Source: Terriglobia bacterium (GTDB taxonomy: Bacteria > Acidobacteriota > Terriglobia > Bryobacterales > Bryobacteraceae). From it: a stretch of DNA of 64,000 nucleotides. How positions within the stretch are numbered: the first letter of the stretch is position 1; each line of letters opens with the position of its first letter. A program made the translations under genes and the position numbers. Positions 1 to 64,000 of the stretch are shown in pieces. Below the pieces are notes generated by a model. That model did not search any database and was not told the DNA's origin. It worked only from the letters and a program-made list of their open reading frames with translations. Location of the stretch: the NCBI GenBank assembly GCA_016650235.1, contig JAENWC010000305.1, forward strand, positions 1-64,000. Direction: 5' to 3'.

Positions 1-548
1 GCATTGAAGGTCGCAAGCGCTTCCTCAAGAGCATCGTGCACGGCGGCCTCGACTTCCGGGGGCAGGTCCTCGACTCCAGTGTCGCCGAACATGCCGGGCA
101 TGCCCAGGGCGGCGTTGAGATCCGGCTGCTCGTGCAAGTCAAAATCGAGGCTGGCGGAGCGGAATGCTTCCAGCCAAGCCTCCAACAGCGGGCGGTTGAA
201 CCCCGGGCCGGCGAGCGTTTCCGGGGAAGCCTCGTAAGATGGATCTGCTCGCCGCGAATCCGAGCCTGGTGTTTCTTCGGGATTCGGCGGGGCGGCGAGC
301 GCCCTTTGCGCTTTGGCGCGGTTCCAAAAAAGACGGATGTCGATGTGGCCGCGGATCACGTCCCGCGGAATTCGTTTGCGCATGGCGCTTTCTTGCGGCT
401 CAAAGTCGGGGGCCATGTGAAAGTGGAGGTCGAGGCCGCGGTGGTTGACACCGCGCAGGCTCAAGACGATCTCCCCTTGGGGAGTCAAGCGCCGGACGCG
501 GGCAAAGCCGGTCATGCTGCGGATGGGTTTGGTGGAGGATTCGCTCAT
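1..548 (-). CDS. yicC: YicC family protein, N-terminal part (runs off the window)
   Basis: This minus-strand gene starts at 548 and runs off the left edge, leaving 182 codons. The N-terminus reads SMTGFARV at residues 11-18, followed by the VNHRGLDLHF motif, both typical of YicC proteins, which are RNase-type or RNase-adaptor proteins. The start ATG overlaps the stop of the upstream ABC exporter by 4 bp (ATGA), so translation is probably coupled. Residues about 79-103 (AQRALAAPPNPEE...) come from a dispersed palindromic repeat that also occurs in two other genes of this window. That stretch is not expected in the family and probably forms a surface insertion. The family call rests on the first 60 residues; the catalytic C-terminal domain is outside the window. 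Confidence 0.85.
   Translation of the reverse strand, partial: MSESSTKPIRSMTGFARVRRLTPQGEIVLSLRGVNHRGLDLHFHMAPDFEPQESAMRKRIPRDVIRGHIDIRLFWNRAKAQRALAAPPNPEETPGSDSRRADPSYEASPETLAGPGFNRPLLEAWLEAFRSASLDFDLHEQPDLNAALGMPGMFGDTGVEDLPPEVEAAVHDALEEALATFN
242..313 (-). repeat. Palindromic in-gene repeat element, copy A (in yicC)
   Basis: On the minus strand the segment begins with GCGCAAAGGGCGCTCGCC and ends near GCGGCGAGCAGATCC. It aligns base for base over most of its length with copy B in queF (63093-63172). It is read in the frame that gives AQRALAAPPNP, the same frame as the other copies. The two ends are imperfect inverted repeats of each other. Its outer right arm is more degenerate than in copy B. 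Confidence 0.75.
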
Positions 549-2368
549 GGATTTGTCAAAGGGTCCGGTTCGAGGAACTGGAGTTGGTGCAGGTAATGGT
601 AGAGGCCGCCCTGCTGCAGAAGCTGGTCATGGGTGCCGGTTTCCCGGATACGTCCGGCTTCCACAACAATAATCTGGTCCGCGCGGCGTATGGTGGAGAG
701 CCGGTGCGCGATGACGAAGACGGTGCGCCCCTGCATCAGGTTGCCGAGCGCGTCCTGGACCAGCCGCTCGGATTCGGTGTCCAGATGAGAGGTGGCTTCG
801 TCCAGGATCAGGATGGGCGAGTTCCTCAACAGGGCGCGGGCGATAGCGATGCGCTGGCGCTGCCCGCCGCTGAGTTTGGCGCCCCGTTCCCCGATCATGG
901 TATTGAAGCCTTGCGGCAGGCTGCTGATGAACTCCTCGGCCATCGCATTGCGGGCGGCCTGACGGACGTCCGCATCGGTGGCCTCGCGGCGGCCATAGCG
1001 AATGTTACTGGCAACGGTTTCGTTGAACAGGAACGTGTCCTGGGCAACGACGCTCACCAAGCCGCGCAGGCTGGCCATCTTGATGTGGCGGATATCGTGA
1101 TTGTCGATGCGGATCTGGCCGCTGTTGACATCGTAGAGGCGCAGCAGGAGAGCGGCGAGCGTGGACTTGCCGCCGCCGCTGGGACCCACGAGGGCGGCCA
1201 CCGCGCCAGCCGGTATTTGGAGTGAGATGTCGGCAAGCTGGAATCCATCGGGCGATTGCGGATAGTGGAAGCCGACGCGGTCAAGAACGATGGAGTCCTG
1301 GAAAGCGGACAATTCGACGGCATCGCGATGGTCCTTGATTCTCTCCTCGCGATCCAGATACTCGAATACCTTTTGCGAGGCGCCGAGAGCCTGCTGGAAG
1401 ATGTTGTGAATCCCGGTGAGCCGCTTGACCGGCTCATAGAGCATCAGCAGGGCGACGATAAAGCTCGAAAACTCACCCGTGGTCATGGCGCCGGCCTTGA
1501 TCTGGTTGCGGGCGTAGGTGAGCAGCGCAACGATGGTGAGCGCGGCGAAGAATTCGATGAGCGGCGAGGCCAGCGACTGCTGCGCGACGTAACGCAGGCT
1601 GCTCCGCATCAGCCGCAGTGAGGCATTGTGAAAACGGAGCGATTCGTGGCGCTCGGCATGGAAGGCCTTGACCACCATGTGGCCGCTCAGGGCCTCCTGC
1701 AGTATCTGGCTCAGTTCGGCGGCGTCGTTCTGGGCGCTCCGGGTGGCCCTGCGGATCTTTTTTCCAATGCGCACGGTGGGGATTAGAACCAGAGGGAGAG
1801 AGGCAAGACTGACCAGGGCGAGCTTCCAGTCGGTTTGCAGAATGACGTACAGCAGGCCGAGCGCGGCGAAGGATTGCCGCAGCCAATCGGCCAGAATATG
1901 GGAGACGGCCACTTGAATCTTTTCGATGTCGCTCATGATGGAGGACATCAAGCGCCCGGTGGAGTGCATCTCGTAGAACTCGGTGTCCATGTGGAGCACT
2001 CGTTGAAAGGTGGCTTGGCGGAGATCGGTGACAGCGCGGTAGCCGACGCGGTTGACCAGATAGTTGCCGGCGTACTCGGCTACCCCCTTAATCAGGAAGA
2101 CCGAAACGATGCCGAACGCCACCATCGTCCAAACGTTGTGAATGGCGTTGGGAACCAGATGGTGCAGGTAGATCTCGTGTTTGAGAACGGTGAGAAGCAG
2201 AACGGGCTGATCCGCGGTAGCGGGGTCGAGGACGCGGTCGAACACGGGCCGTATGAGCAAGGCGATGAAGGCGTGCGCGGCTCCGGCGATGGCCATCAGG
2301 AGGACGGACACCGAGAGGGAAGGGATGTAGGGCCGCGTGTAGCCCAGCAGACGCCGGAGCTCGGTCAT
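545..2368 (-). CDS. MsbA-like ABC exporter (lipid flippase type)
   Basis: A 607-residue half-transporter with an N-terminal membrane domain (about residues 1-330) fused to a C-terminal ATPase. Visible motifs are Walker A GPSGGGKST near residue 390, the signature LSGGQRQR, Walker B ILILDEATS and the switch histidine in VIAHRLSTI. Members of this class (MsbA and related exporters) move lipid A or other large lipids across the inner membrane as homodimers. The start at 2368 (MTELRRLLGY) was chosen because it overlaps the stop of the preceding glycosyltransferase by 4 bp and removes an unlikely basic leader. Its place after a GT9 heptosyltransferase-like gene supports a role in lipopolysaccharide export, but the substrate is inferred. 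Confidence 0.88.
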   Translation of the reverse strand: MTELRRLLGYTRPYIPSLSVSVLLMAIAGAAHAFIALLIRPVFDRVLDPATADQPVLLLTVLKHEIYLHHLVPNAIHNVWTMVAFGIVSVFLIKGVAEYAGNYLVNRVGYRAVTDLRQATFQRVLHMDTEFYEMHSTGRLMSSIMSDIEKIQVAVSHILADWLRQSFAALGLLYVILQTDWKLALVSLASLPLVLIPTVRIGKKIRRATRSAQNDAAELSQILQEALSGHMVVKAFHAERHESLRFHNASLRLMRSSLRYVAQQSLASPLIEFFAALTIVALLTYARNQIKAGAMTTGEFSSFIVALLMLYEPVKRLTGIHNIFQQALGASQKVFEYLDREERIKDHRDAVELSAFQDSIVLDRVGFHYPQSPDGFQLADISLQIPAGAVAALVGPSGGGKSTLAALLLRLYDVNSGQIRIDNHDIRHIKMASLRGLVSVVAQDTFLFNETVASNIRYGRREATDADVRQAARNAMAEEFISSLPQGFNTMIGERGAKLSGGQRQRIAIARALLRNSPILILDEATSHLDTESERLVQDALGNLMQGRTVFVIAHRLSTIRRADQIIVVEAGRIRETGTHDQLLQQGGLYHYLHQLQFLEPDPLTNP

Positions 2369-3273
2369 GCTTTCACCCGCAGACGGTCCAGCCCCGCCAA
2401 AACCGCACCGGTTCCGATATTTGCGATGGAGTCCGGGGCGGTGAAAGTTTCCGAGACGGTTTTCCACGGTGCCCAAACTGCCGGGTCCGAGGATCCGAAC
2501 AACACCAGGACGGGCAGGCCAAAGGCAGCGGCGATGTGAGCGGGGCCGCTATCGTTGCCGAGGAACAGCGATGCGCCGGCAATAAGGCTCATCACATCCC
2601 GCAACGGCGCTCCGGCGACGCAACTGTAGCTCGAAAAAGGGGATAGATCTTCGCCCGCCGCGGCGATAAAAACGGAGTCGATTCCGCTTTGCTCGCGGAG
2701 GTATTGGGCTACTTTCAGGAAACGATCCGCGGGCCATGTCTTTTCCGGATGCGCCGCCATGGCGTGGATGACGGCGTAGGGGCGCGCTGCGGGGGCCGGC
2801 GCGGCGTAGAGGGAGGCGCGGGGAATCTCAATGCCCGGTGCGCCTAGCCAGAAGATGGCGGATGCCAAGTGTTCGGCGGTATGGACCTTGCGGTCCAGTC
2901 CGAGGATCTCCTGGGCGGTGGGAATGCGCAGGTTGTAGATCCAAGCGCCGCGATGATGCGCGAAACCGGCGCGCTGCCGGGCGCGGGAGAAAGCGGTGAG
3001 GGCCATGCTCCGCGTTCCGCCATGAAAGTTGATGCAGAGGTGAGGAGCCAATTGCTTCACCGGACCGGCGGCGGGCGGCAGGATGGTCTGTACGTGCGGA
3101 TTGCCGCGGAAAACATCGGCGAAACGCGGCTCGACGGCTACCGCGATGGAGCAATCCGGACGCGCCTGTTTCAGGATTTGAATGGCAGGCGTGGTAAGGA
3201 CGCAATCGCCCAGCGAGCGCAGGCGCAGAATCAGAATGCGTGCGCCGCCGGGAAGCTCGTCAACAACGCTCAT
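2365..3273 (-). CDS. GT9 family glycosyltransferase (ADP-heptose:LPS heptosyltransferase-like)
   Basis: A 302-residue protein with the GT9 layout. It has an N-terminal Rossmann half starting ILILRLRSLGDCVLTTPAI and a C-terminal half with the sugar-nucleotide motif GNDSGPAHIAAAFG near residue 238. GT9 enzymes add heptose or related sugars to the lipopolysaccharide core on the cytoplasmic side. A strong GGAGG lies 5 bases before the ATG at 3273. The stop codon overlaps the start of the MsbA-like exporter, so synthesis and export of the glycolipid are probably linked. The exact donor and acceptor cannot be read from the sequence. Confidence 0.88.
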   Translation of the reverse strand: MSVVDELPGGARILILRLRSLGDCVLTTPAIQILKQARPDCSIAVAVEPRFADVFRGNPHVQTILPPAAGPVKQLAPHLCINFHGGTRSMALTAFSRARQRAGFAHHRGAWIYNLRIPTAQEILGLDRKVHTAEHLASAIFWLGAPGIEIPRASLYAAPAPAARPYAVIHAMAAHPEKTWPADRFLKVAQYLREQSGIDSVFIAAAGEDLSPFSSYSCVAGAPLRDVMSLIAGASLFLGNDSGPAHIAAAFGLPVLVLFGSSDPAVWAPWKTVSETFTAPDSIANIGTGAVLAGLDRLRVKA

Positions 3274-3293
3274 GATCCTCCAGCGCGCGGGGG

Positions 3294-3464
3294 CTAGAGT
3301 TCCTTGCGCGCCTCATCCACCAGCATGACGGGGATGTCGTCGCGAATGGGATAGACAAGGCGGCAGGACCGGCAACGGAGTCCGTTGTCGTCCTGGAGCA
3401 ATTCCACGGGCGTCTTGCAGATGGGACAAACCAGAATTTCGAGTAGATCTTTGCTGATAGCCAT
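3294..3464 (-). CDS. Trm112/YcaR-like small zinc-binding protein
   Basis: A 56-residue protein beginning [16 protein letters not shown]. It has two Cys pairs, CPIC at residues 13-16 and CRSC at residues 31-34, and ends in the [11 protein letters not shown] motif of the Trm112/YcaR (UPF0434) family. Members are small zinc-ribbon proteins; the eukaryotic Trm112 activates methyltransferases, while bacterial roles are poorly defined and the genes often lie beside lipid A or cell-envelope genes. It sits 26 bp after the aldolase gene and 20 bp before the GT9 gene, in the same direction, and so belongs to the same run of genes. Confidence 0.85.
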
Positions 3465-3490
3465 AAACGGATTCCCAGTCTATCAGAACC

Positions 3491-4156
3491 TCAGACGATG
3501 CCTTGAATCTCGGCGCGGGCGCGTGCGATGACGGCCAGGTATTGCCGGGCGCGCTCCTCAATCAGGTCGTAGCGGTTTTCCTGAATCAGCTTGCCATCCA
3601 CCAGTTCCCCTCCAACGGCGACGGCCGCGGCGCCGGCCTTCAAAAAGTCCCCGGCCGTTTCCAGATTCACGCCGCCTGTAGGCACCATCGCAATTTGAGG
3701 GAAGGGCCCTTTGAGCGCCTTGATGTACTTGGGTCCACCCACATTGCCGCAGGGGAAAACCTTGACGAAATCGGCGCCGGCCTCCCAAGCGGTGAGGACT
3801 TCGGTGGGGGTGAGCGCGCCGGGGCAGATGACTTTCGAGTAGCGCCTGGCCATCTCGATGGTAGACAGCTTCAGGGAAGGCGTGACGAAAAACTGTGCGC
3901 CGGCCAGCATGCAGACACGGGCGGTTTCCGGGTCCAGGACAGTGCCTGCGCCGAGGACAATCTTGTCGCCAAACATGTCGGCGACACGTTCCAGCGCTTT
4001 GAGGGCGCCGGGAACAGTCATGGTAATTTCGGCGGCGCGAATGCCGCCGTTATAGATAGCTTCAATCGCGCGAACGGCCGCATCCATGCTGGTGGTTCTC
4101 ACCACCGGCACAATGCCGATATCGATCATGGAGGAGAGCACTTGTTGTTTCGTCAT
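3491..4156 (-). CDS. eda: KDPG/KHG aldolase family protein
   Basis: A 221-residue class I aldolase. The motif EITMTVPGALKAL, the segment VLGAGTV and the Schiff-base lysine in FVKVFPCGNVGG (about residue 133) are typical of 2-keto-3-deoxy-6-phosphogluconate aldolase. The enzyme cleaves KDPG to pyruvate and glyceraldehyde 3-phosphate in the Entner-Doudoroff pathway; related members act on 2-keto-4-hydroxyglutarate or KDPGal. The start at 4156 (ATGACGAAACAAC) is used; a GTG one codon upstream at 4159 is possible. There is no companion edd gene here, so the physiological substrate is uncertain. Confidence 0.88.
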   Translation of the reverse strand: MTKQQVLSSMIDIGIVPVVRTTSMDAAVRAIEAIYNGGIRAAEITMTVPGALKALERVADMFGDKIVLGAGTVLDPETARVCMLAGAQFFVTPSLKLSTIEMARRYSKVICPGALTPTEVLTAWEAGADFVKVFPCGNVGGPKYIKALKGPFPQIAMVPTGGVNLETAGDFLKAGAAAVAVGGELVDGKLIQENRYDLIEERARQYLAVIARARAEIQGIV

Positions 4157-4231
4157 CACATTCGATTGTAGCGCCGCAATTCAGACACAACTCCAGCTAA
4201 CGGTGAAAGAGTCTATTGGTGACTTGAGAAA

Positions 4232-4504
4232 TCAGGCAGCGGACTGGAGCTTTTTCACGCTGGCGTGCAACCGGCTCTTATAGCGGGCGGCGGTGTTCGC
4301 CTTGATGATGCCCCACTTGGCGGCGCGATCGACCAGCGAGAATGTCGGAGCAAGCAAAGATTCGGCGCCTGGGGCGTCCTTGCTCACAACGGCGCGCCGG
4401 AAAGCGCGGATCTGGTGACGCAGGCGCGTCTTCCGCTGGCGGTTGGTAGCCGCCTTACGCTCACTCTGTCTGGCCGCCTTAATAGCGGATACATGGTTGG
4501 CCAT
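4232..4504 (-). CDS. rpsT: 30S ribosomal protein S20
   Basis: A 90-residue, lysine- and arginine-rich protein of normal S20 length. It begins [21 protein letters not shown] and ends with [16 protein letters not shown]20 binds 16S rRNA during 30S assembly. A GAGGAAG sequence lies 8 bases before the ATG, and a good promoter is visible upstream (4543-4572). It is the first gene of the minus-strand group that continues into eda and the envelope genes, although the 75-bp gap after it may contain another promoter. Confidence 0.97.
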
Positions 4505-4542
4505 TCAAAAACTTCCTCTGTGCAGTGTTCGGTTCTTTATAT

Positions 4543-4572
4543 AGAGTAGCGTAGCTGGGGTTTGCCGGTCAA
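4543..4572 (-). promoter_or_regulatory. Probable sigma-70-type promoter for rpsT
   Basis: On the minus strand TTGACC (4572-4567) and TACTCT (4548-4543) are separated by 18 bases, and the rpsT start lies 39 bases downstream of the -10 box. The match and position are those of a housekeeping promoter. Confidence 0.55.
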
Positions 4573-5400
4573 TTCTTTCGTAGAGCAGCGGTCAAGGCAA
4601 AGTAGAAATGTCCGGTTCCATGTAGCCATGCGGAAAGGCATGGTAGGTTGATCGTGCCGGTGAAGCGGAGGCGGGCTCTGCTGGCGAGCAACCCGCCAAG
4701 GAATAGCCGGCCGGAACTCATCGGGACGATGAGGATGGCGCAATCCTCCCGTTGTGCTGTCGAGCTCGGATGGGAGTCGCTAGCGGGAGGCGGCGCTCCA
4801 ATCCGGGCTGGGAAGCAAAATCCCTCATCGGACGATAGATTCCGTGATGCCTTAAAAAACGCACGTTGAGGCCTTGGCGTTAGTAGCCGTGGCGAGGGAA
4901 CAGACGGGGAAGAAATTGGCGCAAGCTTCCGACAACGAGAACAACCCGGCCCATGTCGCATCCGGTCGTCGAAGAAGCTTCCCGGTATCGGGCGTCCTTT
5001 TGGCTTCGCGTCTGTTCCTGGCCCAGAGTGTGGTGTTTGTGAATTAGTTTTTCGCATTTGAAATGGCGATGGCCTTTCCCAGAGATGGCGATTTCCGGAG
5101 TTCGAACTTGTCCATCCAGCCGCTCTTCTGTGCTGGTTTCTTGGCCGGCTTGGATGGTAATCGGCTCGCCGGTTCTCTGGCGGCGTCCGGATCGCAGGAT
5201 CGATGGCGCAAGTAGTGCTGTTGGAAACGCACCGATAAGCTGCATCGCGCCGCTTCTCGATGCGCACGGCGGTGCCGCGCAGTCCGCTCTTGATGTCGGC
5301 CCGTTCAATCACATAACGCTGGCCTTCGAACTGGAATGTGTAGTCGGTTGTGAGTATGCGAGAACCGGGTGTACTTCCATGGTGAGCTTTCCGCGGCTTT
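4570..5400 (-). mobile_element. Decayed insertion sequence (ISNCY-like), remnant
   Basis: This 0.8-kb stretch between rpsT and the oxidoreductase has no intact gene. In its right part the minus strand encodes the recognisable tail of an integrase-type transposase (see 5044-5400). Near 4580-4620 the minus strand reads TGHFYFALT, a phrase I remember from translated ends of degraded elements of this kind. No terminal repeats or target duplication were found, so the limits are approximate. Confidence 0.4.
5044..5400 (-). pseudogene. C-terminal remnant of an ISNCY-type transposase
   Basis: The minus strand reads ILTTDYTFQFEGQRYVIERA, then DIKSGLRGTAVRIEKRRDAA, and continues after a frame change as MRFQQHYLRHRSCDPDA to a lysine-rich tail ending in a stop at 5044. 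The pattern of a beta-rich DYTxQFEGxxYxIxR segment followed by LRGxxVRVExRLDG is that of the C-terminal domain of ISNCY/integrase-core transposases. The N-terminal catalytic domain is absent and the frame is broken, so it is non-functional. Confidence 0.5.
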
Positions 5401-5522
5401 CCGGGGCGCGGTCTGCCGGGGCGGTTTGTTGTATACTCACACTCGAACGAGGCCCTGGCTGGGTGTCTGGTCCGGAACTGCCACCGGGCGCGGGGCGTTC
5501 CTAACCGAGGAATGAATACACC

Positions 5523-6728
5523 ATGAACATCATATCGAGAAGAGAATTCGCAGGCGGCGCAGCGTTTGCCGCAGCCGCGGCTCAGCCACCCGCCGACCGG
5601 CTTCGCGTTGGCGTGATCGGCTGTGGTGGTAGGGGCATTGGGGCTCATATCACCACACTGCTCAAGATGAAGGAGACCGAGAAGGTCGAGGTCAATGCGG
5701 TCTGCGACGTGTTCGACAAGCGCGCGCAGCAGGCGGCGCAACTGACCGGCGGCCGGCCCTATCGGAACTACCGGGAGCTATTGGCGAACAAGGACGTCGA
5801 TGTCGTCGTCATCGCCACGCCCGATCACTGGCACGGGCAGATGGCCATCGATGCGGCCAGCGCGGGCAAGCACATCTATTGCGAAAAGCCGATGACCCAC
5901 TCGGTGGAAGAGGCGAAGCGCGTGGTCGCGAAGGTCCGCGAAACGGGCGTGAAGATGCAGGTGGGCGTCCAGGCCATGTCGGACGACTCCTACGAGACCG
6001 CCTACAAGTTCGTGCAGAACGGCACGCTTGGCAAGGTCGTGATCGCGCAGATCGACTATTCCCGCAACTACAGGGACGACTACTGGCTCAAGCCGGTGGA
6101 TCCCGACCTGAAACCGGGCGTCAATTTCAATTGGGATCTCTTCCTCGGGCCGGCGAAGAAGCGGGCCTTTGACGCCGAACGGTATTTCAACTGGATCCGC
6201 TACTTCGACTATTCCGGCGGTATCCCGGCCGGGCTGTTCGTCCACAGGGTGACGCGCCTGATCAAGGCGCTTGGGCTGAAGTTCCCCGAGTATGGCTCGG
6301 CGCACGGCGGCAAGTTCGAGTTCACCAAGAGCACGGCGGAGGTGCCGGACACCATCAACATCATGCTCGACTACCCAGGCGGGCCGACCGTAATGCTCAT
6401 CTCCTCGCTGGCCAACGACACCCCGGTGGCGCACACGTTGAGGGGGCACAAGGCCACGCTGGAATTCACCCCCGGTGGATTCGTAATCACACCCCAGCGG
6501 CTCTATGCCAAGGAGATGAAGGAGATCGTGCACAAGAAGACCGGCGGCGAGGATACCGAGTTGCATCTGCGTAACCTGCTCCGGGCCATCCGCTACAACG
6601 AGCCGCTCAAGTGCGACGCCACGCTCGGCTACTACGGCGTCGTAGCCTGCCAGTTCGGCGTCCTGTCGCAGCAGCAGCGGAAGTACATGAAGTGGGACGC
6701 CGCCGCCGAACGGATCGTGCAGGCATGA
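5523..6728 (+). CDS. Gfo/Idh/MocA family oxidoreductase, exported
   Basis: A 401-residue NAD(P)-dependent dehydrogenase. The N-terminus ([16 protein letters not shown]) looks like a short twin-arginine signal. It is followed by the Rossmann fold [12 protein letters not shown] near residue 30 and the family signature [13 protein letters not shown] near residue 120. Relatives in Acidobacteria and Planctomycetes act on sugars or inositol-like compounds; the substrate here is unknown. The stop overlaps the next start by 4 bp (ATGA), tying it to the DUF6807 gene. The following PD40 protein and TonB receptor suggest a polysaccharide or glycoside catabolic locus. Confidence 0.88.
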
Positions 6729-7603
6729 GATATGCAGGTCTCGCCGCCGCTGGGGTGCTGCTTCTCGCGACGGTTCAACTGCAAGCGGCGGCCCCGTTCC
6801 AGTTCCGCGAGATCACGCCTGCATCGCTTGAACTCACCGAGGACGGCAAACCGGTATTCGTCTACAACCACGGCATGATTCTGAAGGAGGGCGTGAAGGA
6901 ACAGTACCGCCGTTCCTCCTACCTTCATCCCGTCTATGCGCCGGACGGGACCGTATTGACCGACGATTTTCCCAAAGACCACCCCCACCACCGGGGGATC
7001 TGCTGGAGCTGGCCGATTGTCAAATTCGAAGGCCAGACCCATGATGTCTGGGCGGTTGTGGGGATGCACCAGCGCTTCGTCACGTGGAAGTCGCGCCGAC
7101 TCACCGCGGAGAGAGCCGAATTGGCCGTCGAAAACGGCTGGTTCGTCGGCGAGAAGAAAGCCGTGAAGGAGACCGTCGAGCTGACCGTCCACCGCGCCAG
7201 CGGGGGCCGGCGGAGTTTCGACGTGAAACTGACATTTGAAGCCGTGGACGCGCCGGTCGAGATTTCGGGCCGCGAGATCAAGGGCTACGGCGGTTTCGGC
7301 GTCCGTTTCGCCCCCCGAACTGAAGCAGTCCTGCGAACCGACAAAGGCGTCGAAGCGAAGGATTCCGATATGGTCCCGCACCCGTGGGCTGAACTCGAAG
7401 CCACCTATGGCGGCCGCCGGGCCGGCCTTCGTGTCGAGGACGGCTCGGGGAACCCATCGTTCCCCAACGGCTGGTGCCTGCGCCACTACGGCTATGTGGC
7501 GGTCAACTATCCCGGCCTTTCGACGATTACGCTCGTCCCTGGCAAGGGTAATTATATAGTTGACAAACTTGCAACCCGCGCGGTATCCTGGGTTCCGGCG
7601 TGA
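6725..7603 (+). CDS. DUF6807 (PmoA-like) protein, C-terminus replaced by transposon sequence
   Basis: The protein has a signal peptide ([21 protein letters not shown]) and the body of a DUF6807 protein, with the motif [14 protein letters not shown] around residues 80-93. Members accompany Gfo/Idh/MocA enzymes in sugar catabolic loci; the function is unknown. The native frame stops at codon 274 (7546), where a transposon begins. Eighteen foreign residues follow ([18 protein letters not shown]) to the stop at 7603. Joining 7546 directly to 14538 restores the last 14 residues PLVLTYRVTVFSAT and a stop at 14582, giving a 288-residue native protein. Only a C-terminal strand is lost, so the product may be unstable rather than absent. 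Confidence 0.85.
7539..7546. repeat. 8-bp target site duplication, left
   Basis: CTGGCAAG directly precedes the left inverted repeat and recurs directly after the right one (14530-14537). An 8-bp duplication is the usual length for IS1595-family transposition. Confidence 0.9.
7547..7569 (+). repeat. Left terminal inverted repeat of the IS1595-type transposon
   Basis: The 23 bases starting GGTAATTATATAGTTGAC match the inverted right end (14507-14529) without mismatch; one further base agrees after a single mismatch. Confidence 0.93.
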
Positions 7604-7635
7604 CAGGCCGGTGTGGTTACGAGCGGACGTGACAC

Positions 7636-8412
7636 CTAGAACAGCATTTCGGGGAGATTCTTCTCGAACGCGTATAGTTGGCCGATCATCCACACCGGGT
7701 ACCGTGAGTGCGTCCCAATCAGCGCGTACACATCTCGATCAGCCGAATTATGACGCGCCTCTAGGGCCGATTTTACTCTCTGGGGAGCCTCCGCTATTCC
7801 GTACTTGGCCTTGAAAGTCCTAAAGGCTTGCGCATATTCCCAAGCAATGATACTAGACCCGTGGCCTTTACACTCTGGATTATTCCGGCATCTGTACTTG
7901 ACGCGAACATCAGCTGGGAAGCCATCCAGCGGGAGCACATCAACATCTAACCGTTGTTGCTGTTGAAGGTGGATGGCATCATTCTCTTTAACGGAAACGC
8001 TCGTCAGTTCCACCGGGATAATCCCCAAGCTGGTCCACTGGTCGCGATAAGCGACCTCAAGCGCTTCCCTGTGCTCAGAGATTGCTTTCTTTATCAGCGA
8101 GAACTGTTCCGCCTTTGATTCCACTTCGCTAAGTACTTTAATAGACTCTTCACGAACTCGGTAGCTCTCTTTGCGTTTATCCTCTTCGCTCTTTTTTGCC
8201 TCAAAGCTAACCCAGGTCCAAAGCTTGTACTGCTGATTATTTTCAAGGTAACGAAGTGAGACGGGATAAAGGCGAATCAACTCACCATCTTCGGTAATGG
8301 CTCCAGTGCAGACCGTTTCGATGTGCTTCTTGCTAGGTTCCGGATAGGCGCGTCCAATGATGAGCGCTCGTTTCTCGACCCATTTATCGTCAGATGAACC
8401 GGTGTTGCCCAT
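7636..8412 (-). CDS. Unrecognised protein encoded with DUF488 (transposon passenger)
   Basis: A 258-residue soluble protein that I cannot assign to a named family with confidence. It starts MGNTGSSDDKWVEKRALIIG and contains a mixed alpha/beta N-terminal part (HIETVCTGAITEDGELIRLYP). A charged helical stretch rich in Lys and Glu follows (residues about 70-120), then a segment YRCRNNPECKGHGSSIIAWE with two cysteines, and a C-terminal DVYALIGTHSRYPVWMIGQL. A proline-arginine N-terminal pattern like this is often seen in genes next to DUF488 genes. The start at 8412 has an AGGAGA 8 bases upstream. It overlaps the DUF488 gene by 136 bp in another frame. Confidence 0.75.
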   Translation of the reverse strand: MGNTGSSDDKWVEKRALIIGRAYPEPSKKHIETVCTGAITEDGELIRLYPVSLRYLENNQQYKLWTWVSFEAKKSEEDKRKESYRVREESIKVLSEVESKAEQFSLIKKAISEHREALEVAYRDQWTSLGIIPVELTSVSVKENDAIHLQQQQRLDVDVLPLDGFPADVRVKYRCRNNPECKGHGSSIIAWEYAQAFRTFKAKYGIAEAPQRVKSALEARHNSADRDVYALIGTHSRYPVWMIGQLYAFEKNLPEMLF

Positions 8413-8852
8413 TCTGCAATCTCCTGTACTTTGCGCGCTATTACGCCACGATGACACGTTGTATGGTCATGCTCAAGACACAGTATACACACCTTCTGGC
8501 ACCGGATAGCCGAGACCAGGAAATCCAACAGATGAATATTCTCTTTTAGATATTTGTCGTATCGCCGCAGCGCTAGCGCCGCATCCCCAGTTTCCTTGTA
8601 TACGGTTCTAATCTCCCTGGGTGTGCCGAGTTCACGCCTATGCTCGTACCCAACCCCAGCACTTGAGCACATACTCGTCAAGCCACTCCTAGAAAATCCC
8701 CGCTTGAAGCTGAAAGGATTCTCTCGAACATCAATGAGCAATTCTATGCCATTCACTTTTAAGTCTGAGATGAACGAATCGGCTGAATACGCCTGATACC
8801 CAACAGTAAAAAAGCGATGCTGCGTCGGCTGGATTTTAGTTGACAAGCACAA
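8277..8852 (-). CDS. DUF488 family protein (transposon passenger)
   Basis: A protein of 191 residues with the DUF488 features FFTVGYQAYSADSFISDL, LLIDVRENPFSFKRGFS, and the cysteine/histidine motif CILCLEHDHTTCHRGVIA near residue 130. DUF488 proteins are small, of unknown activity, and common near mobile and defence genes. No ATG fits the N-terminus. A TTG at 8852 is preceded at short distance by AAGGGAGA, and a TATAAG-like -10 box lies just upstream. The last 45 residues are encoded in the region shared with the downstream partner, an unusually long overlap suggesting strict co-expression or an added tail. Confidence 0.8.
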   Translation of the reverse strand: MCLSTKIQPTQHRFFTVGYQAYSADSFISDLKVNGIELLIDVRENPFSFKRGFSRSGLTSMCSSAGVGYEHRRELGTPREIRTVYKETGDAALALRRYDKYLKENIHLLDFLVSAIRCQKVCILCLEHDHTTCHRGVIARKVQEIAEWATPVHLTINGSRNERSSLDAPIRNLARSTSKRSALEPLPKMVS

Positions 8853-9032
8853 TTCTCCCTTATACTAGAGTTGCGCCTCGGACGTAGCAGCCCGCTTTGG
8901 CCAGAAGTTTTCGCTTACCTCGGCAGTTTGTGATGGTGCAAACATCGCAAGTGCCTCTACGGTGTGGCCTAGGGGAAGTGTACCCTAGCGCCCCCGGAAA
9001 GGCAATATGCTCGCGAAAGTAGCGCCGAGAAG

Positions 9033-9203
9033 TCAGGCGGGCTTGTTCGCCTTGGCCCGTTTCTTCCGCGCGCGCGCCCGCCTCCACTTCGCCTCTTCCT
9101 TCATCACATCTTCTTTCGAGACGGTGAACATCTTGCGGACGGCGTAGTCGAATCGCTCCGCTTCCGTGTCTCCGGGTACGGGTGGGGCTGGCAGTGGTTT
9201 CAT
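9033..9203 (-). CDS. Small basic protein, MKPLPAPP type (transposon passenger)
   Basis: A 56-residue protein beginning MKPLPAPPVPGDTEAERFDY, followed by AVRKMFTVSKEDVMKEE and a lysine/arginine-rich C-terminus. The segment EAERFDYAVRKMF resembles DAERFDLAVKGIV in the C-terminal region of this element's own transposase (about residue 285). Small proteins of this type are common in Acidobacteria. The function is unknown; a DNA-binding or transposition-accessory role is an inference from its charge, its location and this similarity. Codon phase and the proline-rich start argue that it is real, although no strong ribosome site is visible. Confidence 0.6.
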   Translation of the reverse strand: MKPLPAPPVPGDTEAERFDYAVRKMFTVSKEDVMKEEAKWRRARARKKRAKANKPA

Positions 9204-9408
9204 CCTGCCTCATAATAACGCCAATCGGCACCGACTTGATAGAGGGAAGTTGATATCCTAGACAATGTGTTCAGACTTCAAAGACCAGATCCTCCGAGGC
9301 CACAACCAATACCGGAGAGGCGAGATCCCCCAATTCCCACCCGTCCTTTGCCGACCCCATTGCGAAACGATCCGCCTCCGCCACCAGCGCCTCCGCCGAA
9401 CATACCTT
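9204..9408. other. Non-coding stretch inside the transposon
   Basis: This gap between the 56-residue gene and the membrane-protein gene contains no convincing reading frame on either strand. It probably holds the promoter for the minus-strand DUF488-side genes, but no clear box could be chosen. Confidence 0.4.
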
Positions 9409-9900
9409 TCAAAAAAGGCGCATAGTCATTGTGGCAAGGTTTGCGGCAAACGCCGCCACGGTGGAATAAAACGCCAAGAACATGAATGCGGACTTTTTTT
9501 TGTTGATAGCGCCATTGGTCTGTATTCTTTGCTTCGCCGATGAAAATCTTGCTGCTGGTAGTCCGGGTATCTCCACGTCTGGATACTGTTTCCTGTACTC
9601 ATCTAATCCGGCAATCCACACCTCATACTCGTCAGGCATTGCCTCTCTCATGTAGTCGCGCGGCCACAGCTCAATCGCGCAAAAAATTCCACCCAAGACG
9701 ATAAACGCGATTGACAGCGCTTGGAGTATGAATTGAGCGCGCGGCAATGGGGGCGTTGAGGCCATAAGGCTGCTGGACTGAATGGCCAAGAATGTCAGTC
9801 CGGCCAGGAGTAACCCGGTCTTCATGTCAAGCGTGTCGCCAAGAGAAAACTCAATACGGTCTCTCTCGAAGACGTATTCTGAAAGGTCGTTCTGTCCCAT
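9409..9900 (-). CDS. Small three-helix membrane protein (transposon passenger)
   Basis: A 163-residue protein with a charged N-terminal stretch of about 30 residues (MGQNDLSEYVFERDRIEFSL). It has hydrophobic helices at about 31-50 (LLLAGLTFLAIQSSSLM), 60-83 (LSIAFIVLGGIFCAIEL) and 138-160 (FMFLAFYSTVAAFAANLATM), with a soluble segment between the second and third. The layout resembles SLATT/S-4TM-like membrane effectors of bacterial conflict systems, but the match is by architecture only. The start at 9900 has GGAG 8 bases upstream. It is transcribed divergently from the DUF3800 gene, with a strong hairpin between them. Confidence 0.65.
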   Translation of the reverse strand: MGQNDLSEYVFERDRIEFSLGDTLDMKTGLLLAGLTFLAIQSSSLMASTPPLPRAQFILQALSIAFIVLGGIFCAIELWPRDYMREAMPDEYEVWIAGLDEYRKQYPDVEIPGLPAARFSSAKQRIQTNGAINKKKSAFMFLAFYSTVAAFAANLATMTMRLF

Positions 9901-9912
9901 TGGGCAAACTCC

Positions 9913-10051
9913 GTGATACACTCTATCCTGACAGGCAGAGTGAGAAATGTTTTAGACTGGCCCTACGCGCTGTGGATGCTTGGCGGCGAAACAGCGTGAA
10001 AGCCCCTTTCCGGTGGGCTAGTCGTAGTGTATCACGACTACGGCGGAAAGG
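9913..10051. promoter_or_regulatory. Structured divergent intergenic region with nested hairpin
   Basis: Between the divergent membrane-protein and DUF3800 genes lies a nested hairpin. The outer arms CCTTTCCG (10005-10012) and CGGAAAGG (10044-10051) enclose inner arms TAGTCGT (10019-10025) and ACGACTA (10034-10040). The loop and its flank (AGTGTATCAC, 10026-10035) are also the exact inverted complement of GTGATACACT at 9913-9922, beside the membrane-protein start. This could be an operator or a regulatory RNA; nothing in the sequence decides which. Confidence 0.5.
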
Positions 10052-10130
10052 CCGCGTGCAACCTGTTTTTGCTGCTTTCAAGCCCAGATGGAACGACCAA
10101 ATACCTGAACGCTTTAGGGGGCTGCCTCGC

Positions 10131-10955
10131 ATGAAGGTTTGCTACTGCGACGAAAGTGGAACGGGCGATGAGCCAATCGCGGTTATGGTGGGGATTTTGG
10201 TTGATTGTCAGCGCATGCACATCACTAAGGATCACTGGAAGAACTTGCTCGATCAGCTTTCTGAGATGACCGGCAAGACCGTAACGGAGATACACACCCG
10301 AGATTTCTACGCGGGGAACGGTCCCTGGAGAAACCTGGATGGTCCCCTGCGGGCGCGCATCATAGCGACTATTTTTGAATGGCTCCGAGACCGAAAACAT
10401 CACGTCGTATACACTTCGGTTTGCAAAACGTCCTATCATTCAAACTTTGCGCTTCAGCGCATCCCGGATGAGTTGAACACGATATGGCGGTTCTTGGGAT
10501 TTCATCTTGTGTTGGCGATCCAAAAGTATTGCCAAAAGGAACCTAAAAACAAAGGACACACGTTCTTCGTCTTCGACAACGAGAACAGAGAGGAGATGCG
10601 CTTTACCGACATCATCTGTCATCCGCGTGCGTGGAGTGATAATTACTATGGTCGGGCAAAGAAGCAATCTCAACTCGATCAAGTCGTGGATGTGCCGTAT
10701 TTTGGAGACTCGACCGATGTCTCACTTATTCAAGTGGCCGACTTCGCGGCATACTTTCTCCGTCGCTACGCGGAGATCAAGGAAGGGTTAATCCCCGCCC
10801 GATATACCGAAGAAGAGCACCGCATAGACGGCTGGATGGAAGTGTTTACAGAACGAAGCATCGGCACGTCGATGATGTATCCAAAAGTTGGCAGAAATTC
10901 GGCAGAAGCATTATTTTTTGACAATGCTTCCACCTCGATTCGATCTCTTGCATAA
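10131..10955 (+). CDS. DUF3800 domain protein (transposon passenger)
   Basis: A 274-residue protein. The N-terminal MKVCYCDESGTGDEPIAVMV carries the conserved DES motif of DUF3800, and the C-terminal DVSLIQVADFAAYFLRR carries the conserved QxADxxAY-type motif; a FVFDNENREE segment lies between them. DUF3800 proteins are predicted to have an RNase H-like fold and are frequent in mobile and defence regions; no activity is established for this subgroup. The start at 10131 was chosen because the domain begins immediately there and the DNA before it forms a hairpin rather than coding sequence. Confidence 0.8.
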   Translation: MKVCYCDESGTGDEPIAVMVGILVDCQRMHITKDHWKNLLDQLSEMTGKTVTEIHTRDFYAGNGPWRNLDGPLRARIIATIFEWLRDRKHHVVYTSVCKTSYHSNFALQRIPDELNTIWRFLGFHLVLAIQKYCQKEPKNKGHTFFVFDNENREEMRFTDIICHPRAWSDNYYGRAKKQSQLDQVVDVPYFGDSTDVSLIQVADFAAYFLRRYAEIKEGLIPARYTEEEHRIDGWMEVFTERSIGTSMMYPKVGRNSAEALFFDNASTSIRSLA

Positions 10956-11030
10956 TGGTGGTATGAAGACTGGAACGGGCGGACATAATCGAAGGCACGG
11001 AGGCGTTTGAGCGCTTCGGTGAAGCAGCGA

Positions 11031-12197
11031 TTATCGATTACCTTTGGCCCGATTGTGGGTAATGCAGAGCATTTGGCAGTTCTCAGTCGAACTTCCGCCG
11101 CCCATACTCCATGCTGCAACGTGGTCTGCGTCCATTTCGTCGAGCTTATAAATTCTGCTCTTGTTCGTATTGTTCCCAATCGCGCAAAGCGGACAGTTTG
11201 ATTGGCCGTTGCCCTCGGCTGCTTGCGTCTGCTTAGCGTATTCCACCCGCTTTACCAGAGTTTCGAAGACCCGGACCTCCAACAACTTTGTATCGAGCGA
11301 ACCACCCAAGAGATACTCGAAAATTCCCTTGCGCTTCGTGACGCAGGGATCGGCGGAGAGCCTTTTTACGTCGTTCGAAATATCCTTTGGACCGTAGGCT
11401 TTTCCGTGATACTCCTCGTACAGCCTGCCCCACTCCAATCCCTTCATTTCCGGGAGAATATCGATAAACACTGTCGAAACCCAGTCGATCACGCTATTGA
11501 AGTAGGTCTTCAACTCGTTGATATTGGTGTCGCTACGATGAGCGCTCATATAGCCGCCGATATCGTCTTTGCTTACCCAGTCAAACGCACGCTCCAGGAA
11601 CTCCTGCCTGTTCACGTTGCCATTTATGTACGCACTCCACTTCTGGATGTTCGCGTTCTGGCTGTTGCTGAACTCGGCCTTCGCAAGCGTCACGAACGGC
11701 CCAGAATAGATGGCATTCAAGCGCTCTTGTGGTTCTAGTTTCACGCCAGCGATGTTAATGGTCTCGAACCAATCTTTGATCTCCTTTTCGAGCCCTTCGC
11801 ATTCGTAAATCAGAAGCATTGAGTTTTGAATCACGGCTCGTTGGTCGGCGGGCAGGCTGTCGAAGTACTTCGGATTGCCGCCGTCCATGATCGCGAACTT
11901 GTTCGTGACGAATCGTCCGATACTAGTGATTCGTTGCTGTCCGTCCAACACCTCGAACTTGTCCTCGCCGACTTTATTGAAGTAGATCAGCCCGAGCGGA
12001 TACTTCTTCAGCAGTGAGTGGACCACATCCTGCTCTTTTTTTCCGCCACTTTGGGCATAGATGTAGTTTCGCTGGTACTCTGGCTGGATGGTGAGCTTCC
12101 CGCCCAGTCCGAACAAACCCTTGCCCTCCAATTGGTTGTACACAAACCCGGCGCAGATGTCGGCGACGGTAATGTCGATTCTCAGCGCAGTTTTCAC
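11031..12197 (-). CDS. DUF262 (GmrS/ParB-like) plus HNH nuclease protein, restriction partner
   Basis: A 388-residue protein. The N-terminal DUF262 domain shows the nucleotide-binding motif [14 protein letters not shown] near residue 85 and an early [11 protein letters not shown] segment. The C-terminal HNH nuclease shows the zinc pair [13 protein letters not shown] and [17 protein letters not shown]262 is the nucleotide-sensing half of GmrSD-type modified-DNA restriction enzymes, and such proteins also occur as restriction partners of methylases. It starts with GTG at 12197, overlapping the methylase stop by 4 bp (GTGA). That coupling argues that the two form one restriction-modification unit. 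Confidence 0.85.
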
Positions 12198-13429
12198 TTT
12201 TTCTTCCCCCGTGCGCGCTGGGTACGGCGCTGGATGAAGATTCTCTTGTATTGCTGGATGTAATGTTCGCCGTCCACGATGTAGTAGGTCTGGTCTGTCG
12301 GGGGTCGATCCACCTTGATCGCTGCGCCGTCGTTGAGCTTGGTAACCTTGCTTCTCTTTCCTGACTTGTCGACTTGAACTTGTATCTCGTACTTCCTTGT
12401 CTGCAACTGATAGCTTTTTTCGTATCCAAGAATCTCGAACTGGTCGGGGTTGTGCTTGGCGAGGAAGGTGACGGGGACGCCCATCATTCCGTCGTAGTCG
12501 CTGGCAATCTCCTTGTATGTGCCAACCTCAATGGCGTCGTAATTGTCGTAACGGTCGTAAGCCGCCTTTCCTCTCAGGTTCTTACTGAACCGCAAGTTGT
12601 CCGCCATGGTCATGAGATTCAGCGGATTGTGGCGGCGACCGTGGTCCAAGTTCGTGTACCAGCACGACGTTGAAACGCGCGCTATTTTCCTGCCCGTCTC
12701 CTTGTCAATGTGGTGAAAGTGCTCCCACTCGTCCGGCACCTCGAAAAACATCCCAACATTGAAATTCGTGCAGCCGAGCCACAGTCTGTTGTCCTTGATG
12801 AGCGGAAAGATCTCTTTGTAGGTGATCGAATTGGTGTTCCCGATGACCAGGAACTTCTTCCCGTGTTCCACGAGCAGGGCGACGTATTCGCGGAAGAGGG
12901 AGAAGGGCGGGTTGGTGACCACGATGTCCGCGTCTTTCAGGAGCGCAACGCACTCGGCGCTGCGGAAATCGCCACCGGGATACTGGTCGTCTGTCTTCAA
13001 GGCAATTCGAGCGGCCTTGTTGCGCTTGAGGAAGAGCTTCACGTCGTCTATGTTCGCCGCGCCGTCTCCGTCCTCGTCTTTCACGTGGTCGAGAGTAACG
13101 GCGAGGGCCTTGGGCTTCTGGCGCTTGCCATTCCCCTCGTTGTATTCCGGGAACAAGGTCCCCTGCCCAGCAATGGGGGAGCCGTCGTAACTAGTGGTGA
13201 TTAGCTTTTTGAGACCGAGCTTGTTGAAGTTGGCGGCGAAGTACTTGAAGAAGTTGCTCTCGAACGGGTCGTCGCAGTTACAGTAGACGATCTTGCTGCG
13301 GAAGGTGTCGGGGTCGAATTCAAGGTAGGACTCTACCTCTTTTTGAATATCGACATACTGGGTGTAGAACTCGTCCTGCTTGGCTGCCTTAGCTTTGCCT
13401 AGACTTTCGTTTTTTGTTTTATCGGCCAT
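12194..13429 (-). CDS. EcoRI-type adenine-specific DNA methyltransferase
   Basis: A 411-residue protein matching the EcoRI methylase family. The N-terminal [20 protein letters not shown] segment and the catalytic motif [14 protein letters not shown] (near residue 168) are visible, with [16 protein letters not shown] after it. These enzymes transfer a methyl group from S-adenosylmethionine to adenine N6 in a specific DNA site. The recognition site cannot be deduced here. The gene lies directly upstream of the DUF262/HNH gene, with overlapping stop and start. An inverted repeat GCCGA/TCGGC (about 13437-13451) just before the start could regulate expression. Confidence 0.88.
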
Positions 13430-13518
13430 TGTTATGCCGATTCTTTCGGCGTTTTCCGCGTGAAGGCTAAGAGCATTTCTAGTGTTTTTTTCCTCGCATC
13501 TGCCGCTTTCCTTCCTTC

Positions 13519-14481
13519 TCAGTTAAGGCACGTTTGCGCGTCCATCTGCTTGCCGGTGAGTTGATCGAATGTGAGCCGCTTGCCGACGATCCCCTTAACG
13601 GCCAAGTCGAACCGCTCCGCATCGGTCATCCGGCGATTGTTGAACCGATAGACTTGCTCATCGAGATAACGGAACAAGTGGAACGGTTCGACCGAAACGT
13701 AGGTGCCTTTCAGGCCGCGCTTGAGTAGCGACCAAAAGTTCTCAAGGCCGTTGGTGTGGATTTTGCCATCCACGTACTGGACGGCATGGTCAACTACCTG
13801 ATGCTCAAACTCTGTGAGTCCATCGTAGGATTTCAGCGCATCGGTGTATAGAGCGCTACCGACCTCAACATGCTTACGAACTTCCGGCTGAAGCGCTTTC
13901 TTCTTTGTGTTCGGGACAACGGTAGTGCGGACCTTGCTCGCGTTGCCATCTTTGCCGCGCTCAAGAATTCCCATGACGGCAGTCTTGTCCTTCCCGCCAG
14001 TGCCGGTGATGCGAATGGCCCGCTTCCAAGCGTGCATGTTCCGGGCTTTGCCACCGATGAAGGTTTCGTCGGCTTCCACATGGCCGGACAACTTATCGGG
14101 CGTTCCGATGCCCAACATGCATCGGATTCGATGATCCATAAACCATGCCGATTTCTGGGTGATCCCGATGGCCCGAGCAATTTCACAACTGCTCACGCCG
14201 TTCTTACAATTCACAAGCAGCCACATGGCGGTAAGCCACTTGTCCAGACCGATGGGGGAGTCTTCCATAGGGGTTCCGGTCTTCAGGGTGAACTGCGGTG
14301 CGCCGTGGCCCGCCCTACACTGCCAACGGTTGTACTTCTCAAGGAAGAGAATATCCTTGCTCCCGCAACGCGGACATGTCACGCCGTCAGGCCAGCGCCG
14401 CGCTACCACGTGCTCACGGCAGTTTGCCGGATTCGAGAAGTAGACGATGGCTTCTTGAAGTGTGGTTGGCTCTTGTTCCAT
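13519..14481 (-). CDS. IS1595 family transposase
   Basis: A 320-residue transposase. The N-terminal zinc ribbon (CPRCGSKDILFLEKYNRWQC) is followed by a helix-turn-helix region. The catalytic core shows ADETFIGGK near residue 140, LYTDALKSYDGL near 215 and HTNGLENFWSLLKRGLKG near 245, the DDN/E pattern of IS1595. It lies 26 bp inside the right inverted repeat and is complete, so the element may still be active. Codon use and GC are closer to the host than those of the passengers. Confidence 0.95.
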   Translation of the reverse strand: MEQEPTTLQEAIVYFSNPANCREHVVARRWPDGVTCPRCGSKDILFLEKYNRWQCRAGHGAPQFTLKTGTPMEDSPIGLDKWLTAMWLLVNCKNGVSSCEIARAIGITQKSAWFMDHRIRCMLGIGTPDKLSGHVEADETFIGGKARNMHAWKRAIRITGTGGKDKTAVMGILERGKDGNASKVRTTVVPNTKKKALQPEVRKHVEVGSALYTDALKSYDGLTEFEHQVVDHAVQYVDGKIHTNGLENFWSLLKRGLKGTYVSVEPFHLFRYLDEQVYRFNNRRMTDAERFDLAVKGIVGKRLTFDQLTGKQMDAQTCLN

Positions 14482-14506
14482 ACTTCAAGTGTAGCCGGGA
14501 TCGTCT

Positions 14507-14529
14507 AGTTTGTCAACTATATAATTACC
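14507..14529 (-). repeat. Right terminal inverted repeat of the IS1595-type transposon
   Basis: The reverse complement of this segment is identical over 23 bases to the left end at 7547-7569. Confidence 0.93.
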
Positions 14530-14537
14530 CTGGCAAG
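14530..14537. repeat. 8-bp target site duplication, right
   Basis: CTGGCAAG follows the right inverted repeat directly and equals the sequence before the left one (7539-7546). Confidence 0.9.
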
Positions 14538-14582
14538 CCGCTCGTGCTCACCTACCGCGTGACGGTGTTCTCCGCGACATAG
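14530..14582 (+). pseudogene. Severed 3' end of the DUF6807 gene
   Basis: After the duplicated CTGGCAAG this fragment encodes PLVLTYRVTVFSAT and a stop at 14582, the missing C-terminus of the DUF6807 gene that starts at 6725. Its last 31 bp overlap the end of the convergent PD40 gene. It has no start of its own. Confidence 0.88.
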
Positions 14583-15664
14583 ACCTGCGCGAAGCCGGTT
14601 CCATTGCTGGTGAACGTAACGAACTTCTCGTCCGGCGAGAAGCACGGGTGTGGATGCGTCCACTGCGGTCCGTAGATCGAATCGGTTGGCACTTCGAGCC
14701 AGCTCAGCGTGGATTTTGCGTCCACTTTCCAGTCGGCCGGCGAATCCTTGGTCCACTGCGTCCCGCCGTTGCCGGACTCGGACAGGCAGATCCGGCGGCG
14801 AGTGCCTGTTGCGACGTCGATCTGGAAGATTCCTTCGTCCGGGTGGTTGGTGTCGCAGAGCACGCGCTTACCGTCACGATTTGGGCTGATGTGCCACACG
14901 CTGTGGTTGGTGATGGGGGAGATGGCGCGTGAGGTCCAGTCCATGCGGTAGAGGCATTTCGGCCAGTGGACGAAGATCAGGTCGCCGGTGTTGCCGAGAA
15001 ACGTTTCGTGAGTGATCCATTCAGCGCCATCGTTGGCGTAAAGGCATTCAAGCCCAGTGCCGTCGCGGCGGACGCGGTACATGCGCGGCGCGGGATCGCC
15101 GGCGAACTCGAGCCACTCCGGGTCCAAAGGGTGGAACTGGGGATGGATGACCGTGCGGGTGAATGGGATGATGCGCCAGCCGGAACCGTCGGAGCGGCCG
15201 GTGACAATTCCCTGGAGGAAGCCTTGCTTAATGGCCGCGGTGATCCATCGGCCGCCGTCGCCGAGCGTGCACTCGCCCAACTGAGCTCCGGCGAATTCGA
15301 CGATCCGAGTCTCTTCCAGACTGGCCCGGTCGAGAGCCCAGATACTCCCGCCCCTGACGAAGAAGACGCGTTGGCCGTCGGGTGAGAGCGTGGGCGAGTA
15401 GGGATGGATAGGCGCGCCGGCGGTCAGTTGGCGGATGTCGCCGTCAGGAAAGCCGGCCTCGAACAGTTGCGCGTTGCCAGTGCGGTAGGAGGTGAAGATC
15501 AGGCGCCTTGAATCAGGGGTGAACGAGCTTTGCAGGAAGTAGCTCAGGTGGTTGATGGACGGATGGTTGGTGATCTGGAAGATGCGCGCGCCCGTGGATC
15601 GGGCGACGTGCGAAGCCACCTCGGACGGATGGAGGCTGCCCTTGCCGTACTCGATTGCATTCAC
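14552..15664 (-). CDS. PD40/oligogalacturonate-lyase-like beta-propeller protein
   Basis: A 370-residue protein made of repeated WD40-like PD40 blades: TPDSRRLIFTSYR, SPDGQRVFFVRGG, SPNRDGKRVLCDT and SPDEKFVTFTSNG. The overall layout is that of oligogalacturonide lyase-type propellers. There is no signal peptide, so it is likely cytoplasmic. Relatives split unsaturated oligogalacturonides or act as sugar-binding propellers; activity here is inferred. It lies convergent to the DUF6807 gene and downstream of the TonB receptor on the same strand. This fits a plant-polysaccharide catabolic locus. Confidence 0.75.
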   Translation of the reverse strand: MNAIEYGKGSLHPSEVASHVARSTGARIFQITNHPSINHLSYFLQSSFTPDSRRLIFTSYRTGNAQLFEAGFPDGDIRQLTAGAPIHPYSPTLSPDGQRVFFVRGGSIWALDRASLEETRIVEFAGAQLGECTLGDGGRWITAAIKQGFLQGIVTGRSDGSGWRIIPFTRTVIHPQFHPLDPEWLEFAGDPAPRMYRVRRDGTGLECLYANDGAEWITHETFLGNTGDLIFVHWPKCLYRMDWTSRAISPITNHSVWHISPNRDGKRVLCDTNHPDEGIFQIDVATGTRRRICLSESGNGGTQWTKDSPADWKVDAKSTLSWLEVPTDSIYGPQWTHPHPCFSPDEKFVTFTSNGTGFAQVYVAENTVTR

Positions 15665-15746
15665 CGTTTAAGCATAGCCGGACAAGTAACCGGCGCGGAG
15701 GCGATGTGGCCGCCGCGCCGGTTGATGGAGGACCAGACTTGATCGT

Positions 15747-18700
15747 TTAGAACGACAGGCGCAGGCCGAAGCGGAACTTGCGTTCCTGGCCTTCAAAGGC
15801 GCTGGTGACAGCCATGAAGTTGTTGGTGTTGGTGATCTCACCAGTGGTCTGGTTCACCGTCATGTTGCTGACGTTGGAATTAGGGTTGTTGAAGCGCGGC
15901 GTGTTGGTGAAGTTGAACGCCTCGGCCTTGAACTGCAGGACGAAACGCTCCGTCAGATTGAAGTCCTTGAACAGGGCGAGGTCGGCTTTCTGGAAGCCGG
16001 GCCCATGCAAGGCGTTGCGGCCCATGGTCCCGAAGCGGTAGGTATTCGCTGGACGCTGGAAGTTGGGGTCGCGGAACGAGGTGACGGAAAAGTATTGTGT
16101 GCCCTGGCCGACATCGCCGACCTTGACGATTTCGGCGATCTGGTCGGCGGTCTGCGACGAGCCAGGGGTGTTGAGCGAGTTGTCGCTGGCCGAAACAGTG
16201 AACGGCGTTCCGGTATAGGCCGAATAAATACCGTTCAGGCGCCAGCCCCCGGCGATGCGGTCGGCGATGCCGGAGAGAGCGAAGGGCCGGCCCTTGCCCC
16301 AAGGCATTTCATAGACCCAGCTCATAATGAACATCTGCGAGCGATCATAACCGGACACGGCGCGGTTGCGCTCCAGCGCGCTGGGCATATTGGTGAGTGG
16401 CAGTCCGGCCCAGCCGTCTTCATCGGCCATGTTGATGGCCTTGGACCAGGTGTAGGCGCCCTTCATGAAGAGGCCGCGCGACAGGTTCTTGTTGAGGGCG
16501 ACCTGGAGCGAATGGTAGTTCGAGTTGGCCCAGCCATCCCACAGGGCGGCATCGATCAGGCGGCCTAGGGTGGCATAGAGCGGACGGCTGGTCGGGCCGC
16601 CGCCGATGTAAGTGGCGGCATTGATATCCTTGTCCAGGAACTGCCGGACGGTCTGGTTGCCGACGTAGCCGGCCGACACCAAGAAGTCGGCGGGCAGTTT
16701 GCGTTCAACCGTGAAATTCCAGCTTTGGATGTAGCCGCGGTCCAACTGTCCCGAATAGGGGCTGCGGGGTCCCATGCTGACAGTGGCGGGCAGCGGGATG
16801 ACGCCGGTACTGATGTCGGGCGTCGGCACATCGGGGATGCCCTCTGTGAGTGTCCCGTACCAGCCGTACTGCAATGGCGAGACCCAGCTTGCCGCGATTG
16901 TGGAGGGGTAGAGGCCCCGAAGTGGGCGTGAGACGACCATCGGATTGAAGGTGATCCCATAGCCCGCACGGAGCACGGTGTTGTCATTAAGGCGCCAGGC
17001 AAAGCCGAGCCGAGGCGCGATGAGCTTTTTCGAGACGCTCATGCCGTTGTTCTTTGGCACGTTGCCGACACCGCCGATGTAGACCAGGTTCGTTGACGGA
17101 TCCCATCGCTCGAGGCCACGGCCATCGCCACGGCTCATGAGCGGGTAGAACTCATAGCGTGCCCCGATGTTCAGCGTGAGGCTGCGCGTCACCTGCCAGC
17201 GATCGCGGAAGTAGAGGCCGTTCTGCCATTCGCGGGTGTGCATGTCGAAGAACTGCACCGACTTGCTGGCGCTGCCGAGGATGTCGAGCAGGCCGGCGGC
17301 GTAAGTATGGGTGCTTCGGGCGACCTGTCCTCGCAGGATTGTTGCGTTGCCGGTGGGGCTGAGGGTGCCGCGGGGATTGGCGACTTCGGGCTGCCAGTGG
17401 TTCATGGCGTGACGCACGATGTCGACGCCCCAACGGAACTCATGGGCGCCCATCAACTTGGAGAAGTTCGTTGTGTAAGTGTAGCTGCGGTCGTCATAGA
17501 AGTTGGGGTTGGATCCTTGGCAATTGCCCCAGCCAGTGAGGCCATTGTTGATACAGGGCTGGCCCGAGTAGCGGATATCGTTGGCGAAGGCCTTGCCGCC
17601 GTTGGTTCCAGGGATCTTCCAGATTTCCGAACCCCAGTTCTTGCCGTAGTCGGGACCCGTGGCTACATTCTTGAAGCGGGTATGGCCGAAGACGCCGTCA
17701 ATGAGGAAGGTTGGGGACATCGTCAGGTTGAAACCGAAACTGGGCATGATGATGCGAACGTCGGCGAGGCCCATTTGTCCGAGAGCGGGGCCGGTGAGTT
17801 CGCCGAGGGCGCCAACGCCCTGGACTGGCGCGTTCATGTGGGAGTACTTGCCCCAGATCATGAGCTTGGTGTTGACGTTGTAGTTGGACTTGAAATCGTA
17901 CTGGTCGCGCGTCAGTCCGAGTGTGGTGGAACTGAAGTAGTTGCCCGACAGGCCGTAGGTGTCGGTGGCCGGCTGGTTGGGCATCGGAGCCATCTGCTGG
18001 ACCTGCATCCATGTCGGCGAGAAGCGGGCCGGGGGGATCTGGTTGTTCGGGAACGGGACGCGGCCGCTACCGTCGCTGGCCCCGGTCAATGGGTCATAGA
18101 TATTGCCCAATCCCGAGTATGCGGCGAAGTTGCCTGCGCGCATGTCGGCGGGGGGAACACTGGAGTTGGCGAACACGCCGGTACGCTGCCAGGTGCGCTC
18201 GAAGCTGAAGAAGTAGAACAGTTTGTTCTTGATGATTGGGCCGCCGATGGTGCCACCGGGGATATTCATGATCGCCTTCGGCAATGTCGGCTTGTTCTCA
18301 TTGATGCGATAGAAGTACGGTCGGGCGTAGAGGTGCTGATTGTCGTGATACCAAAACGCCGAACCGCGGACCTGATTTGTGCCGGATCTCGTGGCCACGG
18401 TGACGGCGGCGCCGCCGGCCATGCCCTGCTCGGCGTCAAACGACGATGTCGAAATGTTGATCGTCTCGATCGCCTCGACCGGAGGATTGTACAGGGTGTG
18501 GTGCGGCAGCCAGATGTAAACGTTGATGGCGCCGTCGACGCGCGTGTTGTTGTTGTTCCGGTTGGTGCCGTTCACGTTGGTGCTCAGCGAACGCTGCGGC
18601 GAAGCGCCCATCGAGTTCTGTTCCATCCCGGGTGTGGCGCCTGGAACGAGGTTGATCATGCTCTGATAGTTGCGGTAGGCCGGCAGGGGAAGTTCCACCA

Positions 18701-19139
18701 CAGTCCGGGAGTTGATCTCGGCACGTGTGTCGGAGCGGTCGGTTTGCAGGGCGGCCGCCGATGCCGACACCGTCACCTGCTCGCTGATCTGGCCCACTTC
18801 GAGTCCAGCGACGACGCGCGTGACATTGTTGATGGTGACTTCGATGCCGGTCCGGGTGAGTGTGCGGAAGCCCGGGGACGTGACCACCATGTCGTAGGTA
18901 CCGGCCGGAAGGCTGAGGGCATTGTATCGACCCTGCTTATCGGCTTGGACTTGACGGACCGAACCAGTGCCGGTTTGCGTCAGAGTGACCTTGGCCTCTG
19001 GCACCACGGCGCCAGACGGGTCCTCCACGGTTCCGACGATCGACCCATAAAGGACTTGACACTGAGCCGTTTGCGGCAGCATCAGGGTTATCAACAGCAG
19101 GGTCGGAATCAAGGCCGGGCTTAGCAGCTTCGTGCGCAT
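15747..19139 (-). CDS. Oar-like TonB-dependent outer-membrane receptor
   Basis: A 1130-residue outer-membrane protein. A signal peptide (LIPTLLLITLMLPQTAQC) is followed by a carboxypeptidase-regulatory-like domain (GTVEDPSGAVVPEAKVTL, residues about 30-115). Next come a plug-like region (VPGATPGMEQNSMG and GGAAVTVATRSGTNQVRG) and a long beta-barrel ending in the terminal phenylalanine FRFGLRLSF. Such Oar/TonB proteins are expanded in Solibacteres and are thought to import glycan fragments. The start at 19139 is preferred because GGAGG lies 5 bases upstream; the ATG at 19151 lies inside that ribosome site. The downstream PD40 gene suggests linked substrate use. Confidence 0.9.
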   Translation of the reverse strand: MRTKLLSPALIPTLLLITLMLPQTAQCQVLYGSIVGTVEDPSGAVVPEAKVTLTQTGTGSVRQVQADKQGRYNALSLPAGTYDMVVTSPGFRTLTRTGIEVTINNVTRVVAGLEVGQISEQVTVSASAAALQTDRSDTRAEINSRTVVELPLPAYRNYQSMINLVPGATPGMEQNSMGASPQRSLSTNVNGTNRNNNNTRVDGAINVYIWLPHHTLYNPPVEAIETINISTSSFDAEQGMAGGAAVTVATRSGTNQVRGSAFWYHDNQHLYARPYFYRINENKPTLPKAIMNIPGGTIGGPIIKNKLFYFFSFERTWQRTGVFANSSVPPADMRAGNFAAYSGLGNIYDPLTGASDGSGRVPFPNNQIPPARFSPTWMQVQQMAPMPNQPATDTYGLSGNYFSSTTLGLTRDQYDFKSNYNVNTKLMIWGKYSHMNAPVQGVGALGELTGPALGQMGLADVRIIMPSFGFNLTMSPTFLIDGVFGHTRFKNVATGPDYGKNWGSEIWKIPGTNGGKAFANDIRYSGQPCINNGLTGWGNCQGSNPNFYDDRSYTYTTNFSKLMGAHEFRWGVDIVRHAMNHWQPEVANPRGTLSPTGNATILRGQVARSTHTYAAGLLDILGSASKSVQFFDMHTREWQNGLYFRDRWQVTRSLTLNIGARYEFYPLMSRGDGRGLERWDPSTNLVYIGGVGNVPKNNGMSVSKKLIAPRLGFAWRLNDNTVLRAGYGITFNPMVVSRPLRGLYPSTIAASWVSPLQYGWYGTLTEGIPDVPTPDISTGVIPLPATVSMGPRSPYSGQLDRGYIQSWNFTVERKLPADFLVSAGYVGNQTVRQFLDKDINAATYIGGGPTSRPLYATLGRLIDAALWDGWANSNYHSLQVALNKNLSRGLFMKGAYTWSKAINMADEDGWAGLPLTNMPSALERNRAVSGYDRSQMFIMSWVYEMPWGKGRPFALSGIADRIAGGWRLNGIYSAYTGTPFTVSASDNSLNTPGSSQTADQIAEIVKVGDVGQGTQYFSVTSFRDPNFQRPANTYRFGTMGRNALHGPGFQKADLALFKDFNLTERFVLQFKAEAFNFTNTPRFNNPNSNVSNMTVNQTTGEITNTNNFMAVTSAFEGQERKFRFGLRLSF

Positions 19140-19430
19140 AGTATCCTCCATCTCGACGAATTCAGGCTATTAAACTCTTAAACGATGAGAGAAAACCGGG
19201 GACAGACTATGTTCACTGCGACCCTCCTGCAAAGCTCTCATGATGAATATCATATAACACACCGCTGAGGCTGGGTCAAGCCTCTCTTTGGGGCTGTCTT
19301 TGGGGACTCTCTTTGGGACAGAGAGAGAGAGCAGAGCTAAAACAGCCTTCTGTTTGCGCATTGGCGCCGTGGCGCAGTGGTCAGGTGTCGAGAACGTTTT
19401 CCCGGCGCTTTCTATCGCAGTGATTCATGG
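19140..19430. other. Upstream region of the TonB receptor gene, no gene seen
   Basis: About 290 bases without a convincing reading frame. It contains a tandem-like stretch of TCTTTGGGG units and a GA-rich run around 19285-19335, and should hold the receptor's promoter. No clear -35/-10 pair could be chosen. Confidence 0.4.
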
Positions 19431-19434
19431 AGTG

Positions 19435-19989
19435 CGAATTCTCTTGGCCGCGTCGGGCGGGGAAACCTGCTTGAAGTCGTCAATGTCCCATGTGTAGATC
19501 ACATCAACGCCGGATTTGGCGGCGGCGGTCATGATCAGCCCGTCATAGATAGCTCTTGGCCAATCCATTCCTCAGCAAGGCGTTCCATGGTTGCGAAATA
19601 CTCCTTGTCCGTCAACGCCACCACTGTGAATCGCTCGCGTATCTGGCGGATGAACAGCCATGCCTGCTCAGTGGGAATCGGAGGCTTGACCGGTAGTCGC
19701 GTCATGGTGGAGTAGACCTCCGCCAACGGTGTGCGCCGCGCAGAAGGCCGTCCAAAGGATGGAGCCGTGGCGCTTCTCGCGGCCTTCCTCAATAAGCTTG
19801 CGAATGGAAGGATGAGCCGGCTTGCCCGAGCGGTACACCCATACGCCGGTCCTCCTTGCGAATGGGCATCGTGGCGCGCACGAGCCGGAGCGCGTCGCCC
19901 GGTGCGAGATGGAGTTCCTGCCGGAGCGGCTTGGGAATGCTGACCCGGCCCGCCTTGTCGAGGTGATCTTGGTAGTCATGCTGGCGCAT
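19435..19989 (-). pseudogene. Fused and frameshifted vapB-vapC toxin-antitoxin remnant
   Basis: Read on the minus strand, the segment opens with an AbrB-type antitoxin start (MRQHDYQDHLDKAGRVSIPK). After a frame change (GVWVYRSGKPAHPSI) it runs straight into PIN-toxin sequence (REKRHGSILWTAFCAAHT, then AEVYSTMTRLPVKPP). It ends, after another frame change, with RAIYDGLIMTAAAKSGVDV and YTWDIDDFKQVSPPD. The toxin's first acidic residues and the antitoxin's end are missing, so an internal deletion joined the two genes and later frameshifts followed. The start lies 11 bp inside the end of nusB. Confidence 0.65.
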
Positions 19990-20416
19990 TGCCACTCTGT
20001 CCGCGTATTTTCTGTTTCACGGCATCCAAAACACCGTTGAGAAAAGGGAGTGATTCTTCGGAACTGAAGCGCGAACCCAACTCCAAGGCTTGATCAATCA
20101 CCACCGCCGCCGGCGTGGGCAGCGCGCGCAGTTCATAAATGGCCAGCCGTAGGATATTGCGATCCACCACCGGCATGCGCTCCAGACGCCAGTTGGCCGA
20201 ATTTTCGACAATCAATTGGTCGATCTCGGCCTGAGCCGCCTTAGCGCCGGTAGCCAGTTCCAGAGCGAAGCGATCCTCATCATCCACCGGCTCGCACTCA
20301 TCCGAGGCGAGGGAACCATAAAACTCGCGGGCCGCCTGCTCGACGCTTTGCGCCCGCATGTCAGCCAAAAAAAGGAACTGCAGGGCCGATTGTCTGGACT
20401 TGTAACGCGAGGGCAT
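19976..20416 (-). CDS. nusB: Transcription antitermination factor NusB
   Basis: A 146-residue all-helical protein with NusB features: SRQSALQFLFLADM near the start, NWRLERMPVVDRNILRLAIYEL (about residues 75-96), and the C-terminal VVIDQALELGSRFSSEESLPFLNGVLD. NusB with S10 binds boxA RNA and promotes antitermination of rRNA operons. It follows ribH by 3 bp on the same strand, a common pairing of the two genes. The length is normal. Confidence 0.96.
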   Translation of the reverse strand: MPSRYKSRQSALQFLFLADMRAQSVEQAAREFYGSLASDECEPVDDEDRFALELATGAKAAQAEIDQLIVENSANWRLERMPVVDRNILRLAIYELRALPTPAAVVIDQALELGSRFSSEESLPFLNGVLDAVKQKIRGQSGNAPA

Positions 20417-20419
20417 TCT

Positions 20420-20902
20420 TTAGGCGCGCGAACGGATCTGCCGCATCAGGTTGGCCATCTCTATCGCTGTCATCGCCGCATCGAACCCTTTGTTACCGCT
20501 CTTGGCGCCGGCGCGGTCAATGGCCTGCTCAAGCGTGTTTGTCGTGAGGACTCCGAACGCAATCGGAATGCCCGTGTGCAGAGAAACTTGTCCAATTCCC
20601 TTGGCGGCTGCACCGGCAACATAGTCGAAGTGGGGCGTATCGCCGCGGATGACCGCGCCGAGGCAGATGAGGGCATCGTGCTTTTTCTGGCGCGCCAGTT
20701 CGGCCGCGACGACGGGCAGTTCCCATGATCCGGGCACACGCACGATTTCGATATCGATTTCCTTGCAGCCGTGGCGCCGCAATCCGTCCAATGCGCCGTC
20801 GAGGAGGCGTTCGGTGATCAAACTGTTGAAGCGGCCCACCAGGACGGCGAACTTCAATCCATTTGCGTCTAGATTCCCTTCCGTTACTTTGTGTTGCGTC
20901 AT
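20420..20902 (-). CDS. ribH: 6,7-dimethyl-8-ribityllumazine synthase
   Basis: A 160-residue enzyme of riboflavin synthesis that condenses the ribityl-aminouracil intermediate with dihydroxybutanone phosphate. Motifs [45 protein letters not shown] (with the catalytic histidine) and [12 protein letters not shown] are all present. It is transcribed divergently from lepA across a 68-bp gap and runs into nusB. The other rib genes are not in the window. Confidence 0.96.
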
Positions 20903-20970
20903 AAGCGATGGTGGCGAGGCTGGAACCGGTTCAAGCTATGGGATAATCAACCTTCCGCCCATTCTACCGC

Positions 20971-22785
20971 ATGGATTCCGCATTTATCCGCAACTTCTCG
21001 ATCATTGCCCACATCGACCATGGCAAATCGACTCTGGCTGATCGTTTGCTTGAGGTGACCGGCGCGCTGACACAGCGTGAAATGACAGAGCAGGTGCTGG
21101 ACACGATGGACCTCGAGCGTGAGCGCGGCATCACCATTAAATCCCACGCGGTCCGTCTGGACTACAAGGCCGACGACGGCCAGATGTACCAGCTCAATCT
21201 CATCGACACGCCCGGCCACGTCGATTTTACGTACGAGGTTTCGCGCAGCCTGCAAGCCTGCGAAGGAGCTCTTCTTGTGGTGGACGCAAGTCAAGGTGTG
21301 GAGGCGCAGACGCTGGCCAATACATACCTCGCCATCAATCAGAACCTCGACATCCTGCCAGTCATCAACAAAATAGATCTGCCGTCGGCTGAGCCCGAGA
21401 GGGTGCGTGAGCAAATCGAACAGCTCATTGGGCTCGACGCGTCCGGTGCGATTCTCGCCAGCGCCAAGCAAGGCGTCGGGATACACGAGATTCTCGAGGC
21501 CATCGTCAAGCAGGTGTCCCCGCCGCGCGGCAATGTGGACGCACCTCTGCGCGCGTTGATTTTTGATTCCTGGTTTGATCCCTACCGCGGCGTCATCACG
21601 CTGGTGCGGGTGATCGACGGCAAAATTCGGGTTGGTCAGAAGATCCGGCTCTGGTCCAACGGACGGGTCCATGAAGTGGAAGGGGTCGGCTACCAGTCGC
21701 CCAAACCGATTCCTGCGCAGGAGCTATCGGCGGGCGAAGTCGGTTATGTATTCGCAAACATCAAAACCATCGCGGATGCGCAAATCGGCGACACAATGAC
21801 CGACGATAAGCAGCCGGCCGGGGAACCGCTGCCCGGTTTCCTCGAGATCAAACCGATGGTGTTCGCCGGTCTGTATCCGGTGGAGTCGCACGAACACGGG
21901 CAATTGCGCGATGCCCTCGAGAAACTGCGCCTCAACGACAGCGCTTTTAATTTTGAGCCGGAGAGCTCGGTTGCGCTCGGCTTCGGGTTCCGTTGCGGTT
22001 TTCTCGGCCTGCTGCATCTGGAGATTGTCCAGGAGCGGCTGGAACGCGAATTTCAGATTGACCTCATCACCACCGCCCCTAGCGTACGCTACCGCGTCAC
22101 CACGCGGGGGGGAGAAGTGATGGAAGTGGACAACCCCACGCGGTTTCCCAATCCCGCCGAGATTGAACACACCGAAGAGCCCATCATTGACGCCACGGTG
22201 ATCACGCGTGAAGAGTACCTGGGCGAGATTCTGAAATTGATGGAAGAAAAGCGCGGCACGCAGAAGAAGTTCGAATATATCGGGACAGGCCGCGTGCTGC
22301 TGACATACGAGATGCCGCTCAATGAAGTGGTGCTCGATTTCTATGACCGGTTGAAGTCGGCCTCGCGCGGCTATGCATCGCTCGACTATCACTTTTCCGG
22401 CCACCGTATTTCTCCCATGGTGAAGCTGGATGTTCTGGTTGCCGGCGAGCCCGTGGACGCGCTTTCCTTGATCGTCCACAGGGATTTCGCATACGATCGC
22501 GGCAAGGTTCTCATTGAACGGTTACGCAAGCTGATTCCGCGCCAGATGTTCGAGGTTGCGTTGCAGGCGGCCATCGGCAGCAAGATCATCGCCCGTGAAA
22601 CCATTGCCGCCATTCGCAAGAACGTGCTGGCCAAATGCTACGGCGGCGACATCTCGCGCAAACGCAAGCTTCTTGAGAAACAGAAAGAGGGCAAGCGCCG
22701 CATGAAGCGCGTGGGCCGGGTCGATATTCCGCAGGAAGCCTTCCTTGCGGTGCTGAAAGTCAGCGGCGGCAACGACGAAAATTAG
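20971..22785 (+). CDS. lepA: Elongation factor 4 (LepA) GTPase
   Basis: A 604-residue translational GTPase. Walker A is [17 protein letters not shown] (residues 10-26), followed by switch [14 protein letters not shown] and [11 protein letters not shown]. The EF-G-like domains and the LepA-specific C-terminal domain ending in [20 protein letters not shown] come next. LepA acts on ribosomes in initiation or back-translocation. The length is normal (about 600). It is divergent from ribH. Confidence 0.97.
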
Positions 22786-22813
22786 ATAATCTGGTCTGTC
22801 CAGGGAGGATGTA

Positions 22814-23593
22814 ATGAAATTGTTTCTGACACTATCGCTGCTGGCGGGGGCCGCTTGGGCGCAACTGCCGGCGGGCAACGGCAAAGGCGTGGCCATGGGC
22901 CATCTGCACCTGCTCGTTCGCGACGTGGATGCCCACAAGAAATTATGGGTAGACACACTCGGAGCCAAGGTGGTGAAGGCGGGTCCACTCGAGTTGTACC
23001 GGTTTCCTGGAGTGCTGGTGGCGCTGCGCAAAGGCGAACCCGGCGGCGGCACGGATGGCTCCGTCGTGGACCATCTCGGATTCAAGACGAAGAATCTGGA
23101 CGAAACCAAAGCCAAACTGGTTGCCGCCGGGGCAACCGTGGTCCGCGAAATGCCCGAAATACGGCAAGCCTTCATCATGTTTCCCGATGGCGTTAAGGTG
23201 GAGTTCACCGAAGACACCTCGCTCGCCCAACCCATCGTGCATCATCACATACACTTCGCCTCGCACCAGGTGGATGAGATGCGCGCCTGGTACGCTAGCA
23301 CCTTCGGCGCCGTTCCCGGCATGCGCGGACGATTCAAAGCCGCCGATGTGCCCGGCGTGAATCTTAGCTGGAATCCGGCCAATGCCGCCACCATCGCTTC
23401 CAAGGGCCGCAGTGTGGATCACATCGGCTTTGAAGTAGCCAATCTGGAAGAGTTCTGCAACAAGCTGGTTGCCTCAGGCATCAAGCTGGACACTCCTTAC
23501 CGGAAGGTTCCGCAATTGGGCATTGCCATCGCCTTCCTTACCGACCCCTGGGGAACCTACATCGAGCTCACCGAGGGACTCGACAAGCTATAG
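22814..23593 (+). CDS. Exported VOC (glyoxalase/dioxygenase-fold) family protein
   Basis: A 259-residue protein with a signal peptide (MKLFLTLSLLAGAAWA). Two vicinal-oxygen-chelate modules follow. The first begins GHLHLLVRDVDAHKKLWVDT, with VDHLGFKTKNLDETKAKL after it. The second begins HHHIHFASHQVDEMRAWY, with VDHIGFEVANLEEFCNKL and the closing YIELTEGLD. The fold holds a metal ion through His and Glu residues that are present here. The reaction is unknown. GGAGG lies 6 bases before the ATG. Its end overlaps that of the convergent esterase by 6 bp. Confidence 0.85.
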   Translation: MKLFLTLSLLAGAAWAQLPAGNGKGVAMGHLHLLVRDVDAHKKLWVDTLGAKVVKAGPLELYRFPGVLVALRKGEPGGGTDGSVVDHLGFKTKNLDETKAKLVAAGATVVREMPEIRQAFIMFPDGVKVEFTEDTSLAQPIVHHHIHFASHQVDEMRAWYASTFGAVPGMRGRFKAADVPGVNLSWNPANAATIASKGRSVDHIGFEVANLEEFCNKLVASGIKLDTPYRKVPQLGIAIAFLTDPWGTYIELTEGLDKL

Positions 23594-24259
23594 CGCGGGC
23601 GTGACAAACTTCATCAGATAAGGCAGAAGCCGGCGGTAGCCCTCTGCTGTCGGATGGATTCCGTCGGCTTGCATCAGCCTCGCGGCGGCATCGGTTGGCG
23701 TTCCCAACTTCTCCAAATTCAGCGGCACGAGCGTGAGCCTGTGCCTGGCGGCCAGGTCGGTGTACATCGTCTCAAACTGCGCGATGTAGGCTGGGCCGTA
23801 GTTGGGCGGCAGGGTCATCCCGGCCAGCAACACACGCGCGCCGCCGCCCTGCAAGGCGACAATCATCTCTTCCAGGTTCGCGCGAGTGGAGGCCACCGGC
23901 AAGCCGCGCAAACCATCATTACCGCCGAGTTCAAGAATCACAATCTTCGGCTTTATTTCCAGAACCGAGTCCAGCCGGGCCAGGCCGCCGCTGGTGGTAT
24001 CGCCGCTTACTCCGGCATTCACAACGCGGTAAGCGTAGCCCTTCTGGTCCAGTTCCTTCTGCATCAACTCAGGCCAGCCGCTGCCTGGTTCCACTCCATG
24101 CCCGGCGGTGAGACTATCGCCAAAGGCCACGATGGCGGGCCGCGGGTCGGCAAGTGGAGCCTTGCCTGCCGGAGCGGGCGAGCCAGTCTGCTCCAGCGGC
24201 GCGGATTTCTCCTTGCAGGCCCCCAAAACAAGAAAAAAGATCAACAAGAGGTGCTTCAC
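23588..24259 (-). CDS. tesA: SGNH/GDSL arylesterase, lipoprotein (TesA-like)
   Basis: A 223-residue GDSL hydrolase. The N-terminus MKHLLLIFFLVLGAC is a lipoprotein signal with the lipobox cysteine at residue 15. SGNH blocks are visible: AFGDSLTAGHGV (Ser), NAGVSGDTTSGG (Gly), ILELGGNDGLRG (Asn) and DGIHPTAEGYR (His). TesA is a multifunctional thioesterase/arylesterase/lysophospholipase. It is divergent from a YbbA-YbbP-type ABC transporter, the same arrangement as tesA-ybbA-ybbP in Escherichia coli, which supports the assignment. Confidence 0.88.
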   Translation of the reverse strand: MKHLLLIFFLVLGACKEKSAPLEQTGSPAPAGKAPLADPRPAIVAFGDSLTAGHGVEPGSGWPELMQKELDQKGYAYRVVNAGVSGDTTSGGLARLDSVLEIKPKIVILELGGNDGLRGLPVASTRANLEEMIVALQGGGARVLLAGMTLPPNYGPAYIAQFETMYTDLAARHRLTLVPLNLEKLGTPTDAAARLMQADGIHPTAEGYRRLLPYLMKFVTPAL

Positions 24260-24308
24260 ATCTCTTATGATAACGGCCCGATGCGATAATCAGGGTTCCG
24301 GCCAAAAC

Positions 24309-24992
24309 ATGATTGAAGTCCGTCAACTCACCAAGACCGCCGACACCGGTACCCATCGCGTCGAGATTTTGAAAGGGATCAACCTTATTATTCCCCGCGG
24401 ACAGTTCGCCGCGATTATGGGACCCTCCGGCAGCGGCAAATCTACACTGCTCGGGCTCATGGCCGGCCTGGATAGCCCCACCAGCGGCCAGGTGATTCTC
24501 GATGGCGTCGAGATCAGCGGCATGGAGGAGGATCAACTGGCGGCGATTCGCGGGCGCAAGGTCGGCTTTGTTTTCCAGTCCTATCAACTCATCCCAACTC
24601 TGACGGCGGAAGAGAATGTATTGCTGCCCTTCGATCTCAATGGCAGCGCCAACGGAAATGATGGTAGCGATGGCCCCAAGCGCGCGCTCGAACTGCTGGA
24701 GGCCGTGGGACTATCGGAGCGAGGCGATCATTACCCCGTTCAACTTTCCGGCGGCGAGCAGCAACGCGTCGCACTCGCCCGCGCCTTCATGGTCCGCCCA
24801 CCGATCCTCATGGCTGACGAGCCCACCGGCAACCTCGATTCGGCCAACGGCAGCCATGTCCTTGATCTGTTGATCGAGATGAACCGCCGCGAGCAAACCA
24901 CGCTCGTGCTGGTGACACATGACAAGGAACTGGCTGCGCGCGCCGACCGTTGCATTACTTTGCAGGACGGACGGATCTGCTCCGATGAATAA
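24309..24992 (+). CDS. ybbA: ABC transporter ATP-binding protein (YbbA/LolD-like)
   Basis: A 227-residue ATPase of the MacB/LolD group. It has Walker A MGPSGSGKSTLLG near residue 40, the signature QLSGGEQQRVALARAF near 145, Walker B PPILMADEPTGNLDS and the switch histidine LVLVTHDKEL. The start ATG at 24309 gives the expected family N-terminus MIEVRQLTK; longer upstream starts would read through the intergenic DNA. It overlaps the permease gene by 8 bp. Together they form an ABC unit that usually works on lipoproteins or hydrophobic compounds; the substrate is unknown. Confidence 0.92.
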   Translation: MIEVRQLTKTADTGTHRVEILKGINLIIPRGQFAAIMGPSGSGKSTLLGLMAGLDSPTSGQVILDGVEISGMEEDQLAAIRGRKVGFVFQSYQLIPTLTAEENVLLPFDLNGSANGNDGSDGPKRALELLEAVGLSERGDHYPVQLSGGEQQRVALARAFMVRPPILMADEPTGNLDSANGSHVLDLLIEMNRREQTTLVLVTHDKELAARADRCITLQDGRICSDE

Positions 24993-27579
24993 GAGTTCGC
25001 TTCCCTGGCGCACCGCCGCCAAGATCGCCATCCGCGAGATCGCCGCTTCCAAGAGCAAGTTCGTCTTCATCGCGTTGGCCCTCTCGGTGGGTGTCGGTTC
25101 GCTGGCTGGTGTAAGGGGCTTCGGGCGCAGCTTTCGCGCCATGCTGCTCAGCGAGGCGCGCACGCTGATGGCCGCTGATCTTTCGGTACGCGTATTCGAG
25201 CTGCCCACCGCTGAGCAGACCCAGGTAATGGACCGCATCGTGGCGCAAGGCGCGCGCCGCACGCAGATCTCGGAAACGGTGTCCATGCTATCGGCCGGGC
25301 TTTCGGCCGGCCCCGATGCGCCGCCCGTGCTGGTGTCGATCAAAGCAGTGGACCCGGCTGTCTATCCTTTCTATGGTCAACTGGGCCTCCTCCCGCCGGG
25401 CCGCCTGTCCGAGGTGCTCCGGCCGGACACGATCGCCGTCTCCAGCGATCTGCTCATCCGGCTCGATCTCAAGACAGGCGATCGTGTGCGCCTTGGGAAT
25501 CAGGAGTTCCGCATTGCCGCCGTCGTCGATACTGAACCCGACCGTATGGCGGGCAGCCTGAACGTGGGCCCGCGCGTCCTGCTCAGCCGCGAGGCGCTCG
25601 ACAATACGGGGCTCATCAAACCGGGCAGCCGTTCCGCGCAACGCCACCTGTTTCGACTGGATCCAGCGCGGCAGGAGGTGGAGGCCGTACGCAAGGAACT
25701 GAAAGCGGCCTTCTCCGACGCTCTCATCACCGACTTTCGCGAAACCCATCCACTCATCACGCGCGGCTTGAATCGCAGTGAGCGTTTTCTGAGTTTGATC
25801 AGTCTGATCGCTTTGATTATCGGTGCGCTGGGTGTGGCGGCCACCATGCATTCCCACCTGCAGCAGCGCCTCGACTCCATCGCCATTCTCAAATGTCTTG
25901 GGGCGCGTACCCACCAGATCGTCCGCATCTACCTGGCTCAGACGTTGGTGGTGGGACTGGCCGGAGGGTTGCTCGGATGCGTGGTTGGCATCGGCGTGCA
26001 GGCGGTGTTCCCTCTTCTGATTGAAAAGTTTTTTGCCATCAGACCCAGCACGCATTGGGATGCGCTGGCCGCGCTGGAGGCCATCACCGTCGGACTGCTC
26101 ACGGCTATTCTCTTCACGCTGCCGGCCCTGCTCAGCGTGCAACGGATACGTCCCTCGGTGATCCTGCGCCGTGACCATGAAAGCTCCGGAGATGCGTGGA
26201 GCAAGCGGTGGCGCGCGCCGGCTCCGTGGATTACCGGATTGATCATTGCGCTGGGTATTGCCGCACTGGCCGCCTGGCTCGCCGGGGGTTCGCTTGCCGA
26301 CGCTACCAAAACCGCGGGCATCTTTGCCGGCGGTCTGCTGGTCAGTCTTCTGCTGATGGGCGGAGTTTCCTGGGGCTTGCTACGTGGATTGAAGCTCTTT
26401 CTACGGAACCCAGTCTGGAAACTGCCGTCCACTCTGCGGCACGGCATCGCCAATATCTACCGCCCGGGCAATCAGGCGCAAGCGGTACTGGTCTCGCTTG
26501 GGGTGGGCGTCATGTTCACTCTCACCGTATTCCTCATACAACGCGGGCTGCTCCAACAGATGCTCGCCAGCGCCCCGCCGAACATGCCCAACGTTTTCCT
26601 GCTCAACATCACGGGCCGCGAGCGCGATGGGGTGGAAGAGCTGCTGCGTTCGCGCAAAGAGGTGCAAGGCAAACCGGAAGTGGTGGCCACCATCGCCGCC
26701 CGCCTGCGCACCGTCAATGGCGCCGCGGTGGAGAATCTGAAGCTGGAAGGACCCCTCCGCCGGTTTCGCCAGGCGCGCGCCGTCAGCCAGAGCGCGGAGG
26801 CGCGGCCGCAGACTGAAGTGGTACAGGGTGCATGGTGGACGCCGGAGTCGGCGCGCGCCTTCCGGGAAAACCACGTTTGCGTGATCGAGGACACCGCAAA
26901 AAGTTTGTCCGTGAAGCCGGGCTCCCGGCTGGAATGGACTGTCGGTGGAAAACCCATTCAAGCCGTCGTAGCCTGTGTCTACAAGAGCGAGGAGGTGAGA
27001 ATGGGCGGCAACATGGACTTCGTCTTCAGTACGGGTTCTCTCGAAGGTCTACCGCTGCAGTACTTCGCCGCGGCCCGCATGCGCCCGGCTTCCGTGGCGT
27101 CGTTTCAGCGCGCCAGCTTTGCGCGATTCCCCTCCGTTACGGTGATCAACGGCGCTGATGTGCTGGAGATCGTCCAACAGGTGGTGGATCAAATTGCGCT
27201 GGTGGTGCGATTTATTTCCCTTTTCTCGATCCTTGCCGGCATCATCATCCTGGCCTCGAGCGTAGCGGCCACGCGTTTCCGCCGCGTGAAAGAGGTGGCC
27301 ATTTTGAAGACGCTCGGGGCCAGCCGCCGCCGCGTGATGGCAACCTTCTCTGTGGAATTTCTCGTGTTGGGACTGACGGCCGGGCTGCTTGGCAGCGCGC
27401 TCGCCACCGGGTTCGCAAATCTGTTACTGGTGAGCCTGATGGACGCGAAAAGCCGCTTCGACCTGTTGCCCAATGTGGTTGCCGTGGCCCTTTCAGCCAT
27501 TATTGCCACCGTATCCGGCTGGCTGGCCAGTTACCGCATTCTCAAACAAAAGCCGCTCGAAGTGTTAAGGGGAGAGTAA
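24985..27579 (+). CDS. ybbP: ABC transporter permease, FtsX/MacB type (YbbP-like)
   Basis: An 864-residue permease with two FtsX domains. A first membrane helix (SKFVFIALALSVGVGSLAGV) is followed by a large periplasmic domain, then helices around residues 260-390. A second membrane set starts near residue 430, and a C-terminal set (VVRFISLFSILAGIIILASS) is followed by VAILKTLGASRRRVMATFSVEF, typical of the FtsX fold. It ends in EVLRGE. The size and double-FtsX layout match YbbP. It is co-transcribed with the ATPase and divergent from the tesA-like gene. Confidence 0.9.
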   Translation: MNKSSLPWRTAAKIAIREIAASKSKFVFIALALSVGVGSLAGVRGFGRSFRAMLLSEARTLMAADLSVRVFELPTAEQTQVMDRIVAQGARRTQISETVSMLSAGLSAGPDAPPVLVSIKAVDPAVYPFYGQLGLLPPGRLSEVLRPDTIAVSSDLLIRLDLKTGDRVRLGNQEFRIAAVVDTEPDRMAGSLNVGPRVLLSREALDNTGLIKPGSRSAQRHLFRLDPARQEVEAVRKELKAAFSDALITDFRETHPLITRGLNRSERFLSLISLIALIIGALGVAATMHSHLQQRLDSIAILKCLGARTHQIVRIYLAQTLVVGLAGGLLGCVVGIGVQAVFPLLIEKFFAIRPSTHWDALAALEAITVGLLTAILFTLPALLSVQRIRPSVILRRDHESSGDAWSKRWRAPAPWITGLIIALGIAALAAWLAGGSLADATKTAGIFAGGLLVSLLLMGGVSWGLLRGLKLFLRNPVWKLPSTLRHGIANIYRPGNQAQAVLVSLGVGVMFTLTVFLIQRGLLQQMLASAPPNMPNVFLLNITGRERDGVEELLRSRKEVQGKPEVVATIAARLRTVNGAAVENLKLEGPLRRFRQARAVSQSAEARPQTEVVQGAWWTPESARAFRENHVCVIEDTAKSLSVKPGSRLEWTVGGKPIQAVVACVYKSEEVRMGGNMDFVFSTGSLEGLPLQYFAAARMRPASVASFQRASFARFPSVTVINGADVLEIVQQVVDQIALVVRFISLFSILAGIIILASSVAATRFRRVKEVAILKTLGASRRRVMATFSVEFLVLGLTAGLLGSALATGFANLLLVSLMDAKSRFDLLPNVVAVALSAIIATVSGWLASYRILKQKPLEVLRGE

Positions 27580-27584
27580 CGTTT

Positions 27585-29171
27585 ATGGCCATTGTCGCCG
27601 GAGTGGATTTCGGAACGCTCAGCGTACGCGTCTCGATCTTCGATAGCGAGCGGGGACGGCTCGGCTCCGCGCAGGCCGAATATCCGCTGCAACGCAAACA
27701 GCAGGACCCCGACTTTGCCACGCAGCGCCATGAGGATCACCTGCGCGCACTCATCGAGGCCATGCGGGGCGCGTTGCGCGAGGCTGGCGTGAGTGGATCG
27801 CAGGTGGCGGCCATCGCACTGGACACCACGGGCTCATCGGTGATTCCAGTGGGCCAGAATTTGGTTCCCCTGGACGACTATTATCTTTGGTGCGACCATC
27901 GCGCCAGCGGCGAGGCGGCCGAAATTACCGCGCACGCCCGTCGGACAGGCCTGGAGGCAATCGAGTGGTGCGGCGGCGTCTACTCCTCCGAGTGGGGCTT
28001 TTCGAAACTCCTGCACTGGCTGCGGCACAATCCCGATAGGCGCGGCCAAATGGCGACCGCGTTGGAACATTGCGACATGATCGCGGCCGTGCTGTGCGGG
28101 GTGACGGAGGCACGCTCGGTGGCGCGCAGCATTTGCGCGATGGGCCACAAATGGATGTGGAACGAGAGTCTGGGCGGGCTGCCATCCGAGGAGTTCCTGG
28201 CCGGCGTCGATCCTGTACTGGCCGGCGTGCGCGCGAAACTCCAAGGCCGCTACGCCAACTCAGGGAAGCTGGCCGGACAGCTCTCTCCAGAGTGGGGCGC
28301 GAAGCTGGGACTGACTCCCGGCATCCCTGTTCCGGTAGGGGCATTCGATGCGCACTGGGACGCCATCGGCGCGGGCATACAGGAAGGGGATGTCGTCAAC
28401 GTGGTGGGCACCTCCACCTGCATCATGGCGATCGCACGACAGGTGAATCTCATTCCGGGCGTTTGCGGCGTCGTGCAGGGCTCCATCCATCCGGACTATT
28501 ACGGCGTGGAAGCGGGATTGTCGGCCACCGGCGACCTTTTTCAGGCGATCGCTAACCGCGCTGGAAGCAGCGTGGGCGAACTTTCAACAGGCCTCGACCA
28601 GTTTCGCGCCGGGCAGACGGGTCTGCTGCGCCTTGCCTGGGACAACGGAGATCGTACTGTGCTGGTCAACCCGGAACTGGGCGGCGTCACCTTTGGCTGG
28701 AATCTCACCAGCACCGCGCAGGACGAGCTTTTCGCCTCCATCGAGGGGACGGCCATGCACACCCGCATCATCCTGGAAAGGATGGAGGAGCACGGGGTGC
28801 CGATTCGCCGCGTAATCAACGGCGGCGGCATCCCGCGGCGAAACGATGTGTTGAACCGCGTCTACGCCAATGTGTTCAACAAGCCGGTGCTGGTGCCTGC
28901 CGGCGATGTGACCAGCCTGGGTTCCGCGATCTTCGCGCTGATGGCCGCAGGAGCATTTCGCAGTTTCGAGCAGGCGCAGGAGCGGCTGTGTCCCGGCTTC
29001 CGCACGGTGATGCCGGACCCAGAGCAGGCCGCGGTTTATGAGAAACTGTTCGCGCTGTACCGCAAGATGTACTTCGGTCTGGGTGAGCGCAACGCGGCCC
29101 CCGTGGCCGCCGGTGATGTATTGCCGGAATTGCGCAGAATCTCGGCGGAGGCAAAGCGCGCTGTTGCGTGA
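27585..29171 (+). CDS. araB: Ribulokinase (FGGY family)
   Basis: A 528-residue FGGY kinase. The N-terminal ATPase motif VAGVDFGTLSVRVSIFD and the AIALDTTGSSVIPVG segment match L-ribulokinase. The C-terminal FGGY half holds GGVTFGWNLTS, INGGGIPRRNDVLNRVYANV and VLVPAGDVTSLGSAIF. It phosphorylates L-ribulose to L-ribulose 5-phosphate in arabinose use. It lies 5 bp after the permease gene, probably in the same transcript; araA and araD are not in the window. Confidence 0.88.
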   Translation: MAIVAGVDFGTLSVRVSIFDSERGRLGSAQAEYPLQRKQQDPDFATQRHEDHLRALIEAMRGALREAGVSGSQVAAIALDTTGSSVIPVGQNLVPLDDYYLWCDHRASGEAAEITAHARRTGLEAIEWCGGVYSSEWGFSKLLHWLRHNPDRRGQMATALEHCDMIAAVLCGVTEARSVARSICAMGHKWMWNESLGGLPSEEFLAGVDPVLAGVRAKLQGRYANSGKLAGQLSPEWGAKLGLTPGIPVPVGAFDAHWDAIGAGIQEGDVVNVVGTSTCIMAIARQVNLIPGVCGVVQGSIHPDYYGVEAGLSATGDLFQAIANRAGSSVGELSTGLDQFRAGQTGLLRLAWDNGDRTVLVNPELGGVTFGWNLTSTAQDELFASIEGTAMHTRIILERMEEHGVPIRRVINGGGIPRRNDVLNRVYANVFNKPVLVPAGDVTSLGSAIFALMAAGAFRSFEQAQERLCPGFRTVMPDPEQAAVYEKLFALYRKMYFGLGERNAAPVAAGDVLPELRRISAEAKRAVA

Positions 29172-29229
29172 TAAGGGTTAAGCAATGACGTTTGACGTAG
29201 CGAGTATCGCCTAATGATGAATTCTCACC

Positions 29230-29922
29230 TTACCGGACCATGGATTCAAGTTTCTCCAGCCATTGATTGAAGTGTGGGCATTCGGCTCGAATACGCGGCA
29301 GACCGATCTCCAGCACAGCCAGCGTGCCGAGAAGCGGCTTCTGATACCCGGGCAAAAGGGCCTCAACGCGTTTGGATGGCGCCTTATCCGGCGAATCATT
29401 GATTTCTTCCGGAGTTGAAAACCCGTCTCGAATCGCCATGAAATCGTCTTCCAGATCTGAGCGGCCGATAGCCTTGCTGAACGCGGCGCAGTCACTAAAG
29501 AGTAGCCCCTCGAACTCATGCATCACGATAAAGGGGACGAAGCGCTCAGGATATGGTTGGTTGCCCATTTCGGCGACCACATCCTCCAGCATGGCTGCTT
29601 CCACGAATCGCGCCCGTTCAACGGAACCTTGCCCACTGACTGATGCGCGTCCCGGCCACGCCGCTCCTCCTTCACGGGGCAAACCATAATAATCGACCAT
29701 CGTGCTCGCGATACAACTCGGATCCTCCTTGAGGTGATTGGTAATGTCCCTTCTCACAGAACGCCACGGTCGAATTCCGCCGCGCTTGGACCTGAGACGA
29801 GCATTCCCTAAAATTCGAGGGTCAACGGCGTCGTATCCGTTGGCCACCAAGTGATCCCGAAGCACTTCGTTTACGAAGGTTTCCTCCGTCAGACCTTCGA
29901 CATGGATTAAGAGACGGGCCAT
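29230..29922 (-). CDS. DUF4276 protein, probable TOPRIM-like partner of the ATPase
   Basis: A 230-residue protein. It opens with LLIHVEGLTEETFVNEVLRD, whose VEGxTE glutamate resembles a TOPRIM motif. MVDYYGLP (acidic motif) follows at about residue 76, then VMHEFEGLLFSDCAAFSKAI near 135. DUF4276 proteins are usually encoded beside an AAA ATPase, as here, where the ATPase gene ends 9 bp upstream. By analogy with OLD-family and PARIS ATPase/TOPRIM pairs the two may form an anti-phage system in which this protein is the nuclease; that role is inferred. Confidence 0.8.
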   Translation of the reverse strand: MARLLIHVEGLTEETFVNEVLRDHLVANGYDAVDPRILGNARLRSKRGGIRPWRSVRRDITNHLKEDPSCIASTMVDYYGLPREGGAAWPGRASVSGQGSVERARFVEAAMLEDVVAEMGNQPYPERFVPFIVMHEFEGLLFSDCAAFSKAIGRSDLEDDFMAIRDGFSTPEEINDSPDKAPSKRVEALLPGYQKPLLGTLAVLEIGLPRIRAECPHFNQWLEKLESMVR

Positions 29923-29931
29923 TCGTTTAAT

Positions 29932-31056
29932 TTAGTCCCGAAGTGGCCGTCCGCCAAGTTCATTCTTTTCCCAAAGCTGACCGAGACTGTACTCCTCCAG
30001 CCATGTCGTCAAGCGCTTTGAGTCCAGCCGCGTGATTTGCGTTCCATCGTCGACACGGTTGGCGACCAGAACGTCCTCGGGTTCAAAATGATCAAGCAGC
30101 AGGGAAGACTGGGTGGAAACAATCACCTGGGTGTTCACCGATGCCTGCCGAATGAGCGAAGCCAGCATCTCGATGGCATAAGGATGCAACCCCAACTCAG
30201 GTTCATCCACAAGGATTACGGAAGGTAGGTATTTCTTTGGCTGCAGAAAAAGAGTTGCCAATGCAATGAAGCGGAGGGTGCCGTCGGAAAGCGACGATGC
30301 GTCGAAGTATTGATCCGACTTCCTGTGCCGCCACTCCAGCTTGATGTCGTCAGGCATGAGCTTGAGAGGCTTTAGCCGGAAGTCATCGAAGAACGGAGCT
30401 ACCCGCTGCACGGTCCGTTGAATCAAGCTGTAAGAGTCATCATGCTTTTCCCGGAGATAATAGAGGAATGCTGCCAGGTTCGACCCATCCGCACGCAAGA
30501 ACTCGTTGTCATTCACCTTCGCTGTTTTGCGCATAGGCGATGAGAAGCTTGTGTCGTGAACGTGGTAGAGCCTCCAACTTCCAAGGCGCTTACGGACCCA
30601 ACCCGCGATGCGCTGGTCGTTTATTGGATCGCTGATGCCTGCTTCTCTTCCCTGCTGCCATGCCGACAGAGATGTGTTGCATGGTTCGTCGTAGCCCTTC
30701 GTCTTGTCCCAAAAGTAGGGTATCTCTGCAGATGGGAACAGCCCATCATCACTGGTTGGAGAGAGCGTTAGCTCGTATTGATTCACCTCGTTTTCGAACG
30801 AAAGGAAAAAGGTGATCGCTTTCGTCACTTTCGAACCAAAGTGCAGTATCTTCTCAGCCCCACCCGCCGCAATGACGTATTCCTGCAGCCTTCCTTCTCG
30901 AATCGCGTGGAGAAAGGCAAAGGCGCCAATGAAGTTCGACTTCCCGGAGCCGTTTGGACCGATGAGCACGTTAATTGGCCGCAGCGGCAGCTTCTCCACC
31001 GAAGCGATGCTCTTGAAGCCCTGAATTGTGATGTAGTCGAGTGCGCTTGAGGGCAT
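29932..31056 (-). CDS. AAA family ATPase (AAA_21, OLD-like), partner of DUF4276
   Basis: A 374-residue SMC-like ATPase. The N-terminus begins YITIQGFKSIASVEKLPLRP, with Walker A LIGPNGSGKSNFIGAF near residue 32. The C-terminal part has the signature-like SSLSDGTLRFIALATLFLQP and Walker B SVILVDEPELGLHPYAIEML near 285, followed by QVIVSTQSSLLLDHFEPEDV. There is no coiled-coil arm long enough for a chromosomal SMC. Such ATPases are the sensor subunit of several two-gene defence systems. Translation of the downstream DUF4276 gene begins after only 9 bp. Confidence 0.88.
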   Translation of the reverse strand: MPSSALDYITIQGFKSIASVEKLPLRPINVLIGPNGSGKSNFIGAFAFLHAIREGRLQEYVIAAGGAEKILHFGSKVTKAITFFLSFENEVNQYELTLSPTSDDGLFPSAEIPYFWDKTKGYDEPCNTSLSAWQQGREAGISDPINDQRIAGWVRKRLGSWRLYHVHDTSFSSPMRKTAKVNDNEFLRADGSNLAAFLYYLREKHDDSYSLIQRTVQRVAPFFDDFRLKPLKLMPDDIKLEWRHRKSDQYFDASSLSDGTLRFIALATLFLQPKKYLPSVILVDEPELGLHPYAIEMLASLIRQASVNTQVIVSTQSSLLLDHFEPEDVLVANRVDDGTQITRLDSKRLTTWLEEYSLGQLWEKNELGGRPLRD

Positions 31057-31216
31057 GAGATTAATTAGAGATCTTGGACATCGGAACCATCATACAATCC
31101 CCTGTTCCGACTCATCGTGCCTAATGGGCTGGGATGCAATTGCTTGGCGGGCCGGCGGAGGGTCCTCTGTCGCCTTCGGGAATACGCGAGCGAACCTATG
31201 AAACAGAGTACTAATC
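31057..31216. other. Non-coding stretch between the ATPase gene and the hydrolase remnant
   Basis: About 160 bases with no gene. It should hold the promoter for the ATPase-DUF4276 pair on the minus strand. Confidence 0.4.
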
Positions 31217-31424
31217 TTAGGCGCCGTTCTTCTGCAAGTGCTCCGGCAGACGCCGCCTGCCGTCTTCGGCATCGGCCTTGCCATAGCTGGGCCGGTAGTC
31301 GGCGCGGAAGTCGTGCTGCGCATCCGGATAGACGATGACCTCGGAGCCCTTCTTGCCCGCAACCTTCAAAGCTTCGCACATCTTTTCCACCTATTCGGGC
31401 GGAATGCCCTGACTTTTCGCGCTC

Positions 31425-31487
31425 TCAGCCGACTTTCAACAGCATCTCTTCGGCATCCGCCCCGGTCAGCCGCGGCGCTCTAGGCAT
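31425..31487 (-). pseudogene. hicA: Truncated hicA toxin gene
   Basis: The sequence MPRAPRLTGADAEEMLLKVG followed by a stop matches the first 20 residues of HicA mRNA-interferase toxins; the expected tryptophan codon after VG is TGA. The rest of HicA, with the catalytic histidine, is absent because the hydrolase remnant begins shortly after. Its start overlaps the end of hicB, the usual layout. Confidence 0.6.
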
Positions 31488-31701
31488 GGACTTCGACGGC
31501 GGTGGTGAGAATCTCCTGGCTCAGAGCCGCCGAGCGTTCGTCATCGGCCAGGGTCTCCAGGAAGAGTTCAATTGCCTCACGGATATTGGCAAGAGCCTCC
31601 TCGACCGTCTTCCCTTGCGATTGGCATCCCTTTAGTTCCGGGCACCAAGCGTAACATCCGTGCTCGTCCTGTTCGATTACAACACTGACCTTGCGCGTCA
31701 T
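31480..31701 (-). CDS. hicB: HicB family antitoxin, orphaned
   Basis: A 73-residue protein with the partial RNase H-like fold of HicB: VSVVIEQDEHGCYAWCPELK, GCQSQGKTVEEALANIREAI, and a short helical tail. It normally neutralises the HicA toxin. The hicA gene behind it is only a 20-codon stub, so the antitoxin is now without partner in this place. The ATG at 31701 has AGGA 9 bases upstream. The whole module sits inside a duplicated fragment of the neighbouring hydrolase gene. Confidence 0.85.
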   Translation of the reverse strand: MTRKVSVVIEQDEHGCYAWCPELKGCQSQGKTVEEALANIREAIELFLETLADDERSAALSQEILTTAVEVHA

Positions 31702-31926
31702 CTCCCATCATCCTGCCACGGCGCGACACCGGGTGTTCTGATGCTTCGGAGTGTTCATGCTGGAATGTCCAACCAGACGCCCGTACCAAGTCACACCGGA
31801 GCTTCACTACCGCGGACTCTTCGGTTCGCCGTTGTAACCGGCCCTTTATCGCGCGGGGGGGGGGCGCATGCCTTCGGCGTTTTCACTGGGCCAGTCTGTG
31901 CTCAGTTCGTGAGCAGCGGGTCCAGG

Positions 31927-31932
31927 TATACT
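31927..31932 (+). promoter_or_regulatory. Probable -10 box of the antitoxin-yoeB promoter (leaderless transcript)
   Basis: TATACT ends 6 bases before the antitoxin ATG at 31939. If it is used, transcription starts at or next to the start codon, giving a leaderless mRNA. No ribosome site is seen and the -35 region is weak. Confidence 0.4.
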
Positions 31933-31938
31933 GGAAAT

Positions 31939-32148
31939 ATGTCCGGCGCGGAAATCCAGATCGTTTCCAACGAGGCCGGGGAGCCGACCGCGGTGATTGT
32001 TCCGATCGGCCTCTGGCGGGAGATCCAATCCGAGCGGGAAACAGCCTACCTGCTCAAGTCGGATAGCATGAAGCAGCGCCTGCTCGAAGCGAAACAACGC
32101 CAGGAAGGGCTTTCCATCGAGGCAGTCGTTGAAAAGTTTGGAATTTGA
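31939..32148 (+). CDS. Phd/YefM-like antitoxin
   Basis: A 69-residue protein beginning MSGAEIQIVSNEAGEPTAVI, followed by VPIGLWREIQSERETAYLLKS. The end is a helical RLLEAKQRQEGLSIEAVVEK segment, in keeping with Phd/YefM-type antitoxins in which the tail binds the toxin. The toxin gene overlaps its 3' end by 20 bp, the standard antitoxin-first order. Such antitoxins repress their own promoter. The exact antitoxin subfamily is uncertain. Confidence 0.8.
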   Translation: MSGAEIQIVSNEAGEPTAVIVPIGLWREIQSERETAYLLKSDSMKQRLLEAKQRQEGLSIEAVVEKFGI

Positions 32149-32386
32149 TCCATCGGCCTTCGAGGATCTCGCTTGGTGGATCGAAAAAGATCGCGCCCAG
32201 GCACTCCGGATCATTCGGCTGGTTCGTGAAATCCACAAAGAACCATTCTCAGGCCTTGGTAAACCTGAGCCATTAAAACGCGAACTCTCGGGGTGTTGGT
32301 CGAGACGGATCAATCTGGAGCACCGGCTCGTTTATCAGGTATTGCCGGATCGGATACGCATTCTGGCTTGCCGATTCCACTACTGA
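32129..32386 (+). CDS. yoeB: Txe/YoeB family toxin
   Basis: An 85-residue RelE-fold mRNA interferase. The sequence FEDLAWWIEKDRAQALRIIR and the C-terminal hallmark blocks PFSGLGKPEPLKRELSGCWS, RRINLEHRLVYQV and ILACRFHY match YoeB, including the catalytic His-Tyr end. YoeB cuts mRNA at the ribosomal A site. No ATG is available; TTG at 32129 inside the antitoxin gene is the likely start (another TTG is at 32138). The toxin appears intact. Confidence 0.9.
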   Translation: MKSLEFDPSAFEDLAWWIEKDRAQALRIIRLVREIHKEPFSGLGKPEPLKRELSGCWSRRINLEHRLVYQVLPDRIRILACRFHY

Positions 32387-32537
32387 ATGGGCAGGGGATC
32401 TGGAGTGTCTCGGGTCTTAGCCTTCGCTGGCCGCGCAAGATGTGAGATAGACGACGAGAGAGGAAGCGTCGGCGGCAGCCTCGCTTCTCTCCGCCTACCA
32501 CTGTCCTGCTCGTGGAAGGTTGCCCGGCCCTCAGGCA
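32387..32537. other. Non-coding stretch, no gene seen
   Basis: Short spacer between yoeB and the antitoxin remnant. No known toxin partner could be read in any frame. Confidence 0.35.
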
Positions 32538-32690
32538 TCATTCGCCAAGAATCATCCTGCGAGCTTCCGGCCACGGAATCGTCTTGGCTTTGCCGGAGTC
32601 AAGTTCTCGAACTCGCTGGGAGATCTCCTCTGCCCAAGCTGCTTCCGCGTCCTGATCGACCATCTCGTCAAGGCTCCCCCATCATCGGTA
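32538..32690 (-). pseudogene. Remnant of an addiction-module antitoxin (TIGR02574 type)
   Basis: The minus strand reads SLDEMVDQDAEAAWAEEISQ, then RVRELDSGKAKTIPWPEAR and a stop at 32538. This matches the C-terminal half of small antitoxins of the putative addiction-module component family. An in-frame stop lies just upstream and no start is present; the N-terminal half is gone. No ParE-type partner follows. Confidence 0.55.
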
Positions 32691-32731
32691 GACACTGTAC
32701 CACCAGCCCGTACTGTGACACGTTTGTCCAG

Positions 32732-33604
32732 TTAAGCGCCGTTCTTCTTGAAGTGCTCCAGCAGCCGCCGCCAACCGTCTTCCGCATCCGCCTTACCGTA
32801 GCTCGGCCGGTAGTCGGCATGGAAGCCGTGCTGCGCCTCCGGATACACAATGATCTCGGATCCCTTCTTCCCCGCAGCCTTCAAAGCTTCGCGCATCTTT
32901 TCCACCGTATCAAGCGGAATGCCCTGATCCTTGCCGCCATATAGGCCGAGCACCGGGCCGTGCAAGCTGGCCGCGACATCAATAGGATGCTTCGGATTGT
33001 TCTCGCTCGGCTGCCCCACCAGCCGCCCGTACCAGGCCACTCCAGCTTTCAATTTCGGATTATGCGCCGAGTACAACCACACGACGCGCCCTCCCCAACA
33101 GAATCCCGTAATCCCGAGCTTCGACACGTTCGCCTTGCCGGTCTTGCCGGCCCAGGCCACCGCCGCGTCCAGGTCCGACATCACCTGTCCGTCGGGTACC
33201 TTTGAGACCACCTTCGAGATGATGTCCGGCACGCTCGATAGATTGCTGACGTCCCCCTGCCGCGCGTACATCTCCGGAGCAATGGCCAGATAGCCCGCCT
33301 TGGCGAAACGACGGCAGATGTCCTTGATATGCTCGTGGACCCCGAAAATCTCCTGCACCACAAGCGCCACCGGGAACCTCGATCCCTTGGCGGGCATTGC
33401 GCGGTAGGCCGGAATCTCGCCGTCCTTCACCGGAATCTTGACCTCCCCGGCAACCAGTCCATCGGTTGCGGTGGTGATGGTTTGCGGCGTCACCGGCTGT
33501 ACGGCAAGCGCGAAACCTGCCGCAAGCTTGGTCACAAAGAACTCCCGCCGGTTGTGTTCCACGACGGGTAGGAGGCTGGCAATGTCGGATTGATGGGTTG
33601 ACAT
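32732..33604 (-). CDS. Dienelactone hydrolase family protein, exported
   Basis: A 290-residue alpha/beta hydrolase. The N-terminus contains [20 protein letters not shown], a twin-arginine-like export signal. The nucleophile is the cysteine in [18 protein letters not shown], with the acid in [11 protein letters not shown] and histidine in [18 protein letters not shown], the Cys-Asp-His triad of dienelactone hydrolases. It ends with the [11 protein letters not shown] segment that is duplicated in the remnant at 31217. The start at 33604 is chosen because further upstream sequence is not typical of the family. The substrate is unknown. Confidence 0.88.
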
Positions 33605-33770
33605 GCACGCATTGTATCGCCATTGCAGTATGCCACGTCGTTTCAACTCTCTCATCCTATCCACTGTTTGTGGCGGGGGTGTGCCGACTTTGTCGAGATT
33701 CTGTGACATCCTCTTTTTCAGAAAGGTTTCCCCGGTCGCACTGACGGGACAGGACCGGTTTCCAGGAGGG

Positions 33771-34622
33771 CTAGGAGGCAGTCTTGGGGGCCGCGCCCAA
33801 CCACTTTACCCAGTTGGCTTGACTTCTCGCGGCCCGTTCACGCCAATAGCGGCGGAAATCATCTTCGCGGGCGGCAAGCAAATTGCGGACTGACTTCTCG
33901 GCGGACGCGTTTCCTGCAATCAGGGGCAACGTAGTGACGCAATCGTTCATCGCGCCAAGCTTATCCTGGATGCCGCCGAGCAGTGCGATCCTGGCGTCCA
34001 GTTTCTCTCCATATACAGACCCAAACAGTTCCAGCGTGTATCGGAATCGTTTGGCCTGCAGCCGGAACTGATGGAGATCCTCGTGTGTGGATCCGGCCTC
34101 TGCGGCCCGTCCGCCGGATTCAAACAGTTCCGCCGCGAGCGCGGTGAGAACCCGCGCCGCATTCGCGGCTGCATCGGAGCCACCGTCCCAAGGACCAGGA
34201 GCCGTTCGCTTGAACTGCGGAACAGTGGTCAACGCCTTGAACCGCTTCCGTCTCCGCCACTGTTTCAGCCGCTGAACGAGACGCTTCTGGCGGCGCGGCC
34301 GCTCCTTGCGCAGGTCCTCCAAAAGCGTTTGGCCGCCGGCGCCCGCCGCGGCAAGCACCTCCAGGGCAATATCGATATTCCGGGCGGCTCCACACGCATC
34401 CATCACCTTTCGCAGACGCCGGCGGATCTTTTTAGTGGAGTTCCGATCGAGGAACTGCCGGAATGTCCGCAAGCATTGCGTAAACCGCCGGATCGCGACC
34501 CGCAGATCATGGATCGCCTCGGGGTCTTCCGGTGTTCGCATGGCCCGGCGCAGTTCCGAATGAAGCTTCTTCCCACGCGACGCGGTTTGTTCGGCGGCGA
34601 ACTTCGTGAAGCGCTGGTTCAT
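33771..34622 (-). CDS. CHAD domain protein
   Basis: A 283-residue, strongly basic helical protein. The conserved histidines of CHAD are visible in [20 protein letters not shown] (about residue 38) and [20 protein letters not shown] (about 180). CHAD domains bind inorganic polyphosphate through their basic surface. Its start overlaps the stop of the exopolyphosphatase gene by 4 bp, so the two are translated together. This pairing is well known and supports a role in polyphosphate handling. Confidence 0.92.
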
Positions 34623-36148
34623 CGCTTCACCTTCACGATGAGCGGAAGTCCGTATACCTCTTGAAAGTTACCGGAGACCTGTTGCGCGTGCCACTGCTCA
34701 ATGTCGATATCGTGTCCGGAATACAGGCGTATTTCCACAGACTCGTCGCCGGAGATGCATTCCAGACGCTCCACGCGCTGCTCCTGGCTCTGGTCCAGGG
34801 CAACGGCAAGACGAAGCAACGGAGTGAGCTGAACGATCGCCCGGCGGTCTTGCGCTCCCAACTCCTGAAGGCCCTCATGGGAAACCTGTGGCATGGATTT
34901 GCGATGATAGCGGCACAGATTGGCGACAATCTTCCTCTCGTTATTGTCAAAGCCAGCCAGATCCGAATTGGCCACCAGATACATCGAATGGCGGTGATGC
35001 CGCGTTTCATTCACAAAATGCCCAATGTTGTGCAAATAGGCGGCCGCTTCCAGAAGCCGTCCGCGTTCCGGCGGAAGTCGGTGCAAGGGGTGTAGTCCTT
35101 CAAACAGAGCGGCGGCCAACTCCGCCACCTTACGCGCATGTGGCGCCGTGACGCCGTAACGCTTCCCCAAGGCCCGGACCATCCTACGTTGATCCAAATC
35201 GAGCCGGACTTGTTCCATGCCCACCTTGCGGTGTACCAGATCCGCGATAATCCCTTCCCGGACTCCGGCCGCCGAGTAATACATCCTCGGAACCCGCAAT
35301 TGTTCCATGATCTCCGAGAGAACATGCACGCCCGCCACGACAATCTCCGCGCGGCGGGGACCAATCCCGGTGTGCCTGGACCGGCCCGCAAGGTTCCGGG
35401 CACAGAGTTCCTTGAAGAGCTTGCGGACCTGAGGCGCTGTCGCACTTTGCCGGTCCGCAAGGTCGCGGTGGGACCGGCGGACTCTGTTGACCGCGCAGAC
35501 CACCGCGGACGCTGTCGCCGAAGTGGCGATCATCCGGTCGATCTTCAACTGTCCGAATCGGGCCACCGGGCCCAACAGGCGCTTCTGAACGTAGCGCTGC
35601 ATTCGCGCGAGCTCCTTGGGGTCGGGTGGATCGCTCTTGAGAAATAACTCCGTCAGGCGGACGGCCCCAAGGGGTTTGGAAAAGGCCTCCGTCAGGTGCC
35701 CGTGTTCTCCCATGATCAACTCGGCGCTCCCCCCGCCGATATCGACGATCAGCACGCGATGCTGAGGGAGCGGCCAGCGCGCATGCACTCCCAGGTGCAC
35801 CAGGCGCGCTTCCTCCAGCCCTGAGACTACCTCCACGGGCGTGCCCAGAATTGCCTCCGCGCGCTCGAGAAATTCGGCTTGGTTCGACGCATCCCGCAGG
35901 GCCGATGTGCCTACGGCCCGGACCGCAAGCACATCCAGGCTCCGGTATTGTTCGGCCATCCGGCTCATGACCTGACAGGCCAGATTCATCGCGTCCGTGC
36001 TCAAACGGCCTTCGCGAAATACTCCGGTTCCAAGCCGCACTACTTGACGGTCCGAGGCCAGCTCCGATATCGCGCCGCCGGAGGAGGCTTCCGCCGCCAG
36101 CATGCGAATCGAGTTGCTGCCAATGTCAATGGCTGCGTAGCGCGACAT
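34619..36148 (-). CDS. ppx: Exopolyphosphatase / guanosine pentaphosphate phosphohydrolase
   Basis: A 509-residue Ppx/GppA protein. The ASKHA ATPase motifs are AAIDIGSNSIRMLAAEA (residues 5-21) and VLIVDIGGGSAELIMGEHG near 130. The C-terminal HD-like domain shows YLHNIGHFVNETRHHRHSMY. The enzyme removes terminal phosphate from polyphosphate or pppGpp. It is followed in the same transcript by the CHAD protein. The opposite-strand neighbours are two kinase-like genes across 67 bp. Whether this copy prefers polyphosphate or pppGpp cannot be told. Confidence 0.92.
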   Translation of the reverse strand: MSRYAAIDIGSNSIRMLAAEASSGGAISELASDRQVVRLGTGVFREGRLSTDAMNLACQVMSRMAEQYRSLDVLAVRAVGTSALRDASNQAEFLERAEAILGTPVEVVSGLEEARLVHLGVHARWPLPQHRVLIVDIGGGSAELIMGEHGHLTEAFSKPLGAVRLTELFLKSDPPDPKELARMQRYVQKRLLGPVARFGQLKIDRMIATSATASAVVCAVNRVRRSHRDLADRQSATAPQVRKLFKELCARNLAGRSRHTGIGPRRAEIVVAGVHVLSEIMEQLRVPRMYYSAAGVREGIIADLVHRKVGMEQVRLDLDQRRMVRALGKRYGVTAPHARKVAELAAALFEGLHPLHRLPPERGRLLEAAAYLHNIGHFVNETRHHRHSMYLVANSDLAGFDNNERKIVANLCRYHRKSMPQVSHEGLQELGAQDRRAIVQLTPLLRLAVALDQSQEQRVERLECISGDESVEIRLYSGHDIDIEQWHAQQVSGNFQEVYGLPLIVKVKR

Positions 36149-36215
36149 GCCCTGCCATTTGCCTGTAATGAAGTTGTAACACGGCTGATATACTCACTTG
36201 CTATGATACTGAAGC

Positions 36216-36929
36216 ATGTCCGTCTTTGTGCCCAATCGTGGTCCCGGCCGCTTAATTGTTGTAGAGGGAATCGACGGCTCCGGCAAATCCACCCAGATAT
36301 CTCTACTCTCCCAGTGGCTGCGCGCGCGCGGGTACGCCGTGGCGTTCAGTGAATGGAACTCTTCTCCCATGGTCTGCGAAACGACGCGAAGAGGCAAGAA
36401 GAAAGAGATGTTCACGCCCACCACGTTCAGCTTGATTCACGCAACCGATTTCGCGGATCGGCTGGAGCGTTACGTTGTCCCGCTGCTCAAGGCGGGCGCC
36501 GTGGTGTGCGCCGACCGGTACGCCTACACGGCATTCGCGCGCGACGTGGTGCGAGGGGTGGATCGTTCTTGGGTGCGTAATTTGTACCGGTTCGCGCTGA
36601 AGCCCCATCTGGTATTTTATTTCAAGACTCCGCTGGAGGTGGCGCTGGGACGCATCCTCGGCGGCAGACATGCTTTGAAGTACTACGAAGCTGGAATGGA
36701 CCTGGACCTGAGCCGGAACATCGAAGAGAGCTTCCGGATTTTTCAGGGCCGGATTCTGGCCGAATACGAGTCCATGATTGAAGAGATGGGCTTTCACGTA
36801 ATCGATGCCACCAAATCCATTCAGGCACAACAAAGAGAGATGCGGAGCATTGTGATTCGAGAGTTCGGCTCCAGGCGGCCGGCGGGAGTATTGGGAACGG
36901 AGGGCGGAATTGCGCGATTACGCAAATAA
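36216..36929 (+). CDS. Thymidylate kinase-like protein, first of a tandem pair
   Basis: A 237-residue P-loop nucleoside-monophosphate kinase. Walker A is VEGIDGSGKSTQISLL (about residues 16-31). The DRY-type substrate motif lies in VCADRYAYTAFARDVVRG near 105. The protein is longer than ordinary Tmk (about 210) and the lid region (PTTFSLIHATDFADRLE) is unusual. Tmk makes dTDP from dTMP, but this branch may use another substrate. It is divergent from ppx-CHAD and overlaps a second, related gene. Confidence 0.8.
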   Translation: MSVFVPNRGPGRLIVVEGIDGSGKSTQISLLSQWLRARGYAVAFSEWNSSPMVCETTRRGKKKEMFTPTTFSLIHATDFADRLERYVVPLLKAGAVVCADRYAYTAFARDVVRGVDRSWVRNLYRFALKPHLVFYFKTPLEVALGRILGGRHALKYYEAGMDLDLSRNIEESFRIFQGRILAEYESMIEEMGFHVIDATKSIQAQQREMRSIVIREFGSRRPAGVLGTEGGIARLRK

Positions 36930-37677
36930 GGAGCCGCTGTCCTACTACATGACGGAGCTTCCCGGCATCGACTATTCCAGTCTGCAAGGCCGGTTGATTG
37001 TCATCGAAGGGCCCGATGCGGTGGGGCGCAGCACGCAGATCCGCCGCCTCAAAGCGTGGCTGGAGGATATGGGTCACGCCGTGCTGGATACGGAAATGGC
37101 CCGCTCGGCGCTTGCGGGCAAAGGCATCAAAGAGGCCAAACTGGGTAACACGCTCGGGCCGATCACCATGACGCTGTACTACATGACGGACTTCGCGGAC
37201 CGGCTCGAAAACGAAATCATTCCGGCACTGCGCGCCGGTTTCGTGGTGCTGACGGATCGCTACATTTTCTCCATCATGGCGCGCGCGATTGCCCGCGGCG
37301 AGAATCGCACCTGGATCGAGCATGCCGCCGGCTTTGCCCTCGTCCCGCACGCGGTCTTCTACCTGCGCGCCGAGGTGAAGGACCTGATCTCGCGTGTAGC
37401 CGTGGGGCGGGGACAGTTCGACTATTGGGAGAGCGGCATGGACCTGCGCTTCGGACGCGACATGTTTGACAGCTTCGTGCATTACCAGGCGCGGTTGATC
37501 CGCGTGTTCGATCAACTGGCTGGGCCGTACCAGTTTGAAGTAGTCGATGCCAAGCGCCCGCCCGGTATTGTGCTGGATACCCTTAAGGCGTCCATCGAGC
37601 GCGTTTTTAAGGCGACTCCCACCGGAACCGGAAAGCGCAAGAAGCTGCGGCGAGGCGCTCTCCCGGCCCGGGGTTGA
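36910..37677 (+). CDS. Thymidylate kinase-like protein, second of a tandem pair, altered P-loop
   Basis: A 255-residue paralogue of the preceding gene. The Walker A region reads IEGPDAVGRSTQIRRL (about residues 32-47), with arginine in place of the invariant lysine; the DRY-type motif TDRYIFSIMARAIARG and the MTDFADRLENEI segment are kept. The Lys-to-Arg change usually weakens phosphate transfer, so it may be a regulatory or binding subunit. The start is uncertain: TTG at 36910 has GGAGG upstream and overlaps the first gene by 20 bp; ATG at 36949 is the alternative. Confidence 0.78.
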   Translation: MRDYANKEPLSYYMTELPGIDYSSLQGRLIVIEGPDAVGRSTQIRRLKAWLEDMGHAVLDTEMARSALAGKGIKEAKLGNTLGPITMTLYYMTDFADRLENEIIPALRAGFVVLTDRYIFSIMARAIARGENRTWIEHAAGFALVPHAVFYLRAEVKDLISRVAVGRGQFDYWESGMDLRFGRDMFDSFVHYQARLIRVFDQLAGPYQFEVVDAKRPPGIVLDTLKASIERVFKATPTGTGKRKKLRRGALPARG

Positions 37678-38302
37678 AAGCCAAGGCGATTCTGGCGCAG
37701 CCCCATCTCCCCCAATCCGCCCTGGTTCTCGCGAAGCCGCAAACAGGAACGCCCTAAGTGGGGCACTCCGTAGAAGTGCCTTCGGAGGCCAGCGGGTATT
37801 GGTCGCGATGCCGGGCGCCAAAAATATTCCGCCCCAAACATGCAGCATCCAGATGTACTACGCTCTTTCGAAGCGCCCGGCTGCCGTGGCTCAATTTGCT
37901 TTCCTCCGGTCATGGCAGGGAATCGGCGTCATCGACATTGCTCAAGGTCGTCTTTGCGGCCTTTGGAATACCGAGCTTGGCGTGAATAGACGCGGCCCGG
38001 AACTGGCAACACCTCGCTCGCGCTGACGAGCTTTCGTGCAAAGACGCAACGCGCGCAAACATCGCCTCCAAGCTCTTGACCTTGTTCACATCGACAAGAG
38101 TTTTGTCGATGTTTGCCGCCAGACTCCACCAGTATCGCTTGCAGCGGCTTTTATTTTGTTGAGCTTGGCCAACTTCTATCGTCCCCGCCCGTCACGGCGG
38201 AGCTGTGGCAGGTATAGCCGTGGACGCCGGTCCGGGGATTCTTGACTGCGACAAACCATGCGGCCACGGCACTAGTCCGGCGGAAGCCTAAACGGTGGCC
38301 CT
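37678..38302. other. Gene-poor stretch with a possible hairpin terminator
   Basis: About 625 bases without a gene that I can recognise. Near 37760-37780 a GGCACT/AGTGCC inverted repeat follows the kinase pair and could end transcription. On the minus strand 38150-37920 is open for about 75 codons with plausible composition (YWWSLAANIDKTLVDVNKV), but it has no start or family match; it may be a decayed fragment. Confidence 0.4.
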
Positions 38303-39835
38303 ATGAAACTACGTGTGTTGTTTGTGGAAGACGATCCCGCCGACATGGATTTGGCGCTGCATCATCTACGGAAGGCTGGATTGGAGATCAGCGCCCGGCG
38401 CGTGCAAAATCCGGAAGATCTGGACCGGCAACTCGAGAACCCGGATTTCGATCTTGCCTTGTGCGATTTCCGGCTGCCGGGCTGGAACGGGTTGGACGCG
38501 CTGCGCCAGTTGCGCGGCAAAGCGCCGCAACTTCCTGTGGTGATGTTGACGGGGGAAACCACCGAGGAGCCTGTGTTGCAGGGGCGGAAGCTGGGCGCGG
38601 CGGACCTGGTGCATAAGGACCGCATGCAGTTGCTTCCGGCGGCGGTGGAGAATGCGGTGCAATCGAGGCGTAGTCTGGAGGCGTCAAAAGAGGCCCTGGA
38701 GGCGAGCGAAGATCGTTTCCGGAACATTTTCGATCAAGCTCCCACAGGCATTGCCCTGGCTGGGGCAGATGGGGCGTTGCAACAGGTAAACCCGGCCTTC
38801 TGCCGGATTGTCGGTTATTCGGCGGTGGAACTGTTAAAGATGCGATGGGATCATCTGCTGGCTCCGGGGTCGGACAATCCATTCCTGACACTGAGTGCCA
38901 TAGACGAGCCGGGGCCGGCTTTGCAGGCGGACGTGCAGTTCCTGCACAGGAACGGGATGGTGGTGGATGTGCAGTGGAACCTGTGCCGGTTGCGTTACTC
39001 TCAGGGTAAACCGATCGGCCACATTGGACAGATTTCCGATATTACTCAGCGCAAACAGGCCGAAAAGAAACTTCAGCAGTACGCCATGATCCTGGACCGG
39101 AGCAACCGGGACCTGCAGGATTTCGCGTATGTGGCCTCGCACGATCTGCAGGAGCCGCTGCGGATGGTGAAGAGTTATTTGGAGTTGCTGTCGCGGCGGT
39201 ACCAGGGGAAGCTGGACCAGGAGGCGGACGAATTCATAGGATACGCAGTGGATGGGGCAAAGCGGATGCAGAACCTGATCTCCGGGCTGCTGGCCTATTC
39301 CCGCATCAACATGCCGGGCAAGGCGATGTCGCTGGTGGACTCAGAGCACTGCTTTCTGACAGCACTGGCCAATCTGGAAAGCGTCGTGCGGGATTCGGGG
39401 GCGGCCGTGACGCACCAAGGGCTGCCGGCGCTCACAGGGGATCCGATGCAGTTGACACAGTTGTTCCAGAATCTGCTGGCCAACTCGCTGAAGTTTCGAT
39501 CGGAGCAGGCGCCGCGGGTCCACGTGACGGCGGAGCGGGAGGAGGACGGGGAATGGAGATTTTGCGTTCAGGACAACGGGATTGGGATCGATGCGCAGTT
39601 TCACGAGCGGGTGTTCGGGATGTTCCAGCGGCTGAATGGTCCGGCGCGGTATGCGGGGTCCGGGATCGGGCTGGCCTTGTGCCAGCGCATTGTGGAGCGG
39701 CATGGGGGGCGGATCTGGGTCGAGTCAAAGCCAGAGCAGGGGGCGGCGTTTTGCTTCACTCTGCCCGATCATGCAGGTCCGAAGCGGCGCCAGGATCTAC
39801 CGCAAGCGGACCGAGGCGGATCTTTGACGTCTTGA
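38303..39835 (+). CDS. Hybrid sensor histidine kinase: receiver, PAS, HisKA, HATPase
   Basis: A 510-residue signalling protein without membrane helices. An N-terminal receiver domain (LFVEDDPADMD; phospho-acceptor Asp in LALCDFRLPGWNG, near residue 55; lysine in DLVHKDRM) is followed by a PAS domain (about 140-250). HisKA has the histidine in FAYVASHDLQEPLRMV near 280, and the HATPase shows NLLANSLKF, DNGIGIDAQ and GSGIGLALCQRIVERHGG. A receiver placed before the kinase suggests it is itself a target of another kinase. Its stop overlaps the start of the next gene (TTGA). Confidence 0.92.
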   Translation: MKLRVLFVEDDPADMDLALHHLRKAGLEISARRVQNPEDLDRQLENPDFDLALCDFRLPGWNGLDALRQLRGKAPQLPVVMLTGETTEEPVLQGRKLGAADLVHKDRMQLLPAAVENAVQSRRSLEASKEALEASEDRFRNIFDQAPTGIALAGADGALQQVNPAFCRIVGYSAVELLKMRWDHLLAPGSDNPFLTLSAIDEPGPALQADVQFLHRNGMVVDVQWNLCRLRYSQGKPIGHIGQISDITQRKQAEKKLQQYAMILDRSNRDLQDFAYVASHDLQEPLRMVKSYLELLSRRYQGKLDQEADEFIGYAVDGAKRMQNLISGLLAYSRINMPGKAMSLVDSEHCFLTALANLESVVRDSGAAVTHQGLPALTGDPMQLTQLFQNLLANSLKFRSEQAPRVHVTAEREEDGEWRFCVQDNGIGIDAQFHERVFGMFQRLNGPARYAGSGIGLALCQRIVERHGGRIWVESKPEQGAAFCFTLPDHAGPKRRQDLPQADRGGSLTS

Positions 39836-40269
39836 TCGTGGAAGATAATCCGGCCGATGTGCGGCTATTGCGGTTGGCGCTGCGGGAAGGGCCGGCGCGA
39901 AAGAGACTGCACGTGGCCACGGACGGGATGATGGCGCTGGAATTTCTCGCGAGGCAGGGTCCGTTTGAAGACGCGCCAGTGCCCGATTTGATTCTGTTGG
40001 ATCTGAATCTGCCGCGAAGAAACGGCTGTGAGGTGCTCGTGGAGATGCGGGGGCAGAAGGCGCTGCGAAGGATTCCGGCAGTGGTGTTTTCCAACTCAGC
40101 GGCGCCCGATGATATCGAGAGTGCCTATCAGGCTCAGGCAAACTGCTTTGTGACCAAGCCGTCGGATCTGGACGACTACTTCGCGGTTGTGCGACACATC
40201 GAAGACTTTTGGCTGACAACGGCGCATCTGCCCAACTCCCGAGCCGAATTCTTGCGATTCCCACGATAA
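39832..40269 (+). CDS. Single-domain response regulator (Rcp1-like)
   Basis: A stand-alone receiver domain of about 145 residues. It has IVEDNPADVRLLRLAL, the phospho-acceptor Asp in LILLDLNLPRRNG, the Ser/Thr in VVFSNSAAPDD and the lysine in CFVTKPSDLDDYFAVV. It matches Rcp1-type regulators that pair with phytochrome-like kinases. No ATG is available. TTG at 39832 overlaps the kinase stop as TTGA, but would start inside the first beta-strand; a non-standard start slightly upstream (ATC at 39820) is possible. It is probably the output of the preceding kinase. Confidence 0.8.
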   Translation: MIVEDNPADVRLLRLALREGPARKRLHVATDGMMALEFLARQGPFEDAPVPDLILLDLNLPRRNGCEVLVEMRGQKALRRIPAVVFSNSAAPDDIESAYQAQANCFVTKPSDLDDYFAVVRHIEDFWLTTAHLPNSRAEFLRFPR

Positions 40270-40348
40270 GGGAAGCAAAGACACTGATGCTCAATGCCAT
40301 CGAAGCCGATATTGCGACTGAGAATGAAGTTCGCGAGGCAACAAGATC

Positions 40349-41584
40349 GTGAGTAATCGATTTGAACTACAAGTGATGAAGATCCTGCTGGTGGAGGATA
40401 ACGCCGGTGACGCAAGGCTGATGCAAGAGGAATTAAGAGCGGGCCTGGACGGCCAGTTTGAATTGACCTTGGTGGAGGATTTGAAAGCAGCGCTGAAGAT
40501 GCTGTCCGTGCGGCAGCCCGAGGACGTGGGGGCAAAGCCGGTGGATGCGTCTTTTGACGCGATGCTACTCGATTTGAATCTGCCCGACAGCCAGGGCCTG
40601 GAGACATTTCAGAGTGTGCACTCGACGGCCCCTTGGCTGCCGGTGGTGGTACTGACCGGACTGGAGGACGAAGGGACTGGCCTGAGGGCGGTGCAGGAAG
40701 GCGCGCAGGATTATCTGGTCAAGGGGCAGGTGAGCGGGCCGGTTGTGGCGCGATCGTTACGCTTCGCGGTAGAGCGGAACCGGAGCCTGCAGTGGCACCG
40801 GGATAAGTCGCGGTATGTCTCCGGCGGCCGGATCATCAGCTTTCTTGGGGTGAAGGGCGGCGTAGGAACGACGACGCTGGCGCTCAACACGGCGGCGGTG
40901 CTGGCGCATGACAAACTGGTGATTGCTGTGGAATTGCGTGCTGACTATGGCAGTTTTGCGTCGCATTTCCGCAAGTTGACCGGACCGAACTTGAGCGGAC
41001 TCTACCGCATGGATGAGGCTGAGTTGTCCGAGAGCCTGCTGGAGCAGCATCTGGTCAACTCGGAACTGGGCTTCTATCTGATGTTTGGTCCGCAATCGGT
41101 GGCGGATTTCCATGAAGTTCCGGCCGGGCATGCCGGGAAGATGCTGAGCCTGATGACGAAGATGGGAGATTTTGTGATTCTGGACCTTCCGCCGTCTCCG
41201 GATGTGGCGCAGGAGGTGATTATCCGCCGTTCGAACGCGGTGGTTCTGGTGAGTGAGCGGGATGATTCTTCGTTGATGTCGGCCAAGATGACGATCGAGC
41301 GCTTGCTCCGGCTGGGGGTATCGAGCGATGCACTGAGCGTTACGGTGGTCAGCAAATCGCCTTTGGTGGACGCCTATCCTGCCGAAAAGATCGAAGCAAT
41401 GTTGAAGGTAAGGGTGCTGGGCATCGTGCCGCCGGCCCCGGATGTCTGCGCGACTTCACAAAAAGCTGGAACGCCGCTGGTGATACACCGGCCTCGCAGC
41501 GCTCCAGCCAATATGCTTACGTCCCTGGCACAGCGTACGGCGGCGATTGCAGCGGGCACATCGGCTGTCGTCGTGGCGCAATAG
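40349..41584 (+). CDS. Receiver domain fused to a CpaE/MinD-type ATPase
   Basis: A 411-residue protein. An N-terminal receiver (ILLVEDNAGDARLMQEEL; Asp in AMLLDLNLPDSQGLE; lysine in DYLVKGQVSG) is joined to a MinD/ParA-like ATPase. The ATPase has the deviant Walker A FLGVKGGVGTTTLALN near residue 165 and Walker B-like FVILDLPPSPDVAQEV near 270. The layout is that of CpaE/TadZ, which positions tight-adherence pili; no other tad genes lie here. GTG at 40349 is preferred, since GAGG lies upstream; ATG at 40376 is possible. It follows two signalling genes in the same direction. Confidence 0.85.
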   Translation: MSNRFELQVMKILLVEDNAGDARLMQEELRAGLDGQFELTLVEDLKAALKMLSVRQPEDVGAKPVDASFDAMLLDLNLPDSQGLETFQSVHSTAPWLPVVVLTGLEDEGTGLRAVQEGAQDYLVKGQVSGPVVARSLRFAVERNRSLQWHRDKSRYVSGGRIISFLGVKGGVGTTTLALNTAAVLAHDKLVIAVELRADYGSFASHFRKLTGPNLSGLYRMDEAELSESLLEQHLVNSELGFYLMFGPQSVADFHEVPAGHAGKMLSLMTKMGDFVILDLPPSPDVAQEVIIRRSNAVVLVSERDDSSLMSAKMTIERLLRLGVSSDALSVTVVSKSPLVDAYPAEKIEAMLKVRVLGIVPPAPDVCATSQKAGTPLVIHRPRSAPANMLTSLAQRTAAIAAGTSAVVVAQ

Positions 41585-41593
41585 CTCTCTGCC

Positions 41594-42442
41594 TTACTCT
41601 GCAACCACCGGGTTGCGCAATTCGCCCAGCCCTTGGACGCGCACGACAACCTCGTCGCCGGCGGCAAGCCACCGAGGCGGCTTGCGCGCAAAGCCCACTC
41701 CTGCCGGGGTGCCAGTGGAAATGATGTCGCCCGGCTCAAGCGTGAACACGCTGGACAGGTGGGCGATCAGATCCGGGATGCGGAAAATGAGGTGCGTGGT
41801 ATTTGAACTTTGCAGCACCTCTCCATTAATCGTGATGCTGATGTCGAGGGCGTGGGGATCGGGGATTTCATCGGCAGTGACAATCCAGGGCCCAATGGGG
41901 CAGAATGTGTCGAACGTCTTGCCCATCATCCACTGCGTGGTGGCCATCTGGAAATCACGCGCGCTGACATCGTTGAGGTTGGTGTAGCCGAACACGTGTT
42001 CCTGCCACCGATGGGCTGCGATATGGCGTCCGCCTTTGCCGATGATGACGGCAAACTCCGCTTCGTAGTCTGGCTGTGTGGAATTCTTCGGCAACACGAT
42101 GCTGTCGCCCGGTCCGATGATGGCGGTGGGGAATTTGCAGAAAATGGTAGGGACCTTCGGGATCTCCATCTTGGACTCGATGGCGTGGTCGCGGTAGTTC
42201 AGACCGACACAGACGATCTTGGGCGGCCTTGCGATGGGAGCCAGTAGTTTGACTGCCTTGAGTGCAATTGAGCCTTGACCGGCGGATACTATTTCCTTGG
42301 CTTTGGCAAGCGCAGGAGCGCCGGCGGTGATGAAGTCGAGCGTGCTGGAAAAACCGGCGCCCGAGAGCGGGAAGATCAGATCCTCGGAGACTACGCCTGC
42401 CTGGGCCGATCCGCCTGGTTGAGAAAAAGATACAATCTTCAT
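41594..42442 (-). CDS. Fumarylacetoacetate hydrolase family protein
   Basis: A 282-residue FAH-fold enzyme. The core motif is VCVGLNYRDHAIESKMEIPK, followed by FCKFPTAIIGPGDSIVLP, then DYEAEFAVIIGKGGRHI with metal-binding acids, GYTNLNDVSARDFQ and ISTGTPAGVGFARKPP. Relatives hydrolyse or decarboxylate 2-keto acids (for example 5-oxopent-3-ene-1,2,5-tricarboxylate, oxaloacetate, acylpyruvates) with Mg2+. The start at 42442 has a GGAGG 13 bases upstream. It is divergent from the desaturase with only 38 bp between them. Confidence 0.9.
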   Translation of the reverse strand: MKIVSFSQPGGSAQAGVVSEDLIFPLSGAGFSSTLDFITAGAPALAKAKEIVSAGQGSIALKAVKLLAPIARPPKIVCVGLNYRDHAIESKMEIPKVPTIFCKFPTAIIGPGDSIVLPKNSTQPDYEAEFAVIIGKGGRHIAAHRWQEHVFGYTNLNDVSARDFQMATTQWMMGKTFDTFCPIGPWIVTADEIPDPHALDISITINGEVLQSSNTTHLIFRIPDLIAHLSSVFTLEPGDIISTGTPAGVGFARKPPRWLAAGDEVVVRVQGLGELRNPVVAE

Positions 42443-42480
42443 GAGTTGGAAATAACCTCCAAAAGGAGTCATTGTACCGC

Positions 42481-43191
42481 ATGTCTTTATTGGCGATGAG
42501 TGCGATCACCTTGGCGATCCTGCAGTGCTCCGTGCTTTGCACCACGATTTATCTGCATCGTTGTTTGACGCATCGAGGCATTGCCGTGCACCCGGCGATG
42601 GCATTTCTGATGCATCTGGAACTGGCCTTGTTCACCGGCATTAACCCGCGGGAATGGGTAGCCGTGCACCGCAAGCATCATCAGTTTTCCGACGAGGAAG
42701 GCGATCCCCACAGCCCTTACCTGTTTGGCCTGTACCGTGTGCTGTTCGGCAACGCTTTCTATTACCGTAAAGTGGCCAAGGATGTTTCCGCGGTAAAGAA
42801 ATACGCGCCCGACTACAAGGGAACTCTTCTGGACAAATTGCCGGGGAAGGGATTGCTGATACTGGCGGGATTGGCCATCTTCCAAGTATCTTTCGGGTGG
42901 GCATGGGGATTTGCGGCGTGGCTGTTCCATGTGGTGTTGTACATCCTGCTCAACTCTTCCATCAACAGCGTCTGCCACATGATCGGCTACCGTAATTTCG
43001 ACAACCTGGCGACGAACGTGAAGATCATTGCGCTGATGACCGGCGGCGAGGGGTTGCACAACAACCATCACGAGAATCCCACTGCGGCGCACTTTGCCAT
43101 GAAGCCGGGCGAGTTTGACCCGGCCTGGATCTTCATCCGGGGCATGGGTTGGTTGGGGCTGGCCAAAATCCGTTCGATGCCGGCGGCATAG
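42481..43191 (+). CDS. Fatty acid desaturase (acyl-CoA delta-9 type)
   Basis: A 236-residue membrane enzyme with the three histidine boxes of acyl-CoA desaturases: HRCLTH (about 25), HRKHHQF (about 62) and HNNHHENP (about 195). Hydrophobic segments lie at the N-terminus (MSLLAMSAITLAILQCSVLC) and around residues 120-155. The di-iron enzyme introduces a double bond into a fatty acyl chain. ATG at 42481 is chosen; TTG at 42472 would sit closer to the GGAG. It is short for this family, as expected for the bacterial forms. Confidence 0.9.
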   Translation: MSLLAMSAITLAILQCSVLCTTIYLHRCLTHRGIAVHPAMAFLMHLELALFTGINPREWVAVHRKHHQFSDEEGDPHSPYLFGLYRVLFGNAFYYRKVAKDVSAVKKYAPDYKGTLLDKLPGKGLLILAGLAIFQVSFGWAWGFAAWLFHVVLYILLNSSINSVCHMIGYRNFDNLATNVKIIALMTGGEGLHNNHHENPTAAHFAMKPGEFDPAWIFIRGMGWLGLAKIRSMPAA

Positions 43192-43212
43192 CCAAGAGAA
43201 TAGAATGATAGG

Positions 43213-46200
43213 GTGATCCTCTTCCTGCGATTGTCGACCCTGTTGCTGCTGGCCACCGCGGCTCTGGCGCAGCGCCGCGTCGAGTTCAACCGGGACGTGC
43301 GCCCGATTCTGAGCGACAAGTGTTTCTTGTGTCATGGCCCGGATGCGGTGAATCGCAAGATCCCGCTGCGGCTGGATTCGGAAGCGGCGGCCAAGGCGGA
43401 CTTGGGAAACCGGCGCGCCATTGTCGAAGGCAACCCCAAGTTGAGCGGATTGATGCACCGCATCACTGCGGAGAAGACGGCTGTGCGGATGCCGCCGGCT
43501 TATTCCGGACTCAAGCTGAGCCCGGAGGAGGTCGAGACGCTGCGGACCTGGATTGCGCAGGGTGCGCGGTGGGAAAAGCACTGGGCGTTTAATCCGCCGC
43601 GGCGCGCCGAACCGCCCGCGGTGAAGCAGCGGGGCTGGGTGCGGAACCCGATCGACGCATTCATACTGGCGCGGCTGGAGCGGGCTGCGCTTGCGCCTTC
43701 CTCGGAGGCTGCCAAGGAAACGCTGCTGCGGCGCGTCAGTCTGGATCTCACCGGCGTGGCTCCCTCGCCCGATGAGATGGATGCGTTTCTGAAAGATCGT
43801 TCCGCTAACGCTTACGAGAAAGCCGTGGACCGTTTGCTGGGTTCGCCGCGATACGGCGAGCGCATGGCGGCGCGGTGGCTCGACGCGGCCCGCTACGCCG
43901 ACACCAATGGATATCAGTATGACGGCGAGCGAGTGATGTGGCGCTGGCGGGATTGGGTGATCGATGCCTTCAACCGCAACCAGAGATTTGACCAGTTCAC
44001 GCTGGAACAGGTGGCGGGCGATCTGCTGCCGGCGAGACGACTGGATCAGGTAATCGCGACAGGTTTTAATCGTAACCATCGCGGCAACACCGAGGACGGG
44101 ATCATACCGGAAGAGTACCGTGTGGAGTATGTGGTGGACCGTGTGGAGACCACATCCACCGTATTCTTGGGGCTGACGCTTGGCTGCGCCCGCTGCCACA
44201 ACCACAAGTACGACCCGTTCACACAGAAAGAGTTCTATCAGCTCTTTGCCTACTTTAACAATGTGCCCGAGATGGGCCGGGCGATGAAGTATGGAAATTC
44301 GCCGCCGCTGGTTCCGGCCCCAACAGCGGACCAGGAGGGCGCACAAAAGCGGTTACAGCAGCGCATCGATGCCTTGGAGCGTATCGTGAACGGGCATGCC
44401 ACGCCGGCGTCATGGACCGAAACGGCGCATTGGCGTTTGAGTTCGGGGCTCGACGCATGGTTCCCGTTTGATCAGGCCGAGAATACAACCGCCGGAGTGT
44501 TCGACAAGGCAGGTGTGTTTGACGGTACGGCTGCGCCGGAATTTGCCGGAGTGGCGGCCTACGACATTGGGGATCACTTCACGTTGTCGGCGTGGGTAAA
44601 GCCCGAGGGGGCCGGTGGGGCGCCGCCCGCCAATGGAGCAATTGTCAGCCGGATGGCGGATACGGCGCGAGGCAAGGGGATCGGGTTGTATTTGCGGGAA
44701 GGCAAACTGCACTTTCACATTACGTCGAACTACAATGACGATGCGATCCGCATGGAGAGCGAGGGGAAAGTTCCGGCGGGAGACTGGCATCATGTGGCGG
44801 TGACCTACAACGGATCTGTGGCGGCATCGGGCGCGCAGTTCTACATAGACGGCCGGGCAGTAAAAGCTGTAGTGAGTCAGGACACGCTGTACAGGCCGTT
44901 CCGTAACGCGGGGAGCCGTTTTCGCGAGCCGTTCCTGATTGGAGCGGGGGGAGGTAAGGAGAACCGGTTCCGGGGCGCGATTGACGAGGTGCTTCTCTAT
45001 GGACGCGCGTTGAGTTCAGAAGAGGTGGAAGCGGTCGCGGCGCGGAGCGCAACGCCCGGGAGCAGCCGTTTGCGCTGGAGTTATCTGTCCACGGACGCTC
45101 CGCTGGAGATACGCGAGGCCTGGGGTGAATTGCACCGGGTGCGGCGCGAAAAAGAGAAGCTGGAACGGAGTTTCCCCACGGTGATGGTGATGGGCGAGAT
45201 GGAGACGCCGCGCCAAACGCATCTGCTCTTGCGCGGCGCCTACGACAAACCAGGAGAAGCGGTCGCCTCTGGCGTTCCTGAGTCGTTGCACAAGATGCCC
45301 GCCGGGGCGCCGGCGAATCGTTTGGGTTTGGCGCAATGGCTAATCTCGAAAGAGAATCCGCTGATGGCGCGCGTGACCGTGAACCGGTTCTGGCAGATGT
45401 ATTTCGGTACGGGTCTGGTGAAAACAGTGGAGGATTTCGGAGTGCAGGGCGAGTGGCCCACGCATCCGGAACTGCTGGACTGGCTGGCTACCGAGTTTGT
45501 GCGCACGGGCTGGGATGTAAAAGCGATGCAGAAACTGATTGTGACCAGCGCGACATACCGGCAATCGTCGAAAGCGACTCCTGAGCTGATACAGAAAGAC
45601 CCGGAGAACCGGCTGCTGGCGCGTATGTCCCGCGTGCGGTTGCCCGCCGAGATGATCCGCGACCAGATGCTGCATGCGGCCGGACTGCTATCGGAGAAGA
45701 TTGGCGGGCCTTCGGTTAAGCCGTATCAGCCCGACGGGTTATGGAAAGAACTCACCATGCAGGACAGCGATTACGTGCTGAGCCAAGGCGAAGATCTGTA
45801 CCGCCGAAGCCTGTATACGTTTTGGAAAAGGACGGTATCGCCGCCGATGATGATGAACTTTGATTCGTCCATGCGGGAGAGTTGCACTGTGCGGGAGTCG
45901 CGCACGAACACGCCGCTGCAGGCCTTGAACCTGATGAACGATGTCACGTTCCTGGAGGCGGCGCGGCGGGTGGGGGAGCGTATGATGCGCGAGGGTGGAG
46001 CGAGCCCCGATCAGCGGCTGGGCTACGGATTCCGGCTCTTGCTGGCGCGATATCCGGCGGCGGAGGAGCGCAAGATTCTCGCCGGCAGCCTGAGCTATCA
46101 TCTCGACTATTTCGCCACAAAACCAGAGCGGGTGGATGCATACCTGACGCAGGGGGCCTCGCCCATCGCCGCCGGGCTTGACCGGCGGGAACTGGCTGCC

Positions 46201-46257
46201 TACGCATCGGTGGCGAGTTTGATAGTGAATCTGGACGAAGCGGTAAACAGGGAGTAG
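43213..46257 (+). CDS. Secreted c-type cytochrome / DUF1549 / LamG / DUF1553 protein
   Basis: A 1014-residue secreted protein. A signal peptide (LRLSTLLLLATAALA) is followed by a cytochrome-type heme segment CFLCHGPD (residues about 37-44). A DUF1549 domain holds CARCHNHKYDPFTQKEFY near 335. A concanavalin-like (LamG) domain spans about 400-600 (DHFTLSAWVKPEG, DWHHVAVTYNG). The DUF1553 domain includes ARVTVNRFWQMYFGTGLVKT. This architecture is typical of Planctomycetes and Acidobacteria, and the role is unknown. It starts with GTG. The DUF1501 gene follows 18 bp later; the two are always paired. Confidence 0.9.
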   Translation: MILFLRLSTLLLLATAALAQRRVEFNRDVRPILSDKCFLCHGPDAVNRKIPLRLDSEAAAKADLGNRRAIVEGNPKLSGLMHRITAEKTAVRMPPAYSGLKLSPEEVETLRTWIAQGARWEKHWAFNPPRRAEPPAVKQRGWVRNPIDAFILARLERAALAPSSEAAKETLLRRVSLDLTGVAPSPDEMDAFLKDRSANAYEKAVDRLLGSPRYGERMAARWLDAARYADTNGYQYDGERVMWRWRDWVIDAFNRNQRFDQFTLEQVAGDLLPARRLDQVIATGFNRNHRGNTEDGIIPEEYRVEYVVDRVETTSTVFLGLTLGCARCHNHKYDPFTQKEFYQLFAYFNNVPEMGRAMKYGNSPPLVPAPTADQEGAQKRLQQRIDALERIVNGHATPASWTETAHWRLSSGLDAWFPFDQAENTTAGVFDKAGVFDGTAAPEFAGVAAYDIGDHFTLSAWVKPEGAGGAPPANGAIVSRMADTARGKGIGLYLREGKLHFHITSNYNDDAIRMESEGKVPAGDWHHVAVTYNGSVAASGAQFYIDGRAVKAVVSQDTLYRPFRNAGSRFREPFLIGAGGGKENRFRGAIDEVLLYGRALSSEEVEAVAARSATPGSSRLRWSYLSTDAPLEIREAWGELHRVRREKEKLERSFPTVMVMGEMETPRQTHLLLRGAYDKPGEAVASGVPESLHKMPAGAPANRLGLAQWLISKENPLMARVTVNRFWQMYFGTGLVKTVEDFGVQGEWPTHPELLDWLATEFVRTGWDVKAMQKLIVTSATYRQSSKATPELIQKDPENRLLARMSRVRLPAEMIRDQMLHAAGLLSEKIGGPSVKPYQPDGLWKELTMQDSDYVLSQGEDLYRRSLYTFWKRTVSPPMMMNFDSSMRESCTVRESRTNTPLQALNLMNDVTFLEAARRVGERMMREGGASPDQRLGYGFRLLLARYPAAEERKILAGSLSYHLDYFATKPERVDAYLTQGASPIAAGLDRRELAAYASVASLIVNLDEAVNRE

Positions 46258-46275
46258 CGGACAAGGAGTAAGGGG

Positions 46276-47688
46276 ATGAATGAGATCACGCGCCGGCATT
46301 TCTTTGCGAAGTCGGCCACGGGGCTGGGGCTGGCGGCATTAGGGTCGCTGTTGCCGGGCGAGGCGCAGGCCAGGGGAGGCTTGGGCGGGTTGCCGCATTT
46401 TGCGCCCAAAGCCAAACGCGTGATCTATCTTTTCCAGCACGGGGCGCCGTCGCAATTGGATCTGTTTGACTACAAACCAGAGCTGGCCAAGTTGCGTGGA
46501 GTGGATCTGCCGGCCTCGATTCGAATGGGGCAGCGGCTGACAGGAATGACGGCCTACCAGACGACTTTCCCTACGGCGCCGTCCATTTTCAAATTCGCGC
46601 AGCACGGATCGAGCGGTATGTGGCTGAGTGAACTGCTGCCACATACAGCCAAGGCCGCCGACCATTTATGCCTGGTGAAATCGATGCACACCGAAGCGAT
46701 CAACCATGATCCCGCCGTGACATTCTTTCAGACTGGGTTTCAGCTTGCGGGGCGCCCGAGCATCGGATCATGGCTGAGCTACGGACTCGGGAGTGAGAGT
46801 GAGGATCTGCCGGCGTTTGTCGTGATGGTTTCGCAAGGCAAGGGCAACGCGCAGGCGCTGGCGGACCGGCAGTGGGCGAGCGGTTTTCTTCCAACCCGGT
46901 ATCAGGGCGTGAAGTTCCGGTCGGGAGCGGATCCGGTCTTGTTTCTGAGCGACCCGAGCGGGTACTCAACCGAGGCGCGGCGTCGTTTCCTGGATGATCT
47001 GGCGCAGATGAATCAGGTAAAGCTGCGGGAGTATCAGGATCCGGAAATTGCCACGCGGATCGCCCAATATGAAATGGCCTTCCGGATGCAAGCCTCGGTG
47101 CCGGAGCTCGCCGACTTGTCCAAAGAACCCGAGTCCACTTTTGAATTGTATGGCGAGGATTCACGCACCCCAGGAACCTATGCGGCCAACTGCATTCTGG
47201 CCCGGCGCCTGGCCGAGCGCGGCGTGCGGTTCATACAGCTTTTTCATCGCGGCTGGGATCAGCACGGGAACCTGCCGGCCGACATCAAGAAGCAGTGCGT
47301 GCAGACGGATCAGCCGTCGGCGGCCTTGGTGCTGGATTTGCAGCGGCGCGGCATGCTGGAGGACACTCTCGTCGTATGGGGTGGCGAGTTCGGCCGCACC
47401 GTGTATTCACAGGGGACGCTTACGGAAACTAACTACGGGCGCGACCATCATCCGCGGTGCTTCAGCATGTGGCTGGCCGGAGGCGGTATCAAAGGCGGGA
47501 TGAGCTACGGGGAAACGGACGAGTTTTCCTACAACATTGCGGGGAATCCAGTGGATGTGCATGATCTGCATGCGACCATCCTGCATTGCCTGGGCGTGGA
47601 TCACACGAAGCTGACCTACAAGTTCCAGGGGCGGCACTACCGCCTCACCGATGTCCACGGCCGCGTGGTGAAGGATCTGCTGGCGTAG
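46276..47688 (+). CDS. DUF1501 family secreted protein
   Basis: A 470-residue protein with a twin-arginine signal ([20 protein letters not shown]). It is a member of the sulfatase/alkaline-phosphatase-like DUF1501 group: [20 protein letters not shown] near residue 55, then [20 protein letters not shown] and [15 protein letters not shown] near 375, and [17 protein letters not shown]. It is paired with the DUF1553 gene upstream. Members are predicted to be exported hydrolases of unknown substrate; the histidine and aspartate residues of the fold are kept. Confidence 0.9.
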
Positions 47689-47720
47689 GATCGGCCTCCC
47701 GGCTGGTCTCCGGTCCGAAA

Positions 47721-48005
47721 ATGTATCAAGGCGGCAAACAAGCAAGGCGGTATGTGGTGCGGGGGCGCGTGCAAGGGGTTGGGTTCCGCTATTTTGTGGA
47801 GCGGTGCGCGCAGTCCATGGGGCTGGACGGGTATGTGAAAAATCTGGACGACGGCAGCGTGGAGGTTTGGGCGGTGGGAACGGCGGAGGAACTGGCGGCG
47901 CTGGCGGGGCAATTATGGAAGGGTCCGCGATGGGCGGAGGTAAGGGGCGTCGAGGAACGGGATGAGGCGATGATAAAATACAGAGGTTTCCGCATACAAC
48001 ACTAG
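47721..48005 (+). CDS. acyP: Acylphosphatase
   Basis: A 94-residue protein with both acylphosphatase motifs: [20 protein letters not shown] (catalytic arginine at the [10 protein letters not shown] stretch) and [20 protein letters not shown] (asparagine in KNLDDGSVE). It hydrolyses carboxyl-phosphate bonds. The ATG at 47721 lies after a weak ribosome site. The following apt gene starts 17 bp later. Confidence 0.93.
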
Positions 48006-48022
48006 AACTCCCCAACCAAACT

Positions 48023-48538
48023 ATGAATGAACTCAAGCAGATGATCCGCGAAGTGCCCGACTTTCCCAAGCCGGGCATCAACTTTTTTGATATTACGACA
48101 CTGTTGAAAGACCAACATGGATTGAAGAAGGTGATCGACTCCATCCATGAGCACTATCGCCACACGGAATTTGACCTGGTGCTCGGCATAGAAGCGCGCG
48201 GATTTTTTTTCGCACCCACGCTGGCCTACACGCTGGGTAAAGGGTTTGTGCCGGTGCGGAAGCCGAAGAAGTTGCCGGCGGCCACGGTACAGATGGAGTA
48301 CGCGCTGGAATATGGGATAGATACGCTGGAGATTCACGCCGACGCGATCGGCAAGGGACAGCGCGTGCTGATCATCGACGATGTGCTGGCGACGGGCGGC
48401 ACCGCGGCGGCGGTGGCCAAGCTGGTGGAGAAGCTGGGGGGAACGGTGGCCGGTTTGGGTTTTGTGCTCGAACTGGACTTTCTCAACGGCCGCCAGAAGC
48501 TGGTTGGCTACGACATACACTCGCTGATCCATTACTAG
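48023..48538 (+). CDS. apt: Adenine phosphoribosyltransferase
   Basis: A 171-residue enzyme that makes AMP from adenine and PRPP. The N-terminal [20 protein letters not shown] is typical. The catalytic PRPP motif is [20 protein letters not shown] near residue 118, and the flexible loop is near GIEARGFFF. Length is normal. The gene sits between acyP and ispE in a tight plus-strand group that also carries prs, the source of its PRPP. Confidence 0.95.
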
Positions 48539-48543
48539 ACTCC

Positions 48544-49536
48544 ATGTCAGCACCACGGCGGGCGAGGTTGAAGGCGTATGCGAAGGTCAATCTGAGTCTG
48601 CTGGTGGGCAAGCGCCGCCAAGACGGCTTCCATGAACTGCGTACGGTGTTTCAAACAGTTTCGCTGGGAGATGTTCTGGAGGTGGAGTACCGGCCGGGCG
48701 GGCGGCGGCGGATCGAGTTGGAGTCGAGTGTAGCGATTGCGGACAACATCGTGGCCCGCGCGGCGGACCGGGTGATGCAAACCATAAAGGCGGGCGGTGA
48801 ACTGCGCATCCGCCTGGACAAGCGGGTCCCAATGGGCGGCGGGTTGGGTGGCGGGTCGAGTGACGCAGCGGCGGTGTTGCTGGCGCTGCCCGCGCTGGCA
48901 GGTGTCAGGCTCTCTGAGGAGCGGCTGCACGGCATCGCGGTCGCGCTGGGCAGCGACGTGCCATTTTTTCTGATGGGGGGGACCGCGTTGGGCCTCGGGC
49001 GTGGGGAGGAACTGTATCCGTTGCCCTCCTTGCGGGGGCGATACGGGCTGCTGGTGATACCGCCGGTGGCCGTCTCGACGGCGGAGGCCTACCAGGCGCT
49101 GAACCGGCCCATGGATGGCGAATTGACAGGCGAAACGAGTTTCCATAGAATGAAGGGGTTCCAGTCCTTTGCCCGGGCGATGGCAAGCTGCGCCCAAGGG
49201 CAGGATTGGAAGGCCTTCTGTGAGAATGATTTTGAGGCCGTTGTTTTCCGGCGGTATCCTCTGTTGCCATCTCTCCAGCGAAAGCTTCGCCGTCTGGGAG
49301 CTTGGCCTGCGCGTATGAGTGGGAGCGGTTCCACTTTGTTCGGATTGTTTGCCAGCCGTGAGGAAAGGGACCGGGCACAGACCGCAATGAGCAAGATGGG
49401 CGCCGGCCTACGGCTGAAGCCGATGAGTTTTGTCAGCAGAGAGCGTTACCAAGCGGAGTTTGTAAAAGCCTTGGCGCCGCCGGAGCAGCAAGAGAAAGAG
49501 AAGACGTGGCCGCCTCGAAGCCAGTACGAAGAATGA
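48544..49536 (+). CDS. ispE: 4-diphosphocytidyl-2-C-methyl-D-erythritol kinase
   Basis: A 330-residue GHMP kinase of the non-mevalonate isoprenoid pathway. It begins [20 protein letters not shown], the ATP-binding motif is [20 protein letters not shown] (about residue 96), and the C-terminal glycine-rich [16 protein letters not shown] is present. It phosphorylates CDP-methylerythritol. Slightly longer than usual (about 285-310) because of the C-terminal 20-residue tail. Its stop overlaps the prs start (ATGA). The order ispE-prs-rplY-pth is classical. Confidence 0.94.
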
Positions 49537-50483
49537 CATTTGATCGACTAAAAGTGTTCACCGGGAACGCGAATCCGGCGCTGGCGCGCGAGATTTGCGA
49601 TTGCCTTGGGTGCAATCTGGGCGAGGCCAGCGTCAGGACCTTCTCCGATGGTGAGATCTATCTCCAGATCCAGGAGAACGTGCGCGGGGCCGATGTGTTT
49701 GTGGTTCAGTCCACCTGCACGCCGGTGGACCGGAACCTGCTCGAGTTACTGCTGATGATCGATGCCTTGAAGCGCGCCTCGGCGGACCGGATCACGGCGG
49801 TGCTGCCTTATTACGGTTACGCGCGGCAGGATCGGAAGGATAAGCCGCGAGTGCCGATTTCGGCCAAATTGGTGGCGAGCCTGCTGGAGACCGCCGGCGC
49901 CAACCGGATTCTCACGATGGATCTGCATGCGGCGCAGATTCAAGGATTTTTTGATGTGCCTGTGGACCACCTGTTCGCGACCCCGGTCCTGATTGAGCCG
50001 TTCATGTACCAGGTCCAGGCGGGGGATGATTTTATTGTGGTGTCGCCGGATGCGGGCGGAGTGGAGCGCGCGCGGGCATTCGCCAAACGGCTGAGCGTGC
50101 CCCTCGCCATTGTCGACAAGCGGCGCGAGGAAGCCAATGTGGCCGAAGTGATGCACATCATTGGCGATGTGGAAGGCAAACACTGCCTCATTGTGGACGA
50201 TTTGATCGATACGGCCGGGACGCTGGTAAAAGGAGCCGAGGCTTTGCTGGCCAGTGGGGCGAAGAAGGTTTCGGCCTGCGCCACGCACGCCGTGTTGAGC
50301 GGTCCGGCGGTGCAGCGGATTGAAGAGTCGAAAATTGCGAAAGTGGTGATGAGTAATTCGATTCCGTTGTCCAAGCAGGCCGAGGCGTGCGACCGGATTG
50401 AAGAGGTGTCGGTGGCGCCGTTGCTGGCGCGAGCCATACAGTCCATCCACGAGGAGACATCGGTGAGTTCGCTATTTGTTTAG
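49533..50483 (+). CDS. prs: Ribose-phosphate pyrophosphokinase
   Basis: A 316-residue enzyme (E. coli: 315) that forms PRPP from ribose 5-phosphate and ATP. N-terminal [19 protein letters not shown], the flexible-loop region [20 protein letters not shown], and the PRPP-binding motif [19 protein letters not shown] (near residue 217) are in place. The ATG at 49533 overlaps the ispE stop by 4 bp and gives the normal length. A GTG at 49506 would add an atypical leader. It is followed by rplY. Confidence 0.96.
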
Positions 50484-50557
50484 AAGAAAACCAGCCGGAC
50501 ATCGGGGCCGCCACAGTATCTTAGGTTGCCGGTCCGGCGAAGAGGAAGAGGAAGTCA

Positions 50558-51247
50558 ATGAGGAAAGATATCACCCTGGCAGCGGAAACGCGCCAAGCCA
50601 GAGGCAAGAATGAAGCGCGGCGCCTGCGGGTGGCGGGCAAGATTCCAGCAGTACTGTACGGAGCTGGCGGGACCAACGTCGCGGTGGCCGTCAACCCCAA
50701 AGAGATCAACAGGATTCTCCACAGCACCACGGGTCACAACACGATTTTTGACGTGGCCGTGGCAGGCGGCGAGACCGCGCCGGTGATGGTGGTGGACTGG
50801 CTGCACCATCCGGTGCGAGACACGCTGCTGCACGTGGATCTGATGCGCATCGATTTGACCAAGCGCTTGCATGTGAAGGTTCCCGTGCACATCACCGGCG
50901 AACCGGTGGGCGTGAAGATTCAGGGCGGACTGCTGGAAGTGATTACACGCGAGATCGAGATCGGGTGCTTGCCGGACGATATTCCGGAGCATTTCACCAC
51001 CGATGTTACCGAGCTTTCCATTGGCGGAAGCGTGCGCGCCTCCGATATCCCCTTATCGGGTTCGATGAAGCTGTTGAGTCCGCCGGAAACCGTGGTTGTC
51101 CACGTGGTGGCCATCCGCACTTCGGAAGAAGCCGTGGTGTCCGAAGACGCCGCGGTCGCCGAGGTGGCCAAGACGGAACCGGAGGTGCTCAAGAAGGGTA
51201 AGAAGGAAGAGGCGGGAGCGGTGGCGGAGAAGCCCAAGAAGAAGTAG
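50558..51247 (+). CDS. rplY: 50S ribosomal protein L25 (CTC family)
   Basis: A 229-residue L25/TL5/CTC protein. It has the N-terminal 5S-rRNA-binding domain (ARGKNEARRLRVAGKIPAVLYG) and the longer C-terminal CTC domain (IPLSGSMKLLSPPETVVVHV). A lysine-rich end (KKGKKEEAGA) follows. The start at 50558 has GAGGAAG upstream. It is the normal partner of prs and pth. Confidence 0.96.
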   Translation: MRKDITLAAETRQARGKNEARRLRVAGKIPAVLYGAGGTNVAVAVNPKEINRILHSTTGHNTIFDVAVAGGETAPVMVVDWLHHPVRDTLLHVDLMRIDLTKRLHVKVPVHITGEPVGVKIQGGLLEVITREIEIGCLPDDIPEHFTTDVTELSIGGSVRASDIPLSGSMKLLSPPETVVVHVVAIRTSEEAVVSEDAAVAEVAKTEPEVLKKGKKEEAGAVAEKPKKK

Positions 51248-51319
51248 GTTTTGGCCCCCGGGCCGGATCACAATCGAAGCCGCGGTCATTATGAGGAACA
51301 CACGAAAAACGTGGCGAAA

Positions 51320-51919
51320 ATGGATCAGTCGTGGATGGTTGTGGGACTGGGGAATCCGGGGCCGGAGTACGAGTTGACGCCGCACAATCTTGGATTTCTT
51401 GTCGTGGACCGCGTGGCGGACCGGCAGGGAATCCGGGTAAACCGGAAAGAGAACGCGGCTTTGGTTGGGCTGGGAACATGTGGTGGAGCGGGCCTTGTGC
51501 TGGCCAAGCCGCAAACGTTCATGAACGTGAGCGGCCCGTCGGTGTCCGCGCTGCTGAAAAGGTATGAGATGGGGCCGGAGAGACTGGTGCTGGTGTATGA
51601 CGAACTGGCACTACCCTGGATGCAGATCCGGGTCCGGCCGAAAGGTTCCTCGGCGGGTCACAACGGAGTGGAGTCTGTGATCCGAAACGTGGGAACGAGT
51701 GAATTTTCCCGGGTTCGCCTGGGAATCCATCCTGGCCGCGAGGTCGGGGATGGAGCCAAGTTTGTGTTGTCGCCGATCAAACGGCCACAATGGAAAGAAC
51801 TGGATGAACTGCTGGACCAAGGGGCGCTGGCAGTGGAGTCCATAATTGCTGAAGGCGTCGCAAAGGCCATGACGAGGTTCAATCGTCGCGCCCAAGGCTT
51901 AAATACTGAGGATCAATGA
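51320..51919 (+). CDS. pth: Peptidyl-tRNA hydrolase
   Basis: A 199-residue enzyme that releases tRNA from stalled peptidyl-tRNA. Family signatures are [20 protein letters not shown] (catalytic His near residue 25), [15 protein letters not shown] and [16 protein letters not shown]. The ATG at 51320 was chosen so that the family core starts after a short leader; ATG at 51335 is also possible. Its stop overlaps the rpsF start by 4 bp (ATGA). Confidence 0.95.
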
Positions 51920-52422
51920 GAATTTACGAAGAATTGTTCATCGCAAAACCGGACGCGACGGAAGAAGAGATCGACGCGTTTAACGGTCAACTGGAAGGGA
52001 TCATCAAACAGGCGGGCGGCGCCATCGATAAGGTGGAGAAGTGGGGTGTGCGCCGGCTGGCCTATCGTGTACAGAAAAAGTCGGAAGGCTACTATGTTCT
52101 GATCCAATTTTCCTGCGCCGCCGAGGTGGTAAAGGAAGTCGAACGCCGTTTACGCGTAACGGACATGGTGCTGAAGTACCTGACGGTGCGGATTGATGAG
52201 AAGCTGAAGTGGTTGGAGAAGCGGAAAAAGGCACGGGCCAAGCGTGCGGCACGGCGGCCTGCGCCTGCCGCGGCTCCGCCGGCAATGCCGGCCGAGGCTC
52301 CGGGACCTGCGCCAGGAGCGCCGCCGGGAGGTCCTGCGCCAGGAGCGCCTGTTCCCGGCGAGGCGCACGTGGCAGTGGATCAGCAGACCCCGGTCGAGCA
52401 ACAGCAAGGACAAGGAGAATAA
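51916..52422 (+). CDS. rpsF: 30S ribosomal protein S6 with proline/alanine-rich tail
   Basis: A 168-residue S6. The first 110 residues carry the family core ([20 protein letters not shown], then [20 protein letters not shown]). From about residue 110 there is a basic stretch ([10 protein letters not shown]) and then a tail of Pro, Ala and Gly of about 45 residues, ending [10 protein letters not shown]. coli S6 also has a tail, but acidic. S6 pairs with S18 in the 30S subunit; rpsR follows 3 bp downstream. The start overlaps the pth stop. Confidence 0.95.
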
Positions 52423-52425
52423 GCC

Positions 52426-52728
52426 ATGGCTGAATCCAGAGGCGGAAGACCAGTCAGCAATTCGATGCGGCCCACGGGCGGCGACAAAGCGGTCATGTCC
52501 AACAAGCGCCAGTTTTTCCGGCGGCGGAAGGTCTGCAAGTTTTGCGTGGACAAGATCGACTATGTGGACTACAAGGACGTGCGGCTGCTGTCGCAGTTCA
52601 TTTCTGAACGGGGCCGGATTGTGCCGCGCCGGTTATCCGGTGTCTGCACGCCCTGCCAGCGCCGTCTGAGCGAGGCAGTCAAGCAGGCGCGCAATATCGC
52701 GCTGCTGCCTTTTTCGGGCGGAAGATAA
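52426..52728 (+). CDS. rpsR: 30S ribosomal protein S18, zinc-ribbon (C+) type
   Basis: A 100-residue S18 with a longer N-terminus than usual (residues 1-28, [20 protein letters not shown]). The core is [20 protein letters not shown], then [20 protein letters not shown]. Two Cys pairs (CKFC and CTPC) show the zinc-binding form of the protein. It binds S6 and the central domain of 16S rRNA. A structured spacer follows before rplI. Confidence 0.96.
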
Positions 52729-52737
52729 ACCGTAAAA

Positions 52738-52800
52738 CGGGATTAGACCCGGCGAAGGCGGCCCATGCCGCCTCACGGGCCGGGTTCCATAACCGTTTGG
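52738..52800 (+). promoter_or_regulatory. Structured spacer between rpsR and rplI (nested hairpin)
   Basis: The spacer folds into nested stems. An outer ACCCGGC...GCCGGGT pair encloses an inner GGCGGC...GCCGCC pair. Flanking AACCGT/ACGGTT-like bases (CCGTAAAACGG and CCATAACCGTTTGG) can pair as well. There is no terminal T run, so simple termination is not certain; it may set relative expression of rplI or bind a ribosomal protein. Limits are approximate. Confidence 0.45.
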
Positions 52801-52822
52801 ACATTCAGCAAGGAGTAAGAAA

Positions 52823-53269
52823 ATGGAAGTGATCCTCAGAGAGGACGTAGAGAAATTGGGCGGGCGGGGCCAGGTAGTAAAAGTGACCGCCGGATACGCC
52901 CGGAATTTCCTGCTGCCGCGCCGGCTCGCCGTGGCGGCAACGGAAGGCAACAAGAACATTGTCGAACAGGAGCGGCAGGCCCATTTGCGCCGGGAGGCCA
53001 AACACGTTCAAGAGGCGTCTGAGCTGGGCAAGCTCCTGTCGGCGGTGTCGGTCACCATCAAGAGCAAGGCCGGCGAGCAGGATCAACTGTTCGGTTCGGT
53101 GACGAGCAAGGATATTGCCGAGGCGCTGGAGAAGCAGAACTTCACCATTGACCGCAAGAAGATCCAGTTGGATGAACCGATCAAGCAACTGGGCGAGCAC
53201 AAGGTGAGTGTGAAGCTGCACAGCGATGTGAGCAGTGTGATCACGGTGCACGTGGTCAAGGAAGACTAG
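52823..53269 (+). CDS. rplI: 50S ribosomal protein L9
   Basis: A 148-residue L9 of normal size. The N-terminal domain begins MEVILREDVEKLGGRGQVVK and contains the AGYARNFLLPRRLAVAAT motif. A connecting helix (EQERQAHLRREAKHVQEASE) leads to the C-terminal domain, ending in SSVITVHVVKED. It follows rpsF-rpsR as in most bacteria. AAGGAG lies 7 bases before the ATG. Confidence 0.97.
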   Translation: MEVILREDVEKLGGRGQVVKVTAGYARNFLLPRRLAVAATEGNKNIVEQERQAHLRREAKHVQEASELGKLLSAVSVTIKSKAGEQDQLFGSVTSKDIAEALEKQNFTIDRKKIQLDEPIKQLGEHKVSVKLHSDVSSVITVHVVKED

Positions 53270-53284
53270 TCAGGGCACTGGTCC

Positions 53285-53999
53285 ATGCCTTTCTTTGACC
53301 TGACCGGACAGACGGCGATTGTCACGGGTGCGGCCACCGGCATAGGCGAGGCGATCGCCCGCCGGCTCGCCGCCGCCGGCGCCACGGTAGCCGTGGCGGA
53401 TCTCAACGCGCAGGGTGCCGCTGCGGTGGCCTCCACGATTCCAGGCGCCTTCGCTGTTCTGATGGACATCACCAATGCGGAATCAGTGCGGGCGGCGGTG
53501 GCCTCCATGCTGGACAAGACCGGCCGGATTGATGTGCTGGTGAACAACGCCGGCATCGGCGGTAGGGCTGCCCCTCTGTGGGAACAGACCGCGGAAGACT
53601 GGCGCAAGATCATCGATATTAATATGACCGGGGTGTTTCACTGTGCGCAGGCCGTGATTCAACACATGCGTTCCCGCGGCTATGGGCGGATTGTGAGCAT
53701 CGCCTCGATAGCCGGCAAGGAAGGCAATCCAAACATGACAGGCTACTCGGCCACTAAAGCGGCGGTCATCGGCTTCACCAAATCGCTGGCGAAAGAGGTG
53801 GCAACCGAAGGCATCTGCGTCAATGCCGTGTCGCCCGCCGTGATTCGCACCAAGATCCTGGAGCAGTTGACTCAGGAGCAGGTGGACTACATGACGCAGC
53901 GCATCCCGATGCGGCGCACCGGGACGCCGGAGGAGATTGCCGCCGTGGTGCATTTCCTGTCTTCGCCCGACTGCTCCTTTGTAACCGGACAATGCTACG

Positions 54000-54028
<29 letters not shown>
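53285..54028 (+). CDS. Short-chain dehydrogenase/reductase
   Basis: A 247-residue classical SDR. The cofactor motif is [17 protein letters not shown] (residues 12-28), then [11 protein letters not shown], the catalytic Ser in [13 protein letters not shown] and the [19 protein letters not shown] motif (Tyr-x-x-x-Lys). The C-terminal [16 protein letters not shown] is typical. Aspartate after the second strand (VAVADLNA) suggests NAD(H). Relatives act on sugars or 3-oxoacyl compounds. Its end overlaps the next gene by 29 bp. Confidence 0.92.
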
Positions 54029-55424
<1,396 letters not shown>

Positions 55425-55495
55425 GGGGTTGAGCGTGTTCCACGAATCAGGCCGGTAGCGGCTTAACAACACTGGGTAGCGGACAGAAAAGGAAA

Positions 55496-55536
55496 AGCGG
55501 GCGCCTATTGGGTGATGAGGGGTGAGGGCGCCCGCT
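55496..55536. terminator. Hairpin after the HEAT/SEC-C gene
   Basis: AGCGGGCGCC (55496-55505) and GGCGCCCGCT (55527-55536) form a perfect 10-bp inverted repeat with a 21-base loop, about 70 bp after the SEC-C gene. No T run follows, so it may act as a bidirectional or Rho-assisted terminator. Confidence 0.5.
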
Positions 55537-55609
55537 ATCGTAACGGGGATGTACATATAACGATTCGCTGAATGGAGAGGTTACCCACCCCTACAGAATT
55601 TTTTCCCTC

Positions 55610-55638
55610 TTGACACCCTTTTTCTTTGGCGGTATTCT
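55610..55638 (+). promoter_or_regulatory. Strong sigma-70 promoter of the DUF72 gene
   Basis: A consensus TTGACA (55610-55615) and TATTCT (55633-55638) are separated by exactly 17 bases. The ATG of the DUF72 gene lies 38 bases after the -10 box, with AGGAG 8 bases before it. It is the clearest promoter in the window. Confidence 0.75.
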
Positions 55639-55675
55639 AAAGGCGAATAGAAAGCGAAAACAAAGGAGCCGCCTT

Positions 55676-56560
55676 ATGCTATCCCCCATACGCACTGGCG
55701 TGGCTGGCTGGGATTTCCCCGGTTGGCAAGGCATTGTTTACCCGCATCCTGCCCCGCGCGGGTTCCATCCACTGGAGTTTCTGGCGCGGCGTGTGGACAC
55801 GGTGGAGATCTCTTCCAGTTTCTACCAGTTTGTGCGGCCCGAACTGAGCCGGCTGTGGCTGACCAAGGTGGAGCGCAACCCGCAGTTTGAGTTCACCGCG
55901 CGTCTCCACCGCGAGTTCACGCATGAGAGAAATTTGGAACCGGCTTTACTGGCCAGGTTCAAAGCGGCGATGATGCCTCTGCACGAGGCTGGACGCCTGG
56001 GGTGCGTGTTGATGCAGTTTCCCGGTTCGTTCCGGTTCACACCGGAAAACAAAGCGTTCCTGATCCAGTTGCGGCGTAACCTGAGCAAATTTCCGTTGGT
56101 GGCCGAGTTGCGGCACGACAGTTGGACGAGCCAGGAAGGCATGGGGACACTGATCGACTATCACGTGGGATTTGCGAACCTGGACCAACCAGGGGGGCAT
56201 CGTGCTACCCGCGCGTCCTCCCGCTTAACGACGGGGATCGGATATGTCAAGCTGCATGGGCGGCGTTGCGGGGCTGGATTTACGGCTTTTGACGACCGGA
56301 GCATTCAGGAGAGCGGAAACGATTACCTGTACCACCCTGGGGAATTGGCCGACTGGAAGCTACGCATAGAGCGTGTCAGCGGCTTTGCGGAAAAGACGTT
56401 CGTGATTTTCAACAACGACGGAGGCGGAAAGTCGCTGATCAATGCACTGCAGATGGAGGCGATCCTGGGCCACCAGCAGAACGCGGCAGGGGCGGGGATG
56501 CGGCAGGGGAGCAGCGAGCCGGACCGGCAGCCGCGGCTTGCCGTGCGATCGGCAGCTTAG
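55676..56560 (+). CDS. DUF72 family protein
   Basis: A 294-residue TIM-barrel protein of the DUF72 (YecE) family. It begins RTGVAGWDFPGWQGIVYP and continues with VDTVEISSSFYQFVRPELSR, FEFTARLHREFTHER and YVKLHGRRCG. The C-terminal FVIFNNDGGGKSLINALQME holds the NNxxxG-type motif. Function is unknown in the family. The start at 55676 follows the AGGAG, and a strong promoter lies before it. Confidence 0.88.
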   Translation: MLSPIRTGVAGWDFPGWQGIVYPHPAPRGFHPLEFLARRVDTVEISSSFYQFVRPELSRLWLTKVERNPQFEFTARLHREFTHERNLEPALLARFKAAMMPLHEAGRLGCVLMQFPGSFRFTPENKAFLIQLRRNLSKFPLVAELRHDSWTSQEGMGTLIDYHVGFANLDQPGGHRATRASSRLTTGIGYVKLHGRRCGAGFTAFDDRSIQESGNDYLYHPGELADWKLRIERVSGFAEKTFVIFNNDGGGKSLINALQMEAILGHQQNAAGAGMRQGSSEPDRQPRLAVRSAA

Positions 56561-56588
56561 GGCGGCATCGCAAACCCGCCGGCGCAAG

Positions 56589-56612
56589 GCCTTCGTCGAT
56601 GACGACGAAGGC
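56589..56612. terminator. Hairpin between DUF72 and maf
   Basis: CCTTCGTCG (56590-56598) and CGACGAAGG (56603-56611) form a perfect stem with a 4-base loop, extended by one G-C pair, about 30 bp after the DUF72 stop. No long T run follows. Confidence 0.5.
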
Positions 56613-56776
56613 GGGGGAAAACACGCATCGCCGTTCTCGGAACCGCCAAGCTGTGGCTGCGCGGCCTCTTCGGCTCGGGACATGGACTGCGGAAAGCAGG
56701 CTGGCATGCATTCACTTCTCAAGCGGCTATCGGCATGGCAGGAGAATGTAAGGGCTTCCAGGTTATGCTTTTTCTC

Positions 56777-57343
56777 ATGGACAGCAAGTTGATATTGGCT
56801 TCAGCCTCACCGCGAAGAGCGGAAATTCTGGCCGCGGTGGGAATTCCTTTTATCGTGCGTGTGGCCGAGGTGGAGGAAGTGCGAAGACAAGATGAGGCGC
56901 CGGAGGACTACGTGAAGCGCCTGTCACAGGCTAAGGCAGAGGCGGTGCGGACAGAACCCGGCGAGACCGTCTTGGGGGCCGACACTATAGTAGTGGTGCC
57001 AGGAGAGACCGGCCAGGCGGATGTTCTGGAAAAGCCGGCGGATGCCTCCGACGCAAAAAGAATGCTCGCTCTGTTGTCGGGGCGGGCGCACCAGGTGATT
57101 ACCGGAATATGCCTGTTGCGGGGCGAGCGTGTGATTTGTGACGTTGAAACTACGACCGTGCATTTTCTTGCGCTCGACGAAAGCGAGATTGATGCCTATG
57201 TGGCGTCGGGCGAGGCGGCCGGCAAAGCGGGCGGATACGCGATACAGGGTCTGGCGGGTAAGTACATACACCGCGTGGAAGGCTGCTACTTCAACGTTGT
57301 GGGATTGCCGGTTTCGCGTGTTTGGAGGCACATGAAAGGGTAG
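56777..57343 (+). CDS. maf: Maf family nucleotide pyrophosphatase
   Basis: A 188-residue Maf protein. It has the start LILASASPRRAEILAAVGIP, the catalytic ETVLGADTIVVV near residue 65, and GRAHQVITGICLL, plus AGKAGGYAIQGLAGKYI with the conserved glutamine. Maf enzymes hydrolyse dTTP, UTP or modified nucleotides and limit mis-incorporation; they also affect cell division. The ATG at 56777 gives the usual length. Confidence 0.94.
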   Translation: MDSKLILASASPRRAEILAAVGIPFIVRVAEVEEVRRQDEAPEDYVKRLSQAKAEAVRTEPGETVLGADTIVVVPGETGQADVLEKPADASDAKRMLALLSGRAHQVITGICLLRGERVICDVETTTVHFLALDESEIDAYVASGEAAGKAGGYAIQGLAGKYIHRVEGCYFNVVGLPVSRVWRHMKG

Positions 57344-57404
57344 GGCAACGCGTCCGCCAATGTTACAATAGAGGACTTTGCCATCTCAACTTAGGGACAC
57401 TGTA

Positions 57405-58478
57405 TTGCCAGCCACATCCGCTTTTGTAGAGCGCGCGGGCCGGTGGTTTCTGGAATCGGGGATTCAGGAGCCGGACGGCGGCGTAGCTCGCTATTATCTT
57501 GCCTCGAAGCAACAGAATCTGCCGGTCTCCACTGAGATTACCGGCTATGCCGCCAGCACACACGCCTACTTGTACCGGATAACCGGCGAGGCTGTGTATC
57601 TGGAAACTGCGCGCCGGACGGCGCATTTCCTGACGCGGGCGGCCTGGAACACGGAATTGGAGACGTTCCCGTTTGAACTGGCCGCCGCCTCGCCTGGTTA
57701 CTTTTTTGACTGCGGCATCATCGTGCGCGGACTGTTGGCGGTTTGGCGGCTGACTGGAGAGCCGGAGTTGCTGGAGAAGGCAGCCGCCTGCGGGCGGAGC
57801 ATGGCACGCGATTATCTGACGCCGGACGGGATTCATCCGGTGATTTCTCTGCCGGAGCGGATTCCGTGGCCGTATGAGAAACGGTGGTCGCGCGAGCCGG
57901 GCTGTTGGCAGTTGAAGTCGGCCATGGCGTGGCGGGCATTGGCCAAGGCCACTGGCGAGGCGGAGTTTCTACAGCATTGGGAAAGGGTGCTCAGGATGGC
58001 GCTGGACAACCACGAGCAGTTCTTGCCGGGCAGCGAAGAGCCGGAGAAAGTGATGGACCGGTTGCACGCTTACTCCTATTTCATGGAAGCCCTGCTGAGC
58101 GAGGCGGGCCGGCAGGAGTGCGACTCCGCGCTTGGTGTGGCCATGGGGCGGACCTCGCGCTACCTGCGCGAGATCGCTCCCTGTTTTGCCCGCTCTGACG
58201 TCTATGGGCAATTGCTGCGGGTCCGTATTTATGCGGCCGCGCTCGGAGTCTCCTCGCTCGCGGAAGCGGAGGCGATGGAGGAGGCGGATGCGATTGCCGG
58301 GTTCCAGTATGAATCCAGCGACCGGCGGCTGGATGGGGGATTTTGCTTCGGGCGCAAACCGGCGGGACTGCTGCCGTTTGCCAACCCGGTCTCGACCGGC
58401 TTCTGTGTGCAGGCGCTGGAAATGTGGCGCCAATTCAAGCACGGCGCTTTTTCGCCGGACCTGGAAGTTCTGATCTGA
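57405..58478 (+). CDS. Six-hairpin (alpha/alpha-barrel) glycosidase-like protein
   Basis: A 357-residue helical protein with repeated hairpins such as WFLESGIQEPDGGVARYYLA, GYAASTHAYLYRITGEAVYL and DCGIIVRGLLAVWRLTGEPE. The pattern is an alpha/alpha barrel as in six-hairpin glycosidases. No catalytic residues could be assigned. TTG at 57405 has AGGGA 8 bases upstream; TTG at 57378 is an alternative, but a TACAAT -10 box at 57364-57369 would leave no leader for it. It directly precedes the glycosyltransferase fusion. Confidence 0.7.
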   Translation: MPATSAFVERAGRWFLESGIQEPDGGVARYYLASKQQNLPVSTEITGYAASTHAYLYRITGEAVYLETARRTAHFLTRAAWNTELETFPFELAAASPGYFFDCGIIVRGLLAVWRLTGEPELLEKAAACGRSMARDYLTPDGIHPVISLPERIPWPYEKRWSREPGCWQLKSAMAWRALAKATGEAEFLQHWERVLRMALDNHEQFLPGSEEPEKVMDRLHAYSYFMEALLSEAGRQECDSALGVAMGRTSRYLREIAPCFARSDVYGQLLRVRIYAAALGVSSLAEAEAMEEADAIAGFQYESSDRRLDGGFCFGRKPAGLLPFANPVSTGFCVQALEMWRQFKHGAFSPDLEVLI

Positions 58479-61345
58479 GCGAGCATGTACAGGTTGCCTT
58501 TGCCAGCGGGTCAGAGGACCTGATCCCGACACTGCTGGACGAGATGCGCCAGATACGGCCGGACCTGCCGCTTTATGTAGTGTCGGAGTTTCCGGTGCCC
58601 GAATTTCCATCGCCCGAATTTCTATCGAAGGATGGGCAATGGATTCCTTACCATCCGGGTCGGAGCCTTTCGCAAAATCTGAATCACTGCCGCTGGGTCT
58701 TGCGCGACAAGAAGATTTATCTGGCCGGATTGATCCTGCAGCCGCGCATGCCGTATTGGAGGCTGCGCCTGATGGCGGTGATAATGGGCGGCTGGCGGAC
58801 GGCCTTCTTCAACGAGAATCTACATCATTTCATGCTGCGTCCGCGTTCGTTGGGCGTGATCGCGCGGCATCTTCTGTGGCGTGGAAAGAATCTTGTGCGA
58901 TGGGAATTGCGTCCGGGCGGCGCAGTGTACACATTCCTGTGGCGGCTTTGGCATCCCAAGGCTTTTGTACGCCCCTGTCTGTACTGGATGGGGCGCATGG
59001 CGGGGGTGGCGGCGCGCTGGCGGAAGTCAATGCGCACGGAGACCTGCGAGCTGCCTAAACCAGACCGTGTGGAGCCGGGGATCTCGGTGATCGTGCCTTC
59101 CCGCAATGGAAAACACTTACTGGAGGAGTTATTGCCGGGGCTGCTCGGTGAGTTGGCTGGGCGCGAATGGGAGTTGATTGTCGTCGACAACGGCTCTGAG
59201 GACGGCACCGCGGATTGGCTGGAGCAGCACTACCGGGAAGTGACGCTGGTGCGGCATCCGATCGTGTTGTCGTTTTCGAGGGCGGTGAACTTCGGGATTG
59301 CACGCAGCCGCAAGTCGCACGTCCTGATGCTCAACAACGATATGGTGGTGGAGCCGGGATTCTTTGCGGCACTGGAGCAGGCCTTTGTTGCAGTCCCGGA
59401 CCTGTTCTGCGCGACGGCGCAAATTTTGTTTCCTCCAGGCGAGCGCAGGCAGGAGACGGGGAAGGCTGTGATGCCTCCGGGATTGAAGAAGCTGGATTTT
59501 CCGGTACGCTGCGAAACGCCGCTGGAGGGGGAGGATCACAGCTACGTGCTCTATGGCAGCGGCGGGTGTTCCCTGTTTGATGCGGTGAAGCTGAAGCAAC
59601 TGGGCGGGCTCGATGAGGCCTACCAGCCTGCCTATGTTGAGGATCTGGACCTTGGTTACCGCGGCTGGCAGCAGGGCTGGCCGACGGTGTTTGTAGCCGG
59701 AGCAAAGGTGGTGCACAAACATCGTTCCACCACGTCGAGATACTACAGTGAAGAACAACTGGCCCGCGTATTGGAGGTCAACTACCTGCGGTTCTTGGCG
59801 GGCACAGTGCGTGCGCCAGAGCTATTCGGCAAGCTGTGGCGCGCCTCACTCGACCGGCTGGACGGGCGCGCCTCGCGGATGGAAGGCGATGCCGTGGCGC
59901 AATGGGCGTTGCGCCAATCGATCCGGGCGCTGGAGTGGGCGCTGCGGCCCGGCAGCGGTCCGATGCTAGCGCAAAGGGCGCTCGCCGCGCCACCGCACCG
60001 CGCGGGCTCGCGGAAAGAAGAGCGCATTCTTGCGTTGTGCAGCGGGGATGTGGCGGTATTTCCCGGACAGCGGCGAACGGGACGCCCGGTAGTGCTGGTA
60101 GCGAGCCCGTACCTTCCGTTTCCGCTTGCGCACGGGGGAGCCGTCCGCATGTACAACCTGATGAGATGCGCGGCGGAGGAATACGATCAGGTGCTGATAT
60201 CGTTTGCCGATCAACTGGCACAAGCGCCGGAGGAGTTATTGGCTGTGTGCCAGGAGATTGTGATTGTGCGGCGGCATGGCAGCCACACGCGCCCGCTCTC
60301 GGCGCGGCCGGATGTGGTGGAGGAGTTCGATTCACTGGCCTTCCGGGCGGCGCTGCGGCAGAGTGTGCGCAAGTGGAAGCCGGCGGTGGCGCAACTGGAG
60401 TTTACGCAAATGGCGCAGTATGCCGTTGAGTGCGCGCCGGCGCCGGTAATTCTTGTGGAACACGACGTAACGTTGGATCTTTATGCGCAACTGTTGCAAG
60501 GCGGCGAGGATTGGGAAACGCGGCAACAGTATGAGCGCTGGGTCCAGTTTGAACAGAAGGCATGGGGTGAGGTGGATGTGGTGGTGACGATGTCGGAGAA
60601 GGACCGGCGCGGAGTGCAAGGTCGGCGTGTGGAGTGCCTCCCCAACGGGGTGGATCTGGAGCGATTCCGGCCAGCGAGTTCCCTGGAAGCGCAAAGGGCC
60701 CGGCGCGAACCACCAAGCAGCAACGGAACACCTGTGCCCAGCGGCGCCGAGGCTCCGTTTTGCGCGAGTTCCCTGGAAGAAGAGCCTGAGGCCGGGCGCA
60801 TCCTCTTCATCGGGTCGTTTGCGCATCTGCCGAACGTGTTGGCGGTGGACTTCTTTTTGCGTGAGGTGTTTCCGCTGCTGCCACTTGGAAAGCTGCACAT
60901 CATCGCCGGGGCGCGGCACCAGTATTTCCTCCACCGGTATCAGGACCGCGTCCGTCCAAACTTGGAGCAACCCGGCGTGGAGGTGGACGATTTCGTCGCC
61001 GACCCGCGCCCGGCCTACCGGCGGGCCACCGTGGTGGTGGCGCCGCTGCTGGCCTCGGCCGGAACCAATATCAAGGTCATGGAAGCGATGGCCATGGGGA
61101 AAGCGGTGGTGAGCACGCCGGCCGGTGTAAACGGGTTGGAGGATCTGCGCGATGGCCACGATGTCGTGATTGCCGCAACGGGACCGGAGATGGCGCGCGC
61201 GATTGAGGCGCTGTTGCGGGACAGGGACCTGCGGCGGCGGATCGAGCAGCGGGCGCGGCAGACCGTGGAACAGCGGTACGGTTGGCCGGCGATCGCGCGG
61301 CGGCAGCGGGAGCTTTACGAAAGCCTGCGGGCAAGCACCGCGTAG
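58475..61345 (+). CDS. GT2-GT4 double glycosyltransferase fusion
   Basis: A 956-residue fusion. An N-terminal region (LSEHVQVAFASGSEDLIPTL) precedes a GT2 domain (ISVIVPSRNG near residue 205, VVDNGSEDGTADW, HVLMLNNDMVVEPGF). A GT4 domain runs from about 540 (VVLVASPYLPFPLAHGG) to the end, with ECLPNGVDLERFRP, ILFIGSFAHLPN and SAGTNIKVMEAMAMGKAV. It probably builds a polysaccharide. It holds two copies of the palindromic repeat, at about residues 499-517 and 739-764. No ATG fits: CTG at 58475, with GGAAG upstream, overlaps the previous stop and is the likely start. Confidence 0.8.
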   Translation: MSEHVQVAFASGSEDLIPTLLDEMRQIRPDLPLYVVSEFPVPEFPSPEFLSKDGQWIPYHPGRSLSQNLNHCRWVLRDKKIYLAGLILQPRMPYWRLRLMAVIMGGWRTAFFNENLHHFMLRPRSLGVIARHLLWRGKNLVRWELRPGGAVYTFLWRLWHPKAFVRPCLYWMGRMAGVAARWRKSMRTETCELPKPDRVEPGISVIVPSRNGKHLLEELLPGLLGELAGREWELIVVDNGSEDGTADWLEQHYREVTLVRHPIVLSFSRAVNFGIARSRKSHVLMLNNDMVVEPGFFAALEQAFVAVPDLFCATAQILFPPGERRQETGKAVMPPGLKKLDFPVRCETPLEGEDHSYVLYGSGGCSLFDAVKLKQLGGLDEAYQPAYVEDLDLGYRGWQQGWPTVFVAGAKVVHKHRSTTSRYYSEEQLARVLEVNYLRFLAGTVRAPELFGKLWRASLDRLDGRASRMEGDAVAQWALRQSIRALEWALRPGSGPMLAQRALAAPPHRAGSRKEERILALCSGDVAVFPGQRRTGRPVVLVASPYLPFPLAHGGAVRMYNLMRCAAEEYDQVLISFADQLAQAPEELLAVCQEIVIVRRHGSHTRPLSARPDVVEEFDSLAFRAALRQSVRKWKPAVAQLEFTQMAQYAVECAPAPVILVEHDVTLDLYAQLLQGGEDWETRQQYERWVQFEQKAWGEVDVVVTMSEKDRRGVQGRRVECLPNGVDLERFRPASSLEAQRARREPPSSNGTPVPSGAEAPFCASSLEEEPEAGRILFIGSFAHLPNVLAVDFFLREVFPLLPLGKLHIIAGARHQYFLHRYQDRVRPNLEQPGVEVDDFVADPRPAYRRATVVVAPLLASAGTNIKVMEAMAMGKAVVSTPAGVNGLEDLRDGHDVVIAATGPEMARAIEALLRDRDLRRRIEQRARQTVEQRYGWPAIARRQRELYESLRASTA
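59969..60025 (+). repeat. Palindromic in-gene repeat element, copy C (in the GT2-GT4 gene)
   Basis: Begins GCGCAAAGGGCGCTCGCCGC, identical over 20 bases to the start of copy B, then diverges (CACCGCACCGCGCGGGCTCG). It is translated AQRALAAPPHRAG, in the same frame as the other copies. The right half is degenerate. It lies in the linker between the GT2 and GT4 domains. Confidence 0.7.
60689..60765 (+). repeat. Palindromic in-gene repeat element, copy D (in the GT2-GT4 gene)
   Basis: Begins GCGCAAAGGGC and ends GGCTCCGTTTTGCGC, matching both ends of copy B. It is translated AQRARREPPSSNGTPVPSGA followed by EAPFCASS. The 16-bp sequence GCGAGTTCCCTGGAAG occurs immediately before (60674-60689) and after (60764-60779). 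The net insertion is 90 bp, or 30 codons. Removing it restores a normal GT4 sequence (ERFRPASSLEEEPEAG). Confidence 0.85.
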
Positions 61346-62673
61346 TCCAGGTTCGCGAAGAAGGCGTTGCGGAAATCTTCCGGCAGTAGGGCGAGTGAAG
61401 GCATAGACTCGATGGCGGGCGCAAAGCGCTGGATCTCGATTTGACCGAAGCCGGACTCTTCAAAATAGAAGGCGAGCAGCGCGGGAGGAATGGGACGCGT
61501 GTGTGTGGGGTCGAGGAAGAAGTGCGTCGAGAAGATAGCGAGGCACTCGGGGTTGGGAGTTTCCATCGCCAAGCGGCCGCCGGGCTTGAGTTTTGCGAAG
61601 GCCAACTGGATGAGGCCGGGAAGACGATGCGGAGGAAGATGCTCGATGACCTGGGAGCAGAAGATGCCGTCCACACTCTGGGGACCGAGCGAGTCCAGGT
61701 AGGCGAACATGTCCGCCTCTTCCGCTTGCAGATCCTTTTGGCGGCACAATGCCACAAGTTCACCGCTCTGCTCGATGCCGCGCGCCGGAATGTTGTGTTC
61801 CCTCATGAGCTGCAGAAATTCGCCGCGGCCGCAGCCAAGATCCAGCACGCTGCGGCAGCCTTGAAAAAACGCTGCGTAACGAAGCTGCCCGGTTCGGACG
61901 TACTCTTCCGGACCGCGGAATTTTTCTGAGAATTTCAGATAGTCGAAGGCGAAGGGCGGATCCTGGGGAACTGCAAGAGCAGGCTGGGGAGGGGCAAGGG
62001 CGGCACGCTGGCGGACCAGGCGCAGCTCATTGTGGATGATGGACTCGTACTCGAGTCGAATCCGCTCAAGATCGGCCCACAGGCGCTCTTGGACATCGGC
62101 GGCAGCCCGTTCCAGGGCCGCGGTGAAATCGGCGTGCTGTGCGCGCATGAGATCGCGGAAGCTGGATTCGGCGAGCAGGGCACGATGCTGCGCGGAGGAC
62201 TGCAGTTCCAATAGGCCTCGGAGGTAGTGAGTTTCGTTCTTGGCAAGCTTATCTTCCCAATCGGCGCGCCACTGCTTCCAATGGGAGGTGGCGTCCTGCA
62301 TGTGCTGGGCATCGGAGGAAAAGTGCGCCAGGAGCCGGTTGTTCTCCTCAAGAGCGCTGAGAATAGCTTCGAGCGAAGTGACAACGGCCCGGTTGAATTC
62401 CACCTGCTCACGCACATGCCAGTCCAGGGAGCGCGAGACCATGCGCTTGCAGAATTGAACCGCGGAGTTGAGCAGACCACCGGGTCTGGGATTGACTGTT
62501 CCGATGGCGGCCACCTTGCCTTGCGCAACGTCGCGGGCCTGGAGAATCGGCAACAGGTCTGGTAGCGGAATACCGCCCGCGGCCGAGGAGGCATGGCGAT
62601 CGGCAACCTGCTGGCGGATCTCGCCGAGCAGGGCGGCCAACTCGGACATCTTTTGTTGCTGGGCGCTATCCAT
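61315..62673 (-). CDS. Class I SAM-dependent methyltransferase with N-terminal coiled-coil
   Basis: A 452-residue protein. Residues 1-230 are mostly helical and probably coiled (LEENNRLLAHFSSDAQHMQD; DADFTAALERAAADVQERLW-like repeats). The methyltransferase domain has motif I SVLDLGCGRGEFLQLMREHN near residue 275, then SVDGIFCSQVIEHLPPHRLP. The layout resembles O-antigen and polysaccharide methyltransferases, fitting the neighbouring glycosyltransferase gene. The two genes are convergent and overlap by 31 bp. The ATG at 62673 overlaps the queF stop by 8 bp with GAGGCGG upstream. Confidence 0.85.
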   Translation of the reverse strand: MDSAQQQKMSELAALLGEIRQQVADRHASSAAGGIPLPDLLPILQARDVAQGKVAAIGTVNPRPGGLLNSAVQFCKRMVSRSLDWHVREQVEFNRAVVTSLEAILSALEENNRLLAHFSSDAQHMQDATSHWKQWRADWEDKLAKNETHYLRGLLELQSSAQHRALLAESSFRDLMRAQHADFTAALERAAADVQERLWADLERIRLEYESIIHNELRLVRQRAALAPPQPALAVPQDPPFAFDYLKFSEKFRGPEEYVRTGQLRYAAFFQGCRSVLDLGCGRGEFLQLMREHNIPARGIEQSGELVALCRQKDLQAEEADMFAYLDSLGPQSVDGIFCSQVIEHLPPHRLPGLIQLAFAKLKPGGRLAMETPNPECLAIFSTHFFLDPTHTRPIPPALLAFYFEESGFGQIEIQRFAPAIESMPSLALLPEDFRNAFFANLDYAVLARRLS

Positions 62674-63187
62674 ATTTGCCGCCTCGGGGTTTGCGGCCTC
62701 GGGGCTTGCGGCTCCAGGATGCCGTGACTTTCGTGGTGAGGCCGCCGCGCGCCGCAAAGTCGCCGGTCACGGTGGCACAGACCGGTTTGCATGCCTTGAC
62801 CACATCGGCGAGGAAACGATTGACAATGTTCTCCTGGAAGATGCCGAGGCTGCGGTAGGCCAGTTGGTACATCTTGAGCGACTTCAGCTCCAGGCAGAGC
62901 TTGTCCGGGGTGTAGATGAGGGTGAGCGTGCCGTGATCGGGCAGCCCGGTGCGAGGACAAAGGGAAGTGAACTCGGGGTTGTCGATTGTGATCTCATAGC
63001 CGGGATACTGGTTCTCCCAGGTTTCGATCTCCGGCAGCGGATCGTGGACGCCGGAGCGGGCATGATCATCGGTGTACGCCATTGAAGAACCCGCGCAAAA
63101 CGGAGCTGCCCGCCGCGAACGCAGGTCCAGTGTTCCTTTGGGATTCGGTGGCGCGGCGAGCGCCCTTTGCGCTTGTTTCTTCTTCAT
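62666..63187 (-). CDS. queF: NADPH-dependent 7-cyano-7-deazaguanine reductase
   Basis: A 173-residue QueF that reduces preQ0 to preQ1 for queuosine. The catalytic cysteine is in FTSLCPRTGLPDHGTLTLIY near residue 77, followed by CLELKSLKMYQLAYRSLGIF with the conserved Glu. The N-terminus MKKKQ is followed by about 28 residues from a palindromic repeat, then the natural-looking MAYTDDHARS. The first ATG (63187) comes 2 bp after the previous stop; ATG at 63082 would start after the repeat but has no ribosome site. The C-terminus carries short tandem repeats (KPRGRKPRGGK). Confidence 0.93.
   Translation of the reverse strand: MKKKQAQRALAAPPNPKGTLDLRSRRAAPFCAGSSMAYTDDHARSGVHDPLPEIETWENQYPGYEITIDNPEFTSLCPRTGLPDHGTLTLIYTPDKLCLELKSLKMYQLAYRSLGIFQENIVNRFLADVVKACKPVCATVTGDFAARGGLTTKVTASWSRKPRGRKPRGGKYG
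63093..63172 (-). repeat. Palindromic in-gene repeat element, copy B (in queF)
   Basis: The most complete copy. The left end GCGCAAAGGGCGCTCGCCGC and the right end GCGGCGGGCAGCTCCGTTTT are imperfect inverted repeats; the reverse of the right end reads GCGCAAAACGGAGCTGCCCG. It lies between the first ATG of queF and the internal ATG, and is translated AQRALAAPPNPKGTLDLRSR, then RAAPFCAGSS. Confidence 0.8.
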
Positions 63188-63189
63188 GG

Positions 63190-64000
63190 CTAGGAGGTAC
63201 CGAGCGACCTTGCCAGCAGATCCAGAAACAGGCCGACGTCGGTAACCACTCCGACGGCCTGCCCTGTACCGCGATCGCTGACTTTTGTGGCGACGGCGGG
63301 GTTAATGTCGACACAGACGATTTTGACCCAACTGGGCAGCATGTTGCCGACCGCAATGGAGTGCAGCATGGAGCCGAGGCAGAGAACGAGGCCCGCGCCC
63401 GTCAAATGCGCGGCATAAGCGTTCTGGGCCTGATTCATGTCAGTGATGGTGTCGGGCAACGGGCCATCATCGCGTAGACTGCCGGCCAGCACAAACGGCA
63501 CGCCGGCCTTGACGCACTCGAAGAGAATGCCGCTGGATAGAGTGCCGTCGGCCACCGCCTGCGGAATGCCGCCGGCATGGTAGATGGCGTTGATGGCGCG
63601 CATGTGATTGCGGTGGCCATGTTCCTGCTGGCGTCCGTCGATCTGGCTGACGCCGAGCGAGGTGCCGAGGATGGACGCTTCGGCATCATGCACGCCGAGC
63701 GCGTTGCCGCTGAGGATGGCGTGCACAAAGCCGCCGCGAATGAGTTTGGAAAGCGGAGGGCCCCCTCCGGTATGCACGACGACGGGTCCAGCGACAACGA
63801 TGATTTTGAGGCCCTGTTCCAAAGTTTGGCGGCAGAGTGCGGCGGTTTGGCGGACGGCGGTCTCCACCTGGCGCTCGCTGGAGATGCCATTACTCATGAA
63901 GGCAAACGAGTGGCGGTCTCGCTCCTTGGTTTCCGGCACAACACGGATTCCGCGCATTCCGACCACCACTTGATCGCCGGCGCGGACATCGCGGAGGCGG
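63190..64000 (-). CDS. TIGR00300-type (LOR/SDH bifunctional enzyme domain) protein, C-terminal part
   Basis: The 270 codons visible are the C-terminal part of a protein whose start lies beyond the right edge; the frame is open to position 64000. Segments IKIIVVAGPVVVHTGGG-like (residues IIVVAGPVVVHTGGGPPLSK), GNALGVHDAEASILGTSLGV and VKIVCVDINPAVATKVSDRG match the TIGR00300 family. This is the conserved domain of LOR/SDH-type and arginine-dihydrolase-linked ornithine-cyclisation proteins with a nucleotide-binding fold. The exact reaction is not settled for this branch. The queF gene follows after 2 bp. Confidence 0.8.
   Translation of the reverse strand, partial: RLRDVRAGDQVVVGMRGIRVVPETKERDRHSFAFMSNGISSERQVETAVRQTAALCRQTLEQGLKIIVVAGPVVVHTGGGPPLSKLIRGGFVHAILSGNALGVHDAEASILGTSLGVSQIDGRQQEHGHRNHMRAINAIYHAGGIPQAVADGTLSSGILFECVKAGVPFVLAGSLRDDGPLPDTITDMNQAQNAYAAHLTGAGLVLCLGSMLHSIAVGNMLPSWVKIVCVDINPAVATKVSDRGTGQAVGVVTDVGLFLDLLARSLGTS

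Follow-up and report, generated by a model that had tools for sequence, protein, structure and literature searches.

According to published accounts, OLD-type ABC ATPases and their TOPRIM partners form a recurring theme around BREX (PMC12839542). In PARIS, the trigger is described as being detected by AriA, and AriB as being freed as a dimer that cuts host tRNAs (PMC12409363). The catalytic site of Bp OLD is described as binding metal A through E400 and D455, with D457 holding the metal-A waters, and metal B through E508 assisted by E404 and T506, with K562 promoting processive cleavage (PMC6755086). HEC, which stands for Hma-embedded candidate, is the name of candidate systems discovered via "guilt by embedding" (PMC12988326, PMC11411939), and one of these reports states an antiviral effect for several HECs, naming HEC-06 among them (PMC12988326). 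HEC-01 is listed in a further report as a defence subtype detected with DefenseFinder in Desulfovibrio piger (PMC12724379). No antiviral assay of HEC-01 itself was found in the literature searched, which excluded the preprint naming the HECs, and the literature library searched contains no paper that mentions DUF4276 or PF14103.

The locus compared here with these systems lies in a window of 64,000 nucleotides, by which we mean the whole stretch of DNA analysed, from a Terriglobia bacterium whose draft genome (6.08 Mb in 562 contigs) carries one DUF4276 gene. Both genes are on the minus strand. Gene A (29932-31056), the upstream gene of the pair, encodes an ABC-type ATPase of 374 aa, presumed to be the sensor, and gene B (29230-29922) encodes a DUF4276 protein of 230 aa with a predicted TOPRIM-like fold, presumed to be the nuclease effector. 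The ORF list places them 9 bp apart, confirming the order of ATPase and DUF4276 gene that the original prediction had given for 29230-31056. Against Pfam, A matched AAA_21 (PF13304, 9.9e-36), with weaker matches to SMC_N, AAA_15 and DUF2813, and B matched DUF4276 (5.6e-48) with the whole profile covered. In PADLOC-DB, A matched HEC-01A (PDLC04175, 5.8e-139) over residues 1-371 of 374 and B matched HEC-01B (PDLC04188, 2.9e-70) over residues 1-228 of 230, both judged by E-value, with no curated cut-off given for PADLOC models. At E 1, HEC-01B was the sole PADLOC match of B and DUF4276 its sole Pfam match, with no AriB model among them. The pair is already catalogued as the candidate system HEC-01, and the copy in the window is a further member and not a new kind; the original prediction of a candidate defence pair was right in substance, but it had been anticipated by the entry in PADLOC-DB.

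Structure prediction from 68 sequences resulted in a model of B with a pLDDT of 93.2 and a pTM of 0.90, in which helices are interspersed between strands 3-8, 32-37 and 70-77 and a helical part comes after them. The best two PDB matches of this model in Foldseek were the OLD C-terminal regions 6njx (E 2.5e-3) and 6nk8 (E 2.8e-3), and none of the 693 matches was at E 0.001 or better. A structural aligner ranked 6nk8, an OLD TOPRIM region, first (Z 9.6, rmsd 4.5, 174 aligned), followed by 2p62, a Pyrococcus hypothetical protein (Z 9.0), and by 6njw (8.6), 6njv (8.5) and 6njx (8.3); the OLD match exceeds the unrelated rows by one to two Z units. PARIS AriB aligned with a Z of 7.5, level with unrelated folds, and its fold match is thus unconvincing by itself. 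When a profile of B (68 sequences) was compared with one of five OLD TOPRIM sequences, the probability was 15.7 and the VEG motif alone aligned, so that B is joined to OLD TOPRIM by the fold match and not by sequence. A search of PDB sequences found no relative of B, its two matches (E 0.51 and 0.84) being taken as chance. Other families meant for comparison were rare, DUF4435 being present in 2 and RloB in none of the 99 genomes. Taken together, the confident model predicts a TOPRIM core fold for B, with OLD TOPRIM regions ranking first, and the TOPRIM core on which the original prediction had been staked is therefore present in the predicted structure.

The conserved residues of B were compared with the OLD site in an alignment of 68 sequences, comprising the 67 of 68 rows that passed the length filter and the window protein itself (L106 was left out for a wrong start). 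The VEGxTE motif pointed out in the original prediction is present as VEGLTE at residues 8-13 (29884-29901, minus strand), and its E9 and E13, the counterparts of OLD E400 and E404, are found in 68/68. E9, which corresponds to the invariant Glu after strand 1 of TOPRIM, is placed near OLD residue 400 because the aligned ranges begin at B residue 1 and OLD residue 392. After strand 3, at the position of the TOPRIM DxD motif, B reads D77-Y78-Y79 (29686-29694, minus strand) and the DxD motif itself is absent; D77 is conserved in 66 and Y79 in 67 of the 68 sequences, the exceptions being D77G in L047 and L082 and Y79S in L089. At this place, DxY occurs in 19, DxD in 7 and DxE in 1 of 27 diverse DUF4276 proteins, a split suggesting that Y79 occupies the position of the second Asp. 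E136-F137-E138 (29509-29517, minus strand) lies at the start of helix 137-143, with both Glu residues, the counterparts of OLD T506 and E508, invariant (68/68). For K195 (29338-29340, minus strand; 67/68), the position in this order and the distance to the C-terminus are the sole grounds for a possible correspondence to OLD K562. The spacings are also equal, that of E9/E13 being 4 as in E400/E404 and that of E136/E138 being 2 as in T506/E508. Judged by order, spacing and fold coverage, E9/E13, D77, E136/E138 and K195 come in the same order as in the two-metal site of OLD and constitute a candidate metal site. Of the acidic site originally proposed, most residues are thus present and conserved, but in this branch Tyr replaces the second Asp of DxD. 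Because of this failed DxD test, we describe B as TOPRIM-like in fold and not as a canonical TOPRIM enzyme.

The same Tyr raises the alternative that B, while being TOPRIM-like in fold, has no nuclease activity in this branch and serves as a structural or nucleotide-binding partner. We regard this as quite unlikely, since the predominance of DxY in both the diverse and the close sets and the D77G substitutions, which would favor it, are set against the invariance of E9, E13, E136 and E138 and the near-invariance of K195, and against the description, in the Bp OLD report, of a second Asp that contacts metal A solely through waters and of single substitutions that are tolerated (PMC6755086). In a divergent DUF4276 branch (L021-L027), which also lies beside an ATPase gene, VEEPSxE is found instead of VEGxTE together with a canonical VDxD, and this branch may represent another subtype, with a chemistry of its own.

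The model of A (pLDDT 95.4) gave retron and Septu PtuA as the first Foldseek matches, and in the structural aligner SMC and Rad50 heads were at the top (from Z 21.6 down), with AriA at Z 18.5; the best PDB sequence match was the OLD protein 6p74 (3.2e-12). Conservation was assessed in 66 sequences (65 of 72 rows passing the length filter, and the window protein). In Walker A, GPNGSGKSN at residues 33-41 (30934-30960, minus strand), G33, N35, G38 and K39 are found in 66/66. SDG at residues 257-259 (30280-30288, minus strand; S in 65/66, D and G in 66/66 each) resembles the ABC signature motif, which we take it to be from its position. Walker B and the residues following it, DEPELGLHP at 284-292 (30181-30207, minus strand), are invariant except for L288 (64/66). 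TQS at residues 315-317 (30106-30114, minus strand; 66/66) lies where ABC proteins have the switch loop and, from this position, presumably has that role. A C-terminal tail at residues 358-371 (29944-29985, minus strand) is also strongly conserved (W362 in 66/66; G359, L361, G369 and P371 in 65/66), and it may be possible that this tail docks B. A is a compact ABC head of the SMC/Rad50 type with its ATPase motifs intact in the 66 sequences.

The two genes were found together far beyond chance. In the window's phylum, for which 30 of 95 listed DUF4276 places were taken, an ATPase gene was directly upstream on the same strand in 29 of the 30 loci, the 30th (L005) being at a contig end. Among the 83 loci collected by B, A was adjacent in 81 (80 scored by script and L106 added by inspection), the exceptions being L077, with an insert, and L113, at a contig edge. 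These counts supply the neighbourhood statistics for DUF4276-AAA pairs proposed as a check in the original prediction, and they bear out the pairing. In L077, from a Bryobacterales bin, about 2.4 kb of inserted DNA carrying a helix-turn-helix-like ORF splits B (L077:1850-4266). Over the 56 loci in which both genes were usable, the distances of A and B were correlated with an r of 0.82, which was reached in 0 of 999 permutations (maximum 0.285) and fits the expectation for genes travelling together. Furthermore, both genes look to be under selection by comparison with the nearest relative, L033: pN/pS is 0.129/0.689 in A and 0.197/0.813 in B, and synonymous sites are close to saturated in this comparison.

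The pair has its nearest relatives in Acidobacteriota, and its presence there is patchy. Of 396 genomes from the window's phylum, 55 have DUF4276. Among the 61 genomes of closest relatives, B was present in 17, one of them being the genome of the window, but it was absent from the single genome of the same genus that was searched. Several copies were broken, with split frames or stops (G405:C163, G397:C189, G438:C82 and G443:C130), a pattern often seen in defence genes with gain and loss. In relatives, the stretches examined at six kinase and at four hydrolase loci contained neither A nor B. The A and B tree of the same 56 loci carries 16 phylum labels and requires 25 label changes, where 15 would be the minimum; mislabelled bins and hidden paralogues may inflate this number. 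The GC3 values of A (0.643) and B (0.593) lie below the mean of 0.744 (sd 0.031) of 12 large ORFs in the window. B is carried by twelve plasmid records; a mobilizable Acinetobacter plasmid of 11 kb has the pair next to VapBC with no further evident partner gene, so that the two genes may be sufficient. On a Mu-like phage contig (with a Mu-like transposase, a CI-like repressor, an endolysin and a terminase) the pair sits between the repressor and the endolysin. The whole pair was present on two of three viral contigs found; no relative of B was found among 50,697 phage records. The pair crosses phyla by horizontal spread, riding plasmids and a Mu-like phage.

This distribution bears on the alternative of a chromosomal role in DNA repair or housekeeping, with the pair being a RecF/Rad50-like ATPase with a processing nuclease and no defence role. 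SMC and Rad50 heads are the closest folds of A, and a report on an archaeal OLD-family ATPase describes a role in cell cycle progression and not in antiviral defence (PMC12796447). The patchy presence, the lack of the pair in the same-genus genome, the broken copies in relatives, the mixing of phylum labels on the tree, the atypical GC3 and the plasmid carriage all argue against such a role, and we consider it highly improbable.

The order on an Aeromonas plasmid was SNF2-related protein, A, B and DNA methyltransferase. In the relatives, for which 10 flanking proteins chosen out of 154 neighbours were identified, the pair was flanked by an Eco57I-type methylase and a helicase in L099 and L107 and had a methylase upstream in L110 and L103, and no methylase-helicase embedding was seen in L098 and L101. 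Embedding as expected of HEC-01, in loci resembling the Hma type with its helicase, methylase and ATPase, is found in relatives (L099, L107 and the Aeromonas plasmid). As a rough measure, PADLOC searches at 1e-10 gave 43 families in the 77 genes neighbouring L031-L073, 246 families in the 77 genes neighbouring L074-L112 and 9 families in a control of 52 other window genes, these being counts of families and not of members (largest member count, 3/77) for neighbours taken by a simple longest-ORF rule, with a control that is not clean because the window holds restriction-modification genes itself. Over the 154 neighbours, non-defence genes were in the majority, and the defence share was lower in the half nearest the window.

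These neighbourhoods also bear on the alternative that the pair is an addiction or self-maintenance module, in which A holds a toxic nuclease, B, and carrier stability is the main selected role with phage exclusion secondary; this departs from a defence role in purpose more than in mechanism. A two-gene unit that always travels together, its carriage by plasmids and phage, and the VapBC adjoining it on one plasmid would suit such a module. Embedding in methylase-helicase operons suits defence better, and ABC ATPases are larger than the usual antitoxins. We regard an addiction module as unlikely.

The window copy of the pair stands alone, outside any Hma or RM operon, among genes for an FGGY kinase, toxin-antitoxin genes and a dienelactone hydrolase. 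Upstream of A are an orphan hicB (31480-31701) and, on the opposite strand to A, a yefM-yoeB pair (31939-32386, plus strand; YoeB 1.2e-31, YefM a weak 0.0014). Also upstream of A is a decayed copy of the 3' part of the dienelactone hydrolase gene, matching it in two blocks (31217-31412 and 32732-32927, 196 nt, 86%; 31740-31797 and 32986-33043, 58 nt, 79%), and the orphan hicB seems to interrupt this copy. The site beside the pair is rearranged, which is no proof of a defence role for the pair. The adjacent toxin-antitoxin debris had been taken as support for a defence or mobile setting, and this argument proved weak: YoeB, with a family match over its whole length, looks intact and not like debris, HicB is an orphan, and nothing links either to the pair. 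Better support comes from the methylase-helicase embedding, the plasmid and phage carriage and the atypical GC3. Elsewhere in the window, a stretch of lower GC (9792-14481) contains a DUF3800 gene and genes for a GmrSD_N-domain protein (11034-12197), a methylase of the EcoRI family (12197-13429) and a transposase of the IS1595 type (13522-14481), and it is probably a separate restriction-modification island. Two overlapping tandem genes on the plus strand (36216-36929 and 36910-37677) have the look of thymidylate-kinase-type P-loop proteins, as judged from their translations.

In our view the pair is probably a defence module of the HEC-01 type that is complete with its two genes and is organised like a split OLD nuclease or PARIS. 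For such a module we infer an A-B complex, a nuclease activity of B, a trigger, DNA or RNA as the target and an antiviral effect, with PARIS AriA/AriB as the precedent. In the complex, A would hold B and, through its ATP state, respond to a cue from an invading phage or plasmid, sensing the invasion either directly or by way of an altered state of the cell. B, as a putative two-metal nuclease of TOPRIM fold, would stay inactive until A changes state and would then be freed or switched, cutting DNA or RNA by two-metal catalysis; this cleavage would stop the invader, possibly by stopping the cell. The points in favor are the HEC-01 matches of both genes, the OLD fold matches of B, the conserved ATPase and candidate metal-site residues, the constant pairing with correlated distances, the patchy presence with broken copies, the low GC3, the plasmid and phage carriage, the methylase-helicase embedding in some relatives and the PARIS precedent. 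The points against a defence module are the DxY motif, D77G in 2/68, the lack of a Foldseek match at E 0.001, the low profile probability, the mostly non-defence neighbours of the closest relatives and the absence of B from the phage records searched.

A more specific proposal, which we offer as a tentative and rather doubtful one, is that DUF4276/HEC-01B represents a distinct class of split-OLD effector. It would be a stand-alone TOPRIM-fold nuclease with DxY as the first-metal motif and a fixed ExE on the next helix, partnered with an ABC head that has an invariant TQS and a B-docking tail; it is spread over many phyla, plasmids and a Mu-like phage, and may cut RNA like AriB. If this is true, HEC-01 would be a second RNA-targeting ABC/TOPRIM immune system. 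Genome scanners count HEC-01 as defence, and the OLD-like TOPRIM fold with its candidate metal site makes DUF4276 a testable nuclease.

Among the known systems, MADS is the one suggested by the top NCBIfam match of A, MAD3 (1.3e-32); the score of 113.5 bits falls short of the curated cut-off, which is 420, so that A is not a MAD3, and no MADS operon surrounds the pair. Septu and retrons resemble the pair through PtuA, which leads the Foldseek matches of A, and differ from it in that the partner of PtuA, according to PDB titles, is the HNH nuclease PtuB and not a TOPRIM-fold protein. With OLD and GajA, the pair shares the best fold match of B, the OLD TOPRIM region, together with the matching candidate two-metal site, and the top PDB sequence match of A; it differs in that the ATPase and TOPRIM-like parts are separate ORFs, whereas they are one protein in OLD and Gabija, and in the DxY of B where OLD has DxD. 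No UvrD-like helicase (GajB, class 2) lies beside the window pair. PARIS is like the pair in having an ABC ATPase and a stand-alone TOPRIM-fold protein as two genes, so that the two-gene logic anticipated from PARIS is indeed held in common, and AriA and AriB are both among the fold matches; A, however, matched an AriA model only at 1.4e-33 against 5.8e-139 for HEC-01A, and B had no AriB match. It is HEC-01 whose models both window genes match best by far, and although the window copy is solitary, relatives of the pair are embedded in methylase-helicase operons. HEC-01 thus adds a split ATPase/TOPRIM system for comparison with PARIS and Gabija.
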